Source: Terrabacter sp. Root181
GTDB taxonomy: Bacteria; Actinomycetota; Actinomycetes; Actinomycetales; Dermatophilaceae
Assembly (NCBI RefSeq): GCF_001428505.1
Contig: NZ_LMHU01000001.1
Coordinates: 264,273 to 328,272 of the forward strand
Direction: 5' to 3'
DNA length: 64,000 nt
Part shown: in pieces, positions 1 to 64,000 of the stretch
How positions within the stretch are numbered: position 1 is the first letter of the stretch
Layout: every line of letters begins with the position of its first letter
Notes under the pieces: generated by a model
What the model was told of the DNA's origin: nothing
Databases searched by the model: none
Seen by the model: only the letters and a program-made list of their open reading frames with translations
Made by a program: the position numbers and the translations under genes

Positions 1-492
1 CTCGGGCAGCGCATATGTCCCCTCCGACTCGATGGGGTTCTGCGTCGCCATGACGAGGAACGGGTCGGGCGCCGGGTAGGTCTCGCGGCCGATCGTCACC
101 TGCCGCTCCTGCATGACCTCGAGCAGCGCGCTCTGCACCTTCGCCGGCGCGCGGTTGATCTCGTCGGCGAGCACGAGGTTGGCGAAGACCGGCCCGAGCG
201 AGACCTGGAACTCGCCGTCCTTCTGGTTGTAGATCCGCGTCCCGACGAGGTCGGCCGGCACGAGGTCGGGCGTGAACTGGATGCGCTGGAAGTCGCCGCC
301 GATGGCCTGCGCGAGCGTCTTGATCGCCATCGTCTTGGCCAGCCCCGGCACGCCCTCGACGAGCAGGTGCCCCCGTGCGAGCAGCGCGACGAGCATCCGC
401 TCGACGAGCACGTCCTGCCCGACGATCGTCCGCTTCACCTCGTAGAGCGCCTGCTCCAGCGCGTGCCGACCAGTGGGTGCCTGTCCGTCCAT
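1..492 (-). CDS. MoxR-family AAA+ ATPase (C-terminus cut by window edge)
   Basis: Reading the minus strand from an ATG at 492 gives [20 protein letters not shown], then the Walker A motif GVPGLAKT, Walker [11 protein letters not shown] and the MoxR signature [16 protein letters not shown], where the window ends. These are MoxR-type AAA+ ATPases, usually chaperones encoded beside DUF58 and transglutaminase genes. The start is supported by AGGAGG about 7 nt upstream. About 164 codons are present; the lid and C-terminus lie outside. The protease gene ends 86 bp upstream in the same direction, so the two are probably co-transcribed. The family call is firm; the substrate is unknown. Confidence 0.9.
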
Positions 493-578
493 GCCGTCCT
501 CCTGCTCGTTCACGCCTGCTGGGTCACGCTCGTCGATGGCGTATGCCGTGTGCTCGCCCCCCGCGTGGGGGCGTCCTC

Positions 579-1496
579 TCAGCGGGGTGGGCTGCCCGCC
601 GCCCCTCCCGCCGTCGCGATCGGGACCGCGAAGCCGATACCGACGAAGAGGGTCTCGTCGGTCGGGTTGGCGAGGCCGGTGACGATGCCGACGACCTGCC
701 CGGCCTTGTTGAGCAGCGGCCCACCGGAGTTGCCAGGGTTGACGGCTGCGTCGATCTGGATGAGGTGCTCGAGCTTGCGGTCGCCCTCGACGCGCACCGT
801 CCGGTCGAGCGCCGACACGACGCCGGCCGACAGCGAGTCGGTCAGGCCGAGCGGGTGGCCGACGGCGAAGACCGGCGCCCCGACGGCGACGCCACCACCG
901 AGCACGGCCGGGACGACCGTCTCGGGCAGCGTCGACGGGGTGAGGGTCGCGATGTCGCTCTCCGGCTTCTCGCTCGCGACCTTCGCCGGCGAGGTCGTGC
1001 CGTCGGCGAAGGTGACGGTGATGTTCGTCGACCCGTCGACGACGTGCAGCGCCGTCAGCACCGTGCCGTCCTCGTTGACGACGACCCCGGCGCCGCTGCC
1101 CTCCTGCTCGACCCCGTCCACGGTGTCGCGGGTCTCGATGAGCACGAGCGACGGTGCGATCGCCGCGTGCGCGACCGACCCGTCCGCCGGGGCGGCGGCG
1201 TCGGCCTCCGCCTGCTTCTCGATGCCGCGCTGGACGCTCGTGTCGACGTCGCGCTGCGTGAGGACGTGCGGTGCCGGAGGCCGCGTGACGGCATACGTCG
1301 TCACGAGCGCGACGATGACGAGGAGCGCGACAATGCCCCACCAGGCACGGCGCGACACTCGGGCCAGACGGTCGCGGAGACGCTGCCACCGACCGGGCGG
1401 GGGAGGCTCGGGCTCCGGGGCGGGCGTGCCGAGGAGCAGCCTGGCGCCTGGGGCGACGGCGGTGTCGATCGCAGGGGGAGCGGTGACCCGTGCCAC
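579..1496 (-). CDS. membrane-anchored trypsin-like (S1C, HtrA-type) serine protease without PDZ domain
   Basis: 305 aa. A proline-rich cytoplasmic N-terminus is followed by one membrane segment (about residues 51-71) and an extracytoplasmic protease domain. The catalytic triad is readable as His151 (TALHVVDG), Asp181 (ESDIATL) and Ser257 (NPGNSGGPL). The protein ends soon after the protease fold with no PDZ domain, unlike classical DegP/HtrA, so it may be a simple surface protease. It lies directly upstream of the moxR-like gene on the same strand and is divergent from the CHAD gene, sharing a roughly 105-bp promoter region. Confidence 0.85.
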
Positions 1497-1601
1497 CTTT
1501 TCGACTGTACGTTTCCTGAGACCCGAGCGGCAGAGGCTGTCGAGTCTTCACAGGATCGCGAGAACCGAGGACGGCCGCCCCGACGACGGGTATAGAGAGG
1601 T

Positions 1602-2498
1602 ATGCCGTCTGCCGCCTCCCTGCTCAGCCAGCACCTCCGCGAGCAGCGAGAGGCGCTGACGACCGCCGAGGCCGACGTGCGCGCGGGCGAGCCCGAAGGG
1701 GTCCACGACCTCCGCGTCGCCATGCGCCGGATCCGCAGCGCCCTCGCGAGCTTCCACGCCCTCGTCGACCCGGCTGTCACCGAACCGCTCCGCGACGAGC
1801 TGCGCTGGGCGGCGGGCCGCCTCGGCGAGGCACGGGACGCCGAGGTCGTCCAGGACCTCGTCGACACGCTGCTCGACGACATCGGCCCCGCCGGCCTCGT
1901 CGGCCTCGACGAGGCCGTGACCGGCCTCCGCGCCCGGATGCACCTCGACGCCACCGCCGCCACCGAGGTCATCGACGAGACGCTCGGGTCGACCCGGTAT
2001 GCCGCCATGACCGCCCTGCTCGACAGCGTCGTCACGCACCCGCCCTTCACCGACGAGGCGGAGCGGAGCGTCGCGAAGGTCGTCCGCACCGTGCTGCGCA
2101 AGGAGGGCAAGCGGGTGCGCGAGAGGGTGGAGCTGGCCGATGTCGCCGACGCGGCGGCCGACCCCGAGTTGCGGGCGGCGTGCCTCCACGACGTGCGCAA
2201 GGCGGCCAAGCGGCTGCGCTACGCCGCCGAGGCGGTGGCTCCGATGACCGGGTCGAAGGTGCGCCGGGTCGCCGAGCGTGCCGAGGACGTCCAGGGCCTG
2301 CTCGGTGACCACCACGACGCCGTCGTCACTCGGGCGACGCTGCGCCACCTGGCGATCGACGAGGACGCGGGCGTGGCCGCGGCCTTCCTGCTCGGCCACC
2401 TGGACGCCGACGAGCAGCGTGCCGCGGAGCGCCTCGAGCGTCGCGGCGGCAAGGCGCTCAGGCGTCTCGACCGAGCCCTTGACCGAGCCCTCGCGTAG
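1602..2498 (+). CDS. CHAD domain protein
   Basis: 298 aa. The protein is almost entirely helical and holds the two conserved histidine helices of the CHAD family: [15 protein letters not shown] near residue 34 and [16 protein letters not shown] near residue 195, both with closely spaced basic residues. CHAD domains bind polyphosphate granules; no CYTH (triphosphatase) domain is fused here, so the protein is probably a binding or targeting protein. The ATG at 1602 follows an AGAGAGG stretch very closely, so the ribosome-binding site is not ideal. It is transcribed away from the protease gene. Confidence 0.85.
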
Positions 2499-2538
2499 AC
2501 ACCGCCCCACTCGACGTCCGGGTGGGGCCGGGTCGGGC

Positions 2539-4077
2539 TCAGGGAGAGAGGGCGCGGCCCTCCGCGACCAGGCGGGGGACGGGCTGGTCGGGGTGGGGCT
2601 CGTCGCCGACCTCCTGCTGGGCCACCCACATCCGCGCCTCGAGCTCGTCGCGCACCTGCGCGTAGGCCGGGTCGTCGGCGACGTTGACGAGCTCCTCGGG
2701 GTCGGCCTCGAGATCGTAGAGCTCCCACTCCTGCGCGAACCGGCGGTCCGAGCAGCCGGGCAGACCGAGTCCGTCGTTGTAGAAGAAGATCAGCGTGTAG
2801 CGGTGGGTGCGGTAGCCGTAGTGCGCCCCGACGTGGTGGCTGCGGTCGTCGTGCATCCAGTAGCGGTAGTAGAAGCCCTCGCGCTCCCTCTCCCGATCGC
2901 GCTGCGCCCCAGCCGGATCCGTGAGGTCGCCCCAGAACGACCGCCCCTGCATCCGCTCGGGGACCTCGACGCCGGCCGCGTCGAGCAGGGTCGCCGCGAT
3001 GTCGACGTTCGTGACGATCCGGTCGAGCCCCTGCCCCGTCGCGACGGCGCGCGGGTAGGACAGGACGAACGGCATCCGGATCGACTCCTCGTACATGAAG
3101 CGCTTGTCGAACCAGCCGTGGTCGCCGAGGAAGAAGCCCTGGTCGGAGGAGTAGATGACGACGGTGTCGTCGAGCTCGCGCCGGTCGGCGAGCCACGACG
3201 TCAGCCGGCCGACGTTGTCGTCGACGGACGCGACGCACGCGAGGTAGTCCTCCATGTAGCGCTGGTACTTCCACAGCGCCTCCTCGTCGGCCGACAGCCC
3301 GGGCGGCACCGGCTGCTTGAGGTCCTCCTCGGTCAGGTGGTCGGCGATCCGCATGGCCGCGCGGCGTGCCGTGTCGGACCGACCCGCGAGGTCGTCGGTG
3401 AACGTCGCCGGCACCGGGATCGGCGTGCCCCCGGCGGGCCCGCCCTCGGCATACATCCCCGCGTGCGCGGCGTCGGGCTCCCACGGCCGGTGCGGCGCCT
3501 TGTGCCACACGAGCACGCACCACGGCGCCCTCTCCCCGTCGCCGTCGTGGTCGCCCCCGCCCCCGCCGTCGTCGCCCTCGTCGAGGGACTCGACCCAGTC
3601 GATGGCGAGGTCGGTGATGAGGTCGGTCGCGTAGCCCGGCTCGACGCGCAGCCCGTCGGGGGAGAGGAAGCGCGGGTCGTGGTACTCGCCCTGGTCGATG
3701 AGCGCGTCCCACCGGTCGAAGCCCTGCGGGTCGTGGTCGACACCGTCGCTCGAGCCCTGCCCCATGTGCCACTTGCCGACGAACGCCGTGCGGTAGCCCG
3801 CCTCGCGGAGCGCCGTGACGAAGGTCGGCTGCGACGCGTCGACGAACGTGTCGAGCGTCGTCACGCCGTTGACGTGGCTGTAGGTGCCGGTGAGGATCGA
3901 GGCCCGGCTCGGCGCGCACAGCGAGTTCGTCGCGAAGAGGTTGTCGAGGCGGACGCCCGCCGCCGCGAGGGCGTCGATGTGCGGCGTGCGGTTGACGACC
4001 GAGCCGTAGGTGCCGATGGCGTGGGCCGCGTGGTCGTCGCTCAGCACGAAGACGATGTTGGGGCGGCGCTCGCTCAC
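2539..4077 (-). CDS. sulfatase (type I, formylglycine-dependent)
   Basis: 512 aa from the GTG at 4077 (VSERRPNIVFVLSDDHAAHA). The N-terminal metal-binding Asp14-Asp15 and the C-x-P-S-R formylglycine signature (Cys54 in SLCAPSRASILTGTYSH) are intact, and a later HGWFDKRFMYEES segment fits the family. The enzyme should hydrolyse sulfate esters after activation by a formylglycine-generating enzyme, which is not in this window. No signal peptide is visible, so it is likely cytoplasmic. The start codon overlaps the stop of the upstream DinB-like gene (GTGA), which indicates translational coupling and decides the start; the longer open frame upstream is not coding. The substrate cannot be told. Confidence 0.88.
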   Translation of the reverse strand: MSERRPNIVFVLSDDHAAHAIGTYGSVVNRTPHIDALAAAGVRLDNLFATNSLCAPSRASILTGTYSHVNGVTTLDTFVDASQPTFVTALREAGYRTAFVGKWHMGQGSSDGVDHDPQGFDRWDALIDQGEYHDPRFLSPDGLRVEPGYATDLITDLAIDWVESLDEGDDGGGGGDHDGDGERAPWCVLVWHKAPHRPWEPDAAHAGMYAEGGPAGGTPIPVPATFTDDLAGRSDTARRAAMRIADHLTEEDLKQPVPPGLSADEEALWKYQRYMEDYLACVASVDDNVGRLTSWLADRRELDDTVVIYSSDQGFFLGDHGWFDKRFMYEESIRMPFVLSYPRAVATGQGLDRIVTNVDIAATLLDAAGVEVPERMQGRSFWGDLTDPAGAQRDREREREGFYYRYWMHDDRSHHVGAHYGYRTHRYTLIFFYNDGLGLPGCSDRRFAQEWELYDLEADPEELVNVADDPAYAQVRDELEARMWVAQQEVGDEPHPDQPVPRLVAEGRALSP

Positions 4078-4745
4078 GAGCCGCCCCCGCCGCCGGCCGG
4101 CACCGTGCGGTGCGCGTCGGCGGCGGCCTGGATGCGGGCGACGTAGTCGCTCCACCAGGCGTCGTCGCCCATGTGGTCGTGGTCCCGCCCGCCGCGCCCG
4201 TCGATCGACTCGCGCAGGATGTCGGCGTGCCCGGCATGCTGCGACACCTCGGCGACGCACCGGACGAGCAGCGACCCGAGGGTCGTCTCGCGACGCTCCT
4301 CGGGCCACCACGCGACCCTCGCCGGGGCGTCGAGCCCGAGCTCGCGCACGACGGCGTCGCAGTGCGTCGCCGCCCGCTCGTAGAGCCCGACGAGGTCGGC
4401 GCGGGACTCCTCGGCCGTGGCCCACATGTCGGCCGAGTCCCAGATCGAGCCGTCCTCGACCCAGGGCAGCCGCTCGCGCGACGGTCGCCCGACGGAGTCG
4501 GCGAGGTAGGCGAGCTGGACGCCGGCCACGTGCTTGACGAGCCCGAGCAGGTTGGTGCCGCTCGGGGTGATCGGCCGGCGCACGTCGTAGTCGTCGAGCC
4601 CGTCGAGCGCGCGCAGCAGCCCGTCGCGCCCCTCCTGCAGGTAGCGCAGGAGGTCGTCGACGAGGTGGGGTCCGCTCACCCGCGTCGACTCACTCGTCCC
4701 GCTCACAGCACTGGTCCCGCTCGGCGTCGCGCTCACGCCGACCAC
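4074..4745 (-). CDS. DinB/DUF664 family protein (putative mycothiol-dependent transferase fold)
   Basis: Up to 223 aa from a GTG at 4745; an internal GTG at 4680 (VSGPHLVDDLL) is a good alternative start because the first 22 residues are low-complexity. The segments LLGLVKHVAGVQLAYL and VAEVSQHAGHADILRESI are typical of the four-helix DinB/DUF664 fold, with histidines that form the metal site. Family members in actinobacteria include mycothiol S-transferases; the reaction here is unknown. The stop overlaps the start of the sulfatase gene by 4 nt, so the pair forms an operon. Confidence 0.75.
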   Translation of the reverse strand: MVGVSATPSGTSAVSGTSESTRVSGPHLVDDLLRYLQEGRDGLLRALDGLDDYDVRRPITPSGTNLLGLVKHVAGVQLAYLADSVGRPSRERLPWVEDGSIWDSADMWATAEESRADLVGLYERAATHCDAVVRELGLDAPARVAWWPEERRETTLGSLLVRCVAEVSQHAGHADILRESIDGRGGRDHDHMGDDAWWSDYVARIQAAADAHRTVPAGGGGGS

Positions 4746-4814
4746 GCTAGACGCCGCCCCCGACGGCGGCGAGGGATGAGGACCACCGCCGGCGTATGCC
4801 GTGTCGCCCGGTCG

Positions 4815-5642
4815 TCAGGACGCAGCCCCTTCCAGCCCCGCCAGGTCACGTCGCCTCGCCGCCGGTGAGCCCGGCGTCGGTGCGAACCGCCAGATGACTC
4901 CCTGCTGCACGAACGTCCACGCGTTGTTGAAGAACCAGTAGGCGACGAGGCCCGCCGGCACGACGACCGCCGCGGCCAGCACTCCGACCGCGCCGAGCCA
5001 CGGCAGGAGCCGCTGGACCGTCGCCATCCCCTCGGGGAGGTCGGTGGGGTCGGTCATCGGCAGCACGAACCAGCGCTGGGTCAGCAGGCTCAGCGCCGCC
5101 GCACCCACGGCGACGGCGACGAGGACGAGCCCGGCCACCGGGTTCGACCCGAGCGTCGTGCCGAGGTGGCTCGTCAGGTGCAGACCAGCGAGCGAGGCGG
5201 CCGACGCCGACGCGACGAGCCCGGCGTCGAGCGCCCCGACCGAGTGCCCGGCCGTGAGGTCCGAGACGACGCGGTAGAGCGCGTAGAAGAGCGGCAGCTG
5301 GAGCAGCGCGGGCGCGAGGCTCCAGCCTGAGACGCCGTGCTCGGCGTGGATCGCCTTCTGTTCGGCGCGCATCGCAGTCAGCTGCTCGAGGTCGCGGCTG
5401 CCGGCATACCTCTGGCGGAGCTCGCGCAGCTGGGGTGCGGCGTGGGCGCGGGCGTGCGACGAGCGCACCCCGTGGATCGTCACGGGCAGCAGCACCGTGC
5501 GGACGGCGACGACGAGCAGCAGGACGGCGAGCAGCCAGGCGCCCGCCGACCCGGGGCTCAGGCCGAGCGAGCCGGCGACGTCGTGGGTGGCCGCGAGCAC
5601 CGCGGCGACGGCATGGGTGATGGGGGACAGCAGGTCAGGCAT
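4815..5642 (-). CDS. YidC/Oxa1/Alb3-type membrane insertase paralogue
   Basis: 275 aa with a first membrane segment (AGAWLLAVLLLVVAVRTVLLPV), a cytoplasmic helical hairpin (AHAAPQLRELRQRY...EQLTAMRAEQKAIHAEHG), then SLAPALLQLPLFYALYRVV and three further membrane segments, ending in ARRRDLAGLEGAAS. This is the YidC2 layout: short, without the large periplasmic domain. It should help insert membrane proteins. It sits away from the usual rnpA-yidC locus context and directly downstream of a DUF6412 gene, a pairing I know from other actinobacteria. The function of this second copy is inferred only. Confidence 0.85.
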   Translation of the reverse strand: MPDLLSPITHAVAAVLAATHDVAGSLGLSPGSAGAWLLAVLLLVVAVRTVLLPVTIHGVRSSHARAHAAPQLRELRQRYAGSRDLEQLTAMRAEQKAIHAEHGVSGWSLAPALLQLPLFYALYRVVSDLTAGHSVGALDAGLVASASAASLAGLHLTSHLGTTLGSNPVAGLVLVAVAVGAAALSLLTQRWFVLPMTDPTDLPEGMATVQRLLPWLGAVGVLAAAVVVPAGLVAYWFFNNAWTFVQQGVIWRFAPTPGSPAARRRDLAGLEGAAS

Positions 5643-5724
5643 GGGTGAGCTCCTCGGCTCGGGCCCGCGTGGGGCCGGGGATGGGTGGGCAGAGGCCCGG
5701 ACGTCGCAGGTGCGACGAACGGGG

Positions 5725-6039
5725 TCAGTGCCGACCCGGAGCCCGGGGTCGCTGGGGGCAGCGCGGCGCGTCGAGGGCGCACCAGTACGCCGTCGAGGCG
5801 GGCACCGCGCCGGGGACCCCCGACGCGTGGACGCGCACCGGCAGCGGCCGCACCATGCGCACCGCGGTCGTGGCGAGCACGACAGCGAGGACGCCGACGG
5901 TCGCGGCGGTGACGAGCGCCTGTCCGGCGCCCGCGCCCGTGACGGTGCCGAGGAGGACGACCACCGTCGCGGCGAGGCTCGCGGCGACGGCGGGAAGGGC
6001 GCCCACGTCGGAGGACAGGCGGTGGCGCAGGGCGCTCAT
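5725..6039 (-). CDS. DUF6412 small membrane protein
   Basis: 104 aa from the ATG at 6039 (MSALRHRLSSDVGALPAVAA), which has AAGGAGACGAGC as a strong ribosome-binding site. Two hydrophobic segments (about residues 17-35 and 42-60) are followed by a basic tail with a Cys-rich ALDAPRCPQRPRAPGRH end, the pattern of DUF6412 proteins. It is 82 bp upstream of the YidC-like gene on the same strand. No function is established; the repeated linkage to YidC2 suggests a role in membrane-protein biogenesis. A longer in-frame opening continues upstream but lacks a ribosome-binding site. Confidence 0.7.
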   Translation of the reverse strand: MSALRHRLSSDVGALPAVAASLAATVVVLLGTVTGAGAGQALVTAATVGVLAVVLATTAVRMVRPLPVRVHASGVPGAVPASTAYWCALDAPRCPQRPRAPGRH

Positions 6040-6144
6040 GCTCGTCTCCTTCCGTGAGGGTCTGGCTGCCGGGAGCGGGTCGTCGACCCACCACGAGCGT
6101 ACGTCACGCGCTCGCTCGACCACGCTCGCGGCGGCACACGACCC

Positions 6145-6612
6145 ATGCGGGCGTATGCCGGGTGGCGCGGCTATCCCCTTGCCCTCCCGTGCGGGGCTCC
6201 GTACGTTGTCTGGGCCCTCGGTGAGCCGGCCGAAGAAGCCGACCGCCAGACCAGACTCTGCAACGACAACATCGTCGGGCTGGCGGCGGCCTTCGCCGAC
6301 GCCGGCTTCACGCCCGTCATCGACTGGGTCGTGCCCGACCGTGCCCAGCTCGACCTCTACGTCGAGGGCCTCGGCGAGCGTCACCTGGCGCTCGTCGTGC
6401 TCGACCCGGGTGGTGACGTGTGCCGCCGCCGCAACGAGCTGCGTGTCCCGGAGGAGCGGTTCCTCTTCGACGGCCACGAGGCGCTCGTGGCGACGATGCG
6501 CGCCACCTTCGGCGAGCTCGGCTGGTGGTTCGACACGTCCGCGCTCACACCCGAGGAGACCGCCGGGCGGGTGCTCGCCCACGCGTACGACCTCGGTCGG
6601 CGCGGTCTCTGA
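6145..6612 (+). pseudogene. N-terminally truncated P-loop kinase/phosphotransferase-like gene
   Basis: 155 codons. The part from about residue 26 onward (DNIVGLAAAFADAGFTPVID, then DWVVPDRAQLDLYVEGL, LALVVLDPGGDVCRRRNEL and GWWFDTSALTPEETAGRVL) matches the C-terminal two thirds of small AAA/shikimate-kinase-like phosphotransferases. The expected N-terminal P-loop (GxxGxGKS/T) is absent, and the first 25 residues look unrelated. There is no convincing ribosome-binding site at the ATG at 6145. The simplest reading is a relic whose 5' end was lost; a shortened functional protein is possible but could not bind ATP in the usual way. Confidence 0.5.
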
Positions 6613-6692
6613 CGACCTCCGGGCGCTGGCGGCCTCCTCGCCCTATCCTCGGTCTCGGGGAGCAGATCCCCGCGACCCTCGAGGAGGGCGGC

Positions 6693-7583
6693 ATGGCCGA
6701 GCCCAGCAGCGGGCACGAGGGCGACGCGGACGCGCCGACGACCCCTGCCCGGCCGAGCCGCGAGAGTCGCCAGGGCCGGCGGGACCGACTGATCCGCGCC
6801 CCGCTCCTCGACCGCTTCGGGCTCGTCCTCATCCTCGTGCTCATCACGATCGCGGTCCAGGGCCTCGTCGACGTGCGCGGCTCGCTCCTCGCCCAGCTCT
6901 TCGCGCACGCCATCAGCGGGCTCGCCCTCATCGCCGCGGTCCGCGCCTCGGGAGCCCGGCGGCGCTGGCGCCACGCGGTCTACGTCTTCGTGGGCGTCGT
7001 CGTCATCATCAGCGTCGCGACCCTGTCGTGGCATCGCGCCGACGGGTCGTCCACCGTGCCACCCGAGACGGCGTGGCTGCTCGCGGCCGCCCTGACGCCG
7101 GTCCTCATCGCCCGCCGGGTGCTGCAGCACACCGTCGTCACGATCCAGACGATCATGGGCTCGGTCGCGGCCTACCTGCAGCTCGCGGTGGCCTACGCCT
7201 TCCTCTTCCAGACCATCGACGCCTACACCGTCACCCCCTTCTTCGGCGAGGACGTGTCGACGACGACGTACATGTACTTCAGCCTCGTCACCATCTCGAC
7301 GGTCGGCTTCGGGGACGTCGCGGCCGTGGGCGACCTCGGCCGGATGGCGGCTGCGAGCGAGGCCGTCATCGGGCAGGTCTACCTCGTCACCTTCGTCGCC
7401 CTCATCGTGTCCCGCTTCGCGGCGGGTATGCCACGCGGCTCGGCGGGTGCCCCGGTGGAGCCCCGGTCGGGACCCGTGCCGCGGACGCTGTTCGAGGCGC
7501 TGGACGCGTCCCGGTCGAACCAGGCGCCGCCAGACCCCGACCCCGACGAGGACGAGGAGGACGGGGGGCCCGACCGGGCCTGA
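6693..7583 (+). CDS. potassium-channel-like membrane protein
   Basis: 296 aa from the ATG at 6693, preceded by GAGGAGGGCGGC. Four hydrophobic segments (about residues 42-58, 65-83, 95-113, 126-142) precede a pore module: a helix at 152-173, the selectivity filter TVGFGD at 203-208 in the context LVTISTVGFGDVAAVGDLGR, and a final helix at 220-240. The filter is that of K+ channels. The C-terminus is acidic and proline-rich. No RCK/TrkA regulatory domain is present. Upstream open sequence in the same frame is not part of the gene because the ribosome-binding site fixes the start. Confidence 0.83.
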   Translation: MAEPSSGHEGDADAPTTPARPSRESRQGRRDRLIRAPLLDRFGLVLILVLITIAVQGLVDVRGSLLAQLFAHAISGLALIAAVRASGARRRWRHAVYVFVGVVVIISVATLSWHRADGSSTVPPETAWLLAAALTPVLIARRVLQHTVVTIQTIMGSVAAYLQLAVAYAFLFQTIDAYTVTPFFGEDVSTTTYMYFSLVTISTVGFGDVAAVGDLGRMAAASEAVIGQVYLVTFVALIVSRFAAGMPRGSAGAPVEPRSGPVPRTLFEALDASRSNQAPPDPDPDEDEEDGGPDRA

Positions 7584-7678
7584 GCGTCAGCTCGTGGTGC
7601 CGAGGTCGATGCTCTCCCCGACCGACCGTGCCGGACGCGGTTCACGCCGCCGACACACGGGCGGCCTAGCATCGCGGC

Positions 7679-8263
7679 ATGGCCGACCCGCGCGAACCGC
7701 TCGAACCCTCCGACCCGCTGGAACCGCTTCGGGTGCGGGACGCGACGGCCGACGACGCCGCAGCGTGCGCCGGCATCTACGCGCCCTACGTCACCGGGAC
7801 GACGGTCACCTTCGAGACCGAGCCGCCCGACGTCGCCGAGATGGTCCGGCGCATCGCCAAGGCCCAGGCGCGTCACGCGTTCCTCGTGCTGGACGACGCG
7901 GGCGAGGTCGCCGGCTACGCGTATGGCGGCCCGTTCAAGGAGCGCGCCGCGTACCGGTGGTCGTGCGAGGTGTCGGTCTACCTCGCCGAGGGCCGGCGCG
8001 GCCGCGGTGGTGGCCGCCGGCTCTACGAGGCGCTGCTCGAGCGGCTCACCGCCCGCGGCTACCGGATGGCCGCCGCCGGGATGACACAGCCCAACGAGGG
8101 GAGCGGACGGCTGCACGCGTCGATGGGCTTCGAGCCGGTCGGCACCTACCGCGACATCGGCTGGAAGTTCGGCGCCTCGCACGACGTCGCTTGGGTCCAG
8201 CGCCCCCTCGGCGACCCGCTCCCGTCAGCGTTCGCGGGCCAGGACCCACCCGAGCCGACCTGA
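7679..8263 (+). CDS. GNAT N-acetyltransferase, phosphinothricin acetyltransferase-like
   Basis: 194 aa. Residues about 18-185 form a GNAT domain: LRVRDATADDAAACAGIYAP at the start, TVTFETEPPDVAEMVRRI, the acetyl-CoA loop GRRGRGGGRRLYEALLERL, and the end FGASHDVAWVQRPLGDP, all typical of the Pat/MddA subgroup that acetylates phosphinothricin or methionine derivatives. The exact acceptor is unknown. It is monocistronic, ends at a strong hairpin terminator, and is convergent with the Old Yellow Enzyme gene. Confidence 0.85.
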   Translation: MADPREPLEPSDPLEPLRVRDATADDAAACAGIYAPYVTGTTVTFETEPPDVAEMVRRIAKAQARHAFLVLDDAGEVAGYAYGGPFKERAAYRWSCEVSVYLAEGRRGRGGGRRLYEALLERLTARGYRMAAAGMTQPNEGSGRLHASMGFEPVGTYRDIGWKFGASHDVAWVQRPLGDPLPSAFAGQDPPEPT

Positions 8264-8283
8264 CACCGGACCTGATGCCCGTG

Positions 8284-8315
8284 AACCCCGTCGAGTGAGC
8301 GCACTCGACGGGGTT
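8284..8315. terminator. bidirectional hairpin terminator
   Basis: A perfect 14-bp inverted repeat (AACCCCGTCGAGTG at 8284-8297 and its complement at 8302-8315) with a 4-nt loop lies between the convergent GNAT and OYE genes. It can terminate transcription from both sides. Confidence 0.85.
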
Positions 8316-8335
8316 TACGGGGAGGTGGCGGGACG

Positions 8336-9406
8336 TCAGGGGAGGGCGGGGTAGTCCGTGTAGCCCTCGGCGCCGCCGCCGTAGAAGGTCTGCGGGTTCG
8401 GCTCGTTGAGCGGCGCGCCCTCGCGCCAGCGACGGACGAGGTCCGGGTTGGCGAGGAACTCGCGCCCCACGGCCACGAGGTCGCCGAGGTCGCGCTCGAG
8501 GATGTCCTCGACGTCGGCCAGCTCGGTCACCTTGCCGAAGCCCGTGTTGAGGATGACCGGACCGCCGAAGCGCTTGCGCAGGTCGCGGACGATGTCGGAC
8601 TCCGGGTCGCCGAGGATGCTGAGGTAGGCGAGCCCGAGCGGCGCGATGCCCTCGACGAGCGACTCGTAGGTCGCGGCCGTCTCGGCCTCGTCCTGCTCGA
8701 GCACGCCCTGGATGTTGTGCGACGGCGAGATGCGGATGCCGACACGGTCGGCGCCGATCGCCTCGGCCACCGCCTTCGTGATCTCCACGACGAGCCGGGC
8801 GCGGTTCTCGGGCGCTCCGCCGTAGCCGTCGGTGCGCTCGTTGCTCGACGGCGCGAGGAACTGGTGCGGCAGGTAGCCGTTCGCGGCGTGCACCTCGACG
8901 CCGTCGAGCCCGGCCGCGACGGCCTGGCGCGCAGCGTGGACGAACTCCGCCACGAGCGCGGGGATCTCATCGGTCTCGAGGGCCCGCGGGACGGCATACG
9001 CCTGCTGACCCCTGGGGGTCACGACCTCGCCGGGGGCCGCGATGGCGCTCGGCGCCACGCTCTCCAGCCCGCCCTTGTTGTCGGGGTGGGCGACGCGGCC
9101 GGCGTGCATGAGCTGGACGACGACGTGGCCACCGCCCGCGTGCACGGCGTCGGCGACGAGGCGCCAGCCGGCGACCTGCTCGTCGGAGTGGATGCCGGGG
9201 GTGTCGAGGTAGCCCTGCCCGACGGCGCTCGGCTGGGTGCCCTCGGTGATGATGAGACCGGCGCTCGCGCGCTGGCCGTAGTACTCGGCGTTGAGCTCGG
9301 TCGGCGCCTGGCCCTCGCCGGCGCGGTTGCGCGTCAGGGGTGCCATGACGAAGCGCTGGGGAAGGTCCCAGCGGCCGATGCGGATGCTCTCGAAGGCCGT
9401 GGACAC
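8336..9406 (-). CDS. alkene reductase, Old Yellow Enzyme family
   Basis: 356 aa from the GTG at 9406, which has GAGGAG 7-8 nt upstream; a GTG 15 nt further up lacks such a site. FMN-binding TIM barrel: MAPLTRNRAGEG near residue 21, VVQLMHAGRVAHP near 96, the substrate-binding pair His173/Asn176 in EVHAANGYLPHQFL, and LVAVGREFLANPDLVRRWREG near the end. These NAD(P)H-dependent enzymes reduce activated C=C bonds (enones, nitroesters, maleimides). The physiological substrate is not known. It stands alone and is convergent with the GNAT gene. Confidence 0.9.
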   Translation of the reverse strand: MSTAFESIRIGRWDLPQRFVMAPLTRNRAGEGQAPTELNAEYYGQRASAGLIITEGTQPSAVGQGYLDTPGIHSDEQVAGWRLVADAVHAGGGHVVVQLMHAGRVAHPDNKGGLESVAPSAIAAPGEVVTPRGQQAYAVPRALETDEIPALVAEFVHAARQAVAAGLDGVEVHAANGYLPHQFLAPSSNERTDGYGGAPENRARLVVEITKAVAEAIGADRVGIRISPSHNIQGVLEQDEAETAATYESLVEGIAPLGLAYLSILGDPESDIVRDLRKRFGGPVILNTGFGKVTELADVEDILERDLGDLVAVGREFLANPDLVRRWREGAPLNEPNPQTFYGGGAEGYTDYPALP

Positions 9407-9581
9407 AGGCCTGCTCCTCACGTTCTCGGGGACTGTGGTGGCGGTCGGCGGCTCCGCCGGCGACCGGTGGAGCCTTCAACTACCCAGTCGACAAGGAGCG
9501 GGGCCGGTGGATCATTCCCCGGTGTCCAGGGTTGCGCGTGTGGGGGATCACACGCGGCCCGAGGGGAACGTGCGGGTATGC

Positions 9582-9615
9582 CGAAGGGGAGGATGCGCAG
9601 GCATCCTCCCCTTCG
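9582..9615. terminator. hairpin terminator of the CHAP gene
   Basis: A perfect 15-bp stem (arms at 9582-9596 and 9601-9615, 4-nt loop GCAG) lies 46 bp beyond the stop of the minus-strand CHAP gene. One arm touches a copy of the GTATGCCG motif. Confidence 0.75.
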
Positions 9616-9660
9616 TACGCGCTCAGCTCGCGGAGAGCTCCACGGTCGCGACCTGATGGG

Positions 9661-10536
9661 TCACGGCGCGTAGATGTACCTCATGCCGGGGCCGTCGGTC
9701 AGCGTGCGGGTGTTGTAGTTGTACGCACCGGCGAGGGCGTTCATCTCGACGATCGTCACCTCGTTGCCGTTGACCGCGGTCACCCACGCGACGTGGCCGA
9801 CGCTCGAGGAGCCGTGGACGCCGGGCTCCATGACGAGGATCGAGCGGGTGCGCGGCGTGCCGCTCACGGTGTAGCCGGCGTTGGCGGCACCGGTGTCCCA
9901 GACCATCGCGTTGCCGGTCCAGCCGCCGGGGTAGTAGCCCTCGGACTGGTACCACTTGTTGAGGGCGCCCCACGTGCACTGGCCGTCGGTGGCCCAGTTG
10001 GACGAGGCGCGCATGCCGGACGAGGCGCTCGGGACGGAGCCGTTGCTGCTCGACTTCGACGAGGAGGTGCTCGTCGTCAGCGTCTTGCGGGTCAGGTCAC
10101 GCGAGGCGCGCTGGGCAGCGGCCTTGCGCTCGGCGGCGGCCTTTGCGGCAGCGCGCTCGGTCTTGACCTTGACGTCCTCGATGACCTGCGGCTTGGGCTT
10201 GGCGACGCGCTTGGCGACGGCCTGCTGCGCGGCGGGGGCGTAGCCGATCTTCGACAGTGCGGTCGAGGCGGCGGGAGCGGCGGCCGTGGCGGGGCCGACA
10301 GCGGCCGGAGCCGCAGCGTCCACGCCGGCAGCAGCCGCGACGTCGCCCGAGCTGGGCGACAGGGTGTCGGCGCTCGCCGGGTTGGCGAAGGTGGCGACCA
10401 GTCCACCGGTGGCGGCGACGACGGCACCCGCCTTCATGGCCGGCTGTGCCGACTCGCGGGCGAGGAGCTTGAGCTCGTTGAGGGGGTTGTGGCGGCCTGG
10501 CGCACGGTGGCGACCGCGGATGATCTCAGTGTTCAC
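9661..10536 (-). CDS. secreted CHAP-domain peptidoglycan hydrolase
   Basis: 291 aa from the GTG at 10536 with AGAGG upstream. A twin-positive N-terminus and hydrophobic stretch (KAGAVVAATGGLVATFANPASA, about residues 35-56) form an export signal. An Ala/Lys-rich coiled spacer (105-150) and a Ser-rich linker lead to a C-terminal CHAP domain with catalytic Cys187 (DGQCTWGALNKWY) and His248 (VGHVAWVTAV). CHAP amidases/endopeptidases cut peptidoglycan. The 5' leader carries a c-di-AMP riboswitch, which ties expression to cell-wall or osmotic state, as is known for actinobacterial cell-wall hydrolases. Confidence 0.88.
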   Translation of the reverse strand: MNTEIIRGRHRAPGRHNPLNELKLLARESAQPAMKAGAVVAATGGLVATFANPASADTLSPSSGDVAAAAGVDAAAPAAVGPATAAAPAASTALSKIGYAPAAQQAVAKRVAKPKPQVIEDVKVKTERAAAKAAAERKAAAQRASRDLTRKTLTTSTSSSKSSSNGSVPSASSGMRASSNWATDGQCTWGALNKWYQSEGYYPGGWTGNAMVWDTGAANAGYTVSGTPRTRSILVMEPGVHGSSSVGHVAWVTAVNGNEVTIVEMNALAGAYNYNTRTLTDGPGMRYIYAP

Positions 10537-10549
10537 GCGTCTTACCTCT

Positions 10550-10720
10550 CCGCGCCTACGAAGTTAGCTGTCGGGTTCGGGCGGAAAGGTGCCCGGGCCA
10601 CCTGCCTCGCGAACCGGTCGCGTGGCGGGTGAGTCTTCACCCCAAGGACGTCCGAAGTCGTTGCGCCGGACGCCCGGAGAAACGTGTGGTTCCTCCGCTC
10701 CTGTCACAAGGTTTGATCTC
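10550..10720 (-). promoter_or_regulatory. ydaO/yuaA-type c-di-AMP riboswitch
   Basis: Read on the minus strand, the leader of the CHAP gene contains the conserved blocks of the ydaO family in order: GACAGGAGCGGAGGAACC (about 10687-10706), CCTTGGGGTGAAGACTCACC (about 10626-10646) and CCGAACCCGACAGCTAACTT (about 10560-10581), followed by CGTAGGCGCGGAGAGG that runs into the ribosome-binding site of the gene. In this family c-di-AMP binding usually turns expression off. The position immediately before a peptidoglycan hydrolase matches the known actinobacterial use of this switch. Ends are approximate. Confidence 0.88.
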
Positions 10721-10959
10721 TCTCGTCAGGCGGTGACAGGACTAGGCGGTCCACCTCACGAGAGCCCGACCAGGTGGCCGGACTCCCGGAAGACTAGACG
10801 AGGCAACTGGCAAATGTCACGCCACGGTAACGGCGACGCGCGGGGTACGCCCTTGAAAGTCCGTTGTGTACGTCTATACCAACGCTTTACCTTCCGCCGG
10901 GTGAGACGTGGATCACACCTTGGGGACGTATCGGACAAGCCCCCCATGGGTACGCCGCG

Positions 10960-10980
10960 GGGTCCCGACCGGCGGGACCC
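10960..10980. terminator. short GC hairpin downstream of the sortase relic
   Basis: GGGTCCCG and CGGGACCC form an 8-bp stem with a 5-nt loop 30 bp beyond the stop of the minus-strand sortase pseudogene. The 10721-10959 stretch between riboswitch and hairpin shows no gene; it should hold the promoter of the riboswitch transcript, but I could not assign -35/-10 boxes with confidence. Confidence 0.5.
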
Positions 10981-11009
10981 TCGGTAGCCCCGGCGCGTCA
11001 GCCGGCGCG

Positions 11010-11640
11010 TCAGCCGGCGCTCGACAGGTGGCCGAAGACCACGACGTTGTCGCGGTACTCGTTGCGGCTGTCGGGCCGGGCCCGCCACAGGTGACGAGCC
11101 GGATCTCGGCCCTGGTGACGTCGCCCTTGTAGACGAGGTCGGTCGGGAACTGCGTCTTCGTGTAGGCCGCGACCCGGTCGACAGTGAAGGTCAGGTGCGA
11201 GGCGTCGCGGCGCGACACCGTGACGACGTCGCCGGCCTTGACCCTGCCGAGCTCGTGGAAGATGCCCGGCACCCCCGAGGGCGTGTCGACGTGCGCCGCG
11301 AGGACCGACGGGCCGAGCTGTCCCGGCGTGGGGCCGGCGTCGTAGATCCCGACCTCCTGGGCCGTGCCCGGCACCGAGATGGTCCGTCCCGCTGGACGCG
11401 CAGCGGCACGAAGTGCGACGACCGCACCCCGATCGACGGGATCTCGATCGAGGTCGGTTCGGACGCCTCGAGGAAGTCGCCGATGCCGGCGCCCGCAACG
11501 GCGGCCCCACCTCCGCCTGCCGGCGTCCCACCCTGACCGGGGGACGCCGACGGGCTCGGGTTGGACGAGCCCTTGGTGGACGGGCTCGCCGTGGCCGTGG
11601 GTCCGGCCGAGGAGAGTCCGGGGAGACAAACCGTCCATCC
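11010..11640 (-). pseudogene. class F sortase, frameshifted
   Basis: The sortase sequence is spread over three frames. Frame 1 has [20 protein letters not shown] and RVQRDG (to about 11385); a missing base then shifts to [40 protein letters not shown] and AEIRLVTCGG (to about 11085); a second missing base shifts to RNEYRDNVVVFGHLSSAG and the stop at 11010. The catalytic His (AAHVDT) and Cys (VTCGG) are visible. Class F sortases anchor LPxTG-type proteins. The N-terminus also lacks a clear start and membrane anchor, so the gene is decayed, unless both shifts are sequencing errors in G/C runs. Confidence 0.75.
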
Positions 11641-11877
11641 TTCTCTGCTTCAGACAGGGGGTCGTCGTCGACCGTCTCCGCGCGTGGTTCGCGGCCCGGT
11701 GCCGGTTGGATTGGGGTTCCAGCGAAATTTCGCCGGTCGGGGCCCCCGGTGCACGGCCGACGGGTCTTGACTGGGTGGAGCGGGCGCGCACCGCGCCCGC
11801 CGCAGAACCGGACGCAAGATGCAGATCCGGAAGCAAGCAGAAGAAGTGCCGAAGCAAGAAGAAAGGCAGGACCGACC

Positions 11878-12273
11878 GTGCTGACCAGCTCCCACGCCTT
11901 CAGCGGCTTCTCCGTCGACGACATCCCCGCGGCCCGGGCGTTCTACGCCGAGACCCTCGGCCTGCGCGTCACCGAGGAGAACGGCATGCTGACGCTCCAC
12001 CTCGCCGGCGAGGGCGGCGACCGCCCGACGCTCGTCTACCCCAAGCCCAACCACGAGCCGGCGTCGTTCACGATCCTCAACTTCCCGGTCGACGACATCG
12101 AAGCAGCGGTCGACGAGCTGACCGCGGGGGGCGTCGTCTTCGAGAAGTACGAGGGCACGCCGATGGAGACCGACGCGAAGGGCATCTTCCGCAAGGGCGG
12201 ACCGCTCATTGCGTGGTTCACCGACCCGGCAGGCAACGTGCTGTCCGTCATCGAGGCGCCCGGCCCCGGCTGA
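11878..12273 (+). CDS. VOC (glyoxalase/bleomycin-resistance) family protein
   Basis: 131 aa from the GTG at 11878. Two beta-alpha-beta-beta-beta units are readable: [20 protein letters not shown] with LGLRV, then [20 protein letters not shown], and the ending [17 protein letters not shown] is a VOC hallmark. These small metal-dependent or binding proteins include glyoxalases, dioxygenases and resistance proteins; the ligand is unknown. A purine-rich AAGAAGAAAGG precedes the start. Convergent with the DUF1801 gene 12 bp away. Confidence 0.82.
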
Positions 12274-12285
12274 CCCGTCCGGTCC

Positions 12286-12660
12286 TCAGGCGTCGTGGCC
12301 CTCGGAGACGGCGGCGCGGCGCCTGAGGCAGAGCTCGGTGATCTCGGAGACGAGCTCGAGCGGGACCGGCCGGATGATCGGGAAGCGCACGGTGTCCTTG
12401 GCGCGGCGATAGGGGCTGATCGCCTCCTCGAACCGCGCGTCGCCCGTCGGGACCGGGTAGAGGCCGACGTGGTTCTTCCAGCCGGCGTAGTAGATGAGCG
12501 GCTTGCCGTCGACGGTGAACGTCGCCATGCCGTAGCTGATCTTCTCGCCCGCGTGAGGGGCTACCTCGCGGATCGCGCGGCGGACTCCCGCAAGCTGAGT
12601 TCGCGTCTCCTCGGGGTAGGAGGCGATGTAGTCATCGACTGACGCAAATCTCGGGGCCAA
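12286..12660 (-). CDS. DUF1801 / YdhG-like (frataxin-fold) protein
   Basis: 124 aa with the family signatures VDDYIASYPEETRTQLAGVR, EKISYGMATFTVDGKPLIYY, KNHVGLYPVPTG and the C-terminal TVRFPIIRPVPLELV. DUF1801 proteins have the fold of iron chaperone-like proteins such as Bacillus Fra/YdhG; a role in iron handling is possible but not shown. The best start is a TTG at 12660 with GAGGACC 8 nt upstream. Its upstream region is unusually AT-rich for this genome. Confidence 0.8.
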   Translation of the reverse strand: MAPRFASVDDYIASYPEETRTQLAGVRRAIREVAPHAGEKISYGMATFTVDGKPLIYYAGWKNHVGLYPVPTGDARFEEAISPYRRAKDTVRFPIIRPVPLELVSEITELCLRRRAAVSEGHDA

Positions 12661-12855
12661 TCGTGGTCCTCACTTCAGTTCCGGACCGGTCGTTGGAGGG
12701 GTGTCCTGACTGTATTCAACGAAACGGACGACTGCAAAGTAAGCACACAATTAGGAATCAACTGGTCATAAACCTACAAAACGTGCATTCAGCGGAGCGG
12801 TGGCCCGCAAGACGTGCGGGGAGCGCCCCCGCCATCCGTGTTCGTGTCCGGCCGT
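12661..12855. other. AT-rich intergenic stretch
   Basis: 195 bp between the DUF1801 start and the hydrolase stop. About 12705-12790 is strikingly AT-rich for this genome (CAACTGGTCATAAACCTACA region). It should hold the DUF1801 promoter on the minus strand; no ORF or RNA structure was recognised. Confidence 0.5.
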
Positions 12856-13530
12856 TCAGACGTCGACCCAGGCCTCACCGGCGAGGACCCGACCGACCAC
12901 GCCTGCGGGCCGCCGACCGAGGAGGGTCGCGGCGGCGAAGTCGGCAGCGAGCCCGTCGAAGACGTCGTGCCGTCGCAGCATCGCGTGCTTGCCGCCCTCG
13001 ACGGTGACGTAGCCGACCTCCGCGGTGCGGGCCAGGTCGCGGGCCACCGCGGCCGAGCTGGTCGGCCGGGCGACGCGGTCGTCGTCGCCGTGGACGACGA
13101 GCACCCGCCGGCCGGTGAGGTCGAGCCGTCCCTCGTCCGGGTAGAGCCACGGGTTGAGCGCGACGGCGCTGACGACGGGGTCCTCCCCGGCGGCGAGCAG
13201 GGCCGCGCGTCCCCCGAGAGAGTGCCCGACGAGGCACACGGGCAGGTCGGGGCCGAAGCGGGCGGCGACCTCGCCCAGGGCCCAGCGCACGTCGTCGACC
13301 GGCGTCTGGTGGGCGTCCCAGCCACGCGTCGAGTTGAGCAGGCGCAGCACGGCGAGCTCGCCCTTGGCGGCGCGCGCGATCCGGCTCGCGATCGGCACCA
13401 TCCGCAGCACCGACAGCTGGGTGGGGCTGACGCGCATCGGCCTGCGTCGGGCTCCGCCCCCGTGGAGCACGAGGACGACGCCGCGGGGCGCGCTCGGGGC
13501 CGCCGTGTCGATGAGCCGGGCGTGCGTCAC
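12856..13530 (-). CDS. alpha/beta hydrolase
   Basis: 224 aa from the GTG at 13530, which has AGAGGAGCGAGAC directly upstream; the open frame to 13626 lacks a ribosome-binding site. Alpha/beta-hydrolase landmarks: oxyanion segment VVLVLHGGGARRRPM, nucleophile elbow CLVGHSLGGRAALLAA, acid region RVLVVHGDDDRVARP and catalytic His in VEGGKHAMLRRHD. It resembles dienelactone-hydrolase-type esterases; the substrate is unknown. The gene may be co-transcribed with the alcohol dehydrogenase ending 154 bp upstream, but a large inverted repeat separates them. Confidence 0.8.
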   Translation of the reverse strand: MTHARLIDTAAPSAPRGVVLVLHGGGARRRPMRVSPTQLSVLRMVPIASRIARAAKGELAVLRLLNSTRGWDAHQTPVDDVRWALGEVAARFGPDLPVCLVGHSLGGRAALLAAGEDPVVSAVALNPWLYPDEGRLDLTGRRVLVVHGDDDRVARPTSSAAVARDLARTAEVGYVTVEGGKHAMLRRHDVFDGLAADFAAATLLGRRPAGVVGRVLAGEAWVDV

Positions 13531-13552
13531 GTCTCGCTCCTCTGCCGCCGCT

Positions 13553-13637
13553 GGGTATGCCGTGTGCTCGGGTTCGCGGGTCACCCCGGTGCTTCGGAGC
13601 GCGCGCGTCACCGGCTTGGTGCCCACACGGCATACCC
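13553..13637. repeat. 14-bp inverted repeat built on the GTATGCCG motif
   Basis: GGGTATGCCGTGTG at 13553-13566 and its exact complement CACACGGCATACCC at 13624-13637 flank 57 bp of GC-rich sequence in the leader of the hydrolase gene. Each arm contains the genome-wide over-represented heptamer. Confidence 0.8.
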
Positions 13638-13683
13638 GATCGGTGTCGCCCTCAGGCGGCTGTCCAGGGTTGCTCAGGGCCGC

Positions 13684-14700
13684 TCAGGGGCGCAGGAGCA
13701 CCTTGACGGCGCGGCGCTCGTCCATGGCGCGGTAGCCCTCGGCGACCTCGTCGAGCGGGAGCGTCAGGTCGAAGACCTTGCCCGGGTCGATGCGGCCGTC
13801 GAGGACGCGACCCAGCAGGTCGGGCAGGTAGGTGCGCACGGGCGCCATGCCGCCGGCGAGCCCGACGTTGCGGACGAACATCTGCCGGACGGGCAGCTCG
13901 ACGCCGTGCGGGGCGCCGACGAAGCCGACGGTCGAGCCGGGCCGGCCGATGCGGAAGGCGGTCTTCATCGACTGGTCGGTGCCGACGCACTCGAGCACCG
14001 AGTCGGCGCCGATGCCGTCGGTCAGCTCCATGACCGCCTCGACGCCGGCGTCGTCACGCTCGGCGATGACGTGGGTGGCGCCGAACTCGCGGGCCAGGGC
14101 CTGGCGCGGCTCGTGGCGCGACATCGCGACGATCCGCTCGGCGCCGAGCTCCTTGGCGGCGATGACGCCGCAGAGGCCGACGGCCCCGTCACCGATGACG
14201 ACGGCGGTGCCACCGGGCTGCACGCGCGAGCTGACGGCGGCGTGCCAGCCGGTGGCCATGACGTCGGCGAGGGTGAGCAGCGAGGGCAGCATGGCGTCGT
14301 CGGGCATCCCGTCGGTCGTCACGAGGCTGCCGTCGGCCTGGTTGACGCGGACGAGCTCGGCCTGGCCACTCTCGGTCCAGCCCTGGTGGTCGCAGACCGA
14401 GGTCATGCCGGCGCGGCAGTGCGCACACGTGTTGTCGCAGTGGACGAAGGGGATGACGACGAAGTCGCCCGTGCGGATGGTGCGCACGTCGCCGCCGACC
14501 TCCTCGACGACGCCGACCGCCTCGTGGCCGATCGTCGAGCCGGCCGTGATCGGGTTGGCCCCGCGGTAGGGCCAGAGGTCCGAGCCGCAGATGCAGCCGG
14601 CCACGACGCGCACGATGGCATCGGTCGGGGCCTCGATCGTCGGGTCGGGGACCTCGGTCAGGCGGATGTCACCGGGGGCATGGATCGTCGTCGCGCGCAT
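13684..14700 (-). CDS. zinc-dependent alcohol dehydrogenase (MDR family)
   Basis: 338 aa from the ATG at 14700 (MRATTIHAPGDIRLTEVPDP) with GGAGAAGGA upstream. Catalytic zinc ligands are in GCICGSDLWPYRG and TIGHEAVGVVEEVGGDV; the structural zinc lobe is the four-cysteine segment VHCDNTCAHCRAGMTSVC. The Rossmann motif is VVIGDGAVGLCGVIAA. It should oxidise or reduce an alcohol/aldehyde with NAD(P). The upstream pirin gene on the same strand is 45 bp away, so they may form an operon. The substrate cannot be told. Confidence 0.88.
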   Translation of the reverse strand: MRATTIHAPGDIRLTEVPDPTIEAPTDAIVRVVAGCICGSDLWPYRGANPITAGSTIGHEAVGVVEEVGGDVRTIRTGDFVVIPFVHCDNTCAHCRAGMTSVCDHQGWTESGQAELVRVNQADGSLVTTDGMPDDAMLPSLLTLADVMATGWHAAVSSRVQPGGTAVVIGDGAVGLCGVIAAKELGAERIVAMSRHEPRQALAREFGATHVIAERDDAGVEAVMELTDGIGADSVLECVGTDQSMKTAFRIGRPGSTVGFVGAPHGVELPVRQMFVRNVGLAGGMAPVRTYLPDLLGRVLDGRIDPGKVFDLTLPLDEVAEGYRAMDERRAVKVLLRP

Positions 14701-14745
14701 GCGCCCATCCTTCTCCCGACCGGGGCGCGACCCCAAACCCGCCGG

Positions 14746-15756
14746 TCAGCCGCGCGAGCGGAGCCTGAGGTTGGGCAGGCCAGGCGCCGGGAGGGTGTGC
14801 TCCCAGGCCTCGGGGAAGGTGCCGTAGCGCGCGCCGGGCTGCGCGGCGGCATACGACCCCTCCTCGCGGGGACTGCGCTCGCGCTGCCAGTCCTCGCGGA
14901 AGCCGACGACCTCGTCGTGGCTGCGGCCGATGAAGTTCCACCACATGACGATCTGCTCGCCGAAGGGCGCGCCGCCGAGCACGAGGAAGCGTGCCGGCCC
15001 GTCGGGACCTGCCTCGACGGCGATGCGCTCGGTGCCGGTGGCGTGGAAGGCGAGCTCGCCGGGCTTCGCCGTGACGTCGCCGACCGTGAGCAGGCCTGTG
15101 TCGCAGAGCAGCCCGTGCTCGTGGGTCGGATCGACCTCGATGGTGAGCGAGGCGCCGGCCTCGAGGGTCACCTCGGCGCCGACGAGGTCGGAGAACATCG
15201 TCACGGGCGAGGTCTGACCGAACAGGGTGCCGAGGAAGACGAGGACCCGTGCGCCGTCGACCTCCGTCACGGGCGGGGCGTAGTGCTCGAAGCCCGGCTG
15301 CGCGTTGCGGTCGGCCTCGGGGAGCGCGACCCACAGCTGGGCGCCGTGGAGCACGGTCGTATCGGGGGTGGAGTACTCCGAGTGGGCGATGCCCGAGCCC
15401 GCGGTCATGATGTTGAGCTCGCCGGGCCGCACGAAGGCGTGCGCGCCGGTCGTGTCGCGGTGCTCGACCTCGCCGGAGAAGAGCCACGACACGGTCTGCA
15501 GGCCGGTGTGCGGGTGGCCGGGCACGACCATGCCGCCGGTCTGCGACACGTCGTCGGGCCCGTAGTGGTCGACGAAGCACCACGCGCCGAGGAGCGAGCG
15601 CTCGCGCTGCGGGAGGCTGCGTCGGACCGGCATCGCGCGCGGGCCGCCGAGGGGCACCTCGCGGTAGGGCAGGACGACCGCTGTGGGTGGCCCCGACGAC
15701 GGGACCTCGTCGTCGCCGCAGACGAGCTCGGTGGGGTGGCGGTCGGGGTTGCTCAC
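14746..15756 (-). CDS. pirin family protein
   Basis: 336 aa bicupin. The pirin metal site is visible: GHPHTGLQTVSWLFSGEVEH near residue 80 and AGSGIAHSEYS near 119. The C-terminal pirin_C domain ends with GEQIVMWWNFIGRSHDEV. Pirins bind Fe and include quercetinases and regulators; the role here is not known. The start is a GTG at 15756, with GAGGGG unusually close to it. It is divergent from the MFS gene. Confidence 0.85.
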   Translation of the reverse strand: MSNPDRHPTELVCGDDEVPSSGPPTAVVLPYREVPLGGPRAMPVRRSLPQRERSLLGAWCFVDHYGPDDVSQTGGMVVPGHPHTGLQTVSWLFSGEVEHRDTTGAHAFVRPGELNIMTAGSGIAHSEYSTPDTTVLHGAQLWVALPEADRNAQPGFEHYAPPVTEVDGARVLVFLGTLFGQTSPVTMFSDLVGAEVTLEAGASLTIEVDPTHEHGLLCDTGLLTVGDVTAKPGELAFHATGTERIAVEAGPDGPARFLVLGGAPFGEQIVMWWNFIGRSHDEVVGFREDWQRERSPREEGSYAAAQPGARYGTFPEAWEHTLPAPGLPNLRLRSRG

Positions 15757-15782
15757 CCCCTCAGGCTAGGCCCGGCGACGGG

Positions 15783-15823
15783 TCTGGTTGCAGGTCTGGT
15801 GTGCTTCTGGTTGCAGGTCCGGT
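15783..15823. promoter_or_regulatory. 18-bp direct repeat in the pirin/MFS divergent promoter region
   Basis: TCTGGTTGCAGGTCTGGT at 15783-15800 recurs at 15806-15823 with one mismatch, 23 bp apart (about two helical turns), ending 16 bp before the MFS start codon. The spacing and place suggest a regulator-binding site, but no regulator is encoded next to it. Confidence 0.45.
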
Positions 15824-15839
15824 TGCTAGGTTGCCCGGC

Positions 15840-17168
15840 ATGACCGACTCGGCCGCCAGCGCCCCCACCACCGGCGTCGGCCCGGGACGCTGGTCGGCGT
15901 GGCGGGTCGTCTGGTGGTTCGGCTTCGTCAGCCTCGCCGCCGACATGGTCTACGAGGGCGCGCGCTCGATGTACGGCCCGCTCCTCGCCTCGCTCGGCGC
16001 GACCGCGGTCGTCGTCGGCCTCGTGACCGGCGCCGGGGAGGCCATGGCGCTCGTGCTGCGCCTCGTCTTCGGACCGCTCGCGGACCGGACCGGCCGCTAC
16101 TGGGGCCTGACGATCATCGGCTACGGCCTCACCGCCGTCTGCGTGCCGCTGCTCGCCGTGACGCCGTTCGTCGGCGGTGCCGGGCTCGTGCTGGCCTCGG
16201 TCCTCATCCTCCTCGAGCGGTCGGGCAAGGCCGTGCGGAGCCCGTCGAAGTCCGCGCTGCTCGCCCACGTCGCGTCGGCGGTCGGTCGCGGCCGGGGCTT
16301 CGGGGTGCACAAGGCGCTCGACCAGGTCGGGGCCTTCGCCGGACCGCTGCTCGTCGCGGGCGTCATCGCGGCCACTGGCGCCATCTGGCCGAGCATGGCG
16401 GTCCTCGCGATCCCGGGCACGGCGGCGATGCTGCTCCTCGCCGTCATCCGCTCGCACGTGCCCGACCCGTCGGTCTACGACGTCGACGCCCCGGAGGCGG
16501 CGAGCACGTCGAGCACGCCCGTGGCAGTAGCGGTTCCGGGTGGTGAGCCGGCGCGTCGCGGGCTGCGCGGCTGGTTCGCCGACGCCGTCGGCTCGGGCCT
16601 GCCGCGCGAGTTCTTCGGCTACGCCCTGGCGGCCGGGCTCATGACCGGTGGCCTCGTCACGTTCGGCATCATCGGCTACCACCTCACCGTCGAGGGGCTC
16701 GTCCCCGTCGCCACCGTCCCGATCGTGTATGCCGGCGCCATGGGTGTCGAGGCGCTCGCCGCCCTCGGCGTGGGCCTCGTCTACGACCGCCACGGCGGCG
16801 CCGTGCTGTATGCCGTGCCGGTGCTCGTCGCGCTCGTGCCCCCGCTCGCCCTGTCGGGGTCCGTGGCGCTCTCCCTCGTCGGGGTCGCCGTCTGGGGCCT
16901 GGCCTACGGCGTGCAGGACTCGACCGTCAAGGCGCTCGTCGCGGAGGTCGTGGAGGCCCCGAGGCGCGCGACGGCATACGGCGTCTTCGCGGGGGTGCAG
17001 GGCGCGTTCGCGATCGTCGGCGGGCTCGTGTCCGGCTGGCTCTACGACCGGTCGCTGCCCGTCCTGGTCGGTGTCGTCGCGGTGAGCCAGCTCGTCGCGC
17101 TCGTCCTCCTCGCCCGCACCGTCCGCACGCTCCACCCCGACCGTGTGACGACCGGGCCACTCGAGTAA
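15840..17168 (+). CDS. MFS transporter
   Basis: 442 aa from the ATG at 15840 (MTDSAASAPTTGVGPGRWSA). Twelve hydrophobic segments are readable, split by a central cytoplasmic loop around residues 207-245 (SHVPDPSVYDVDAPEAAS). The first loop has RLVFGPLADRTGRYW, the MFS motif A equivalent, and the fourth segment is followed by LLERSGKAVRSPSKSALLAH. Direction and substrate are unknown; the type is common among drug/metabolite exporters. Monocistronic, followed by a long hairpin terminator. Confidence 0.85.
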   Translation: MTDSAASAPTTGVGPGRWSAWRVVWWFGFVSLAADMVYEGARSMYGPLLASLGATAVVVGLVTGAGEAMALVLRLVFGPLADRTGRYWGLTIIGYGLTAVCVPLLAVTPFVGGAGLVLASVLILLERSGKAVRSPSKSALLAHVASAVGRGRGFGVHKALDQVGAFAGPLLVAGVIAATGAIWPSMAVLAIPGTAAMLLLAVIRSHVPDPSVYDVDAPEAASTSSTPVAVAVPGGEPARRGLRGWFADAVGSGLPREFFGYALAAGLMTGGLVTFGIIGYHLTVEGLVPVATVPIVYAGAMGVEALAALGVGLVYDRHGGAVLYAVPVLVALVPPLALSGSVALSLVGVAVWGLAYGVQDSTVKALVAEVVEAPRRATAYGVFAGVQGAFAIVGGLVSGWLYDRSLPVLVGVVAVSQLVALVLLARTVRTLHPDRVTTGPLE

Positions 17169-17189
17169 CGGGGAGGACCCCTCCACCGT

Positions 17190-17227
17190 CGAGTGGCCCC
17201 GTCGTCGCGGGACGACGGGGCCACTCG
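17190..17227. terminator. strong bidirectional hairpin terminator
   Basis: A perfect 17-bp stem (arms 17190-17206 and 17211-17227, loop GCGG) lies between the convergent MFS and subtilase genes. The right arm end repeats GGGCCACTCGAGT from the last codons of the MFS gene. Confidence 0.88.
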
Positions 17228-17251
17228 AGTGCGATGCGGTGGTGCGGTTGG

Positions 17252-18787
17252 TCAGCTGACGGCGTCGAGGGCGTCGACGACACCCTCACCGAAGTAGCTG
17301 TTGTCCTCGACCGGGCCGACGCAGACCGGGCCGCCGGTCGTGGTGCCGCACGCCTTGTCGTCGGCCTGCGAGCGCAGCTTCTCGACCATCTGCGCGGGCG
17401 TCCACGTCGGGTGGACCGACTTCATCAGCGCGAGCACGCCGGCGACGTGCGGCGACGCCATCGACGTGCCGCTCTTGGTGCCGTAGCCGTTGTTGGCGAC
17501 GACCGTCGACAGGATCGTCGAGCCGGGGGCGGCGACGTCGATCGTGCCGAGGCCGCGGTTGCTGAACGATGAGAGTCGGCTGTCCATCGTGCCGGCCGGG
17601 AAGCGCTGCATCGAGCTCACCGTCACGACGCCGTCGAGCTCGGTCGGGATGTCCTCGCACCCGCTGTTGAGGGTGCGCGTCACGAAGCCCGACGCCGGCT
17701 GGTCGTCGGGGCTCGTCGTGTCCTTGAAGGACGACTTGTCCGACAGGTCGTGCGCCGAGTTGCCGGCGGCGGCCGCGTGGACGACACCCTGCTCCGTCGA
17801 CCAGGTCACGGCGCGGCGCACGGCCTCCTTGGCGGCGTACTGGTCGGGCTGGTCCTCGCAGTAGAACTCGAACGGGTCGACGTAGTAGCTGTTGTTCGTC
17901 ACGTCCATGTGCTTCAGGCCGGCCCAGATGAACCCGCACACGGCGTACTCCGGGTAGATGAACCCGGCGTCGTTGACGACCTTGACGGCAGCCATCCGCA
18001 CGTTCGGGGCGACGCCGACGATGCCGACCCCGTTGCGCGCCGCGGCGATCGTGCCGGCCACGTGGGTGCCGTGGTCGCTCGTCGTCGGGTTCCAGCCGGT
18101 GGCCGAGAGGTCGGGCCGGCCGGCGTCGGTGCAGTTGACCGAGTCGGCGACGTCGATGTTGGCGGCGAGGTCGGGGTGGTCGGGGTCGATGCCGCTGTCG
18201 AGGACGCCGACGAGGACGTCGCGGGAGCCGTCGGTGATCGCGTGGGCCTGGTCGGCCTTGATCATCCGCATGTCCCACTGCTCGGTCTCGCGCGGGTCGG
18301 TGGCGTCGGCCGGCGTCGCGTCGGACTCGAGGTCGCCGTTGAAGGCCTTCTTCGCGCCCTGCATGTAGCCGGACGCGCCACGGCCCCAGGACGCCCCCGC
18401 GACCTCGGGCGTGCCCTCGGAGACGGCGACGGTGCGGGTCGCGCCGACGGACTCGACGGCGTTGCCGCCCATGGCGACGACGTCGGCGCGGAAGGTCGAG
18501 ACCTTCGAGTGCGCGATGACGACGCCGATCTGCGGCCACGACTGGACGACGACGCCGCCCGCCGCCTTGACCGCGGTCTCGACGAGGCGCGTCTGGCCGG
18601 GGCCCACGATGCGGGCGTTGACGACGTAGCTCATGAGCCGGTCGTCGGGGGTGCTGATGGTGACGGGCGTCGAGACCGGTTCGGCATCGGTCGAGGCGAC
18701 GGCGACGCCACCGATCGCTGCGGTGGAGGCGAGGGCGAGCGACGCGACGGCGACGATGCCGCGTCTGGTCAGGCTGGGGTGGCGCAT
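17252..18787 (-). CDS. secreted subtilisin-like serine protease (S8)
   Basis: 511 aa from the ATG at 18787 with GGGAG upstream. The signal peptide is about residues 1-32 (RRGIVAVASLALASTAAIGG). An inhibitor-like propeptide follows, then the S8 domain with Asp197 (GVLDSGID), His239 (DHGTHVAGT), oxyanion Asn343 (AAAAGNSAHD) and Ser442 (GTSMASPHVAG). It is exported and probably cuts extracellular proteins or peptides. No anchoring domain is present at the C-terminus. Monocistronic, ending at the shared hairpin terminator. Confidence 0.9.
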   Translation of the reverse strand: MRHPSLTRRGIVAVASLALASTAAIGGVAVASTDAEPVSTPVTISTPDDRLMSYVVNARIVGPGQTRLVETAVKAAGGVVVQSWPQIGVVIAHSKVSTFRADVVAMGGNAVESVGATRTVAVSEGTPEVAGASWGRGASGYMQGAKKAFNGDLESDATPADATDPRETEQWDMRMIKADQAHAITDGSRDVLVGVLDSGIDPDHPDLAANIDVADSVNCTDAGRPDLSATGWNPTTSDHGTHVAGTIAAARNGVGIVGVAPNVRMAAVKVVNDAGFIYPEYAVCGFIWAGLKHMDVTNNSYYVDPFEFYCEDQPDQYAAKEAVRRAVTWSTEQGVVHAAAAGNSAHDLSDKSSFKDTTSPDDQPASGFVTRTLNSGCEDIPTELDGVVTVSSMQRFPAGTMDSRLSSFSNRGLGTIDVAAPGSTILSTVVANNGYGTKSGTSMASPHVAGVLALMKSVHPTWTPAQMVEKLRSQADDKACGTTTGGPVCVGPVEDNSYFGEGVVDALDAVS

Positions 18788-18908
18788 GTGGTGAGCTCCC
18801 GTGGTGTGAGGGACGGTGCCGGCGCCCGGATCGGGCGCACCACCACATCCTCGGACCGAACTCGCGGGTGCGCGCGCCGAGATTGGCACCAGGTGCCGCC
18901 GTGCCGGC

Positions 18909-19703
18909 TCAGCTCGGCCCGGCGGGGTGGGTCAGCGGGGCGAGGGCGATGAGGAGCACGAGCGAGGCGAGCGGGCTCAGGCTCCACGGGAGCAGCATGA
19001 TCGCGGCCGCGAGGGACGCGAGCGCGAGCGACCCGACGGGCAGGAGCCCCTCGACCGCCAGGGCCACGAGCACCACCGCGAGGGCCACGGCGGTCAGGAC
19101 CGCGCCGCCGGACGAGAGCGCCGACGGGACCGCGTAGCCGAGCAGCCCCGTGACGTGACCGAGCCAGACCGCGCCGGTCGCGCCGGCGCCGAACGCCGCG
19201 AGCAGCGAGGTGGGCACCGCGAGCGGGAGGTGGCGCAGCCGGGCGCCGAGACTCGTCGTCAGCCAGGCGAAGCCGACGACCGACAGGACGAGGAGCACGC
19301 CGGCGGCCACCGACAGGGCGCCCTGGTCGCGCGCGGCGGCGACCCCGCCGAGACCGCCCAGACCCCGGAGGCCGTCGAGGTTGTCGAGGCCGTCGACCCA
19401 GTCGACGATGCCGTAGGTGAAGAGCAGGAGCGGTGCGAGCAGCGCCAGCAGCGGCGTGCGGTCCGTCGTCGTCCGGGTTCCCGTGGAGGCCGCATGCGTG
19501 GACACCCACGCGGACGCCGGCGCCGTCGCCGGCGCCGACGCCGTCGCCGACGTGGCGAGCGGTGAGTCGGCCCGGAGGTCGATGGTGGCGGCGGAGGCGG
19601 AACGGCTGGCTTGCGCCCTTGGCGGCGTGACGGCATACGCAGGCGGTGTGTGGGCGCTCGAAGGGCCGGTGGGGCGGGCCGGGGAGAGCGTGCTCGGCGT
19701 CAT
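18909..19703 (-). CDS. multi-pass membrane protein, unknown function
   Basis: 264 aa from the ATG at 19703 (MTPSTLSPARPTGPSSAHTP). A Ser/Thr/Ala/Pro-rich cytoplasmic N-terminus of about 85 residues precedes six or seven hydrophobic segments, beginning LLALLAPLLLFTYGIVDWVD. A short Leu/Gly repeat (GLDNLDGLRGLGGLGG) lies in the first loop. I recognise no family. It is divergent from the split PPGWP-family gene; the 200-bp gap contains TTGACC at about 19824, a possible -35 box for the plus-strand gene. Confidence 0.6.
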   Translation of the reverse strand: MTPSTLSPARPTGPSSAHTPPAYAVTPPRAQASRSASAATIDLRADSPLATSATASAPATAPASAWVSTHAASTGTRTTTDRTPLLALLAPLLLFTYGIVDWVDGLDNLDGLRGLGGLGGVAAARDQGALSVAAGVLLVLSVVGFAWLTTSLGARLRHLPLAVPTSLLAAFGAGATGAVWLGHVTGLLGYAVPSALSSGGAVLTAVALAVVLVALAVEGLLPVGSLALASLAAAIMLLPWSLSPLASLVLLIALAPLTHPAGPS

Positions 19704-19906
19704 GTGTCCCAGCGTGGCCGTCGGCGGTGACGGTGCCCATCGGGGTCGACCCCGAGACGTCCCCGAACGGTCCCTGAGAGCGGTCGTGTCCAAGGGGTTG
19801 CCTATTTGTCCATTTCGAAGACTTTGACCACCTTTGGGTCGTACCGTGCGACTGTGGGGCCGAGGTCAGGGTCGGCCCCGTCGAGGCTCTGGTCAAAGGG
19901 GTAGAC

Positions 19907-20284
19907 ATGTCGGTGCGCTTCAACGCTCCTCCGGGATGGCCGGTTCCGTCGTCGTCGTGGGCTCCCGGTGACGACTGGATGCCGGACCCCGGCTGGCCGA
20001 CGCCGCCCCGCGGCTGGACGTTCTGGATCGTCGACCGGCGAGCGCTGGGCGCCCCGGGCGAGGCCGGCACGCCGCGCTTCGGCACGCCACGGCGCACGAC
20101 CGCCGCCACCTACCGCGCCTACGGCACCGACCGTGGGAGCTGGCTCGCCGGGCTGCGCGCCCGGGCCGCGGCCGACGCCCTCACGACCGCTCCCGGCGTT
20201 GCCGTCGAGCCGGCGCGGGCCGTGGCGGACAGCTCGTGGGAGCTCGACGGCCTCCTGACGTCTGCAGGCCGGCTGGACCTCTGA
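19907..20284 (+). CDS. PPGWP-family protein, N-terminal part of a split gene
   Basis: 125 codons. The N-terminus FNAPPGWPVPSSSW and WMPDPGWPTPPRGWTFW is a Trp/Pro-rich module that recurs almost identically at the start of the gene at 26170 (FNPPPGWPTPPATW...WPEPPADWTFW). The frame stops with TGA at 20282-20284, and the next gene opens at 20286 in the +1 frame. Skipping one T (CTC-T-GAG) would join both into one 508-aa protein matching the layout of the 26170 gene. Either a frameshift mutation split the gene, or two coupled proteins are made. Function unknown. Confidence 0.6.
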   Translation: MSVRFNAPPGWPVPSSSWAPGDDWMPDPGWPTPPRGWTFWIVDRRALGAPGEAGTPRFGTPRRTTAATYRAYGTDRGSWLAGLRARAAADALTTAPGVAVEPARAVADSSWELDGLLTSAGRLDL

Positions 20285-20285
20285 G

Positions 20286-21434
20286 GTGGACCTGACGCTC
20301 AGGGTCGCACCCGAGGTGCGACTCGGCTCCGCCACGTCCGGGCTGCGCGCCTTCCTCGACGACATCGCCGGTACGCGCGTGGGCACCGGCGTCGGAGCGC
20401 GCACGTCGGCGTCGACGGGAGGCGACCGGGGCTCCGACCGGGGCTCCGACCGTGGCTCCGACCGAGGCTCCGACCGAGGCTCCGACGGGACCGCGACGCT
20501 GGCAGAGCTCGAGGTGCGCGCGCGCCTGGCCCAGGAGTCGGGTGACCTGAACGCCCTGCGGTCGATCGAGGAGGCTCTCGGAGCGCTCCACCTCGAGAAC
20601 CATCCACCCCGCCGACGCCCCGAGCCGCCGGCGGCGGCCGCCATCTCCGCCAAGGAGCGGAGCCTGCTCGAGCGCAAGGCCTTCCACGCTGCACTGCCGC
20701 AGGTGTCGGTCTTCAAGCGCGCCGCGCGCGCCAAGGCCAAGGCGATCGCCGAGACCCAGGCGGACGGTTTCAGTCGCGCCCTCGACCTCGCGCACGTCGT
20801 CGTCTCCCAGCACCGCGCCGCCGCCCTCGACGACCAGTGGAACCACCTCGCCGGACACGATCGCTGCGCCGTCATCGCCGAGCTCGATGCCGACTTCGCC
20901 GCGGCCGAGTGCGGCTGCACGTGCGTCGACGCCGGCTGGGACGCAGAGACCTCACGGGGCTACGTCACGATCGTGGGCCGCTACCCCTCACTCGACATCG
21001 TGGCCGAGCGAGGACCGGGGGTCTCGTCGAGCGGACGCCGGATGCTGCGTCGCCGCCCGCGCTCCGAGCGCAATGCGCTCTATCTCAGCGGGCTCGCGTC
21101 GTTCGCCCTGGCCACGGCCCGGCGGTCGATCAGTGTCGCCGTCGCCGCCGACGACATCCACCTCGTCATCGTCCGGCCGACCGAGGCCGGCCACGGGCTC
21201 GAACCGATCTACGTCGGCAGCCTGAGCCGGGAGGCCGTCACGCTGCGTCCGGCGCTCGCCGACCCGCTGCCGCTGCTGCTCGGGTCCGCGGCTCGGCCCA
21301 TGCAGTTCGACGGTCCCGCCCACGATCTCGTGGCCGCGGCCCCGGAGGCCGACGTCATGGGCATCGTGCAGATGTGCGTCGACGCGCTCGGCGACGAGGA
21401 GCTCGACGGGCTGCTGGAGACCGGCCACGCCTGA
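20286..21434 (+). CDS. PPGWP-family protein, C-terminal part (paralogue of the 26.2-28.0 kb gene)
   Basis: 382 codons from a GTG one base after the preceding stop. A DRGS tandem repeat (about residues 47-66) is followed by a helical region and a conserved C-terminal domain: GYVTIVGRYPSLDIVAERGP, SERNALYLSGLASFALATAR, DDIHLVIVRPTEAGHGLEPI and YVGSLSREAV. The same blocks occur in the paralogue (AYVTVLVRFATIGIVAEEGR, WERNGVYAAGLASVVLAAAK, DDVNVVVVRPTRNGRGVEPV, YVGRLDREDA). No catalytic motif was recognised and no membrane segment is present. Probably cytoplasmic; the role is unknown. Confidence 0.6.
   Translation: MDLTLRVAPEVRLGSATSGLRAFLDDIAGTRVGTGVGARTSASTGGDRGSDRGSDRGSDRGSDRGSDGTATLAELEVRARLAQESGDLNALRSIEEALGALHLENHPPRRRPEPPAAAAISAKERSLLERKAFHAALPQVSVFKRAARAKAKAIAETQADGFSRALDLAHVVVSQHRAAALDDQWNHLAGHDRCAVIAELDADFAAAECGCTCVDAGWDAETSRGYVTIVGRYPSLDIVAERGPGVSSSGRRMLRRRPRSERNALYLSGLASFALATARRSISVAVAADDIHLVIVRPTEAGHGLEPIYVGSLSREAVTLRPALADPLPLLLGSAARPMQFDGPAHDLVAAAPEADVMGIVQMCVDALGDEELDGLLETGHA
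20424..20483 (+). repeat. five 12-bp in-frame tandem repeats (DRGS)
   Basis: Five copies of GACCGNGGCTCC encode (Asp-Arg-Gly-Ser)x5 inside the PPGWP-family gene. Copy number can change without altering the frame. Confidence 0.9.
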
Positions 21435-21442
21435 ACGTCGGT

Positions 21443-21562
21443 GGCCCCTCGACGGTCGCGAGGGGGCCGAACGTGGCCCTTCGACGGTTGGGAGGGGGCC
21501 GAACGTGGCCCTTCGACGGTTGGGAGGGGGCCGAACGTGGCCTCTCGACGGTTGAGGGGCGG
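21443..21562. repeat. 32-bp tandem repeat array of four hairpins
   Basis: Three complete units (21443-21474, 21475-21506, 21507-21538) and a partial fourth (to 21562). Each contains GGCCC(C/T)TC, then GACGGT and a complementary GAGGGGGCC, so each unit folds into a stem-loop. The array fills the gap between the convergent genes ending at 21434 and 21595 and looks like a multiplied terminator. Confidence 0.8.
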
Positions 21563-21594
21563 GGTCGGGTGTGGTGGGTCAGGTGGGTGGGGGG

Positions 21595-22392
21595 TCAGGA
21601 GGGGAGGGTGCAGGCGGCGGACTGGCCCTGGGGGGCGACGGCCTGGTAGCCGGGCAGGGTCGCCAGACCCTTCTGCCACAGCGCCCGCCACGCAGCCTCC
21701 GCCGCAGCCGGGGTCATGCCGCCGGCCTTGAAGTGGGACTGGTCCTTGAGGTGGGTCTCCCACGGGGCGATGGCGACGCGGGCCTGGGCCAGCACGCCGC
21801 CCACGGCCTTCAGTGAGGCCGCGCAGCGGCGAATCGCGTCCGCATCGACCCCGGTCGCCCCGGCGGCGACCGCGCAGGCGTCCTTGGAGGCGGCCAGGGC
21901 CCTGTCGGCGGCGCGGAAGGCGACGATGTTGTCGGCGGCCTTCTCCGTCGTCGCGGGCCAGGCAGCCTTGGCCTCGGCCAGGGTGAGCTTCCCGGCCTGG
22001 AGGTCGTTCATGATCTTGAGGTGCCGGTCCCACTGCGAGAGCGAGCGGTAGGCGTCGGCGCGCGCCGCTGACTGCAGGGCCCACTTCGCCCGGCACGACG
22101 CGACGGCCTTGACGATCGGGTCGACCTCCGGCGTCTCGGTGGCCCCCGTGGTCTCCGACGGCGTGGTCGACGGGGTCGTGCTGGGGGCGGGCGTCGTCGT
22201 CAGAGGGGCTGCGACGCCGGGTATCGCGCTCGGCGAGCCGGTCGGCTCGGCCGACGTGAACAGTCCCTTGCCGAACCACACGGCGGCGCCCAGCACGACC
22301 ACGGCGAGCACGCCGATGAGGACGGGGAGGATCCCCCGTCGACCCCGCTGCTGCTCCTTGATCGCCCGACGCGTCTGCGGTTGCTGACCCAT
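21595..22392 (-). CDS. membrane-anchored protein of unknown function
   Basis: 265 aa from the ATG at 22392 (MGQQPQTRRAIKEQQRGRRG). One membrane segment (ILPVLIGVLAVVVLGAAVWF, about residues 21-40) is followed by a Thr/Pro/Ser-rich linker and an extracytoplasmic helical domain. This domain holds two related halves, each with W-x(2)-HLK (WDRHLKIMNDLQAGKLTLAE and WETHLKDQSHFKAGGMTPAA) followed by AWPAT/AWRAL, so it arose by internal duplication. Four cysteines could form disulfides. I recognise no family. Divergent from the HTH-membrane gene. Confidence 0.6.
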   Translation of the reverse strand: MGQQPQTRRAIKEQQRGRRGILPVLIGVLAVVVLGAAVWFGKGLFTSAEPTGSPSAIPGVAAPLTTTPAPSTTPSTTPSETTGATETPEVDPIVKAVASCRAKWALQSAARADAYRSLSQWDRHLKIMNDLQAGKLTLAEAKAAWPATTEKAADNIVAFRAADRALAASKDACAVAAGATGVDADAIRRCAASLKAVGGVLAQARVAIAPWETHLKDQSHFKAGGMTPAAAEAAWRALWQKGLATLPGYQAVAPQGQSAACTLPS

Positions 22393-22665
22393 CCCATCCC
22401 CTACTCGGCCGCCGGTCGCGCGGATGCCCCGGCCCCCACCGGCACTTGCGACCTCGCTTGCACGATAACGCGCTACCCGTGCGTACCCGAACCGAAACCC
22501 CTTGTGATCTGGTCGAATACGGCATATCAACCCCGCGGCAGCCGTAGCGGCGGCGCTGCCCGAGGGGTGGCCAGGGGTGATGCCGCGACAGGGTTCGGCG
22601 CTATCCTCCGAGCGAATCCTGTTGTGTCATGGTTCATCCGGTGGTGCTCGGGGAGTGGAGCGGGG

Positions 22666-23805
22666 GTGGTGGTCGTGACCGTGCTTCCCCCCGGCGAGGG
22701 TCAGGATGCACCCGGTCCGCGTGTCCAGAGTTCGAAACGTCACTACGACAGTGTATTTCGGGCAAATGCCGTCGAACGGGCCAAAGCGCCCGACGCGCGG
22801 CTCTCCGTCGTGGCCACGGACCTCGGGGTCAGCGCCAGCACGCTCCGGCGATGGGTCAAGGCGCACGACGGTGCGACCCCCGCGTCCCCCGCATCCCCCG
22901 CGTCGTCCGACTCTCCGGGCGCACTGACGACGCCCCTCCCGGCGGCGTCGCCGGACGTGCCGGCCCCGCCCGACGTGCCCTTCGCGCCGGTCCCGTCCGT
23001 CCCGCCGCCCGACCCGGCCGCTCCGATCGTCGCCGGGCGCCCGTCGCCGAGCTCGGGCGCCGCCGGGACCGCGGCCTCGGTGACCGCACCCTCGGGGACC
23101 GCGCGGCACGAGGACTCGCACGTCATCGCCATGCTCGACGCGATCCTCGAGATGTTCCCCGGCCCCGGCGCGTTTCCCGCGGGCCACGAGCTCGACGTCC
23201 CCGGTCCGCGTGAGCAGCGCGACGCCGCCGCCCCGGCCGACCGGATCCCGCTGCACCCGGGCGACGACATCTTCCCGGCCCTGTCGAGGCTGCTGCCGGT
23301 CTACCGCTTCCCGATCATCCTGGGCGCCCTGCTCGCCGCCATCGTCTTGTCGCGGGCGGTGCCCGCCGACTACGCCCTGCGCCCCGCGGTCCTCTCCCTC
23401 CACGTCCTCGCGCTCGTCGTCTCGTTCGGGGCCGTCCTCGTCATCGACTGGCACGGGCTGCTCTGGCTCGCCGGACGTCGCGGCCTGACCGAGTCGACGC
23501 GGCTCGCGGCCGGCGCCGGTCCTCTCATCTGGGGCGGCCTCGCCGGGCTCATCGTGTCCGGGGCGCTGCTCCACCCGAACCTCACGTCACCGCTGACGGT
23601 CACCAAGCTCGTCCTCGTGCTCGCCGTCGCCTGGAACGGCGCAGCCATGTCCGCGCTCCGTCGCCGCATGGCCCAGCTGCCGGCGTACGTCACGCCCGGC
23701 AACCTGCCCCGCCGCGACTGGCGCCTCATGATGACCGCCACCGTCGTGTCCCAGGTCGGGTGGTGGGGCGCCATCCTCATCGGCTTCGTCAACTCGTCGA
23801 CATGA
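22666..23805 (+). CDS. HTH-transmembrane fusion protein
   Basis: About 379 aa; several GTG codons (22666, 22669, 22675, 22681) could be the start, with GGAGTGGAGCGGG upstream favouring the first. Residues about 25-70 (RHYDSVFRANAVERAKAPDA, RLSVVATDLGVSASTLRRWV) form a helix-turn-helix like that of IS3-type transposase OrfA. A long Pro/Ala/Ser linker follows, then five hydrophobic segments (from FPIILGALLAAIVLSRAVPA to VGWWGAILIGFV) with histidines (LSLHVLALVV, VLIDWHGLLWLAG) that could bind haem or copper. Its stop TGA begins the mini-ORF relay into the CopD-CtaG gene, so the two probably work together. Confidence 0.6.
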   Translation: MVVVTVLPPGEGQDAPGPRVQSSKRHYDSVFRANAVERAKAPDARLSVVATDLGVSASTLRRWVKAHDGATPASPASPASSDSPGALTTPLPAASPDVPAPPDVPFAPVPSVPPPDPAAPIVAGRPSPSSGAAGTAASVTAPSGTARHEDSHVIAMLDAILEMFPGPGAFPAGHELDVPGPREQRDAAAPADRIPLHPGDDIFPALSRLLPVYRFPIILGALLAAIVLSRAVPADYALRPAVLSLHVLALVVSFGAVLVIDWHGLLWLAGRRGLTESTRLAAGAGPLIWGGLAGLIVSGALLHPNLTSPLTVTKLVLVLAVAWNGAAMSALRRRMAQLPAYVTPGNLPRRDWRLMMTATVVSQVGWWGAILIGFVNSST

Positions 23806-23937
23806 GCATCCACGTGCACGACCTGAGCAGGCCGACATGAGCAGGCCGACATGAGCAGGCCGACATGAGCAGGCCGACATGAGCTGGCCGACATGAGCAG
23901 CCCGACATGAGCAGCCCGACATGAGCATCCCGACATG
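23802..23937 (+). repeat. 14-bp tandem repeat forming a chain of ATGA-overlapping mini-ORFs
   Basis: Between the stop of the HTH-membrane gene (TGA 23803-23805) and the start of the CopD-CtaG gene (ATG 23935) lie units of ATGAGCAGGCCGAC with ATGs at 23837, 23851, 23865, 23879, 23893, 23907, 23921 and 23935, exactly 14 bp apart; a CTG-starting copy is at 23823. From each ATG the frame reads MSRPT, MSWPT, MSSPT or MSIPT and stops at a TGA that overlaps the next ATG. The first mini-ORF (23802) is 12 codons. Eight mini-ORFs thus link the two genes by successive ATGA junctions. Confidence 0.85.
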
Positions 23938-25992
23938 AGCAGCCCCGTGCGGCCCGACGCCTCGGCAGCCGGGGACGACCTGCGTCCGGTGCCACGGGCG
24001 CCGGCCACGCGGCGCTCCGTGCCGCCCGCCGTCGCCCCGGTGGTCGCCGTCGTCGCCGGTCTCGTGGCGTGCGTCGTGGCCGCGAGCTCCACGGGCGCCA
24101 TGGACCCCCTCGTCTTCGTCGAGGACGCCGGGCCCCTCGTGCGGTGGTCGGTGCCCCTCGTCCGCGTCGTCCACGACGTCGCAGCGGCCGTCACGGTCGC
24201 CTCCCTCGCGTTCGCAGCCTGCCTCGTGCCAGCGCCCGTCCGCTCGGGGCCGCGGATCCGCGCCACCGCCCCGACGGCGCCGTTGCGTCTCGCCGTGGGC
24301 GCCGGCTTCCTCTGGCTCGTCACCGCGCTCGCGGGGGCCGTGCTCACCTTCGCGGACGCCGCAGGCCTGCCGCTGTCGAGCCCCGCGCTCGTCCAGCAGC
24401 TGCAAGCGCTCGTGTGGCAGATCGACGCGACGCGGATCGGGCTCATCAGCGGCGCCTGCGCCTTCGTCGTCGCGACCGGGGCCGCCCTCGCGCGCAGCCG
24501 CACCGCAGCCGCCTGGCTCGGAGCCCTTGCCGCCGCCGGGATCGGGGTCCTCGGCCTCGCGAGCCACACGGGCGCCTCCGACGACCACGAGACGTCGGTC
24601 AACGCCATGGGGCTGCACCTGGTGGGTGCGACGACGTGGGTCGGTGGCCTCGTCGTGCTCGTCGTCCTTCATCGCTGGCTCGGCGAGCGGTTGGGCGTCA
24701 CGGCCCGGCGCTACTCCACGCTGGCGCTCGCCGCCTTCGTCGCCGTCGGGCTCTCGGGGGTGCTGGCGGCGACGACGCGCCTTGCTTCCTGGTCCGACCT
24801 CGGCACGCCCTACGGCCTGCTCATCGTCGTGAAGTCGCTCGCCTTCGTGGCGCTGGGCGCGGCCGGCTGGTGGCACCGGCGCTCGACGCTCGACGGCCTC
24901 GACGCAGGGGTCGGTCAGCGCGCCTTCGTGCGGCTCGCCCTCGGCGAGGTGGCGGTCATGGGGGCGACCTTCGGCGTCGCCGCCGCGCTGTCGCGCAGTG
25001 CGCCGCCCGTGCCCGAGGAGCTGCCCGACCCCACCCCCGCGCTCGCGGTCACCGGCTTCCCGGCGCCACCTGACCCCGCGACCGTGACATGGTGGGCGAC
25101 CTGGCGCACCGACTGGCTCTGGCTCGCCGTGGCCGTCGTCGCCATCGGGTTGTATGCCGCCGGGGTCGTCGCCGCGCGCGTGGCCTCCGCGCGGGCCCTG
25201 GTCGAGTCGCACCGCGACGGGAGTCGTGCCGAACCCCTCGAGGACAGCCGCGCGGGGCGCCGACGGGCGCAGGCCGTGGTCGGCTGGTCCCGCCTGCGCA
25301 CCACCTCGTGGGTGCTCGGGTGCCTGCTGCTCGTCTGGACGACGAGCGGGCCCCTCGGGACCTACGGTCGCGTCTCCTTCGCGTGGCACACGGCGCTCCT
25401 GCTCGTGCTCGCCCTCGTCGTGCCGCTGCCGCTCGTCGCCGGGTCACCCGTCAGGCTCGCCGAGCGCGCGCTCGCCTCGCGCGACGACGGCACCCTCGGC
25501 CCGCGCGAGGTCGTCGTCGGGCTGGCGCGCTCCGGCGTCGTCGGCGCGCTGACGCGTCCGGTCGTCGCGACGGTGCTGCTCGTCGCCGGGCTCGTGGTGC
25601 TGCACGCGAGCGGCCTGCTCGACCTCGCCTTCACGACCCACCCCGGTCATCTCGTCATGGTCGCGTCCGCCCTCGCCGTCGGAGTCCTCTGGGCCACGGC
25701 GATGACCGCAGCTCCCGACTCGCCGGCGCGTGGCCCCCTGCGCACCGTCCTGCTGTGTCTCGGCGCTCTCGTGGTGGGTGCCTTCGCCACGGCGGCCTGG
25801 CTGGCCCGCAGCTCCACCATCCTCGCCGCCGAGCCGCTCGGCGGCCTCGACCTGCCCTGGCTGCCCGACCTCGCCGCGGACCAGGTGCGCGCCGGAGCCG
25901 TCATCCTCTTCGTCGTCGTCCCGGTGTGCGTGCTGCTCGCCGTCGTCGCGGCCGCCCGGACGCCGCGGGGGCCGCGCGCCCGAGGTCGCTGA
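23935..25992 (+). CDS. CopD domain - cytochrome c oxidase assembly (CtaG) fusion membrane protein
   Basis: 685 aa from the ATG at 23935, the last ATG of the repeat chain. The N-terminal half (residues about 20-360) has eight or nine membrane segments with ALASHTGASDDHETSVNAMG/LHLVGATTWVGGLVVLVVLH, typical of copper-resistance CopD domains. After a loop the second half is the caa3-type CtaG domain (WVLGCLLLVWTTSGPLGTYG, SFAWHTALLLVLALVVPLPL, ALGVLWATAM region). Such fusions are standard in actinobacteria and deliver copper for cytochrome oxidase assembly. Coupled by the mini-ORF relay to the preceding gene. Confidence 0.85.
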   Translation: MSSPVRPDASAAGDDLRPVPRAPATRRSVPPAVAPVVAVVAGLVACVVAASSTGAMDPLVFVEDAGPLVRWSVPLVRVVHDVAAAVTVASLAFAACLVPAPVRSGPRIRATAPTAPLRLAVGAGFLWLVTALAGAVLTFADAAGLPLSSPALVQQLQALVWQIDATRIGLISGACAFVVATGAALARSRTAAAWLGALAAAGIGVLGLASHTGASDDHETSVNAMGLHLVGATTWVGGLVVLVVLHRWLGERLGVTARRYSTLALAAFVAVGLSGVLAATTRLASWSDLGTPYGLLIVVKSLAFVALGAAGWWHRRSTLDGLDAGVGQRAFVRLALGEVAVMGATFGVAAALSRSAPPVPEELPDPTPALAVTGFPAPPDPATVTWWATWRTDWLWLAVAVVAIGLYAAGVVAARVASARALVESHRDGSRAEPLEDSRAGRRRAQAVVGWSRLRTTSWVLGCLLLVWTTSGPLGTYGRVSFAWHTALLLVLALVVPLPLVAGSPVRLAERALASRDDGTLGPREVVVGLARSGVVGALTRPVVATVLLVAGLVVLHASGLLDLAFTTHPGHLVMVASALAVGVLWATAMTAAPDSPARGPLRTVLLCLGALVVGAFATAAWLARSSTILAAEPLGGLDLPWLPDLAADQVRAGAVILFVVVPVCVLLAVVAAARTPRGPRARGR

Positions 25993-26169
25993 GGGCGCGT
26001 CGCGGCGGACGGCATACGCCCCTCACGAGCCGACCACGGCGGCGGTTCCGGCGCTACGCTGCGACGACGGGTGCGCGGACGTCTGGACCATCCCTCGGTC
26101 GCGGGCCCGTCGATGCGCGATGATGCCCGGCGGGGAGGGCCATGAGGGGTGGCCGAGGGGGGCCGTGCT

Positions 26170-27969
26170 GTGACCATTGACTTCAACCCACCGCCGGGGT
26201 GGCCGACGCCACCTGCGACGTGGGTGCCGCCGGACGAGTGGCTGCCCGGCCCCGAGTGGCCCGAGCCGCCGGCCGACTGGACGTTCTGGTCGGTGACCGA
26301 GCAGCAGCCCCGGTCGGGGAGGTCCAAGCGGCAGGGACGCGGCCGCCTGAGCAAGGTCTCCTTCCCCCTCGCGACGGTGGCGGCGCAGTCGACGGTGTCG
26401 CTCGCCGCCCTCTTCCCGGAGCGGGCTCGGCAGGCGGGGGGTGCGACCTACGGGGGATACGGCAGCTCGTCGGGGGGCGATGCGGCGCCCGCGACCAAGG
26501 CGGGACGCGAGTACTACCAACCACGGGGGGTGGGCGGCGCGGCGACAGGCAGCGTGACCGACCCGAGCAACGGGTCGGTCCTCAACGGCTCCGCACCGGC
26601 GCCCGCCGGACGCCTGCTCGTGCAGCCGGACGCGCGGGCGGACGTCGGCGGCGCTGGCGACGAGGGCGAGGTGGCGCCGGGCATCCGGCTGTCACCGATC
26701 CTGCGGCTCGTGGCGCACCCGTCCGGTCTGCGCGTGCAGTTCCGGGTCGGTGGCCCCGTGGCCGCGGCGCTCGCCGACGTCATGACGCCCGCCATCGAGG
26801 CGGCCACTCCCGGCATGACCGCGACGCAGTCGGCCCAGTCCGGGCAGCAGGGGAGGTCCGGTCGGGGCGGACGCGGCGGGCGGCAGGGCGGCCTGCGCCT
26901 GCTGCGGCGCGGGCGTCGGGACAGCGGCGACCTCCCGGGTGGCACCTCTGCGGGGGCAGGTTCCGGAGGGCACCCCGGGGCCGGCGCGCTCTCCATCCGC
27001 GAGCTCGCGCGTCGAGCCCTCGAGGCGCGACGCGAGACGGACCGCGACGCGGCGCTCGGGGTGGAGCGCGACCTGTGCTCCGTGCACCGCCAGGCGTTCC
27101 TCGCGATCCGCCCGCCCGCTGTGACGCCGCTCGAGCCCGTGACCGCCTCGGAGACGTCGGCGATCCGGCAGAAGGCGCTCGCCGCCACCGGTGCCACGGC
27201 GAAGGGCCTCTCACGCGCCGAGAGCACCGAGCTCAAGGCGCTCGCCGCCGAGCGGGCCGACGCCTTCGTGCGCGCCAGCAACGTCGCGCGCCGGGTGATC
27301 GCCGACCGGCGCGAGGCCCTCGCGTCGGGTGCGTGGCAGCTCCTCGAGGCGCACGACCCGGCCGCGGTCGTCGCCGTCGTCGACGAGGCACTGCGGCTCT
27401 CGGGCAACGACCTCACCTGCCTCGACGCCGGCACCGACCCGGTGACGCAACGGGCCTACGTGACGGTCCTCGTGCGCTTCGCGACCATCGGCATCGTCGC
27501 CGAGGAGGGCCGCGAGGTCAGCCCGTCGGGCCGCACGACGTGGCGGGCGCGCACGGCGTGGGAGCGCAACGGGGTGTATGCCGCCGGGCTGGCCTCCGTC
27601 GTCCTCGCCGCCGCGAAGCAGGTCGACAGCATCGCGCCGGCGACCGACGACGTGAACGTCGTCGTCGTGCGCCCGACCCGCAACGGCCGGGGCGTCGAGC
27701 CGGTCTACGTCGGGCGCCTCGACCGCGAGGACGCGTCCCTGCGCCATCCCGAGGCAGACCCGCTACCCCTCGTCATCAGCTCGGCGGTGCCACACGGCAT
27801 ACGCATCCACGGTCCGGAGCGCGAGGTCACCGCGCTCGACCACGCGGCCGACGTCGACGGGGCGCTGCGCGAGATCGTCGACGCGTGCCGGGCCGCGGAT
27901 GCCCAGGCGGCGCGACTCCAGCTGGCGCGGCGGGGGCAGGCAGGCGGGTCGGTCCCACCAGCCGGTTAG
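26170..27969 (+). CDS. PPGWP-family protein (intact paralogue)
   Basis: 599 aa from the GTG at 26170 (VTIDFNPPPGWPTPPATWVP); a GTG at 26149 is in frame but the homologous start of the 19907 gene favours 26170. Layout: Trp/Pro module (1-45), Gly/Ser-rich linker, a beta-rich segment (IRLSPILRLVAHPSGLRVQF), a Gly/Arg-rich stretch, a helical region, and the conserved C-terminal domain shared with the 20286 gene. No signal peptide or membrane helix. It follows the CopD-CtaG gene and its stop overlaps that of the convergent SRPBCC gene. Function unknown. Confidence 0.7.
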   Translation: MTIDFNPPPGWPTPPATWVPPDEWLPGPEWPEPPADWTFWSVTEQQPRSGRSKRQGRGRLSKVSFPLATVAAQSTVSLAALFPERARQAGGATYGGYGSSSGGDAAPATKAGREYYQPRGVGGAATGSVTDPSNGSVLNGSAPAPAGRLLVQPDARADVGGAGDEGEVAPGIRLSPILRLVAHPSGLRVQFRVGGPVAAALADVMTPAIEAATPGMTATQSAQSGQQGRSGRGGRGGRQGGLRLLRRGRRDSGDLPGGTSAGAGSGGHPGAGALSIRELARRALEARRETDRDAALGVERDLCSVHRQAFLAIRPPAVTPLEPVTASETSAIRQKALAATGATAKGLSRAESTELKALAAERADAFVRASNVARRVIADRREALASGAWQLLEAHDPAAVVAVVDEALRLSGNDLTCLDAGTDPVTQRAYVTVLVRFATIGIVAEEGREVSPSGRTTWRARTAWERNGVYAAGLASVVLAAAKQVDSIAPATDDVNVVVVRPTRNGRGVEPVYVGRLDREDASLRHPEADPLPLVISSAVPHGIRIHGPEREVTALDHAADVDGALREIVDACRAADAQAARLQLARRGQAGGSVPPAG

Positions 27970-28355
27970 AGGTCGCGCCGAACGAGTCGGCGCAGCGCGA
28001 GCGCGGCGAGCGGGCGATAGCCGACGACCGCGAAGGCCGGTGCGTCGATGACGACCTCGGTCATGCAGCCGCCCGGTGCGTGCCGGACGACGTGGTCGAG
28101 CCTGGCGTGCACCGGGCCGAGCCGCACGTGCCAGCTCCACTCCATCGCCTCCGGGTCGACGGCCAGCACCTCGAACGGCACCCGCACCCCGAGCGGCCCG
28201 ACGACCAGGCCGTTGAGGCCGGGGGAGAGGCGGTGCGTGGCGGCGATGACCTCCTGGATCTGCGGCGACCACGTCGACCAGAGCTCGAGGTTCTCGTAGC
28301 GGGCCCAGGCGACGGCCGGGTCGGCTCCGCCGCTTGCGGTGATCGTCGCGCGCAT
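27966..28355 (-). CDS. SRPBCC family (polyketide cyclase/START-like) protein
   Basis: 129 aa beginning MRATITASGGADPAVAWARY. The pattern of N-terminal strand, ENLELWSTWSPQIQEVIA, RLSPGLNGLVVGPLGVRVPF and EWSWHVRLGPVHARLDHVV fits the SRPBCC hydrophobic-pocket fold. Ligand unknown. Its stop overlaps the convergent PPGWP-family gene by 4 bp. The cupin gene lies 18 bp upstream on the same strand, so the two may be co-transcribed. Confidence 0.75.
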   Translation of the reverse strand: MRATITASGGADPAVAWARYENLELWSTWSPQIQEVIAATHRLSPGLNGLVVGPLGVRVPFEVLAVDPEAMEWSWHVRLGPVHARLDHVVRHAPGGCMTEVVIDAPAFAVVGYRPLAALALRRLVRRDL

Positions 28356-28373
28356 GGTGGGCTCCCTCGTCGC

Positions 28374-28853
28374 TCAGGTGCGGTCGGCGTCCGGGGACGC
28401 GTGAGGGGACGTGTGAGGGGACGTGTCAGGGGAAGCGGCGGGGTCGGTGGTGGGGGCGGGTCCGTCGACGTTGACCGTCGGCGTGCCCGACCCGCAGCGC
28501 ACGATGACCGCGCGGGACGTGCCGTCGCCCGGGTTGGACTCGCGGTGCACGGCGCCTGCCGGCACCCGGAGGAAGTCGCCCGGGCCGGCCTCGACGACGA
28601 CCTCGCCGCCCGGCCCCGACTCGAGCCGCATCCGGCCCGAGACGACGTAGAGCGTCGTGTCGTGGTCGCCGTGGTGGTGCCAGCCGGAGACGGCGCCGGC
28701 CTCGGTGTCGACGGTGCCCGACCACATCGACTCGGTGTGCAGGGCGACCTGCCGGCTCATCCCCGGTGTCGGGTCGGCAGGGCTCAGGGCGTTGCCGGCG
28801 ACGTGGCTGCACGGCTCGGCGGCGGCGGTCGGCAGGTCGGGGTGCTTCGTCAT
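28374..28853 (-). CDS. cupin domain protein
   Basis: 159 aa from the ATG at 28853. The cupin core has GAVSGWHHHGDHDTTLYVVS with metal-binding histidines and the second motif PGDFLRVPAGAVHRESNPGD. Small cupins bind metal and act as enzymes or sensors; the role is unknown. The C-terminus is a Ser/Pro/His/Asp repeat (SPDTSPHTSPHASPDADRT) encoded by three 12-bp tandem copies at about 28393-28430. It is divergent from the FAD oxidoreductase gene and lies just upstream of the SRPBCC gene. Confidence 0.8.
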   Translation of the reverse strand: MTKHPDLPTAAAEPCSHVAGNALSPADPTPGMSRQVALHTESMWSGTVDTEAGAVSGWHHHGDHDTTLYVVSGRMRLESGPGGEVVVEAGPGDFLRVPAGAVHRESNPGDGTSRAVIVRCGSGTPTVNVDGPAPTTDPAASPDTSPHTSPHASPDADRT

Positions 28854-28902
28854 GCCCCCATCAAACCCCCGGAGCTCTAGCCTTGTCGTGTCCGTCAGCG
28901 AG

Positions 28903-30297
28903 ATGAGGTGGGCTGTGGGAGCAGGGCGTGCAGGTCGGGCAGGGCGTGCAGGTCGGGTCGTCGTGGTCGGCGGCAGCATGGCCGGGCTGCTCGCGGCCCG
29001 GGCCCTCGCCGACCATGCGGAGTCGGTCGTCGTGCTGGAGCGGGAGCGGTTGTCCGACGAGGTCGCACCTCGCGGCCGCGTGCCGCAGGGCCGGCACCTG
29101 CACGTGCTCCTCTCGGCCGGCCTCGACCGGTTACGGCAGTGGTTCCCGGGCATCGAGGAGGAGCTGACGTCGCTCGGTGCGGTCCCGGTCGACGGCTTCG
29201 GGGCGTGGGTGCACCAGGGCGGTGCGTATCGCGCCCGCGGCTACTGGGGACGCCCCGGCTTGGGCATGACGCGCCCCCTCCTCGAGCTCGTCGTCCGGCG
29301 GCGCGTGGCCGCGCTGCCCTCCGTGACGATCGAGGACGGAGTGACCGTCGAGTCGCTCAGGGTCCGGCAGGGTCGCGTCACCGGCGTGGTCGTCGCCGGA
29401 GAGGCGCGACCCGCGGACCTCGTCGTCGACTGCTCCGGGCGCAGCTCACGCATCGCCCACGACCTCGCGGCCGCCCGGCTGCTCGACCCGCCCGTCACCA
29501 AGGTCGGCATCGACATCGGCTACTCCTCCTTCTTCCTGCGCCGCGCACCGGAGGACTTCGAGGGGATGTTCCTCGTCAGCATCGAGAACCCGGGATCGTT
29601 CCGCGGCGGCGCCGTCGTGCCCGTCGAGGGCGACCGGTGGCAGGTGACGCTGTCGGGCGTCCACGGCGACGTGCCGCCCGCGACCGACGACGGGCTGGTG
29701 GACTTCGCCGCGACGCTCTCGACACCCGCGGTCGCGCAGCTCATCGCGCAGTGCGAGCGGGTCTCGGACATCCACACCTACCGCTTCCCGTCGAGCCAGC
29801 GCCGGCACTACGAGAAGGTGCGGGCACTGCTTCCGGGGCTCGTCACGCTCGGCGACGCGTCGAGCAGCTTCGACCCGATCTACGGGCAGGGGATGACGTC
29901 GTCGGCGCTCCAGGCGGCTGCGCTCGGCGCGGTCGCGGGTCGCGTCGGGATCCTGTCGGACGAGCTGCCGAAACGCTTCCACCGCAAGGCCGCCCGCATC
30001 ATCGAGGCGCCATGGCGGATCGCCGTCGGTGGGGACTTCGGCCACCCCGAGACCGTCGGCGACCGGCCGGTCGGCACGGCCCAGCTCAACGGCTACATGG
30101 TGCGCGTCATCTATGCGGCCCACGCGTCCCTGCCGGTGGCCCGCTCGTTCAACCGGGTCCTCCAGCTCGAGGACCCGCCGGCCTCCCTCCTGCGGCCGTC
30201 GATGGTGGCGAGGGTGCTCCGCGCCTCGCGGAGGTCGCCGGTCGTGACCGGCGCCGAGGTGCGCCACCCGACCGTGGGCCCGCACCCGGCCGGCTGA
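28903..30297 (+). CDS. FAD-dependent oxidoreductase (geranylgeranyl-reductase/monooxygenase type)
   Basis: 464 aa from the ATG at 28903; a GTG at 28915 with GAGG 8 nt upstream is an equally good start. An 18-bp duplication encodes the N-terminal GRAGRAGRAGR, followed by the dinucleotide-binding motif VVVVGGSMAGLLAARALADH. LVVDCSGRSSRIAHDL and LVTLGDASSSFDPIYGQGMT are the GD motif and second FAD contact. The family includes FAD-dependent hydroxylases and halogenase relatives. The substrate is unknown. Confidence 0.82.
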   Translation: MRWAVGAGRAGRAGRAGRVVVVGGSMAGLLAARALADHAESVVVLERERLSDEVAPRGRVPQGRHLHVLLSAGLDRLRQWFPGIEEELTSLGAVPVDGFGAWVHQGGAYRARGYWGRPGLGMTRPLLELVVRRRVAALPSVTIEDGVTVESLRVRQGRVTGVVVAGEARPADLVVDCSGRSSRIAHDLAAARLLDPPVTKVGIDIGYSSFFLRRAPEDFEGMFLVSIENPGSFRGGAVVPVEGDRWQVTLSGVHGDVPPATDDGLVDFAATLSTPAVAQLIAQCERVSDIHTYRFPSSQRRHYEKVRALLPGLVTLGDASSSFDPIYGQGMTSSALQAAALGAVAGRVGILSDELPKRFHRKAARIIEAPWRIAVGGDFGHPETVGDRPVGTAQLNGYMVRVIYAAHASLPVARSFNRVLQLEDPPASLLRPSMVARVLRASRRSPVVTGAEVRHPTVGPHPAG

Positions 30298-30382
30298 GCC
30301 ACGGGGACCTGCCGACTCGACCTGGGGTGTGGTCGTGACGGACCGCTGTGTCACCGGGGCACTTCTTTGACAGGGTGGACGC

Positions 30383-32719
30383 ATGAGGACCGACCACTTC
30401 ATCCGATTCGAGCGTGTCGACTCCGTCGAGGAGACGGCGAGCGGCCTGCTGGCCCGCCTGCACGGGGAGCAGCTGCGCGTCGACGCCGTGCGCTCGGACG
30501 TCGTGCGCGTCCAGCTGAGCCGTGGCGGCGTCCTCGACGAGAAGCCGACGTATGCCGTGTGCATCGACCCGCTCGCCGTGACCGACGGCGGGGGCGGCGT
30601 CACGTGGCGGGCGGAGGAGTCGGAGGGTGCGTGGCGGCTCGTCACCGACGACCTCGTCGTGACGCTCTGGCTCGACCCGTTCCGCGTCGACATCCACCGC
30701 ACCGACGGGTCGGTCGTCATCGAGTCGATCCCGGACTCGGAGGGCCGCTACTGGACCTACGCGACACTCAACGACGCGTGGACGACGCGCCGGCGCATCG
30801 GTCGCGACGACGCGATCTACGGTCTCGGCGAGAAGGGCGGCCACCACAACCGGCGCGGCCGCGACTTCACGATGTGGAACACCGACGTCCTCAACGAGCA
30901 CGCGACGGCCGAGTTCCGCGCGGGGCTCGACGCGGACGACCCGCGCGCCGACATGACGAGCGCCGAGTTCGACCCGTACTACGTGACGATCCCGTTCTTC
31001 TACCAGCGCGACGCCTCGACCGGGGCGGCGGCCGGCTCGTTCGTCGACAACGGCTACCGCGGCGAGTACGAGTTCAGCCGCGACGACGAGTACCGCGTCA
31101 CCTTCCACGGCGGACAGTGGACGGAGTACGTCTTCGCCGGCCCCTCGATGGCGGGCATCCTCGAGCGCTACACGTGGCTGACCGGCCGTGCGTCGCTGCC
31201 TCCGATCTGGGCGCTCGGCTACCACCACTGCCGGTGGCACGCGTACAAGCAGCAGGACATCGAGGTCATCGCCAAGCGCTACCGCGACGACGAGTTCCCT
31301 TGCGACGCCATCTGGCTCGACATCGACTACATGGACGGCTACCGCGTCTTCACGTGGGACTCGGAGCGATACCCGGACCCCGCCGGCATGCTCAAGGGCC
31401 TGGCCAACCACGGCTTCCGGGCCATCTCGATCGTCGACCCGGGCGTCAAGCACGACCCCGGCTACGCGGTCTACGACGACGGTCTGGCGCAGGACGTCTT
31501 CTGCCGCACCGAGGGCGGCGACACGTACATCGGCCAGGTGTGGCCGGGCAACACGGTCTTCCCGGACTTCGCGACGCCCGAGGCGCGTTCGTGGTGGGGC
31601 GCCCTCAACGCCCGGCACGTCGAGTCGGGTCTGGCGGGCATCTGGAACGACATGAACGAGCCCGCCACCGGCGAGATCGCGCCCCAGGCGATGCTCTTTG
31701 ACAAGGGTCGCGCCAAGCACGAGCGCTACCACAACCAGTACGCCCTGCTCATGGCGATGGGCACGATCGAGGGCCTGCGGGCCGCCCGGCCGGAGGCCCG
31801 GACGTTCATCCTGTCGCGAGCCGGCTTCGCAGGCATCCAGCGCTACGCCGCGAACTGGATGGGCGACAACCAGGCCCGTTGGGACCACCTGTGGGTCAGC
31901 ACCCCGATGGCGTGCGGCTTCGGACTGTCGGGCCAGCCCTTCGTCGGCGCCGACATCGGTGGCTTCCAGGGCGACACGAACCCGGAGCTCTTCCTGCGAT
32001 GGATGCAGATGGGCGTGCTGACTCCCTTCTGCCGCAACCACTCCGAGACGAACAACATCGACCAGTACCCCTGGTCGTTCGGGCCCGAGATCCACAACCT
32101 GGCCCGTGAGGCGGTGCGCCTGCGCTACCGGCTCATCCCCTACATCTACTCGGCGTTCGTCCGGGCGACCGAGACGGGGGAGCCGGTGCAGCGTCCGCTC
32201 GTCCTTGACTACCAAGGCGATCCGGCCGTCGTCGACATCGACGACCAGTACCTCTTCGGCCGCGACCTCCTCGTCGCGCCGGTGAGCGAGCAGGGGCAGA
32301 CGTCGCGAACCGTCTACCTCCCGGAGGGCGACTGGTACGACTGGCACACCGGCGAGCTGCACCACGGCGGCCAGCGGATCACGGTGGAGACCCCGCTCGA
32401 GCGGCTCCCGCTCTACGCGCGCGCCGGCGCCGCGATCCCGATGTGGGCCGAGGCACCCGCCTCGACGGACGGTTACCGGCCCGAGTCGGTCGAGCTGCAC
32501 GTCTTCGACCCGGTCGTCGACGGCCGCTGGGAGTCGGTGCTCGTCGAGGACGACGGCCTCACGGTCGCCGACGGCGAGGCCGAGCGCCTCACGACGACCG
32601 TCGTCGTCGAGCGCTCGGGCGGCGAGGTGTCGGTCGAGCACGAGACGTCGGGACCCGGGTATGCCGGTCACGCGCGGACCCGCTTCGACGTCGTGCGCCA
32701 CAGCGCGCACGAGTCGTAG
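30383..32719 (+). CDS. glycoside hydrolase family 31 (alpha-glucosidase type)
   Basis: 778 aa from the ATG at 30383 with AGGGTGG upstream. An N-terminal beta-sandwich precedes the TIM barrel. The catalytic nucleophile is Asp423 in GIWNDMNEP and the acid/base Asp495 in WMGDNQARW; ALGYHHCRWHAYKQQD and FVGADIGGFQGDTNPELFLR are family blocks. No signal peptide, so the enzyme is likely intracellular and acts on imported alpha-glucosides. Its operon context is single-gene; the CDF gene follows after 132 bp. Confidence 0.9.
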   Translation: MRTDHFIRFERVDSVEETASGLLARLHGEQLRVDAVRSDVVRVQLSRGGVLDEKPTYAVCIDPLAVTDGGGGVTWRAEESEGAWRLVTDDLVVTLWLDPFRVDIHRTDGSVVIESIPDSEGRYWTYATLNDAWTTRRRIGRDDAIYGLGEKGGHHNRRGRDFTMWNTDVLNEHATAEFRAGLDADDPRADMTSAEFDPYYVTIPFFYQRDASTGAAAGSFVDNGYRGEYEFSRDDEYRVTFHGGQWTEYVFAGPSMAGILERYTWLTGRASLPPIWALGYHHCRWHAYKQQDIEVIAKRYRDDEFPCDAIWLDIDYMDGYRVFTWDSERYPDPAGMLKGLANHGFRAISIVDPGVKHDPGYAVYDDGLAQDVFCRTEGGDTYIGQVWPGNTVFPDFATPEARSWWGALNARHVESGLAGIWNDMNEPATGEIAPQAMLFDKGRAKHERYHNQYALLMAMGTIEGLRAARPEARTFILSRAGFAGIQRYAANWMGDNQARWDHLWVSTPMACGFGLSGQPFVGADIGGFQGDTNPELFLRWMQMGVLTPFCRNHSETNNIDQYPWSFGPEIHNLAREAVRLRYRLIPYIYSAFVRATETGEPVQRPLVLDYQGDPAVVDIDDQYLFGRDLLVAPVSEQGQTSRTVYLPEGDWYDWHTGELHHGGQRITVETPLERLPLYARAGAAIPMWAEAPASTDGYRPESVELHVFDPVVDGRWESVLVEDDGLTVADGEAERLTTTVVVERSGGEVSVEHETSGPGYAGHARTRFDVVRHSAHES

Positions 32720-32762
32720 ACGACGCCAGGACGGGGCGGCCCGTTCGCTGGGACTGCAGCGA

Positions 32763-32791
32763 ACGGCATACGCCCCCATCGGGTATGCCGT
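32763..32791. repeat. 9-bp inverted pair of the GTATGCCG motif
   Basis: ACGGCATAC at 32763-32771 and GTATGCCGT at 32783-32791, 11 bp apart, form a hairpin between the GH31 and CDF genes. Confidence 0.8.
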
Positions 32792-32851
32792 CGGCGCAGT
32801 CCGCTCGAGCGCCCCTTGAGCGGGTGACCCCCGAACGGAAGACTGGCGACC

Positions 32852-33820
32852 ATGGCTGACACGGCGGAGCGCGAGCAGGGCCAGAAGAGCGAGAGTCTGC
32901 TCACCGTCATCATCGCGCTGGCGATGAACGCCCTGATCGCCGTGGCGAAGTCGGTCGTCGCGATCATCACCGGGTCGGCGTCGATGGTCGCCGAGGCCGC
33001 CCACTCGTGGGCCGACGCGGGCAACGAGATCTTCCTGCTCATCGCTGAGCGTCGCGCGGGGCAGAAGCGCGACACGACGCACCCCTTCGGCTACGGCCGA
33101 GAGGCGTACGTGTGGTCGATGTTCGCGGCGTTCGGGCTCTTCGGCGCCGGCGCGGTCGTGTCGGTCTGGCACGGCATCTCGGTGCTCGGGCACGAGGAGC
33201 CGGAGACGTCGTACACGTGGGCGTATGCCGTGCTCGCCATCGCCTTCGTGCTCGAGAGCGTGTCGTTCGTCCAGGCGACGCGGCAGACGCGGTCCGAGGC
33301 GCGGGCTCTCGGGCTGCGGCCGCTGAAGTTCATCGCCAACACGTCGAACCCGACCCTGCGGGCGGTCTTCGCCGAGGACGCCGCGGCGCTCATCGGTCTG
33401 CTCATCGCGGGGCTCGGGATCTTCCTGCACCAGGTCACGGGCAACGCGGTCTGGGACGCGCTCGGCTCGATCCTCGTCGGCCTGCTGCTCGGTGTCGTCG
33501 CGATCTTCCTCATCAGCCGCAACCGCGACTACCTCGTCGGGCAGGCCGTGCGGCCGGAGCTGTGGGCGCGGGCCTTCGACGCCCTGCACGACAGTCCAGA
33601 GGTCGAGCGGATCACCTTCCTGCACCTCGAGTTCGTCGGGCCGGGGCGCGTCTTCCTCGTCGCGGCCGTCGACCTGACCGGTGACGACACCGAGTCGAAG
33701 GTGGCCGACCGTCTGGCGGTGCTCGGGCACGAGATCGAGAAGCACGAGCTCGTCGAGCTGGCCATGGTCACCCTGTCGCGGACGGACGCGCCGAGCATCG
33801 AGCGCCCGGCAGTCGCCTAG
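32852..33820 (+). CDS. cation diffusion facilitator (CDF) transporter
   Basis: 322 aa. Six membrane segments; the metal site of transmembrane segment 2 is AAHSWADAGNE (His51, Asp55) and that of segment 5 is FAEDAAALIG. The cytoplasmic C-terminal domain has the ferredoxin-like fold (ITFLHLEFVGPGRVFLVAAV). CDF proteins export Zn2+, Fe2+ or Mn2+ using protons. The metal cannot be told from sequence by eye. Starts at the ATG at 32852; GGAAG lies 10-14 nt upstream. Confidence 0.88.
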   Translation: MADTAEREQGQKSESLLTVIIALAMNALIAVAKSVVAIITGSASMVAEAAHSWADAGNEIFLLIAERRAGQKRDTTHPFGYGREAYVWSMFAAFGLFGAGAVVSVWHGISVLGHEEPETSYTWAYAVLAIAFVLESVSFVQATRQTRSEARALGLRPLKFIANTSNPTLRAVFAEDAAALIGLLIAGLGIFLHQVTGNAVWDALGSILVGLLLGVVAIFLISRNRDYLVGQAVRPELWARAFDALHDSPEVERITFLHLEFVGPGRVFLVAAVDLTGDDTESKVADRLAVLGHEIEKHELVELAMVTLSRTDAPSIERPAVA

Positions 33821-34000
33821 GAGTTTCTCGGCGGGCTCAACAGTCCCCAGGACTGCGCGTAGAGCCGACGGGAAGGCGAGGGCTTGAGCTCCCCCCGTAC
33901 GAAATCCCCAGAAGTGTGCACATGGCTGCATATGGTGCGCCACACTCGGTGGAAGGACCGCCGCCGAGCGGTCACAGGGATGCGAGCGTGAGGGGACCAC

Positions 34001-35476
34001 GTGAGCCAGAACCAGCCTCCAGTCGTGCAGGACAACCGGCGTTTTGGCAGTCGCTTGGCGGACCGGGTGTTCCGTCCACGCTACGCAGGGCGCAGTGCGT
34101 TGACCGCCATCAGCCTGGCGATGTTTGTCGGCATCGTCTCGGTCGTGGCCATCGCGTTCGTGCTGACGTGGATGAACAGCCAGAACTTCATCCCCGCCGA
34201 GATCGCGATCGCGCTCGTCGTCATCCTCGGAGCGCTGGTACTCGTGCTCTGTGTCGCCTGCCTCTCCATCGTGCTGAAGCGACTGGCGCTGGCCGACAAG
34301 CGGTATGCGATGGGCCTGCCGGACGGCAGCATCCGGGCCATCCTCGCGCTCATGCTCGTGCTCCTCTTCGGCGTGGTGTCGGTCTTCCTCGTGGGGTCGG
34401 CGCAGCGTGGCGGCTTTGAGGGGCGCAAGCTGGACAACCTCTCCACCGCTCAGGTCGACGCGATCCCGGTGGACCAGGTGCTGTCGAAGGTCGAGACCTC
34501 GGACGGGTCCGGTCTGTATGACGTGGTCCTTGTCGCGGCGCCCAACGAGTCCTTCGACGACCTGTCCAAGCAGCTGCTGACGACTCTCGCGACGCTCGTG
34601 GTCGCCATCGCCGCCTTCTACTTCGGGGCGTCGACGGTCACGAACGCGGTCGAGACGGTGAACCCCAGGCGTCCAGCGGCGGACGACGGCGAGGGTGAGG
34701 AGATCACTGCCGAGGAGGCGGCGAAGAGGGCCGAAGCCGAGAAGGCCAAGGCTGCGGAGGCGGCGAAGCAGGCCGAAGTCGACAAGGCCAAGGCTGCGGA
34801 GGCGGCGGAGAAGGCTCAGGCTGAGGAGGCGGCGAAGCAGGCCGAGGCGGAGAAGGCTCAGGCTGAGGAGGCGGCGAGGAAGGCCGACGCCGACACGGCT
34901 CAGACCGAAGGCGCAGCCAAGACCCCAGGAGCCGAAGTTCCCCTGGTCAGCGATCCTTTTGTCGGGACGTCCGAAACGGCTGCGCCGGTGGCATTCCCGG
35001 ACACCGAGGCAGCCGCAAGACTCGCGCGGTCGACTCAGGCGTTCAAGGCGGTCGAGGCCATGGCGGTTGCCGCCCAGGCGGCCCTGGCCGAGCTGTCGCG
35101 CGTGAGAGTCGAGACGACCGAAGCCGCAGGCGACGCAGCAACAGGCACCGCAGCAACAGTGACGGGTGATGCAGCGCCATCGCAGGTCGGACTGGAGACT
35201 GGTGACGATGAGGCGCAGCAGCCGAACGGTCGGAACACCGAGGCTGACGCGAACCGCGAGTCGGCGGCTGGTCCGGGCACCGACGAGCACGGTGGGGAGA
35301 ACGCCACACCCGCCTCGTCCACGACGTCGCGCGAGTCCACTCCCGACACCGCCACGACAGAAGACGCGCCAGCCCCGGAGCCGAGCACCCAGGAGCCCCC
35401 ACCCGCCGCCGTCGCCGAGGACGAGGGCGAGGCGGACAGCTCCGGCGAAGGACCTGACGAGTCCGTCGGGCGCTGA
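34001..35476 (+). CDS. membrane protein with long Ala/Glu/Lys coiled-coil
   Basis: 491 aa from a GTG at 34001 with GAGGGGACC upstream. Hydrophobic segments at about 32-60, 65-90 and 107-130, then an extracytoplasmic or cytoplasmic segment of about 65 residues and a fourth hydrophobic segment (LLTTLATLVVAIAAFYFGAS). From about residue 230 to 310 the repeat AEEAAKRAEAEKAKAAEAAK predicts a long coiled coil, encoded by near-identical DNA repeats at about 34705-34900. The C-terminal 170 residues are acidic and disordered. I recognise no family; a scaffold role is only a guess. Confidence 0.65.
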   Translation: MSQNQPPVVQDNRRFGSRLADRVFRPRYAGRSALTAISLAMFVGIVSVVAIAFVLTWMNSQNFIPAEIAIALVVILGALVLVLCVACLSIVLKRLALADKRYAMGLPDGSIRAILALMLVLLFGVVSVFLVGSAQRGGFEGRKLDNLSTAQVDAIPVDQVLSKVETSDGSGLYDVVLVAAPNESFDDLSKQLLTTLATLVVAIAAFYFGASTVTNAVETVNPRRPAADDGEGEEITAEEAAKRAEAEKAKAAEAAKQAEVDKAKAAEAAEKAQAEEAAKQAEAEKAQAEEAARKADADTAQTEGAAKTPGAEVPLVSDPFVGTSETAAPVAFPDTEAAARLARSTQAFKAVEAMAVAAQAALAELSRVRVETTEAAGDAATGTAATVTGDAAPSQVGLETGDDEAQQPNGRNTEADANRESAAGPGTDEHGGENATPASSTTSRESTPDTATTEDAPAPEPSTQEPPPAAVAEDEGEADSSGEGPDESVGR

Positions 35477-35497
35477 TCGCCCACGCATGCCTCTGAC

Positions 35498-35517
35498 CCC
35501 CGCCCTGGTCGGCGGGG
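35498..35517. terminator. bidirectional hairpin terminator
   Basis: CCCCGCC and GGCGGGG with a 6-nt loop lie between the convergent coiled-coil and DUF222-HNH genes. Confidence 0.65.
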
Positions 35518-35532
35518 TGCGGGGCGGGCGAG

Positions 35533-37137
35533 TCAGGTGTGCCAGGTGACGCCGGTGGCGGTGACCGTCGCCGTGAGGTCGCGGTCGTGGACCTCGGTGT
35601 GGTGCCTCGGGCAGAGCAGGGCCCCGTTGCTCACCGAGGTGCGGCCGCCGTGCCGCCAATGCGTCACGTGGTGAGCGTCGCACCAGGTCGAGGGGACCGT
35701 GCACCCGTCGAAGCTGCAGCCCTGGTCACGGGCGATGAGTGCGAGGCGCTGGCCTCGGGTGAAGAGGCGCTGACTGCGCCCGACGTCGAGGGGCTCGCTG
35801 TCACGGCCGAGCACCATCGGGATGATCTCGGCGTCGCAGGCCATCCGGCGCACCACCGCGGGCGACAGGACGTCGCCGGTGAGCGTGCTGCCGGAGCCGC
35901 GGACGTCGTCGACGAGTGACTCGAGGTCGATGAGGACGACGACCTTGGCCTTGTCGGTGGTCGGGACGCCGTCGGCCGACGCGACCCCGCGCTGCACCAT
36001 CGTCAGCAGGGCGTCCATGCGGCGTCGCGCGGGAGTGCGGTCGTCGGGCGTGACCGTGCGGCCGTGCTCGTCCTTCTCGGGGCAGGGGATCGACAGCGGG
36101 TCGATCGCGGCCTTGAGCACGGCTGCGCCCTCGGGGTCGAGCACGCCGCGCAGGCCGACCATGCCGTTGGCGTTGGGCGGCGTGAACCACAGGCCACGGG
36201 CCTCGCGGCGCCCTCGGTCGAGCCTGTCCTCGTCGCGAGGCGGCCGCACCTGCTCGGCGTGGTGCCGGACGAGACGGGCCAGCTCCTCGGGCCGCAGCCG
36301 CGGTGCCTGCTCGGTGACGTCGGCCAGCGCGGTGACGAGGTCGTCGGGGTCGGCCACCGGCGTCGTGCGCGCGTCGAACTCGACGATCTGCGCAGCGTTG
36401 CCGACGGTGACCTGCTGGGTCGCCACGAGCAGCCGCAGCCGCGCCCAGCGTGCCTCGGCCAGGGCCGTGCCGACCGTGACGAACGCCTTCGCCTGCCCGG
36501 CCGTCAGGCTCGGGTCGTGGCTGCGCAGCCAGTCGGTGCGCGACAGCCCGTCGGGCGGCTCGATGCCGCGCGACACGAGCTCGGAGACGATGGTGACGAG
36601 CGTGACCTCGTGGGCGCGTCGTTGGTGTGCGACCCGCTCGGCCGCGGCCGTGAGCTCGGCCTCGGCGTGTGCCGCGAGGCCCAGCCCGGCAGCCGCCTCG
36701 AAGGCAATCGCCTCCTGCTGAGCGCGTCGGCCGTCGACCTCCGCTTCACGCTCCGCCCGGGCCTCCCCTCGCGCCGCGGTGGCCTCGACCCAGGACGGGT
36801 CGTCGACCATCTGCTCGTAGGCGGCGGCGTCGAGCCGTGGCACCCGACGCAGGTCGGGCCCCTCGAGAGCGTCCGCGTCATCGAGCGCCAGCCCGGACCA
36901 CGGCCCACCCGGCCGCGGCTCCGGTCGAACGTGGGGCGCCACGCGCGGGCCCCGTGCCCCCGCCAGTGCGCCCGCCCGCGCGGACGGTCCGGTGGTCCGG
37001 GACGGGGGAGACGGCACACGCCCGGAGAAGCGCTCCCAGAACCCGCCCTCGGCCACACCGCCCGTGGCACGCTGGCGCGCCTCGAGGTCGGTGAGCCGGC
37101 TCCTCAGGAGCTCGAGCGTCGTGGGTTCCGTTGCCAT
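35533..37137 (-). CDS. DUF222 - HNH endonuclease domain protein
   Basis: 534 aa from the ATG at 37137. The DUF222 domain spans the middle (LARLVRHHAEQVRPPRDEDR, LRGVLDPEGAAVLKAAIDPL), and the C-terminal HNH module reads CSFDGCTVPSTWCDAHHVTH, WRHGGRTSVSNGALLCPRHH, TEVHDRD, with the zinc/catalytic His and Cys residues intact. The family is multi-copy in actinobacteria (13E12-type repeat genes) and behaves like a mobile gene; its function is unproven. A 70-bp copy of its 5' end and leader (37084-37153) occurs at 49821-49890 next to the IS scar. Confidence 0.88.
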   Translation of the reverse strand: MATEPTTLELLRSRLTDLEARQRATGGVAEGGFWERFSGRVPSPPSRTTGPSARAGALAGARGPRVAPHVRPEPRPGGPWSGLALDDADALEGPDLRRVPRLDAAAYEQMVDDPSWVEATAARGEARAEREAEVDGRRAQQEAIAFEAAAGLGLAAHAEAELTAAAERVAHQRRAHEVTLVTIVSELVSRGIEPPDGLSRTDWLRSHDPSLTAGQAKAFVTVGTALAEARWARLRLLVATQQVTVGNAAQIVEFDARTTPVADPDDLVTALADVTEQAPRLRPEELARLVRHHAEQVRPPRDEDRLDRGRREARGLWFTPPNANGMVGLRGVLDPEGAAVLKAAIDPLSIPCPEKDEHGRTVTPDDRTPARRRMDALLTMVQRGVASADGVPTTDKAKVVVLIDLESLVDDVRGSGSTLTGDVLSPAVVRRMACDAEIIPMVLGRDSEPLDVGRSQRLFTRGQRLALIARDQGCSFDGCTVPSTWCDAHHVTHWRHGGRTSVSNGALLCPRHHTEVHDRDLTATVTATGVTWHT

Positions 37138-37438
37138 GAAACAACTTTAGAGGCGACCACCGACAGTGCCCCGACCTCCGAACCGCCCTCGGCAGCACAG
37201 CCCTCACCCAGTCCCCGCGCAGCCCGCACCCAGCCCTCATCCGGCCGTCCACCAGTCCGCGCCCAGCCCGCACCCAGCCCCGACGAAGCCGCGCCCGCCG
37301 ATCGCCCGCCACCACACGGCATACGCAATCACCTGCGCCACAGCGGGATTCGCGTTCGGCCACGGGCGCGACGGGCCGAGAGTACGTTCCGAGGATCGGG
37401 GGATCGTCACCGTTCACGAGACCTTGAAGAGGTGCACC

Positions 37439-39148
37439 ATGGGCAACACCCGTCGGCGGAGGGTGGCCGTCTTGGCCAGCCTCGGCCTCGTCTCCATCGC
37501 GTTCACGGCGATCCCGGCCGGTGGGTCGGCCAGTGCGGCGCCGCCGGGACACGCCCACGCCTCCCCGCACCTCAAGCATGCCCAGCCACTCAGGGTCAAC
37601 GCGCTGCTCGACGGTCAGGACGAGGACAACGGTGCCGCCGAACCGAGCCTCTCGGCGCTGTGCCAGAGCTACCTCGGCGCGCCGAACCCCTACGGCAACC
37701 CGGCCCCGAACGTCGACGCGATCGTCGGCGACAGCATCGTGCAGGCCGGCTCGCAGACGGGCTGCGCGGCCGCGCAGAACGAGACGACCGTCGCGGTCAA
37801 CCCGGCCAACCCGCGCAACATCGTGGCCGGCGCGAACGACTACCGACTCTTCAACTCGCGTGAGGGCCGCAACGACTCCTATGGCTTCGCCTACACGTCG
37901 ATGGACGGGGGTGCCACGTGGACGAACGTCGCGCTGCCGCACCTGACCTTCTCGACGGGGGCCACCGGTGCGCTATCCGACATGGACGGGGCGGGCGACC
38001 CCGCCATCGCCTTCGGACCCAACAACACCGTCTACTTCGCCAACATCGCCTTCAGCCGGCTCAACGACGGCAGCGCGATCACCGTCAACGTCTCGCACGA
38101 CGGCGGCGTCACGTGGGGCGAGCCCTCGATCGTGGCGCTCGACGGCGCGGACGCGAGTGGCAACCCCGTGCCGACCGACGTCTTCAACGACAAGGAGTGG
38201 ATCGGGGTCGACCAGAGCAGCGGCGCCGCCTACGTGTCGTGGACCCGGTTCGACTCGACCGCATCGCCCATCGTCGTGTCGAAGTCGGTCGACGGCGGCG
38301 CGACGTGGAGCCCGCGCACCTCGGTCACGCCGACCTTCACCCCGGGCGGCGTCACGCCCTTCGACCAGGGCTCGTTCCCGCTGGTCGGGTCCGACGGGGC
38401 CGTCTACATCGCCTACGAGGGATCGGTCTGCCAGTCCCTCGCGTGCGACCAGGCCACCGACCACGACGCCGTCGTCGTGGCCAAGTCGACGAACGGTGGC
38501 GCGACCTTCAGCAGCCGGGAGGTGTCGGCCGACTACGACTTCCCCTTCAACCGGGACCTCCAGACCCCGGCCCTGACCGGCGAGAACTTCCGGATCAACA
38601 GCTACCCGTCGCTCGCCATCGACCGGACGAACAACCGCCTCTACGTCGCGTGGGCGGACGACCGGAACGGCTCCTACGACAGCTCCGGCCAGTCGATCAG
38701 GACCAACGGTGACGTCTTCGTCGCGACCTCCGGCAACGGGGTCCAGTGGCAGGCGCCGGTTGCTCTCGGCTCCGCGGCGGACGAGGTCTTCCCTGCCGTC
38801 GCCGCCTACAACGGGCGCGTCGCCGTCTCGACCTACACGCGCTCGTACAACCCCAACGGGGTCGGCCTCGACGTCGTCATGAACGGCGCGACCGGCATCG
38901 GCAACCTCAAGAAGTCGCCGACGACACGCGTGACCACCGCGACGAGCAACCCGCAGGTGCAGTTCGTGACCATCGGCGCCGTGTCGGGCCAGGAGCTGCA
39001 GGGCGCGTTCATCGGCGACTACACGAGCATCGCGATGGGCAGCGACCTCGTCGCCCACCCGGTGTGGACCGACTTCCGCGGCAACCCGACGCTGACCGGG
39101 TCGACGCCCAACCAGGAGGTCTACACGTCGTCGGTGCGCGTGCGCTGA
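37439..39148 (+). CDS. secreted BNR/Asp-box (sialidase-like) beta-propeller protein
   Basis: 569 aa from the ATG at 37439 with GAGGTG upstream. Signal peptide MGNTRRRRVAVLASLGLVSI up to about SASA. Asp-box motifs SMDGGATW, SHDGGVTW, SVDGGATW and STNGGATF recur through the chain, as in sialidase-type propellers. The catalytic Arg triad/Tyr-Glu of true sialidases was not identified, so it may be a binding protein or another hydrolase. Four cysteines in the N-terminal third and one pair later could form disulfides. Monocistronic. Confidence 0.75.
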   Translation: MGNTRRRRVAVLASLGLVSIAFTAIPAGGSASAAPPGHAHASPHLKHAQPLRVNALLDGQDEDNGAAEPSLSALCQSYLGAPNPYGNPAPNVDAIVGDSIVQAGSQTGCAAAQNETTVAVNPANPRNIVAGANDYRLFNSREGRNDSYGFAYTSMDGGATWTNVALPHLTFSTGATGALSDMDGAGDPAIAFGPNNTVYFANIAFSRLNDGSAITVNVSHDGGVTWGEPSIVALDGADASGNPVPTDVFNDKEWIGVDQSSGAAYVSWTRFDSTASPIVVSKSVDGGATWSPRTSVTPTFTPGGVTPFDQGSFPLVGSDGAVYIAYEGSVCQSLACDQATDHDAVVVAKSTNGGATFSSREVSADYDFPFNRDLQTPALTGENFRINSYPSLAIDRTNNRLYVAWADDRNGSYDSSGQSIRTNGDVFVATSGNGVQWQAPVALGSAADEVFPAVAAYNGRVAVSTYTRSYNPNGVGLDVVMNGATGIGNLKKSPTTRVTTATSNPQVQFVTIGAVSGQELQGAFIGDYTSIAMGSDLVAHPVWTDFRGNPTLTGSTPNQEVYTSSVRVR

Positions 39149-39330
39149 GGTAGCGCTTGCTAGCGCCGACGTGGCGCTGACGTGGCGCTGACGCGCAGAT
39201 GGCGTATGCCGGTGCGCCGGGTTCGTCCGGGCCCACCGGTTTCGTCGGCAATGGCACCAAGGAGCGGATCGTGCCCCTATCCTGAGCCCGCCGCACCACG
39301 GTGGGCGGCCCGACACAGGGGATCCAACGC

Positions 39331-42300
39331 ATGCCCACTCTGCGCGCCGTCGCGGCTGCTTTCGCGGCGTCCTTGACGCTGACCACCATCGCCGTCCCGA
39401 CAGCGGGTGCCCCCGCTCGGGCGGCGACAGCCTCCTCGACAGCACCTGCGGCTGGAGACGTGTCACAGACCCGTCGGGAGCGGGCCGGCTCGGTGGACCG
39501 CTCGACGACCACGCGTGCGGCTGCCCCGACCGACTCGACCGCCGCCACGCCGCAGCGCACCCCACGGACGACGTCCTCGGCTTCGACGTCGGCTGACGAC
39601 GCCACCGCTGCCCCGTCGCCGACCGACGGAGCCCGCACGGCCACGGCCACGGGCACGGGCACGGCCGCCGGCACGGTCTCGGCAGCATCACTCCCGGGCG
39701 GCATGCACGCGCTGCCGGCGCACCGCCTCCTCGACACCCGCACCGGCCTCGGCGCTGCCAAGGCGGCGGTCGCCGCCGGCTCGAGCGTGTCGTTCCCGGT
39801 GACCGGGCGCGAGGGCGTGCCCGCGACCGGTGTCGGCGCGGTGGCCCTGACGGTCACGGTCGTGTCACCGACCGGCCCGGGGTTCGTGACGGCGTACGCC
39901 GCGGCGTCGCCGGTGCCGACGGCGTCGTCGCTCAACTACGCGACGGGTGACGTCGCGACGAACCTCGTCGTCACTCGCCTCTCGGCCGACGGACGCGCCG
40001 AGCTGCGCGTCGGCGGCTCCGGGTCGACGCAGCTGCTCGCGGAGGTCGTCGGCTGGGTCGAGGCCGGCGACGGGACCGAGCCGGGCGCGTACTCCCCGCT
40101 GGCCCCGCAGCGGCTCCTCGACACCCGCGACGGGACGGGTGCCCCGAAGGGCATCCTGGCCGGTGGCTCCACGGTGCGGCTCGCGGTGGCCGGGCGCGGT
40201 GGTGTCCCGGCCGAGGGCGCGGGTGCGGTCCTGCTCAACGTCACGGCGGTCGGCGGTACGGCTGCCGGCTTCCTCACCGTGGCGCCGACCCTGACGGGTG
40301 ACGCCACGACCTCGAACCTGAACTACAACGCCGGTCAGGTGCGCGCGAACCTCGTGCTGGTTCCGCTGTCGGACACGGGTTCGGTCGACCTGCGGGTCAC
40401 GAGCAACGGGTCGGTGCACGCGATCGCCGACGTCGTCGGCTGGGTGCGCACGGGAACTCCGGTCGCAGACGGGTCCATGGCGGCCGTCGCGCCGGTGCGC
40501 CTCCTCGACACGAGGACCGATGGTGGTGGGCAGGTCTACAACAACGGCTGGGCCGAGATCCCGGTCACGGGCGTCGCCGGGGTGCCGTACGGCGGCGTGC
40601 ACGCGGTCCTGCTCAACGTCACCGCGACGCGTGCGACCGCGCAGGGTCGCGTCAGCGTGCTCCCGGGCGCGAGCAACCTGCCGACCGGCTCGCAGGTGCA
40701 GTTCACCAAGGGACGCAACGACGCCAACCTCGTCCTCGCCCCGGTGTCGGCCGACGGCTGGGTCGACCTCCTCGTGCAGTCCTCGGGGTCGGTCGACCTC
40801 GTGGCCGACATCGTCGGTTACGTCACCGGCCCCACCGCCGACGTCCAGCCCCCGGGCTCGGTGACGGGGCTGACCGTGACGCAGCCGACGAAGAACTCGA
40901 TCTCCCTCTCGTGGCAGAACCCCACCGACGGGGACCTGAGCGGCGTCACGATCCGCCGGGTCGCCGACGGCGCGACGACCGGCGACCCCTTCGAGGGCAC
41001 CGTCGTCGCCGAGACCACCGGCACGACGTTCACCGACACGAACCTCGCGCCCGGCACGACCTACGGCTACTCGGTGTGGGCGCACGACTCGTTCCCGAAC
41101 ATCTCCGCGCCGGTCGAGGACTCGCGCGCCACGACGGCGCTCGCGTGGTCGGCCCCCGTGCGGGTCGCGCCCTACGTCGGGGCTCCGCGCACCATCTCGT
41201 GCGTGACCACCACGTGGTGCATGGTGGGCGATGCGTCCGGCCAGTTCCTGACGTGGAACGGCACGGCCTGGAGCGCGCCGAAGCGAGCCGTCACCCTCGC
41301 GGACACCGACACGGACGGCGGCTTCTCGTCGCTGTCGTGCGTGTCGTCGTCGTTCTGCGCAGCGGTCGCGGACAGCGGCGGGATCGTCACCTACCGGAGC
41401 GGCGTCTGGAGTGCCGTCACCCGGATCAAGAGCACCACCGGCCTCGAGCTGGTGGCCGCGTCGGTCACCTGCACCTCGACGACCTTCTGCGTCGCCGTCG
41501 GGCAGGACGACAGCTGGAAGGGCTGGACTGCACGCTTCAACGGCAGGTCGTGGACGGCTGCGACCAAGCTGACGGCACCCACGGGCCGGCTCGACTGCGT
41601 GTCCACGACCTTCTGCGTGGCCATCGGCCAGGACATGTACGGCGCCGGATGGGCCACCCGCTGGAACGGCAGCACGTGGACGTCGACGAAGATCCAGCCC
41701 AACGGCTCGTCCACCTACGACGTGTCGTGCACGAGCGCCACCTTCTGCATGGCGACCTCGAGCGGGGGACTGTCGGTCCGCTGGAACGGGTCGTCGTGGA
41801 AGACCCTGCCCACCTTCGACTCCACCAACGGATTCCAGGGCTACGACGTGTCGTGCTCCTCGACGACGTTCTGCATCACCGCCGACTACGAGCGCGGCTA
41901 CTCACGGTGGAACGGGACGACCTGGAGCCGGGTCACGGCGTTCGGAGCGCCTCGGGGCTTCACGTTGTCCTGCGTCTCCACGACCTGCATCGGCGCCGAG
42001 TCCCTGGGGCGCTACACCCGCTTCAACGGAACGTCGTGGTCGACGCTGACCAGCTTCGACGCGACCCGCGGCGGCATCATCGACCTTGCGTGCGGCGCCA
42101 CGACGAACTGCCTCGCCACCGACGAGCGCGGCAAGGCCTACCGCTGGAACGGCACGTCGTGGGCCGACCCGGTCACCATCTCGTCCGTCGCCTCGAACGC
42201 AGCCTGCGCCAGCTCGACGTGGTGTCTCACGAACGCGTCCTCGGCGCGCACGTGGCGCAGCGTGAGCGGGTCGACCTGGTCTGCCAACGGGGCCGCTCCT

Positions 42301-42903
42301 GCCGACCTCGGCGACGCCGACTGCCCCGTGGCGGGGTGGTGCGTCGCCTTCGACTCCTTCGGCCACGCCAGCACCTTCAACGGCACGTCGTGGAGCGCCT
42401 ACAAGACGGTCTTCACCTACAACGGCGGGGCGCCGACCGCGGTCGACTGCCTGAGCAAGACGTTCTGCATCGCCGTCCACGGCGGCAGCGGCTACTGGTC
42501 GCGGTGGAACGGGTCGACGTGGTCGACGCAGACGGACCTGGCGAGCGGCACCGACCGCAGTGCCGTCGTGTCGTGCGCGTCGACGACGATGTGCCTCGCC
42601 GTCGACGAGGGCGGCACGAGCCTCCGGTTCGACGGGACGACGTGGCGACGCCTCGTCGCGCCCACGGACTACCAGCTGGAGGGCGCCTACGACGTGGCCT
42701 GCCCGACGACGAGCTTCTGCTCGGCGCTGCTCAACGGCGGGTCGGTCGCGACCTTCAACGGGACGGCGTGGAACACGGCCGCCCAGGAGACGGGCCTCTA
42801 CGACGTCTGGGACAAGCCCGCCGACCGCGTCTACGAGCTCGAGTGCCCGTCGACGTACGCGTGCGTCGTGGCCGGCCGCGTCAAGGTGGTGACGTCGCAC
42901 TGA
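39331..42903 (+). CDS. large secreted modular protein: three cell-wall-type repeats, Fn3, WNGTxW repeat propeller
   Basis: 1190 aa from the ATG at 39331. Signal peptide to about residue 33, low-complexity Thr/Ala linker, then three repeats of about 125 residues (starting near 129, 257 and 387) each with RLLDTR, VPxxGxxAVLLNVT, NLVLxPLS and IADVVGW blocks, a module common in secreted actinobacterial proteins. An Fn3-like domain begins near 507 (PPGSVTGLTVTQPTKNSISL). From about 608 to the end some 12 short repeats carry C-x(2)-T-x-FC-x-A and RWNGTSWS, probably a beta-propeller held by disulfides. Likely binds an extracellular polymer; no catalytic domain seen. Confidence 0.78.
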   Translation: MPTLRAVAAAFAASLTLTTIAVPTAGAPARAATASSTAPAAGDVSQTRRERAGSVDRSTTTRAAAPTDSTAATPQRTPRTTSSASTSADDATAAPSPTDGARTATATGTGTAAGTVSAASLPGGMHALPAHRLLDTRTGLGAAKAAVAAGSSVSFPVTGREGVPATGVGAVALTVTVVSPTGPGFVTAYAAASPVPTASSLNYATGDVATNLVVTRLSADGRAELRVGGSGSTQLLAEVVGWVEAGDGTEPGAYSPLAPQRLLDTRDGTGAPKGILAGGSTVRLAVAGRGGVPAEGAGAVLLNVTAVGGTAAGFLTVAPTLTGDATTSNLNYNAGQVRANLVLVPLSDTGSVDLRVTSNGSVHAIADVVGWVRTGTPVADGSMAAVAPVRLLDTRTDGGGQVYNNGWAEIPVTGVAGVPYGGVHAVLLNVTATRATAQGRVSVLPGASNLPTGSQVQFTKGRNDANLVLAPVSADGWVDLLVQSSGSVDLVADIVGYVTGPTADVQPPGSVTGLTVTQPTKNSISLSWQNPTDGDLSGVTIRRVADGATTGDPFEGTVVAETTGTTFTDTNLAPGTTYGYSVWAHDSFPNISAPVEDSRATTALAWSAPVRVAPYVGAPRTISCVTTTWCMVGDASGQFLTWNGTAWSAPKRAVTLADTDTDGGFSSLSCVSSSFCAAVADSGGIVTYRSGVWSAVTRIKSTTGLELVAASVTCTSTTFCVAVGQDDSWKGWTARFNGRSWTAATKLTAPTGRLDCVSTTFCVAIGQDMYGAGWATRWNGSTWTSTKIQPNGSSTYDVSCTSATFCMATSSGGLSVRWNGSSWKTLPTFDSTNGFQGYDVSCSSTTFCITADYERGYSRWNGTTWSRVTAFGAPRGFTLSCVSTTCIGAESLGRYTRFNGTSWSTLTSFDATRGGIIDLACGATTNCLATDERGKAYRWNGTSWADPVTISSVASNAACASSTWCLTNASSARTWRSVSGSTWSANGAAPADLGDADCPVAGWCVAFDSFGHASTFNGTSWSAYKTVFTYNGGAPTAVDCLSKTFCIAVHGGSGYWSRWNGSTWSTQTDLASGTDRSAVVSCASTTMCLAVDEGGTSLRFDGTTWRRLVAPTDYQLEGAYDVACPTTSFCSALLNGGSVATFNGTAWNTAAQETGLYDVWDKPADRVYELECPSTYACVVAGRVKVVTSH

Positions 42904-42919
42904 CGCGCGACGGCGCGTG

Positions 42920-43939
42920 TCAGGTGAGGGAGCGGATCGAGGCGCGTAACTGGACGGGCATCTCGACGAGGTGCTCGCCCTGTGGCTCGTCGCCCAGGAC
43001 GAGCTCCATCGCGCGCCGACCCATCTCCTCGTAGGGCAGCCGGGCCGTCGTGAGCGCGGGCCGCAGGTAGGAGGCGATCTCGTCGTCGTCGAACGATGCG
43101 ATGGACACGTCGTCGGGCACGCGCAGGCCTCGCTCGGCCAGGGCCTGGTAGGCACCGAACGCGACGCGGTCGTTGAGGCAGAGCAATGCGGTCACCGGGG
43201 TGCCGGCGTCGAGGACCTGCATCGTCCCGGCGTAGCCGTTGGCCGGTTCCCACGAGCCGACGTCGACGACCGCGACCGGCGTCGCACCGGCCTCGGCTAG
43301 AGCCTCGTCGATGCCGGCGAAGCGGGCACCGATCGTCACCGAGGCGCGCCGGTCGGCGGGAGCGCTCGGGGCACTGCCGATGATGCCGATGCCCTCGCCG
43401 TGCCCGTGCTCGAGGAGGAGTCGCATCATGGCGCGGCCCGCCTCGTGCTCGGCCGGCAGGACGGAGGCGGACGACCCGGCGCCGGCGCTGTTGGCCGTGA
43501 CGATGCGCATCGACTCGGGCAGCGGCGGCAGGTCGAGGAGCCGGGCGGCCATCGAGCCGAAGACGAGCCCGTCGACCTGGCGGTCGATCATGAACTCGAG
43601 CGCCTTGGCGCGCTGCTTCGGGTGGTGGCCGGTCTCGGCGATGAGGACGCCCTGGTCGCGCTCGTCGGCGACGTCGAGCAGGCCGCGGATCATGGCGGAC
43701 GCGAAGCGCGTGATCGTCACCTCGTCGGAGATGAAGCCGATGGTGCCGGTCGTGCCCATGCGCAGCGACCGGGCCGCGGGGTTGGGGCGGTAGTTGAGCT
43801 CGCGTGCGGCTTCGTGGATGCGGGCGATCGCATCCGGTGAGAGCCGTGACCCGGGGCGGTCGTTGAGCACCAGGCTGACGGCCGTCTTCGACAGGCCGGA
43901 GCGGGCTGCGACGTCGGCGAGCGTCGGTCGCTTGTTCAT
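42920..43939 (-). CDS. LacI-family transcriptional regulator of the sugar operon
   Basis: 339 aa from the ATG at 43939 with GGGGGAC upstream. The N-terminal LacI DNA-binding domain is PTLADVAARSGLSKTAVSLV plus the hinge YRPNPAARSLR, followed by a periplasmic-binding-protein-like sensor (GTTGTIGFISDEVTITRFAS ... LLCLNDRVAFGAYQALAERG). It is divergent from the ABC operon, and two operator-like palindromes lie between, so it probably represses the operon until a sugar (or sugar phosphate) binds. Confidence 0.9.
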   Translation of the reverse strand: MNKRPTLADVAARSGLSKTAVSLVLNDRPGSRLSPDAIARIHEAARELNYRPNPAARSLRMGTTGTIGFISDEVTITRFASAMIRGLLDVADERDQGVLIAETGHHPKQRAKALEFMIDRQVDGLVFGSMAARLLDLPPLPESMRIVTANSAGAGSSASVLPAEHEAGRAMMRLLLEHGHGEGIGIIGSAPSAPADRRASVTIGARFAGIDEALAEAGATPVAVVDVGSWEPANGYAGTMQVLDAGTPVTALLCLNDRVAFGAYQALAERGLRVPDDVSIASFDDDEIASYLRPALTTARLPYEEMGRRAMELVLGDEPQGEHLVEMPVQLRASIRSLT

Positions 43940-44045
43940 CGTCCCCCCGTCGGTCGTCCCTTGGTCGCGTATGCCTTGGGCACCCTCCGTGGGTGCCCTG
44001 CCGAGAGCGTACCCCACGGTAGGCCGGTCGCGGCCGGGTCTCTGC

Positions 44046-44121
44046 TGGTGAAAAGGATTTAGCAAACCCTTGTGCAGGGTGCTGTCCAAGGTCTACCGTC
44101 CGGTGCTGAAAGGTTTTAGCA
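44046..44121. promoter_or_regulatory. two LacI-type operators before the sugar ABC operon
   Basis: TGCTGAAAGGTTTTAGCA at 44104-44121 is a near-perfect palindrome (TGCTgAAA/TTTtAGCA), and TGGTGAAAAGGATTTAGCA at 44046-44064 is a weaker copy. They are about 57 bp apart and AT-rich for this genome, between the divergent lacI-type gene and the operon. The pair would suit looping or blocking of both promoters. Confidence 0.7.
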
Positions 44122-44154
44122 GTGGCGCTGGACCTTCCCACCCCGGAGGAACCG

Positions 44155-45450
44155 ATGAAGCTCACCCCCACCACCAAGCGCGTCGCCGTCGGCCTCCTCG
44201 CCGCGGCGCTGCCCCTCTCCATGGCCGCCTGCACCAAGGGCGCCAGCTCGAGCTCCGGCGGCGCCGGGGGCGAGCTGACGATGTGGACGCACAACGCCGG
44301 CAACAAGGCCGAGCTCGCGGCCATCACGACGATCGTCAACGACTACAACAAGAGCCAGAGCAAGTACAAGGTCAAGATCCAGGCCTTCCCGCAGGACTCC
44401 TACAACCAGTCCGTCGTCGCGGCGGCGGCCTCCAAGAAGCTGCCCTGCATCCTCGACATCGACGGCCCCAACGTGCCGAACTGGGCGTGGGCCGGCTACC
44501 TCGCGCCGCTCGACGGGCTCGACGCCACGCTCTCGAAGTACCTGCCGACGGTGCTCGGCAAGTGGGACAACAAGACGTACTCCTACGGCTACTACGACGT
44601 CGCGCTCGTCATGGTCACGCGCAAGACGATCCTCGACAAGTACGGCATCCGCGTCCCGACCACCGACTCCCCGTGGACGAAGGACGAGTTCGACGCGGCG
44701 CTGAAGAAGATCAAGGCGTCCGGCGACTTCCAGAACCCGCTCGACATCGCGACGAGCTTCACCGGCGAGTGGTGGCCCTACGCGTACTCCCCGATGCTCC
44801 AGAGCTTCGGCGGCGACCTCATCAACCGCGACGGCTACAAGACGGCCGAGGGCTCCCTCAACGGGCCGAAGGCCGTCGAGTGGGCGACGTGGTTCCGGAG
44901 CCTCGTCACCGACGGGCTGGTCCCGCTCAAGTCCGGCGCCGACCCGGCCAAGGACTTCATCAACGGCAAGACCGCGATCCTCTACAACGGCACGTGGACG
45001 GCGGTCGACACCCGCAAGGCCTTCGGCAAGGACACCCTCTTCCTCCCGCCGCCGGACCTCGGCACCGGCCCGAAGATCGGTGGCGGCTCGTGGCAGTGGG
45101 GCATCTCGCAGAACTGCTCCGACCAGGCCGGCGCGCTCGACTACATGAAGTTCGCGGCGCAGGACAAGTACGTGGCGAGCGTCGCCCGGGACACGAACAA
45201 CATCCCGGCGACGGATGCGGCGGCCGCGCAGGTCAAGGGCTACGAGAAGGGCGGGGAGAACGAGATCTTCCTCGACTACGCGAAGAAGTTCGCCCTGCTG
45301 CGACCCGTGACCCCGGGCTACCCCTTCATCGCGACGGAGTTCACGAAGACCGCGCAGGACATCCTCAACGGCGCCGACCCCAAGCAGGCGCTCGACCAGG
45401 CCGTCAAGAACATCGACGCCAACCAGAAGTCCAACGGCTACTTCCAGTGA
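44155..45450 (+). CDS. sugar ABC transporter substrate-binding lipoprotein
   Basis: 431 aa from the ATG at 44155, with GGAGGAACCG giving an ideal ribosome-binding site. Signal peptide MKLTPTTKRVAVGLLAAALP with lipobox LSMAAC, so it is a lipoprotein. The mature part matches family 1 extracellular solute-binding proteins (GELTMWTHNAGNKAELAAIT, FINGKTAILYNGTWTAVD, GGGSWQWGISQNC). First gene of the operon, separated from the permeases by a hairpin that may lower downstream expression. Ligand probably a di- or oligosaccharide. Confidence 0.9.
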   Translation: MKLTPTTKRVAVGLLAAALPLSMAACTKGASSSSGGAGGELTMWTHNAGNKAELAAITTIVNDYNKSQSKYKVKIQAFPQDSYNQSVVAAAASKKLPCILDIDGPNVPNWAWAGYLAPLDGLDATLSKYLPTVLGKWDNKTYSYGYYDVALVMVTRKTILDKYGIRVPTTDSPWTKDEFDAALKKIKASGDFQNPLDIATSFTGEWWPYAYSPMLQSFGGDLINRDGYKTAEGSLNGPKAVEWATWFRSLVTDGLVPLKSGADPAKDFINGKTAILYNGTWTAVDTRKAFGKDTLFLPPPDLGTGPKIGGGSWQWGISQNCSDQAGALDYMKFAAQDKYVASVARDTNNIPATDAAAAQVKGYEKGGENEIFLDYAKKFALLRPVTPGYPFIATEFTKTAQDILNGADPKQALDQAVKNIDANQKSNGYFQ

Positions 45451-45506
45451 CCCGCTGGGCGCAGCCATCCGGCTGAGCCACTGAGCCGAGTCACTGAACC
45501 GCGAGG

Positions 45507-45579
45507 GTATGCCGCCGCGTGCGGTGGGAGGGGCAGCGTGACTGCCGCCCCTCCCGCCGACCCGGGCGGACGGCATACG
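45507..45579. promoter_or_regulatory. intra-operon hairpin flanked by inverted GTATGCCG motifs
   Basis: A 12-bp stem (GGTGGGAGGGGC at 45523-45534 with its partner at 45547-45558) lies between the binding-protein and first permease genes. GTATGCCG at 45508 and CGGCATAC at 45571 flank it in inverted orientation. The hairpin may act as an attenuator or RNA-stability element that favours the binding protein, as is common in ABC importers. Confidence 0.55.
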
Positions 45580-45623
45580 CGAGCTCCTGCTTGAACCCGG
45601 ACCTTCACGAAAGGGGATGGACG

Positions 45624-46562
45624 ATGACGACCATCACCGCGGCCGAGAACCCCTCGGCGATCACGCCCCCGGAGCGCAAGCCCGTCAAGGGCTCCCGCTC
45701 CTCGACCACGACGGCGCTGCTCATGCTGGTGCCGGCGGCGGTCCTGCTGATCACGTTCCTGCTGATCCCGATCGGTCTGACGTTCGGGCTCGCGTTCACC
45801 AACGCCCGGTTGATCTCGCCCCGACCGGCGGAGTTCATCGGCACCGACAACTTCGTGCGGCTCTTCCAGGACGAGACGTTCTGGAAGTCGCTGCGCAACA
45901 CGATCGTCTTCGCCGTGGTCATCGTGCCGCTGCAGTCGGCGTGCGCGCTCGGGCTGGCGCTGCTCGTCAACGTCAAGATGCGCGGGGTCAACTTCTTCCG
46001 CACCGTCTACTTCCTGCCCGTCGTCACCTCGATGGTCGTCGTGTCGATGCTGTGGCTGTTCATGTACCAGAAGAACGGCCTCATCAACCAGGTGCTCCTC
46101 AAGTTCGGCATCGAGGGGCCGGACTGGCTCGGCGACCCGCACACCGCGCTGCTCGCGATCATCCTCATGTCGGCGTGGCAGGCGATGGGCTTCCACATGG
46201 TCATCTGGCTCTCCGGGCTCCAGACCATTTCGGCGGACCTCTACGAGGCGGCCGATCTCGACGGCGCCGGAACGTGGCAGAAGTTCCGCTACGTCACGTG
46301 GCCGGGGCTGCAGGCGACCCGCACGTTCATCCTCATCACCATCACGATCTCGGCGTTCGCGCTCTTCACGCAGGTCAACATCATGACCCAGGGCGGCCCG
46401 CTCGACTCGACCTCGACGCTCGTGCTCATGGCGGTCCGCACCGGCTTCCAGCAGCAACAGACCGGCTACGCCTCGGCGATCTCGCTCGCGTTCTTCGTCC
46501 TCGTGCTCGCCGTCACCCTCGTCAACCGCTACTTCACCAGAGACAAGGACGTCGTCCGATGA
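45624..46562 (+). CDS. sugar ABC transporter permease (MalF type)
   Basis: 312 aa from the ATG at 45624 with AAAGGGGATGG upstream. Six membrane segments; the ATPase-docking EAA loop is LYEAADLDGAGTWQKFRYVT followed by WPGL. Partner of the next gene, whose ATG overlaps this stop (ATGA at 46559-46562). Together they form the membrane channel of the importer. No ATPase gene is present in the operon; a shared MsiK-type ATPase encoded elsewhere is the usual solution. Confidence 0.9.
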   Translation: MTTITAAENPSAITPPERKPVKGSRSSTTTALLMLVPAAVLLITFLLIPIGLTFGLAFTNARLISPRPAEFIGTDNFVRLFQDETFWKSLRNTIVFAVVIVPLQSACALGLALLVNVKMRGVNFFRTVYFLPVVTSMVVVSMLWLFMYQKNGLINQVLLKFGIEGPDWLGDPHTALLAIILMSAWQAMGFHMVIWLSGLQTISADLYEAADLDGAGTWQKFRYVTWPGLQATRTFILITITISAFALFTQVNIMTQGGPLDSTSTLVLMAVRTGFQQQQTGYASAISLAFFVLVLAVTLVNRYFTRDKDVVR

Positions 46563-47542
46563 ACGCCACCCCGACCGGCCCTGTCACTGACATCGCCGCC
46601 GGCACCGGCACTGTTGCCGGCACCGGCACCCTGGCCCACGTCGCCGAGACCGCCGTCCCCGAGCACCACCGGGGCGGGGAGCGGCCGCACCCAGCCCGGG
46701 CGGGGCTAGGGCTGCTGCTGCGGATCGTGCTCTGCCTCGTGTTCGGTCTGCCGCTGCTGTTCATGGTCGTCAGCAGCTTCAAGCCCGACCTGCAGATCTT
46801 CGACGACCTCGGCAGCTGGAAGGCGTTCCTGCCCACCGGCGACATCTCGGCGGACAACTACACGGGCGTCTTCGACCGGGTCCCGTTCGCGCAGTTCATG
46901 ATGAACTCGGTCATCATCACCGTGGTCACCGTCGTGCTCGGCATCCTCGTCAACTCGATGGCCGCGTTCGCGCTGGCCCGGATCGGGTTCAAGGGCGGCG
47001 GCATCGTGCTCGGCATCATCCTTGCGACCCTCATCGTCCCCTTCGAGACCCTCGCGCTGCCGCTGCTGTGGTGGGCGAACCAGCTGCCCTTCCTCGGGCC
47101 CGACGGGTTCAGCCAGGGCTGGCTCGACACCTACCAGGTGCAGATCATCCCGTTCATCGCCAACGCCTTCTCGATCTTCCTCTTCTACCAGTACTTCGAC
47201 TCCATCCCGAAGGAGCTCGACGAGGCGGCGAAGGTCGACGGCGCGGGGTGGTTCCGGATCTACCGAAGCATCGTCATGCCCCTGTCGGGCCCGGCCATCG
47301 CGACCGTCGCGATCCTCACCTTCCTGCCGATGTGGAACCAGTACCTCTGGCCGCTGATGTCGGTGCAGACCGAGGAGCTGCGACCGGTGATGGTCGGCAT
47401 CGACTACTTCAAGCAGCTCAACACCTCGTGGGGGCAGATCATGGCCTACGCGACGATGATCACCGCGCCCGTCCTCATCCTGTTCATCGCCTTCCAGCGA
47501 TCGTTCATCAACTCCATGGCCAGCAGTGGCGTGAAAGGCTGA
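46559..47542 (+). CDS. sugar ABC transporter permease (MalG type)
   Basis: 327 aa from the ATG at 46559, overlapping the preceding stop by 4 nt. A Gly/Thr/Ala-rich N-terminus of about 50 residues precedes six membrane segments; the EAA loop is LDEAAKVDGAGWFRIYRSIV followed by MPLSGP. The C-terminal region (QIMAYATMITAPVLILFIAF) is typical of carbohydrate-uptake family 1 permeases. Followed after 3 bp by the hydrolase gene. Confidence 0.9.
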   Translation: MNATPTGPVTDIAAGTGTVAGTGTLAHVAETAVPEHHRGGERPHPARAGLGLLLRIVLCLVFGLPLLFMVVSSFKPDLQIFDDLGSWKAFLPTGDISADNYTGVFDRVPFAQFMMNSVIITVVTVVLGILVNSMAAFALARIGFKGGGIVLGIILATLIVPFETLALPLLWWANQLPFLGPDGFSQGWLDTYQVQIIPFIANAFSIFLFYQYFDSIPKELDEAAKVDGAGWFRIYRSIVMPLSGPAIATVAILTFLPMWNQYLWPLMSVQTEELRPVMVGIDYFKQLNTSWGQIMAYATMITAPVLILFIAFQRSFINSMASSGVKG

Positions 47543-47545
47543 CTC

Positions 47546-48589
47546 GTGTTTCGTCTCCCTGAGGCCTGGGTCTGGGACTTCTGGCTCGTCGACGACGGGA
47601 CCGACTACCACCTCTTCTTCCTCTACGCGTCGCGGGCGCTGCGCGATCCGCACGCCCGGCACTACCGGGCGTCGATCGGGCACGCGGTGTCTTCTGACCT
47701 GGTTCATTGGGAGCGAGTCGTCGACGCCCTCGTGCGGTCGGACGCGCCGGCCTTCGACGAGCTCGCGACGTGGACCGGGTCGGTCGTGCGACACCCGGAC
47801 GGGCGGTGGTTCATGTTCTACACCGGGGCTCGCCTCAACGAGCACGGCGCGAACGTGCAGTCGATCGGGTATGCCGTGTCCTCTGACCTCTACGTGTGGG
47901 ACAAGGCGCCGGGGCCGGTGCTGGAGGCGGACGGGAGGTGGTACGAGAAGTACGCGCCGGCGCCTGAGGGGAACTGGCACGACGAGGCGTTCCGCGACCC
48001 GTGGGTGGTGGCTGACCCGGACGGTGACGGCTGGCACATGCTGATCACGGCTCGGTCGGCGGTCGGGCCTGCCCACGATCCCTCGGATCGGGTGGACCGG
48101 GGCGTGGTCGGGCATGCGTGGTCCGCTGACCTGGAGACGTGGGAGCTGCGGGAGCCCCTGTCGGCGCCGGGGGCCGGCTTCGGGCAGCTCGAGGTGTTCC
48201 AGACGCACGTCGTGGACGGGAAGCAGGTGCTGCTCTTCAACTGCGCGGTCGGGGACATGCCCGAGGCGGCCCGGGCGGCCGGCATCACGGGCGGGGTGTG
48301 GATCGCGTCGGCCGAGTCGGTGCTGGGGCCGTATGACATCGCCGGCGCTCGCGAGATCGACGACCCGACCCTCTACGTCGGCAAGTTCATCGATGGCCGC
48401 GAGACGGGCGAGACCAAGTTCCTCGCCTTCCGCAACGAGACCGGCGGCCAATTCATCGGCGAGATCACCGACCCCGTGGCGGCCCGCTTGGATGGCGACC
48501 GGCTGGTGCTCGACGCTGGCCCGCTTACGGAGGCGTCGACGAACGATTCGTTCGGCGCCCGCGCGCTAAGAGGTGTGTTCGAGGGCTAG
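47546..48589 (+). CDS. clan GH-J (GH32/GH68-like) glycoside hydrolase, probable beta-fructosidase
   Basis: 347 aa from the GTG at 47546, 3 bp after the permease stop, so it is the last gene of the operon. Five-bladed propeller motifs: putative nucleophile Asp11 in WVWDFWLVDDG, the RDP motif (AFRDPWVVADPDGDG, near 150) and the probable acid/base Glu in GQLEVFQTHVV (near 215). No signal peptide, so it likely cleaves an imported fructoside such as sucrose inside the cell. The specificity is inferred from family and operon. A stop at 48589 ends the native high-GC segment. Confidence 0.78.
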   Translation: MFRLPEAWVWDFWLVDDGTDYHLFFLYASRALRDPHARHYRASIGHAVSSDLVHWERVVDALVRSDAPAFDELATWTGSVVRHPDGRWFMFYTGARLNEHGANVQSIGYAVSSDLYVWDKAPGPVLEADGRWYEKYAPAPEGNWHDEAFRDPWVVADPDGDGWHMLITARSAVGPAHDPSDRVDRGVVGHAWSADLETWELREPLSAPGAGFGQLEVFQTHVVDGKQVLLFNCAVGDMPEAARAAGITGGVWIASAESVLGPYDIAGAREIDDPTLYVGKFIDGRETGETKFLAFRNETGGQFIGEITDPVAARLDGDRLVLDAGPLTEASTNDSFGARALRGVFEG

Positions 48590-48762
48590 GTACCCTTGCG
48601 ATCTGGATGGCGAGGTGAGCACGCGGCCGGCCGCCAGCCAGATGATTCTCCGGGCGCAACCTGTGCCGTCACCGCGAGCTGGGTGCTTACCGGCGAGAGC
48701 GCGGTGTCAACGGCGGGGGGGTTTCCACCGATCGAGGCAACGCCTGCTTGATTCTGGGAGTC
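48590..48762. other. left junction of the insertion scar
   Basis: 173 bp after the hydrolase gene. No ORF, tRNA, att-like repeat or terminator was recognised; beyond it the sequence is made of mobile-element fragments. Confidence 0.4.
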
Positions 48763-49104
48763 GTGTTGTCCACTCGTCGTGTCGCCAAGGGACCCGGTCG
48801 CCGGCCGCAGTCAGGCAAGCGTGAACAGTTCACGCGGTTGCTCTCCAAGGGGTGGAGCGTCGCCGCCCGCCGTGAGGCGGGGTAAGTCGAACCACGGGAA
48901 ACCGGTGGAAGAACGGCTACAACCTGTTCCGCCAGGGTGAGTTGGTCGGCTTCGTGCCGGCGCTCGACCGGTGGTGGAGCGCTCCGGATCTCTGCGCGTT
49001 CCTCTCCGCCGAGGAGCGCGTGGAGATAGCAGACCGGTTACGGGCCGAGGAATCGCTGCTCGTGGATGTTTGGCAAACCGCCTCCTCCGGGATTCAACGG
49101 GCGT
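48763..49104 (+). pseudogene. IS30-family transposase remnant (5' part)
   Basis: A GTG at 48763 opens VAKGPGRRPQSGKREQFTRL and LLSKGWSVAARREAG then stops at 48885. In another frame the same gene continues as SRTTGNRWKNGYNLFRQGEL, VGFVPALDR and FLSAEERVEIADRLRAEESL (about 48888-49060), the N-terminal HTH region of IS30-type transposases. A frameshift and loss of the catalytic DDE part make it inactive. It marks an old insertion at the edge of the foreign segment. Confidence 0.7.
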
Positions 49105-49148
49105 AAATTTCACCAGGTAGATTTCACACGACGCCCGTGGAGGACCGC

Positions 49149-49289
49149 ATGCCCGTTATCCGTTACCGCTGCAAGTGCCAAGGCTGCAAGCACGAGTGGA
49201 CAAGCCACCGCGACAGTGGAACACCCGAGTATTGCCCGCAGTGCCGAAGCCGCATGATCTCTATGACGCCCCTTGTGAGTCAGAAGTGA
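49149..49289 (+). CDS. small zinc-ribbon protein (46 aa)
   Basis: Starts MPVIRYRCKCQGCKHEWTSH from the ATG at 49149 with GGAGGACCGC as a strong ribosome-binding site, and continues to CPQCRSRMISMTPLVSQK. The Cys set (RCKCQGC ... YCPQC) suggests one zinc ribbon like those of FmdB-type regulatory proteins, though the spacing differs. Its stop overlaps the next start as GTGA (49286-49289). It lies between an IS30 remnant and a DUF222 fragment and has lower GC than the core genes. Function unknown. Confidence 0.6.
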   Translation: MPVIRYRCKCQGCKHEWTSHRDSGTPEYCPQCRSRMISMTPLVSQK

Positions 49290-49492
49290 CCCCGAGCGAG
49301 CAAGACCGCCAAGTACCGACGGTTCTGTACGACGACGTCAAGGCGGCGGCGCGTGTCGTCGGGACGTCTCTGGTCCCATCCACTGACACCGATCAGAGTG
49401 AGATTGCTGCACTCGAGCAGGGACGACGCCAGCGCCCAGATGGGACTTTGGAGGAATACCAGCGGGTCGAGTTCCACCGCCGCTCGAAGTAG
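49286..49492 (+). CDS. 68-aa hypothetical protein coupled to the zinc-ribbon gene
   Basis: GTG at 49286 overlaps the stop of the zinc-ribbon gene by 4 nt. The protein (VTPSEQDRQVPTVLYDDVKA ... EYQRVEFHRRSK) is charged, soluble and without a recognised family. Translational coupling argues that the two small proteins are made together. It could be cargo of a lost mobile element. Confidence 0.5.
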   Translation: MTPSEQDRQVPTVLYDDVKAAARVVGTSLVPSTDTDQSEIAALEQGRRQRPDGTLEEYQRVEFHRRSK

Positions 49493-49816
49493 ACCGCCGT
49501 GTGTGGCGCGTCCCTGCCCGCGTCAACTTGTGACCCGCCGCCTCGTGGTAACCGTTCAGGTTGCGGGTGCCCACTCGACCGGGCGTCATCGGCGACCTCG
49601 AGGATCGGGATCGGACGCTGCACCGGATACTCCTAGATGGCGATGGCCCGGATCGCAGCTCCGGACCTATAGGGGCACCACGCCGCCACACGCCGAGCAG
49701 GTACTCCAGTGCGGTGGTGGACCGTGATCGTCTGGGCGACCTGCAGGAACTGGATTAGCGCCAGTCGGTCCAGTCCCTGCGTTCGGCACTCGTCGCGGTG
49801 GACCCTGGGTAGGGGG
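49493..49816. other. no recognisable gene
   Basis: 324 bp between the small gene pair and the DUF222 fragment. A 65-codon open frame at 49561-49758 has no ribosome-binding site or family resemblance. Probably rearranged remnant DNA. Confidence 0.4.
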
Positions 49817-49874
49817 CCTCGAGGTCGGTGATCCGGCTCCTCAGGAGCTTGAGCATCGTGGGTTTCCCTGCCAT
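49817..49874 (-). pseudogene. 5' fragment of a second DUF222-HNH gene
   Basis: Read on the minus strand from ATG 49874: MAGKPTMLKLLRSRITDLEA, against MATEPTTLELLRSRLTDLEA at the start of the gene at 35533-37137. The DNA is similar over 70 bp, including the leader CGACTTTAGAGG upstream of the ATG. The frame runs out into unrelated sequence after about 19 codons. The ISL3 element begins directly upstream of it. Confidence 0.75.
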
Positions 49875-49888
49875 GAAACGACTTTAGA

Positions 49889-51319
49889 GGCTCATCACAA
49901 TCCAGGGTGTAGTCGTGGTCTGAATCCGCCTGTCTCCAGCAGGGATCGTGCGATGTAGTTGGCGAGGTTGCGGAAGCCGAGTGCGGACCCGCGGAGGTGC
50001 TCGAGGCGGCCGTTGATCGCCTCCGTTGGTCCGTTCGAGGTGCCGGGCCGGGCGAAGTAGGCCAGCACGTCGGCTGCTCGCTGTTTCAGGGTCCGCCGCA
50101 GCCGGCGCAGTTCGGTCAACGCTGCCGGGACGCCGGCGCTGACCGACTCGATGACGGCATGCATCAGCTCGCGGCCGCGGTGCCGGTCGGGTTCGCGGTA
50201 GGCGCCTATCATCCGCTGGTAGATGCCCCAGGTCGCCTCGACCTCGACGTGCTCCTCGACCGCGAACAGCATCGCCAGCCGATCCGCCTGCGGTTGGTCA
50301 GCCGGTCGGTCAGCCGGTCGGCGCCGGTGTGCAGGGTCCGCCTCGCAGGGTAGAGCGGGTTGCCGGAGGCCACGGTGCCCGTGGAGGTCCTGCTGGACCC
50401 GGCGCCGGCACCGGTCCAGCGCGTCGCCGGCCAGCCGGACGACGTGGAAGGGGTCCATCACGGCTGCCGCGTCGGGAAGCTCCTGGGAGGTGGCGGTCTT
50501 GTACCCGGTGAAGCCGTCCATCGCGACGACCACCACCCCGTCGCGCCACGAGGGATCCCGTTGCGCAAGCCACGCCTTGAACGCCGCCTTCGAGCGGCCT
50601 TCGACCATGTCCAGCAGCCTGGCCGGCCCGGTACCGCAACGGATCGGGGTGAGGTCGATGATGACGGTGACGTACTCGTCCCCGCGGCGGGTGTGCCTCC
50701 ACACGTGCTCGTCCACCCCGACGACTGCCACCGCGTCGAACCGGCCCGGGTCCTCGATGAGGACGCGTCTCCCTTCTGCCAGGACAGCGTCGTTGGCGGT
50801 GTTCCAGGCTACCCCGAGGCCCTCGGCGACCCGGCCACGGTCAGGTGCTGACACACGATCGCCTCCAGCGCCCACCGCAGCCCACGCAGCGACAGCTTCG
50901 CCCGGGGCTCGGCCGCTCGGGTCATGTCCTGGCGCCACACGTGCCCGCACCCGGTGCACCCGTAGCGACGGACCGTGACGAGCAGCGTCGCGGGTCGCAA
51001 CCGAGCGGCTCGTGCGCCAGCTCCCGGGTGATGGTGTCCCGCGGAGCGCCCTCGCAGCCGCACCGTCGGCACCACTGGTCCGGCTCGACGACGCGGCAGG
51101 CCAGCACCGCACGGTCAGGCTCAAGTCGTTGACCGGTGACCGCGAGCCCGAGATCGTCGAGCCGGGTGAAAGTCGTCAGGTCAGGGCAGGCGAAGGTAGC
51201 GTCGCACACGTCGAGGTCTTCCAGATGGGCAGTGTGAGAACTTCCATCTTCGGGAGACCTCGACGCCTACCCAGCCAGCGACGGGCCGCCAACTCCTACA
51301 CCCTCATTTGTGATGAGCC
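49889..51319 (-). mobile_element. ISL3-family insertion sequence, degenerate
   Basis: Bounded by 24-bp terminal inverted repeats: GGCTCATCACAATCCAGGGT and four more bases at 49889-49912, and their inverted copy at 51296-51319 with a few mismatches (ISL3-like GGCTC ends). Length 1431 bp, one transposase gene. No 8-bp target duplication is visible (ACTTTAGA on the left, CGTTTGAG on the right), so the element may have recombined after insertion. It separates the DUF222 fragment from the dpd operon. Confidence 0.8.
49895..51209 (-). pseudogene. ISL3 transposase with several frameshifts
   Basis: The N-terminus starts at GTG 51209 (VCDATFACPDLTTFTRLDDL, zinc-finger QWCRRCGCEG), shifts near 51003 to LLVTVRRYGCTGCGHVWRQD and LRWALEAIVCQHLTVAG, and shifts again near 50830 to VAEGLGVAWNTANDAVLAEG. 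DDE residues are seen in VGVDEHVWRH, VVAMDGFTGYK and TEAINGRLEHLRGSALGFRN. A disturbed stretch around 50280-50350 adds at least one more shift. At least two of the shifts fit loss of one base in a G/C run. Inactive as written. Confidence 0.75.
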
Positions 51320-51496
51320 CGTTTGAGGGCCTGCATGACTGAAGGGCCTGCCGGCTGTGCGCTGTGGTCGCTACGGTTGTCGTGGAGAGGGATTCGCGCC
51401 GGTTTCTTCCTGGCGGTCATGTTCTCCGAGGGCGGCGCAATTGCGCCCGTGGCGTATTGAGTCAGAACCCTTCGCTGCGCCGCTGTAGCTTGAACC
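51320..51496. other. gap between ISL3 element and dpdD
   Basis: 177 bp downstream of the dpd operon. No gene seen. No clear terminator hairpin was recognised for the operon. Confidence 0.4.
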
Positions 51497-53704
51497 CTAG
51501 ATCACTGCCGACATGACAGCGCGTAACAGCCCCGTAGCACCCCGCCCTTCAGCCATCGCGACGATCGTGCCGCCCCTCCTGATGTCACGAATGTGGTTGG
51601 TAGCGGCGTGCTTTGCCGTGGCCCATCCGATGACGACGATGTCGCTCCCCCTAACCATGGCGGTAAGTCGTTCTGAAGCGTCGTGCTCGTGGTTTAGTAC
51701 CACCTTGGCCGAAGGAGCAATCTCGAGGATCCATGAGCGGGCCTTTGCGGCTGCACCCTCGTCGAGGGTGTAGATGCCGATAGCGAGTCCGTCCAGGGTT
51801 GGCGCTTCGGATGGCGGGTCCTCCGCGTTGTCGTCGAATTTCGCGTGCCAGACCTCGATCGGTTGGCTGGCCTCGCGGCCAAGGAGGCGGAGTAGAACCC
51901 TCTGCGCCTCACTGACTCGATCGGCGTACGCCGTGAGTTGCGAGTACAACTCGATGACGAACGCGTCGCGGCTGACCGGATCAGGTGCCGGGGAAGCAAG
52001 GGCGGCGTCCAGAATGTCGGCTGCCCAGTCGCATCGGCGCCATGACTTGACGCGTGTCCAAACGTCAAGAAGGTCTAAGAGGAGTTGTTTGTACTGCGCG
52101 GTCTCCATACCGGTGTTCAGGACGGTTGAAGCGAGATCAGATATCGCCCCCAAGTCCGTGGCTGTGAGGTCGGATTCATATGTGAGGACGGCCAGGAGCG
52201 CATTGTGAAGGGGCGCGAGTCGTGCGCCCGAGGCGCCGGAACGCTGGCTGTACGCAAGTGCTCTTGGCACGGCGTCAGCAACCAGAGTCATCTGTGCGGG
52301 TCCGCGAGTAGCTAGAAACAAATCCGAGAGTGCCCGGACGGCTTGATCGGAATCCAAGACCGTCGCCTGCCACCCAGCCAATGCTTCGTCCAGAAGCTCT
52401 ATGGTCTCGCGGTTAGGGTCCCCTTCGAGACGCTGGAACCATTCCGTCCAATTACCTGGCAAGAACCTCGTCCTGCCGCGTAGTTCGTGAAGGGCAAGCC
52501 TGACGAGCGCGTCGTTGAGGAGGTCGGCCTGCTCGTCCTCAGGAAGCGTGTCGAAGGCTTCAACCGCGGCTATGGCCGCGTCTTGGGTGCCGATGGAAAC
52601 CGCCGTGATAACGACGATCTTGGTGCGGACGAGCCCGGGCGCGTCTGTTAGCGCTGCGGTGAAGGCGGCGTCGAGGTCGCCCAGTTGGTACACCTGCAAT
52701 GCAGTTCGCTGCGGCTGGGGTTCTTGGCGTCTGCGAGCCCAGACAGCTTGAAGCCAGGCGGAGACCTCGAGGCTCCAGGGGCGGGAAAGTACGTCCTCGG
52801 CGTACCCTTCGTTGGGTATCTCAGCAGTCGAGGCCGCGAGCATCTGTAGGCGAGCGGCCGATGGGTCATCGGTTGGGCTCAGAACTGTGAAGAGTGCGCC
52901 GTAGCGTTGGGAGACCTCGATCTTGAATCGCTCTATCGCCTGGTCGACGGGCAGGGCTTGATTGTCTACGACCAGGTATGCGTCGAACATCAGTCGCTGC
53001 AATGCGACTGTGACTGCGCGAGGACGGCGGATCGCGATAAGGGTGGCGAGATCTGGGAAGTTGGTTGCGTTCTGCGTGGTCTCGAAAGTAGCCACGAGTC
53101 GGAAACGGAGGAAGAGCAGGTTTGACGCCGTGAGTTGTCGATTGCGCTCAATCTCAGCGAGTGCCTCAACCGCGTGTTGGTGATGCCGGCCGGTCAAGGC
53201 AAGTTCGAAGTCCCGAAGGATGCGGCCGAGCGGCCGGATCCGCACCCAACTGCGTTGGGGTCGATGTGCCCAAGCGCTGTGGAGTCGCTCGAGGCCGGCA
53301 CGAAGCGCTGCGGTATAGCCGGGCAAAGGCGCAAAGCGATAGACGCGTCTGTCGGGTCCCAGTTGTGCGATGGCGGCCTCGACCTTGTCGGCGATGTTCA
53401 AGGAGGCAGGTTCCGGGGTGAAGTCCGAGTATGGATCACCGGCCACAGCTAACAACTCGGCGCCCAGTCGTCGGAAGTCGGCGTAGTCAAATGTGACGGC
53501 GTACCAGGTTGGCTGTTGCTGTTGGCCGGTCCGCCGTGGAAGAAGCCACGGCCACGGGGCGCCGTCAACGATATCTCGGATCAATTCCTTGAGGAAGTTG
53601 TGCGACGGGTCAGCGAATGCGATTGCATGCGGGTCGATGTTCAGCGAGTTCGCAGGACCGAAGAACTCATCGAGGAAGACGACGCGTGCGGTCTGGTCGT
53701 CCAC
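51497..53704 (-). CDS. dpdD: DpdD, Dpd defence system restriction component
   Basis: 735 aa from the GTG at 53704, 2 bp after the dpdK stop. It begins VVFLDEFFGPANSLNIDPHA and is mostly helical. The last 95 residues look like a Rossmann-type domain (GLAIGIYTLDEGAAAKARSW, SDIVVIGWATAKHAATNHIR, GTIVAMAEGRGATGLLRAVM) whose order resembles DUF2325. Size, context and start fit DpdD. In Dpd systems DpdA-C insert 7-deazaguanine derivatives in DNA while DpdD-K restrict unmodified DNA. Here dpdD is the last gene, next to the IS scar, rather than beside dpdC. The individual role is unknown; the call rests mainly on context. Confidence 0.65.
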   Translation of the reverse strand: MDDQTARVVFLDEFFGPANSLNIDPHAIAFADPSHNFLKELIRDIVDGAPWPWLLPRRTGQQQQPTWYAVTFDYADFRRLGAELLAVAGDPYSDFTPEPASLNIADKVEAAIAQLGPDRRVYRFAPLPGYTAALRAGLERLHSAWAHRPQRSWVRIRPLGRILRDFELALTGRHHQHAVEALAEIERNRQLTASNLLFLRFRLVATFETTQNATNFPDLATLIAIRRPRAVTVALQRLMFDAYLVVDNQALPVDQAIERFKIEVSQRYGALFTVLSPTDDPSAARLQMLAASTAEIPNEGYAEDVLSRPWSLEVSAWLQAVWARRRQEPQPQRTALQVYQLGDLDAAFTAALTDAPGLVRTKIVVITAVSIGTQDAAIAAVEAFDTLPEDEQADLLNDALVRLALHELRGRTRFLPGNWTEWFQRLEGDPNRETIELLDEALAGWQATVLDSDQAVRALSDLFLATRGPAQMTLVADAVPRALAYSQRSGASGARLAPLHNALLAVLTYESDLTATDLGAISDLASTVLNTGMETAQYKQLLLDLLDVWTRVKSWRRCDWAADILDAALASPAPDPVSRDAFVIELYSQLTAYADRVSEAQRVLLRLLGREASQPIEVWHAKFDDNAEDPPSEAPTLDGLAIGIYTLDEGAAAKARSWILEIAPSAKVVLNHEHDASERLTAMVRGSDIVVIGWATAKHAATNHIRDIRRGGTIVAMAEGRGATGLLRAVMSAVI

Positions 53705-53706
53705 GG

Positions 53707-54246
53707 TCAGACCGCCACATATTCGGGGTTGGTCCAGCGATTCATGAATGCTAGTCGTGCCTCCCCGATCACTCTAGGGTCTGAGTCGAAGCGTAGTGCT
53801 TCTTCGAGGATGAGGATTCCATTGCGCGTGAAGTTCATAGAACCGCTGACGTACCATGCGGAAGAGAGGAGTCCCTTCTCATGAAGAACTTGTCCCGTCT
53901 TGGCCTGGAACCGCTCACCAACGTTTCGCAATTGCGCCCGCGCCCTCGTGGTTTCGATGAACCTCAGGTTGTGCGCGTCCGGGCGCGTGAGAAGGCGCAC
54001 AGCGGTTCCACGTTCGGCCAATGACACGAAGACACGCGCCAGTCCGATCTCCTGCGTCGGCCATTCTTCGCTCAGAGAAGCGAACGCGTCGCTGCGATTG
54101 TCGATGACCGGGATATCACTCACCCACGGCGAAATAAGCCAAAGTTCCCTGCTTGGCGATAGTAACTCGGCTACGAGGAGCGCTGACAGGAGTCCTCGGA
54201 TCTCCGCCTGCAAGCCCTTGGATTCGGTGAAAATAAGGCGAGTCAT
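53707..54246 (-). CDS. dpdK: DpdK, phospholipase D-like protein
   Basis: 179 aa from the ATG at 54246, which overlaps the dpdJ stop (ATGA) and decides the start. One PLD-type half-site is present: His122 and Lys124 in GQVLHEKGLLSSAWYVSGSM followed by Asn138 (NFTRNG). A strand/loop ELWLISPWVSDIPVIDN near residue 34 is typical of the fold. PLD-family nucleases act as dimers with two HxK motifs. In the Dpd system DpdK is the PLD-like member and is a candidate nuclease. Confidence 0.75.
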   Translation of the reverse strand: MTRLIFTESKGLQAEIRGLLSALLVAELLSPSRELWLISPWVSDIPVIDNRSDAFASLSEEWPTQEIGLARVFVSLAERGTAVRLLTRPDAHNLRFIETTRARAQLRNVGERFQAKTGQVLHEKGLLSSAWYVSGSMNFTRNGILILEEALRFDSDPRVIGEARLAFMNRWTNPEYVAV

Positions 54247-57200
54247 TGGGGCGACTCCGAGAGTTCCAAGTCGACGTAGGCAACATCGCTCCGTCGCCCA
54301 GTGCCCACAACACGGGGGTAGGCCAGTATCCACCCGACGTCGAGGGGGGCGGTTTGCAGTTCAACCAGGGCGGCCGCCAAGGCCGTTGTCTCGCCGATCG
54401 AGTTGGTCAGTCGCACCGCTCCGCCAGTTGTGAGCCTCTCGGCGACGATGCGCTCCCAGTCCGGGTCCTGAACATCGACAATCGCGGCCTCCGTTTCCGT
54501 CAGTGGCGCGAGGAGGAGTCGGTCCGTGCCAGAAAGGCGTTGGAAACGATTCTGCGCACGAAGTGCCGAAGCCCGCGCGTTTACTCCCCGGGGCCAAAGA
54601 GTTCCTAACATCATGGCGAAACGCTGCGCTCGGCTTGATTGCTGCAGGTTCGGGCCGGATAGGCCGGGAAAGTGGAGTGTGGTATCGCCACTAGCGATGA
54701 AGGCAGCAGTGCGGACGTCAATGTCCATTCCCATCGAGACCTCAATGCCTCTCCATGTTTCCATGACCGCCCTAGTTGTAGCGTCGGAGCGAGGTGAGGA
54801 TCCTGGCCTCAGAACACGTGTGTTGAGGGCCGCGACAACTGCATGGCTCAACGTCATCCCTCGCAGCCTCAGTTCACTCAGGAGCGTGGAGGTCGCATCC
54901 CGGAGCGCCGCGTTGCCTTCCCGGCTGGCCTGACGAACACTGGAAACCAGGGTGGCGATTCCATGATCTGTGTGGGCCAATTCTAGGAAGCGCGATATCT
55001 CACGATCAACACCTTCAGCGTCCGTCTCCCGCAAGGCGGTCCCGACGAGTCGCCAGAACCGACGGGGGTCGTCGTCGTACCTGCGACTAATCTGTTCGAT
55101 GAATCCGACACCGCCCGTTGACGATTCAGAGATCCAGACGGTCGGCGAAGAACCTTTGCCGAACTCATCCGCATCGCCTGTGTCGACGACCAACCCATCT
55201 GTGTCTATTTCGGGGCACAGTCGGGCGACGGCGTCCACGATGGCTGCCCCAAGAGTGCTCAGCGTTCGACTCCTAGCCCACGATCTTCCATATTCTGTGT
55301 CTTGCCAATGCCGAGCTTCGGACAGCAGGCTGATCAGAGCTTGCACGGTTTCGGGCACACGTGCCAGGTCGGCCAGATCCGCGTGCAAACGCTGGCGCTG
55401 CGGCTCCTCAGCCATGTCGCTATCCCTCTCTGGCTCACCAGCGAATGTTGCGAACGTCACCTCGAGAACTTCTGACATGCCGTCAACGACGTCGTCGACT
55501 TTCAGGGAATTCAGCGCGGTCTGCAGATCCCAGCCTTCAGTCGCACAACGTTCGGCGATCGCGGACAGGAAGAGGAACGCAAGCCAATCTCGTTTAAAGC
55601 TGTTGGCCTCCTTCGGAATTCGACTCGAGTCCCTGACGGACCAAACGAAGGCGTCGCTTACCGCTCCCCGGCACGCCTCAGGGCTGAGGCTCGTGGTAGA
55701 CAGTTCGGTCAGAAGGTTGAGATCGACTTCGATGCGGGCCGCGTCTACCGTTATCTCAAATCCCAGGGCGACAGGTTCTTCCGTTTCGTTAACGAAGTCA
55801 ACCTCGAAGCGTTCGGTGCTTCCATCCTGGAACTTCAAGTCTGCGTTGCACCCTGGGGCGAACCTTCGAGCCGTAATGTCCGTTCCGTCTGCGTGGAGAA
55901 AAAATCGAACATCTCGCACGAGCGTGCTCCATGCGGACGGATCGGGCACCGAAGCCATGAGCGGCTCAGCCTTAACGACGAACTCGCGGAGCCATTTGGG
56001 CGCGGACATAGATGAGTCGCGTAACTGTTTCGGCAAGTCTTCAAGCTTTAGCCTCAGGGGTCGAAGGCACTTTATTTGGTGCGGATGGCCATCGACGTTC
56101 CCGGTGAAGACGCCCAATGGTTCCCCTATGACTAGATCCGAGAGGTCCAGTTTTCGCCGATCCCCTGCTTGGAGTGGTACAGGGAGCCAATGACATTGCG
56201 CGCCGAACTCAACAGCGTAGCGTTTGGATGCCCGGCCTGGGATGAACTCGCTGAGGGCCTGGACGATGGGAAGTGCTTCTGCCTGCCTCTCGTCGTCCCT
56301 ATGCGGAATGTCCAGCTGAACTTCGGGCACCAGCAGATCACTGAATAGATTCGGAGGAACGAACTCTGGGAGTGGCGTTGCGCGCCAGTCCCCTTCCAGC
56401 CTTGCCTCATTGCTGCCCCAACGACTGGCTAGTCGTCTATAGGCTGTTGGGACAACTTCGAGGAGAAGTGATCGCGGCCCTTCAAATACCAGTGCGGTTG
56501 CCTCATCGAGGGTCACCTGAAGGGCGCGGGACAAGTACGCGCACAGTCGATCCTGCTCATTCCGTTCCTCAAGCAGGCGCAGACATATCTTCTCCAGTCG
56601 CTCTTGGCGCTCGAGGTCCGCCATCCTGCCATGCTTTGCTGGTCGCGCGAGATCGTTCCAGACATTTCCTTTGAGTTGGGGGGGTAATTGTGTGGCGAGA
56701 AAGTCGAATAGGGCATACGTTGCCTGAATTCGAAGGACGTATCGGTTGGCGATGGGGAGAGGCAAGCGACTGAGGCTTGGCGAGAAGAGTTGTTCGTACG
56801 ACTCGTAGGCGAGCCTGTCTCTTCCGTAGTCGCTAAGAACCGTCACGGTCCATGGACGCATACCGCGTGTACGACCTGCTCGACCACGACGCTGTATGAA
56901 GGAGGCGTTGTCGCGAGGTGCTTTGTGCTGCAACACCGCGCCCGCAAGAGGATCATCGAATCCAACTTCGAGTGAGGCCGTCGCGATGATCACGTCGGCA
57001 GTCAGATCAACGCCAGCGTCCTGCGAACTTGTGCGTCGGACTCGAAGTGAGTCTGTGTTCCCCAAGTAATGACCGATAGCCGTTGGGGCGTCCCAAGACT
57101 GCCCTGCCGCGACTCGCAGCAAGTGATTGGTGTCCGGTCGGTGCGGAGACCGCAGAGCGGCCAAGCTGCGAGGGAGCCTCCCGAGAGGCTTCTTTTCCGA

Positions 57201-58766
57201 AAGCCAACCTTCCGCGCTCAGGGTATCCCAGAAGAATCGATTGACACTGTCGAGTTGATCGGTGAAGGCGTACACGCGTTGGCCGTACATACCGCCACTT
57301 GTGGCGGCGGCGGTGTCGAGCATGCGCCGAAGCAGCATGAGGGTCTGAATACTTGTCGAGAGTTGGCTCGTGCCAGACGCTGGGTTACTTCTGAGTGCGA
57401 GTGAGTATTCCATGCCCTCGGCGATCATGTCGCCAGCGGTAGGCGACACCTCGGTCACGGCCTGTTCAGCAAGGCCCGTGAGATCGGCGAAGAAGCCTTG
57501 ACCATCAATGAGAGTGGCGGACAAGCCCACGAAGGTCACAGGCGCGTTCACGGCAGCCCGCCACCGCCGCAGGAGAAGCGCGGTTTGGGCCCCCGTCGTG
57601 CCCGTGTACACATGGACCTCGTCGAGCAGTACTAGTCGGGGCGGTCGTGCACGACCGAGGGGCCCGAGACCAAAGACGTGCCGCGAGTACGAGTCCGTGA
57701 AGCGCCGGTTCAACATCTCCGTCGTCGTAAAAAGGATATCGGGGGGCGTCGTCTGGATCGACCGCCTCGTAAGCAGGAGTTCGCCCTCCTTGGTGTGGCC
57801 ATCGCAACCCTCCGCCGTACAGGCCAGTCGTTCCCGCTCGACCCCTTGACGAAGGTCCTCATGCCGCCACACGAGTACGCCATCGCCGCAGTAGGGGCAC
57901 CGGAGCATTGGGCAGACATAACCCTCCGGCCGCCTCACCCAACCGGGTGTAGTGGGTACGTCCTTCGCGCTAAGTGGGGTGGCACCGTATAGGGAAGCAA
58001 TGCGCAGAGGACGACTGGCAATCCTTTGCGTTACCTCGTCCAGGCGACGACATTCGAGATACGCCGCTTGGAATTGATCCTTCAATAACTCGATTCTCGG
58101 ATACAGGGCCATTACACGCGTTGCGGCCGGTCCGGACACGTTGGCTGCCGCCCAAGCAAGCGCCGGGATGTAGAAGGCCAAGGTCTTGCCACTTCCTGTG
58201 CCAGCAGCGACTACGGTACCGCGCGAACTGGGAGCCTTTATGTCGCTAAGGACTTGGGCTGTGGCGACCTGCTGAAAATCGGCAAAACGATAGTCCACCC
58301 CTCGATCGATCAAGGCCAGAGTTGCATCACGAACAGCAGTAGGATGACCACTGAGGGCCCTCGAGAGACCGGCATCGAACGATGCTGACGTGATGTGTCT
58401 CCTCGGGTAGAGCCTGGGCCCCAGTTGATAGCGGAAGTCGGACACCAGTTGCGGTGTGCGGATCCAGTCCTGGCCCGGGAACCACTGCCTGAGGTACTGC
58501 AGCAACCGGATCGTTTCCGCCGATCGGGTACGGAACAGAACTGGGGACGTACCGGGCACAGCAAACAGCAATGTGCGTTGGTGCAGGTCATCGATCAACT
58601 GATCGGGCTCTACAAACGGACCGGAAGGATCAGACGTGGCAAGATGCGCCGCCAATTCTCGCAGTTCCGCTCGAGAGAAGGCACCGTCGACAATTCCCCA
58701 TGCGAGCAGTTCTGCTTCCCGTCGCTCAAGCATTCCCAGCAGTTGGGTGGCGAGATCCTCGCTCAC
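54243..58766 (-). CDS. dpdJ: DpdJ, large DEAD/DEAH-type helicase
   Basis: 1507 aa from the GTG at 58766, overlapping the dpdI stop. Superfamily 2 motifs: Q-like FADFQQVATAQ (about 161), Walker A AGTGSGKT (188-195), DEVH box (382-385, LVLLDEVHVYTG), motif III GLSATLID, and motifs V/VI in ATASLEVGFDDP and QRRGRAGR. A cysteine cluster CPMLRCPYCGDG with later Cys316/Cys321 sits between motifs I and II and probably binds zinc. The long C-terminal half has no recognised domain. Fits DpdJ in size and gene order; likely translocates on or unwinds DNA during restriction. Confidence 0.78.
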   Translation of the reverse strand: MSEDLATQLLGMLERREAELLAWGIVDGAFSRAELRELAAHLATSDPSGPFVEPDQLIDDLHQRTLLFAVPGTSPVLFRTRSAETIRLLQYLRQWFPGQDWIRTPQLVSDFRYQLGPRLYPRRHITSASFDAGLSRALSGHPTAVRDATLALIDRGVDYRFADFQQVATAQVLSDIKAPSSRGTVVAAGTGSGKTLAFYIPALAWAAANVSGPAATRVMALYPRIELLKDQFQAAYLECRRLDEVTQRIASRPLRIASLYGATPLSAKDVPTTPGWVRRPEGYVCPMLRCPYCGDGVLVWRHEDLRQGVERERLACTAEGCDGHTKEGELLLTRRSIQTTPPDILFTTTEMLNRRFTDSYSRHVFGLGPLGRARPPRLVLLDEVHVYTGTTGAQTALLLRRWRAAVNAPVTFVGLSATLIDGQGFFADLTGLAEQAVTEVSPTAGDMIAEGMEYSLALRSNPASGTSQLSTSIQTLMLLRRMLDTAAATSGGMYGQRVYAFTDQLDSVNRFFWDTLSAEGWLSEKKPLGRLPRSLAALRSPHRPDTNHLLRVAAGQSWDAPTAIGHYLGNTDSLRVRRTSSQDAGVDLTADVIIATASLEVGFDDPLAGAVLQHKAPRDNASFIQRRGRAGRTRGMRPWTVTVLSDYGRDRLAYESYEQLFSPSLSRLPLPIANRYVLRIQATYALFDFLATQLPPQLKGNVWNDLARPAKHGRMADLERQERLEKICLRLLEERNEQDRLCAYLSRALQVTLDEATALVFEGPRSLLLEVVPTAYRRLASRWGSNEARLEGDWRATPLPEFVPPNLFSDLLVPEVQLDIPHRDDERQAEALPIVQALSEFIPGRASKRYAVEFGAQCHWLPVPLQAGDRRKLDLSDLVIGEPLGVFTGNVDGHPHQIKCLRPLRLKLEDLPKQLRDSSMSAPKWLREFVVKAEPLMASVPDPSAWSTLVRDVRFFLHADGTDITARRFAPGCNADLKFQDGSTERFEVDFVNETEEPVALGFEITVDAARIEVDLNLLTELSTTSLSPEACRGAVSDAFVWSVRDSSRIPKEANSFKRDWLAFLFLSAIAERCATEGWDLQTALNSLKVDDVVDGMSEVLEVTFATFAGEPERDSDMAEEPQRQRLHADLADLARVPETVQALISLLSEARHWQDTEYGRSWARSRTLSTLGAAIVDAVARLCPEIDTDGLVVDTGDADEFGKGSSPTVWISESSTGGVGFIEQISRRYDDDPRRFWRLVGTALRETDAEGVDREISRFLELAHTDHGIATLVSSVRQASREGNAALRDATSTLLSELRLRGMTLSHAVVAALNTRVLRPGSSPRSDATTRAVMETWRGIEVSMGMDIDVRTAAFIASGDTTLHFPGLSGPNLQQSSRAQRFAMMLGTLWPRGVNARASALRAQNRFQRLSGTDRLLLAPLTETEAAIVDVQDPDWERIVAERLTTGGAVRLTNSIGETTALAAALVELQTAPLDVGWILAYPRVVGTGRRSDVAYVDLELSESPQ

Positions 58767-59491
58767 GCGTCATCACCCGGCACAACGACGTAGCGATCGA
58801 GCAGTCCTTCCTCATCTAGCCAATGCGTAACCTCTGAGGACAGTTGAGATAGCGGGGCGCCGTCTGCGGCGCAAAGGTCCAGGAAGTCACGCACTGCGGG
58901 GGGCACGTGATCCAGATCAAACGAAGCCCAAAGCTCTCCTCGCTCCTTAAGCGTCTTCAAAAGTGCAGACACTGAGCCCGGCCTATCGGTCGGGTCCATA
59001 GCGCGCAGCACGGCGAGATTGGCATCGAGATGCTTGAGTTGCTCGGTCGACGCCGTGGGTCCGCCCGCGCGCCGCTCGACGAGTTCAATGAGTCCTGTCT
59101 GGGGCACGGGTACATGGCGGTCGCAGTATTCGCGCCAAGCCTCGCGCCCCCCAGCCCTGAGTTCGTTCGTGGCGCGGGTAGCATCAGCACGGATTGTTGG
59201 CAGGTCATGGTGTCCAATGACAGACAAGGGGTCTGTCACAGCGGCAGCCGCAAGGGCTTCCACCTGATGCACCGCCGTCTTCGCAGTCGGACTCACAAGT
59301 GGTCGCTCGGTAATCCCACCTTCCGCGCACTGCTCGGCGAAGGACGCGGCCGAGGCTAGTTCGGTGGCTAACGTGGCGATCGTGGAGGACACTTCGAGCA
59401 CGCGGTCCCGCAGGTGCTTCTCACTGTTCAGTTGGCGGAGTGCATCTGACTGCTTGATGACCGCAGTCGCGACATCGACCAGGGAAGTCAC
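58763..59491 (-). CDS. dpdI: DpdI, helical accessory protein
   Basis: 242 aa starting MTSLVDVATAVIKQSDALRQ (GTG start at 59491). Almost wholly helical with heptad-like stretches (TIATLATELASAASFAEQ, LDANLAVLRAM) and an acidic C-terminus. No catalytic motif. It is linked by 4-nt overlaps to dpdH upstream and dpdJ downstream. Assigned by position and size in the H-I-J-K order; the sequence alone would not identify it. Confidence 0.6.
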   Translation of the reverse strand: MTSLVDVATAVIKQSDALRQLNSEKHLRDRVLEVSSTIATLATELASAASFAEQCAEGGITERPLVSPTAKTAVHQVEALAAAAVTDPLSVIGHHDLPTIRADATRATNELRAGGREAWREYCDRHVPVPQTGLIELVERRAGGPTASTEQLKHLDANLAVLRAMDPTDRPGSVSALLKTLKERGELWASFDLDHVPPAVRDFLDLCAADGAPLSQLSSEVTHWLDEEGLLDRYVVVPGDDA

Positions 59492-62400
59492 AGTATTCCT
59501 CCTGCTCGGCGCATGGCTCGCACCAACTGTTCAAGCGCTGCATTATGACTATCTCCCACGCCTGTGCTTCCGCTTTGAGCGTTGAGCGCTAGTTGCCCTC
59601 GCTGGTGTGCTTCCCCCAAGACGTTGCCTGCTCTGATCAAGAATGTCCTGAGAGGTGACAGGCGGACCGTCGGCCTCGTCGCTAGCCACACCAGTGTCGC
59701 TCGCTCGGACCCTTCGGCATGGTTCTTCAGGTGGTCCTCGATGTCATAGACCGCATCTAGAGTACCGGCGCCCGTCAAGGCTTCGCATTCCTGTGTGAAT
59801 TTCAGCATCTCGTGGCCTGGGTAGAATGTCTTTACGTCTCCTGCCGCGCGGGCCGCATCCGCCAGAAGATTGCCCAACTCGTATAGATCCGAGGTGCCGC
59901 CGAGCGCGCTATTGATCTGCTCCACCGCTATACGGATTTGACTCACTTCGAGGGCAATAGGTCCCGACCATTGTCGCAGCAAGGCCTTTGCATAGCCTGC
60001 CACGAACGGACTGGCCTCTTCGGCCGGCGCTGCATTATCGCCCAGGCTCACGAGATCTTCGATTGCCTGCAGCATGGGAACTGCATCAATCGCATGCGCC
60101 ATCGCACCTCCCCCTTGGCGGGCACCATAACTCAGGAGCACACGTTCGATGATGTCGTTGCGACGCTCCTCAATGGCAGCCCGCGCAGCAGTTCCCGTGG
60201 CGCCGTCCCGGCCGATAGTTTCATGAAGGTGGGCCTGCGCTTTGGGGGTGAATGCTGCCGACAGCAAGTCGAGGGGATCGTCGCTTGCCGCTTCGGCCAC
60301 CCCCATGAACGCAGCACCGACGACAAGGGCCTGCATGGCAGTTGCGAGGGATGCGCCGGTTTCGACGTCCGTGAGGCGCCGGCAGTGGTCAACCACCTCC
60401 ACGGCCCACGAGTCGAGGAGGTTGCACAGCCGCCGATACGCATCAGGGCCGCCGGGGAACACCCATGAGCCGAGGGTCCGGTGCTGAACGATCGCTCGCA
60501 GGATAGCCCCGCTGATCTCACTTGGGCCGATCGACGTCTTCCACACTCGTGGCCCCGCACTGCGGCCTCCAGCTGCTTGGTCAATTTCGAAGGATGCCTG
60601 ATCGATGGCCTCCCGGACGAAGGCCGCCCCCGGGCGCATGAGCGTGATGTCCCAGTCCACCCGCGTCCGCAATGCGTCCGCAAGGTATTGGCGCAGTTCC
60701 CTTGCAATATCTGCATCGAGCAGTCCATTTCCTGTCGCCCACTGGTCGATCAGTTCGATCTGCCTCGCTGACCGCTCGGACGAGCCGTCGGGCTTCAGTG
60801 TCGGCTGAGATGCCGCCTCGGTCTCGTGCCACTCCGGAGTCTCCGTCGGCACCTCCGTGATGATGGGAATGCTGAAAGCAGAGTGGATTCCGGGCGGCAG
60901 GTTGACTATGGAGTCCGGGCTATCGCCCCACAGGGTGAGAAGCACCCGACGGCGCTCCGGGCTGGGGAAGTCATTGACTGCCATCGACACGTTGGCAGGC
61001 AACGCCTTCTGCGGCCGTGCTGCGGAAACGAAGGACTGGCCGTACTCCTTGGACGGGAAAAGTCCATTCTTGATGTCGGCGGCCTCTGCCTCGATCGTGC
61101 GACGAATCACTTGGCCGAGCACCGCTCTAGGGTCGAAGAAGGAAGACGACGTCACCGCATAGACCGTCCGTTTGACGGCAACGTCATTGAATGGGTATAG
61201 CCCATATCCGTCGGACGTCTGTCCGAAACTCTCATGACACGGTTTCTTGAAGCCGCAGCCCTCGCAGGCATTAGGAATCCAGTCGGCGTCGATCCTCTTT
61301 GACCTATTCCACGCAGCCTCCAGTCCGGCCGAACCAACTCTCGTGGCGTTTAGATAGCGCCCAACGAAGTCGAGAGTTGTCCGCTCCCCCTCGGTATCAC
61401 CTGATGAGAAGGGCACATTGAGGTCGTAGACGTGACTGGCGAACGCGGCGCGGGTCTTGATTGTGTCAGCCAATGAATCAAAGTATCCGCTTGTCACAGC
61501 CAGCGTCGTTCGGATCCCGCAGAGATCCGGCTCGTTCGGTCGTTTGGTGGGTTCGACGATGGCATCGAGCAACTCACGCTGGATGCCCTGCAGGATGGTG
61601 AAATCTTCAATCAACAGGACGAGTTCCATATCCTGCTTTGCAAGGGTTCGGCGTGTCTCCATCATAACATCGGTCAGGCTTACTGCTCCTTCAAGACCGA
61701 AAACCGTCTGGATGGCAGGGCCTAGCTGCGTGGTCATCATCTCCACGGCGATACGCGCCGCGGTCGGGTACTTCAGTGAGTAGTTTACGTCACGAGCGGC
61801 CCTGGCGGCATCCCGGTCGTCCAAGCGCGTGGGGAGTTCATCCGTCGTGAACTCAAAGGGTTTCTCGTGGTCGCCCTGACGCGTGCCACTGAGCGCGCTG
61901 TGTACGAAATGCGCTATCAGGCCGTCCTTCCTCAGGAACCAGTCGCGGAAGAACACGTCACGTAAAAGCACGGGGAGTCTGGTTTGGAGTTCGTCCTTGG
62001 TCTGCTGTGTGTCCGAGGTCGCCGGAGAGGGCCAGTTCGAGTATTCGATTCGATCGGCTAGGGCCGCAAGCAGCGCTGATGGAGCCGCCTTCTCGTCAAG
62101 TTTGGTGGTCGCTTCGTGGAGCGCCGCGCGCAATTCTGGAACCTCGTCCCCTTCCATCTTGTCAAGGATGAGTTCGATGACCTTGCGGAGGTTGGTGCCA
62201 TACTTGGGCACATAGATAACCCGCCTACGTTCGTTCCCATCGCCGATCTTCGCCCCCATCCAGCGAACCAGGTGCGACTTACCCGCGCCCGACTCCCCCC
62301 GGATGGGGAGGAGCATCATCGACTCATTCTCGCGAAGGAACTCCTGCAGAAGTTCTTGCTCAGTGACGTATTTTGAGTCTCCCGAACCGGTAAACGAGGT

Positions 62401-62535
62401 CCGGATGATCCTCATGGGTTGGTGCGTTGCAAGGAACACAGCATCGGAAGGTGACACCGCGTCCACAAAGACCGTCTTCTCGACCTCACTGGGGTTCCAG
62501 CACAGGTACTGGCTAAACGACTCACTGACAGTCAT
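59488..62535 (-). CDS. dpdH: DpdH, P-loop ATPase
   Basis: 1015 aa from the ATG at 62535, overlapping the dpdG stop (ATGA). The start SFSQYLCWNPSEVEKTVF leads to Walker A RGESGAGKSHLVRW (Lys86) and Walker B ELVLLIED (about 304-311). A cysteine cluster CEGCGFKKPCHESFG (Cys424, 427, 433, His434) before DGYGLYPFN may bind zinc or another metal. The second half is helical with no recognised domain. The ATPase fits DpdH of the Dpd restriction module; it may act as a sensor or motor that licenses DpdJ/DpdK. The specific role is inference. Confidence 0.75.
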   Translation of the reverse strand: MTVSESFSQYLCWNPSEVEKTVFVDAVSPSDAVFLATHQPMRIIRTSFTGSGDSKYVTEQELLQEFLRENESMMLLPIRGESGAGKSHLVRWMGAKIGDGNERRRVIYVPKYGTNLRKVIELILDKMEGDEVPELRAALHEATTKLDEKAAPSALLAALADRIEYSNWPSPATSDTQQTKDELQTRLPVLLRDVFFRDWFLRKDGLIAHFVHSALSGTRQGDHEKPFEFTTDELPTRLDDRDAARAARDVNYSLKYPTAARIAVEMMTTQLGPAIQTVFGLEGAVSLTDVMMETRRTLAKQDMELVLLIEDFTILQGIQRELLDAIVEPTKRPNEPDLCGIRTTLAVTSGYFDSLADTIKTRAAFASHVYDLNVPFSSGDTEGERTTLDFVGRYLNATRVGSAGLEAAWNRSKRIDADWIPNACEGCGFKKPCHESFGQTSDGYGLYPFNDVAVKRTVYAVTSSSFFDPRAVLGQVIRRTIEAEAADIKNGLFPSKEYGQSFVSAARPQKALPANVSMAVNDFPSPERRRVLLTLWGDSPDSIVNLPPGIHSAFSIPIITEVPTETPEWHETEAASQPTLKPDGSSERSARQIELIDQWATGNGLLDADIARELRQYLADALRTRVDWDITLMRPGAAFVREAIDQASFEIDQAAGGRSAGPRVWKTSIGPSEISGAILRAIVQHRTLGSWVFPGGPDAYRRLCNLLDSWAVEVVDHCRRLTDVETGASLATAMQALVVGAAFMGVAEAASDDPLDLLSAAFTPKAQAHLHETIGRDGATGTAARAAIEERRNDIIERVLLSYGARQGGGAMAHAIDAVPMLQAIEDLVSLGDNAAPAEEASPFVAGYAKALLRQWSGPIALEVSQIRIAVEQINSALGGTSDLYELGNLLADAARAAGDVKTFYPGHEMLKFTQECEALTGAGTLDAVYDIEDHLKNHAEGSERATLVWLATRPTVRLSPLRTFLIRAGNVLGEAHQRGQLALNAQSGSTGVGDSHNAALEQLVRAMRRAGGIL

Positions 62536-63512
62536 GCGAGCACCACCCTTGAAACGACTTTGCCATGTCCAATTGGGTTCGCGAGGGCCATAACGTCCGG
62601 GGAGTCCGCTCTTGGTTCAAGGCTGAGCGTTCCTTCGTCGGAGAGGCGTTGCAGGGCGTGTGACAGGGCTGGGGAAAGTCGTTCCCTCGACACTGGGTTC
62701 ATACCCTGGGCCATCCTCTGTGTGACCACTTCTTGCAGACGGCCGCCGTCCAACACAGGCAACTCGTTGGTCAGCTGCTTGACGAAGTTGCGGACACTCA
62801 ATGTCGCTGGCCTTGCCATCGAGTGCACGACGTCCCGAATGGCTACGGTCGGATCCGGCACGAGCATCTCTTCTCGGCCACCCGTGGTATCCGTTGTCGC
62901 CAGGCCCAGAAACACTGCCCATCGCTGAAACGCATTCCAGCGGATCCCGGTGTTGAACAACGCGACCTTCTTGCCGTCTGCTGCTTTGCCCATCGTGCCA
63001 ACATCGGGAAACTGGCGCGCTTGCTCGTGGAAAGCGCTTCTTGTTGGGTCTTCGGCGCTGAAGCGTCCGGGCGGGGCCCACACGTCCTGGACGAGAAACC
63101 ACGAGACCGCGCGTGTGAAGTCACGCATGTCCCGGTCCGACGCCCAAAGGTCCAACTTCTCACCGCCGTTTTGGCGGTCCGAAAGGATCTGTGACCGCAG
63201 ATGGCCCCTCAGCACAGCGACGTCCTCGTCGGTCTGGCTTGCCCTGGGAAGTGCCCGGTCTAGCGTCAATCGGGACTCATTGTCAACGAGGATGGTGCCC
63301 AACGCCCTCATTAGTGACACCGTCTCGTCAACCGCTCGTGTGCCCGCCGTTTCCTCTTCAGAGGCCTCACTGGAAGTGGGTGGCGAGATGGCGGTCGGCG
63401 CGACTGCACGCGCGAGGTCCGATTCCGTGACTGCATCAGTCGCGTACGACAAGTACCGATACACAACTAGAGCAACGCTCGGGAGCGCATTCGGACGATT
63501 TATGAGAGTCAC
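62532..63512 (-). CDS. dpdG: DpdG
   Basis: 326 aa from the GTG at 63512, one base of which is shared with the stop of the upstream gene (TAGTG). The N-terminus VTLINRPNALPSVALVVYRY and TESDLARAVAPTAI resembles a winged-helix-like region, followed by LMRALGTILVDNESRLTLDR. No enzyme motif was seen. The longer open frame to 63653 is not used, because the overlap and CAGGGG site favour 63512. Called DpdG from its position before the DpdH ATPase and the fit of its N-terminal pattern. Confidence 0.65.
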   Translation of the reverse strand: MTLINRPNALPSVALVVYRYLSYATDAVTESDLARAVAPTAISPPTSSEASEEETAGTRAVDETVSLMRALGTILVDNESRLTLDRALPRASQTDEDVAVLRGHLRSQILSDRQNGGEKLDLWASDRDMRDFTRAVSWFLVQDVWAPPGRFSAEDPTRSAFHEQARQFPDVGTMGKAADGKKVALFNTGIRWNAFQRWAVFLGLATTDTTGGREEMLVPDPTVAIRDVVHSMARPATLSVRNFVKQLTNELPVLDGGRLQEVVTQRMAQGMNPVSRERLSPALSHALQRLSDEGTLSLEPRADSPDVMALANPIGHGKVVSRVVLA

Positions 63513-64000
63513 TAGTGGCCCCTGACTAGAGTGGAAAGCGAAATTTGAGGAAAGCGTCGAACCACGGCTAATTGAGACGGCGCGTCGGGGTCTTCCACAT
63601 CCTTGGGCAGGATGAATACGGTCGGTCTCCGTAGTCGCGCATTCCACAGCCATGACGGCAACTCATTCACGTCATCCAAAGGCCCGAGGAAGGCCGCCGT
63701 CGCCACCGGAGGGAGGTCATCGCGCACACAATTTCGGTAGTCGTGGAGGAAGACGAACCGTTCTGGCACGTGGACATGGGCACGCTGGAATTGGCCCATC
63801 CCGAGCAGTCGGCCGGATGCGATTAGGGTGCGCACACCGTGCCTCATGAGAGTCGGGATGAGTGTCTCGAGGAGGTCGACCCAGTCCTGCAGTTGCGCGG
63901 GTGATCTCGGCCGGTCGTAAAAGGTGAATAGTCGACCCTCGTTTCCTGCCCGCTCTGAGAGCCACTCCGCGACGGGGCCGACGAAGGGAATAGTTGGGGG
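63512..64000 (-). CDS. dpdF: C-terminal part of a Dpd gene, probably dpdF (cut by window edge)
   Basis: The frame is open from 64000 down to the stop at 63512-63514, giving the last 162 residues: PTIPFVGPVAEWLSERAGNE, IPTLMRHGVRTLIASGRLLG, RFVFLHDYRNCVRDD and RRPTVFILPKDVEDPDAPSQ. No helicase motif lies in this piece, so the identity rests on gene order: in known dpd clusters dpdF (a RecQ-like helicase) precedes dpdG. Coupled to dpdG by a stop/start overlap. dpdE or another gene is an alternative. Confidence 0.5.
   Translation of the reverse strand, partial: PPTIPFVGPVAEWLSERAGNEGRLFTFYDRPRSPAQLQDWVDLLETLIPTLMRHGVRTLIASGRLLGMGQFQRAHVHVPERFVFLHDYRNCVRDDLPPVATAAFLGPLDDVNELPSWLWNARLRRPTVFILPKDVEDPDAPSQLAVVRRFPQISLSTLVRGH

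Follow-up and report, generated by a model that had tools for sequence, protein, structure and literature searches.

In Terrabacter sp. Root181, a gene encoding a putative helix-turn-helix membrane protein is connected to the downstream CopD-CtaG fusion gene by eight consecutive mini-ORFs, each joined to its neighbours by a 4-nt stop/start overlap (ATGA). We place at approximately 0.55 the probability that this array is a relay, born by slippage, which carries translational coupling over the 129 nt between the upstream stop and the CopD-CtaG start, with a probable loss at each step. The DNA analysed, here called the window, comprises 64,000 nt of assembly GCF_001428505.1 (NZ_LMHU01000001.1, positions 264,273–328,272, forward strand), and coordinates refer to the window unless stated otherwise. 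Papers are cited by PMC accession, and what is said of them is limited to the parts of their text that were accessible.

The ladder between the two genes

The upstream gene (22675–23805, forward strand) was taken from the ORF list and encodes an N-terminus of the HTH_Tnp_1 type (Pfam HTH_Tnp_1, 1.2e-08) followed by a hydrophobic C-terminal part; its putative GTG start at 22675 was assigned from the sequence and from likeness to an ORF of a relative in the same genus (G001). The TGA stop of this gene (23803–23805) shares an ATGA with the ATG at 23802, which opens mini-ORF 1 (23802–23840, forward strand), a frame of 12 codons encoding MSIHVHDLSRPT that was recovered by chain reconstruction. Mini-ORFs 2–8 (23837–23938, forward strand) have five codons apiece and start at 23837, 23851, 23865 (MSRPT), 23879 (MSWPT), 23893, 23907 (MSSPT) and 23921 (MSIPT), each terminating at a TGA that lies within an ATGA, a 4-nt overlap with the next ATG. 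The reading frame shifts at every step, an ATGA supplies each stop, and the ninth ATGA opens the CopD-CtaG fusion gene (23935–25992, forward strand; 685 amino acids; Pfam Caa3_CtaG 1.4e-38, CopD 3.1e-15). The chain described by the sequence-only reading, one mini-ORF of 12 codons and seven of five codons linking the HTH gene to CopD-CtaG through ATGA overlaps, was thus reproduced exactly. Its attribution of the chain to a 14-bp repeat was also borne out, with a refinement: TRF and unit alignment delimit eight units (23823–23934, forward strand; consensus ATGAGCAGGCCGAC), the first of which starts CTGA and lies in frame within mini-ORF 1. TRF itself reported 8.9 copies at 23819–23942, an array of approximately 124 bp. 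Variation between units consists of point changes at unit positions 1 and 7–9 only, with no indels. Since a 14-bp unit is 2 mod 3, the overlaps are kept at any copy number, as had been proposed.

ATGA occurs 149 times on the forward and 170 times on the reverse strand of the window, yet the forward strand holds no chain other than that of the array and the reverse strand holds three chains of one mini-ORF each. When the window was shuffled with preservation of dinucleotides (200 shuffles), the longest chain had no mini-ORF in six shuffles, one in 180, two in 13 and three in a single shuffle; a chain of eight steps is not expected by chance. Triple ATGA at 14-bp spacing gave six overlapping matches in the whole genome, all within the array, and none in a reversed-pattern control. 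A second array is present in the same genome (L944; G000:C11:134075-134143), consisting of GTGACCGGAGTGG repeated every 13 bp and containing six GTGA in register, and precedes a coding-looking ORF of 404 codons. Other tandem repeats in the window are a 32-bp repeat (21441–21554; 3.6 copies, 93% match) directly behind an ORF that terminates at 21434, and nested repeats of 27, 42 and 69 bp of the AAGGCC/GAGGCG type (34714–34903), which are probably coding.

Origin at a single junction and the proposed relay

A search with the upstream protein in 149 genomes of the same family produced matches in 33, including its own, 21 of which covered the HTH part only, and junctions were compared in the 11 relatives whose match had an E value under 1e-20. 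CopD-CtaG lies next to the upstream gene in four of these 11 (G001, of the same genus, G061, G097 and G043), and in all four the pair is joined by a single ATGA overlap; in the other seven, the flank examined revealed no CopD. A CopD-type gene start was also present in a further genome of the genus (G006), where the upstream gene does not adjoin it. Since every relative examined that keeps the pair has one ATGA, the ancestral state was one -4 nt junction, and these comparisons support the array as a derived expansion of it, in agreement with the sequence-only reading. None of the pair-keeping relatives has an unrelated spacer between the genes and, because CopD-CtaG starts within the last copy, no leader follows the repeat. 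The opening 21 nt of mini-ORF 1 still resemble the opening 24 nt of CopD-CtaG, and the score of their alignment was reached by none of 2000 shuffles in which the shared ATGAGCA was held fixed and the remainder shuffled; such a likeness would be expected had the start region itself been duplicated.

No strong Shine-Dalgarno sequence was detected at the nine ATGs (-1.5 to -3.4 kcal/mol, compared with -11.4 kcal/mol for the control) or at the single junctions of three relatives (-2.6 kcal/mol), and for this reason translation of CopD-CtaG probably depends on coupling. Folding of the array RNA was no better than that of shuffles (z +0.82), the array had no match in Rfam, and a terminator scan found nothing.

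In the mechanism that we propose, slippage or unequal recombination would have repeatedly copied a stretch containing the ATGA overlap of a coupled pair, each 14-bp (2 mod 3) duplicate remaking a stop in overlap with the following start. On ending the upstream gene, a ribosome would restart at once, make a five-residue peptide and stop at the next ATGA, and the ninth such restart would open CopD-CtaG. Ribosomes likely use the relay. If a fraction r restarted at each step, CopD-CtaG output would be r^9 of upstream termination, that is 0.39 for r = 0.9 and 0.002 for r = 0.5; with nine restarts in series, CopD-CtaG output would be expected to drop, and sharply so, unless ribosomes restart with very high efficiency. 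For three E. coli gene pairs, reinitiation was reduced by 80–90% or gone at 38 nt (PMC10666635, accessible text), and phage fr constructs favoured whichever start was nearest (PMC12548453, accessible text). On this nearest-start view a dead spacer of 129 nt would uncouple the genes, whereas a -4 nt ladder need not. Some studies report coupling across much longer spacers (as related in the accessible part of PMC12548453), so the relay may be unnecessary.

Arrays in other genomes and in phages

The architecture recurs outside this locus, where neither the units nor the genes are related to those described here. When GTDB-220 contigs were scanned for five ATGA spaced 14 bp apart, at least 113 stretches were returned, in which a script recognized at least 118 arrays, at least 29 of them near-identical and not sub-periodic. 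Among the matches listed, reading by hand identified two clean relays into real genes, of unrelated sequence. In an Actinomycetota MAG (L055) a histidine kinase stop leads through seven mini-ORFs (MTLRP, then six of MTTRP) to an FGGY kinase gene, and in an Alphaproteobacteria MAG (L085) four MIRSR mini-ORFs lead to an ABC1/UbiB-like gene, this relay beginning 3 nt past a TAG that is apparently the stop of the preceding gene. Scans of viral contigs returned 116 stretches at 11 bp, at least 119 at 14 bp and 106 at 20 bp. They include an 11-bp relay from a terminase gene to a 79-aa ORF (L314), two 14-bp gene-to-gene relays (L236 and L268) and two hand-read relays in which the second ATGA supplies the stop of the upstream ORF (L227 and L372).

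Several candidates were set aside. An apparent gene-to-gene relay in Kitasatospora (L074) was dropped, its downstream ORF being, by eye, antisense to an aminotransferase-like ORF. Many GTDB-220 matches were 7-bp repeats seen at 14 bp, and L044 and L061, which lie at gene junctions, were not counted; L050, L126 and L035 were judged by eye to be spurious or unclear. Other viral arrays depart from the gene-to-gene layout. L383 and L394 share the flanks and the 11-bp unit ATGAGATCCTG, which starts exactly at a stop, and have 20 and 10 in-register ATGA, respectively; their unit ORFs end in TGATG, corresponding to a relay type with 1-nt overlap, and no gene lies behind them. L366 and L393 carry a leader-type relay of four MKTL mini-ORFs ahead of an ORF itself starting MKTL, and no gene stop overlaps the first unit. 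In the 20-bp unit of L416 (minus strand), Shine-Dalgarno-like AAGGAGAG or AAGGGAGAG lies ahead of each ATG, so that these mini-ORFs could each self-start.

The family was surveyed for five RTGA words at spacings of 10, 11, 13, 14, 16 and 17 bp, which matched in 10, 9, 8, 12, 9 and 8 of the 149 genomes, respectively. With 8–12 genomes at every spacing, raw array frequency is independent of length mod 3. A reversed-pattern control gave one match at 14 bp and more at the other spacings, so the search patterns alone are not specific. De-duplication left 63 arrays (13, 10, 9, 13, 9 and 9 in the same order of spacings). Relays were called complete when they comprised a coding stop, at least two mini-ORFs and a coding start, coding being judged by GC at codon position 3. 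Complete relays were formed by 9 of the 32 arrays with 2-mod-3 units and by 1 of the 31 with 1-mod-3 units (Fisher P 0.013), an exploratory result and an excess that is partly built in, because a 1-mod-3 unit relays only at every second copy. The nine are the window array (L927), L921, L925, L926, L928, L966, L969, L972 and L981, of which L928 belongs to another genome of the window's genus (G006); in the sole 1-mod-3 case (L1024) the gene start lies 35 nt past the array. L921 was counted with its array beginning about a dozen nucleotides past the upstream stop, and L925 was counted as complete with a doubtful start, since its EamA domain does not begin until residue 182. L992, judged complete by hand, lies outside the automated count. 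Nine of ten downstream proteins scanned had a Pfam match (ResB twice, and once each TetR, ABC ATPase, permease, EamA, glycosyltransferase, VWA and prephenate dehydratase), whilst that of L968 had none. Relays stand directly ahead of ResB in two genera (L966 in G043, 11 bp; L992 in G077, 17 bp) and their unit sequences differ, which argues for repeated origin. Besides L966, G043 holds the window's gene pair with its single ATGA junction.

When co-directional junctions were counted regardless of a chain, they held 15 of the 32 arrays with 2-mod-3 units and 6 of the 31 with 1-mod-3 units (P 0.032, exploratory; 0.014–0.082 over five coding thresholds), and upstream stop and downstream start both lay on array words in six and three arrays, respectively; without the chain requirement the mod-3 preference is weak. 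All P values of the family count are exploratory, since the hypothesis arose after the 14-bp result. Its firmest result is a bias in orientation, arrays at co-directional junctions being sense in 21 cases and antisense in four (P 0.0009, exploratory). This shows that stop/start junctions are where such arrays originate or where they persist, and fits both alike.

These counts bear on a different explanation, which we consider possible but doubtful, namely that the array is a neutral by-product, a tolerated tandem duplication at a junction with useless mini-ORFs, and that CopD-CtaG relies on fresh initiation or on ribosomes drifting past. The orientation ratio of 21:4 and the surplus of complete relays (9/32 versus 1/31) speak against it, as does the lack of a Shine-Dalgarno sequence from which CopD-CtaG could be freshly initiated; the eight units also contain no indel and no broken ATGA after mini-ORF 1, although the changes are so few that this has little power. 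The sense bias, however, would equally arise if arrays were simply born at ATGA junctions, the window array is carried by one lineage only, many arrays lie at gene ends with no gene start behind them (e.g. L919 and L929), and the raw frequency over the six spacings is flat. Viral contigs likewise lacked a mod-3 trend, stop and start both lying on array words in 3 of 41 arrays at 10 bp, 1 of 91 at 11 bp, 1 of 64 at 12 bp, 1 of 70 at 13 bp, at least 1 of at least 47 at 14 bp, 0 of 41 at 15 bp and 0 of 62 at 20 bp; these counts cover near-identical, non-subperiodic arrays and omit loci with earlier ids, so that the script undercounts and misses the hand-seen relays L227, L268 and L372.

Repeat number, transcription and known systems

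A further proposal, which on present evidence appears unlikely, is that the relay persists because each unit cuts CopD-CtaG output by a fixed factor, in which case slippage would set the ratio of the two proteins heritably. Among the genomes compared, one per species, this locus showed no variant in copy number. The geometry leaves every copy number viable, and a similar 11-bp array differs in copy number between viral loci (20 ATGA in L383 and 10 in L394), with no gene behind it. Repeat length at rnc-fpg1 of M. tuberculosis is linked to expression with a positive sign (PMC2734929, accessible text), but that link is at the mRNA level. We think it improbable that the repeat instead contains a promoter or binding sites that drive CopD-CtaG independently of the upstream gene: promoter activity is reported for the MIRU-bearing region between senX3 and regX3 (PMC4213456, accessible text), but here a scan for the sigma-70 consensus detected no promoter in 22300–24300 and no TANNNT occurs in 23780–23940, other promoter types lying outside these scans, and the overlap geometry would be a coincidence. 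An assembly artefact in the repeat number is very improbable, for whilst repeats can be miscounted and the assembly is in 12 contigs, the array is short, its copies are distinguishable by point changes and the same architecture is present in other assemblies.

In phase-variable contingency loci a change in copy number throws the gene out of frame; here, in contrast, the last ATGA opens CopD-CtaG at any copy number, and no upstream start leads into it in frame. Each step of the ladder, like the ancestral junction, is the 4-nt overlap of ATGA termination-reinitiation, but nine overlaps in series with eight mini-ORFs between the genes take the place of one. Termination-reinitiation pairs are described as having stop and start overlapping or within about 20 nt (PMC10666635, accessible text), a spacing that holds at each of the nine steps whilst the two genes themselves are 129 nt apart. 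As in uORF and bicistronic designs, a short ORF would pass the ribosome to the next start (PMC12548453, accessible text); the present case differs in having eight in series, made by a repeat and lacking a strong Shine-Dalgarno sequence. Debate continues, in the accessible text of PMC12548453 and PMC10666635, over whether a ribosome that has terminated can restart at an overlapping start alone or also scans further. The present array, with nine natural -4 nt joins across 129 nt and single-junction relatives available as controls, makes the question testable. In the open-access literature, with most subscription papers outside the scope of the search, no description of mini-ORF ladders of this kind was found.

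The rnc-fpg1 VNTR resembles the array in that a near-zero gap in many relatives (1–54 bp outside the M. tuberculosis complex) has been widened by tandem repeats between genes (279–358 bp inside it), and differs in its long complex units, which start 40 bp past the stop, and in its effect, mRNA level rising with repeat length (PMC2734929, accessible text). It would thus parallel the junction expansion and not a translational effect. The closest known precedent is the mycobacterial interspersed repetitive unit (MIRU), whose own ORF is reported to couple, after insertion, with the adjoining gene at -4 nt (PMC12548453, accessible text). The tandem MIRUs that separate senX3 from regX3 measure 77 and 53 bp (PMC4213456, accessible text), and both lengths are, like 14, 2 mod 3. 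Both systems place tandem intergenic units inside an operon with an ORF in each coupled at -4 nt. MIRU units, however, measure 40–100 bp, with 41 in H37Rv (PMC2734929, accessible text), compared with 14 bp and mini-ORFs of five codons here; MIRUs are interspersed, whereas the array is single in its genome by the ATGA pattern (as opposed to MIRU-sequence homology); and MIRUs are described as mobile, whereas the array was born at its junction, judging from all four relatives compared. The array works like a MIRU in geometry and, because unit length and interspersion differ, is not a member of that family. The array also suggests a simple rule, in which units of 2 mod 3 are the junction repeats that an operon tolerates, and this rule may bear on MIRU unit lengths. 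More tentatively, junction relays might form a recurrent class of intergenic element in Actinomycetota, with 2-mod-3 units born at ATGA or GTGA and kept to preserve coupling across distances that cannot be jumped, repeat number acting as a heritable protein ratio and MIRUs being the mobile version. Set beside these systems, the Terrabacter array is a variant of a known principle, distinguished by its short unit and local birth, and its architecture recurs elsewhere.
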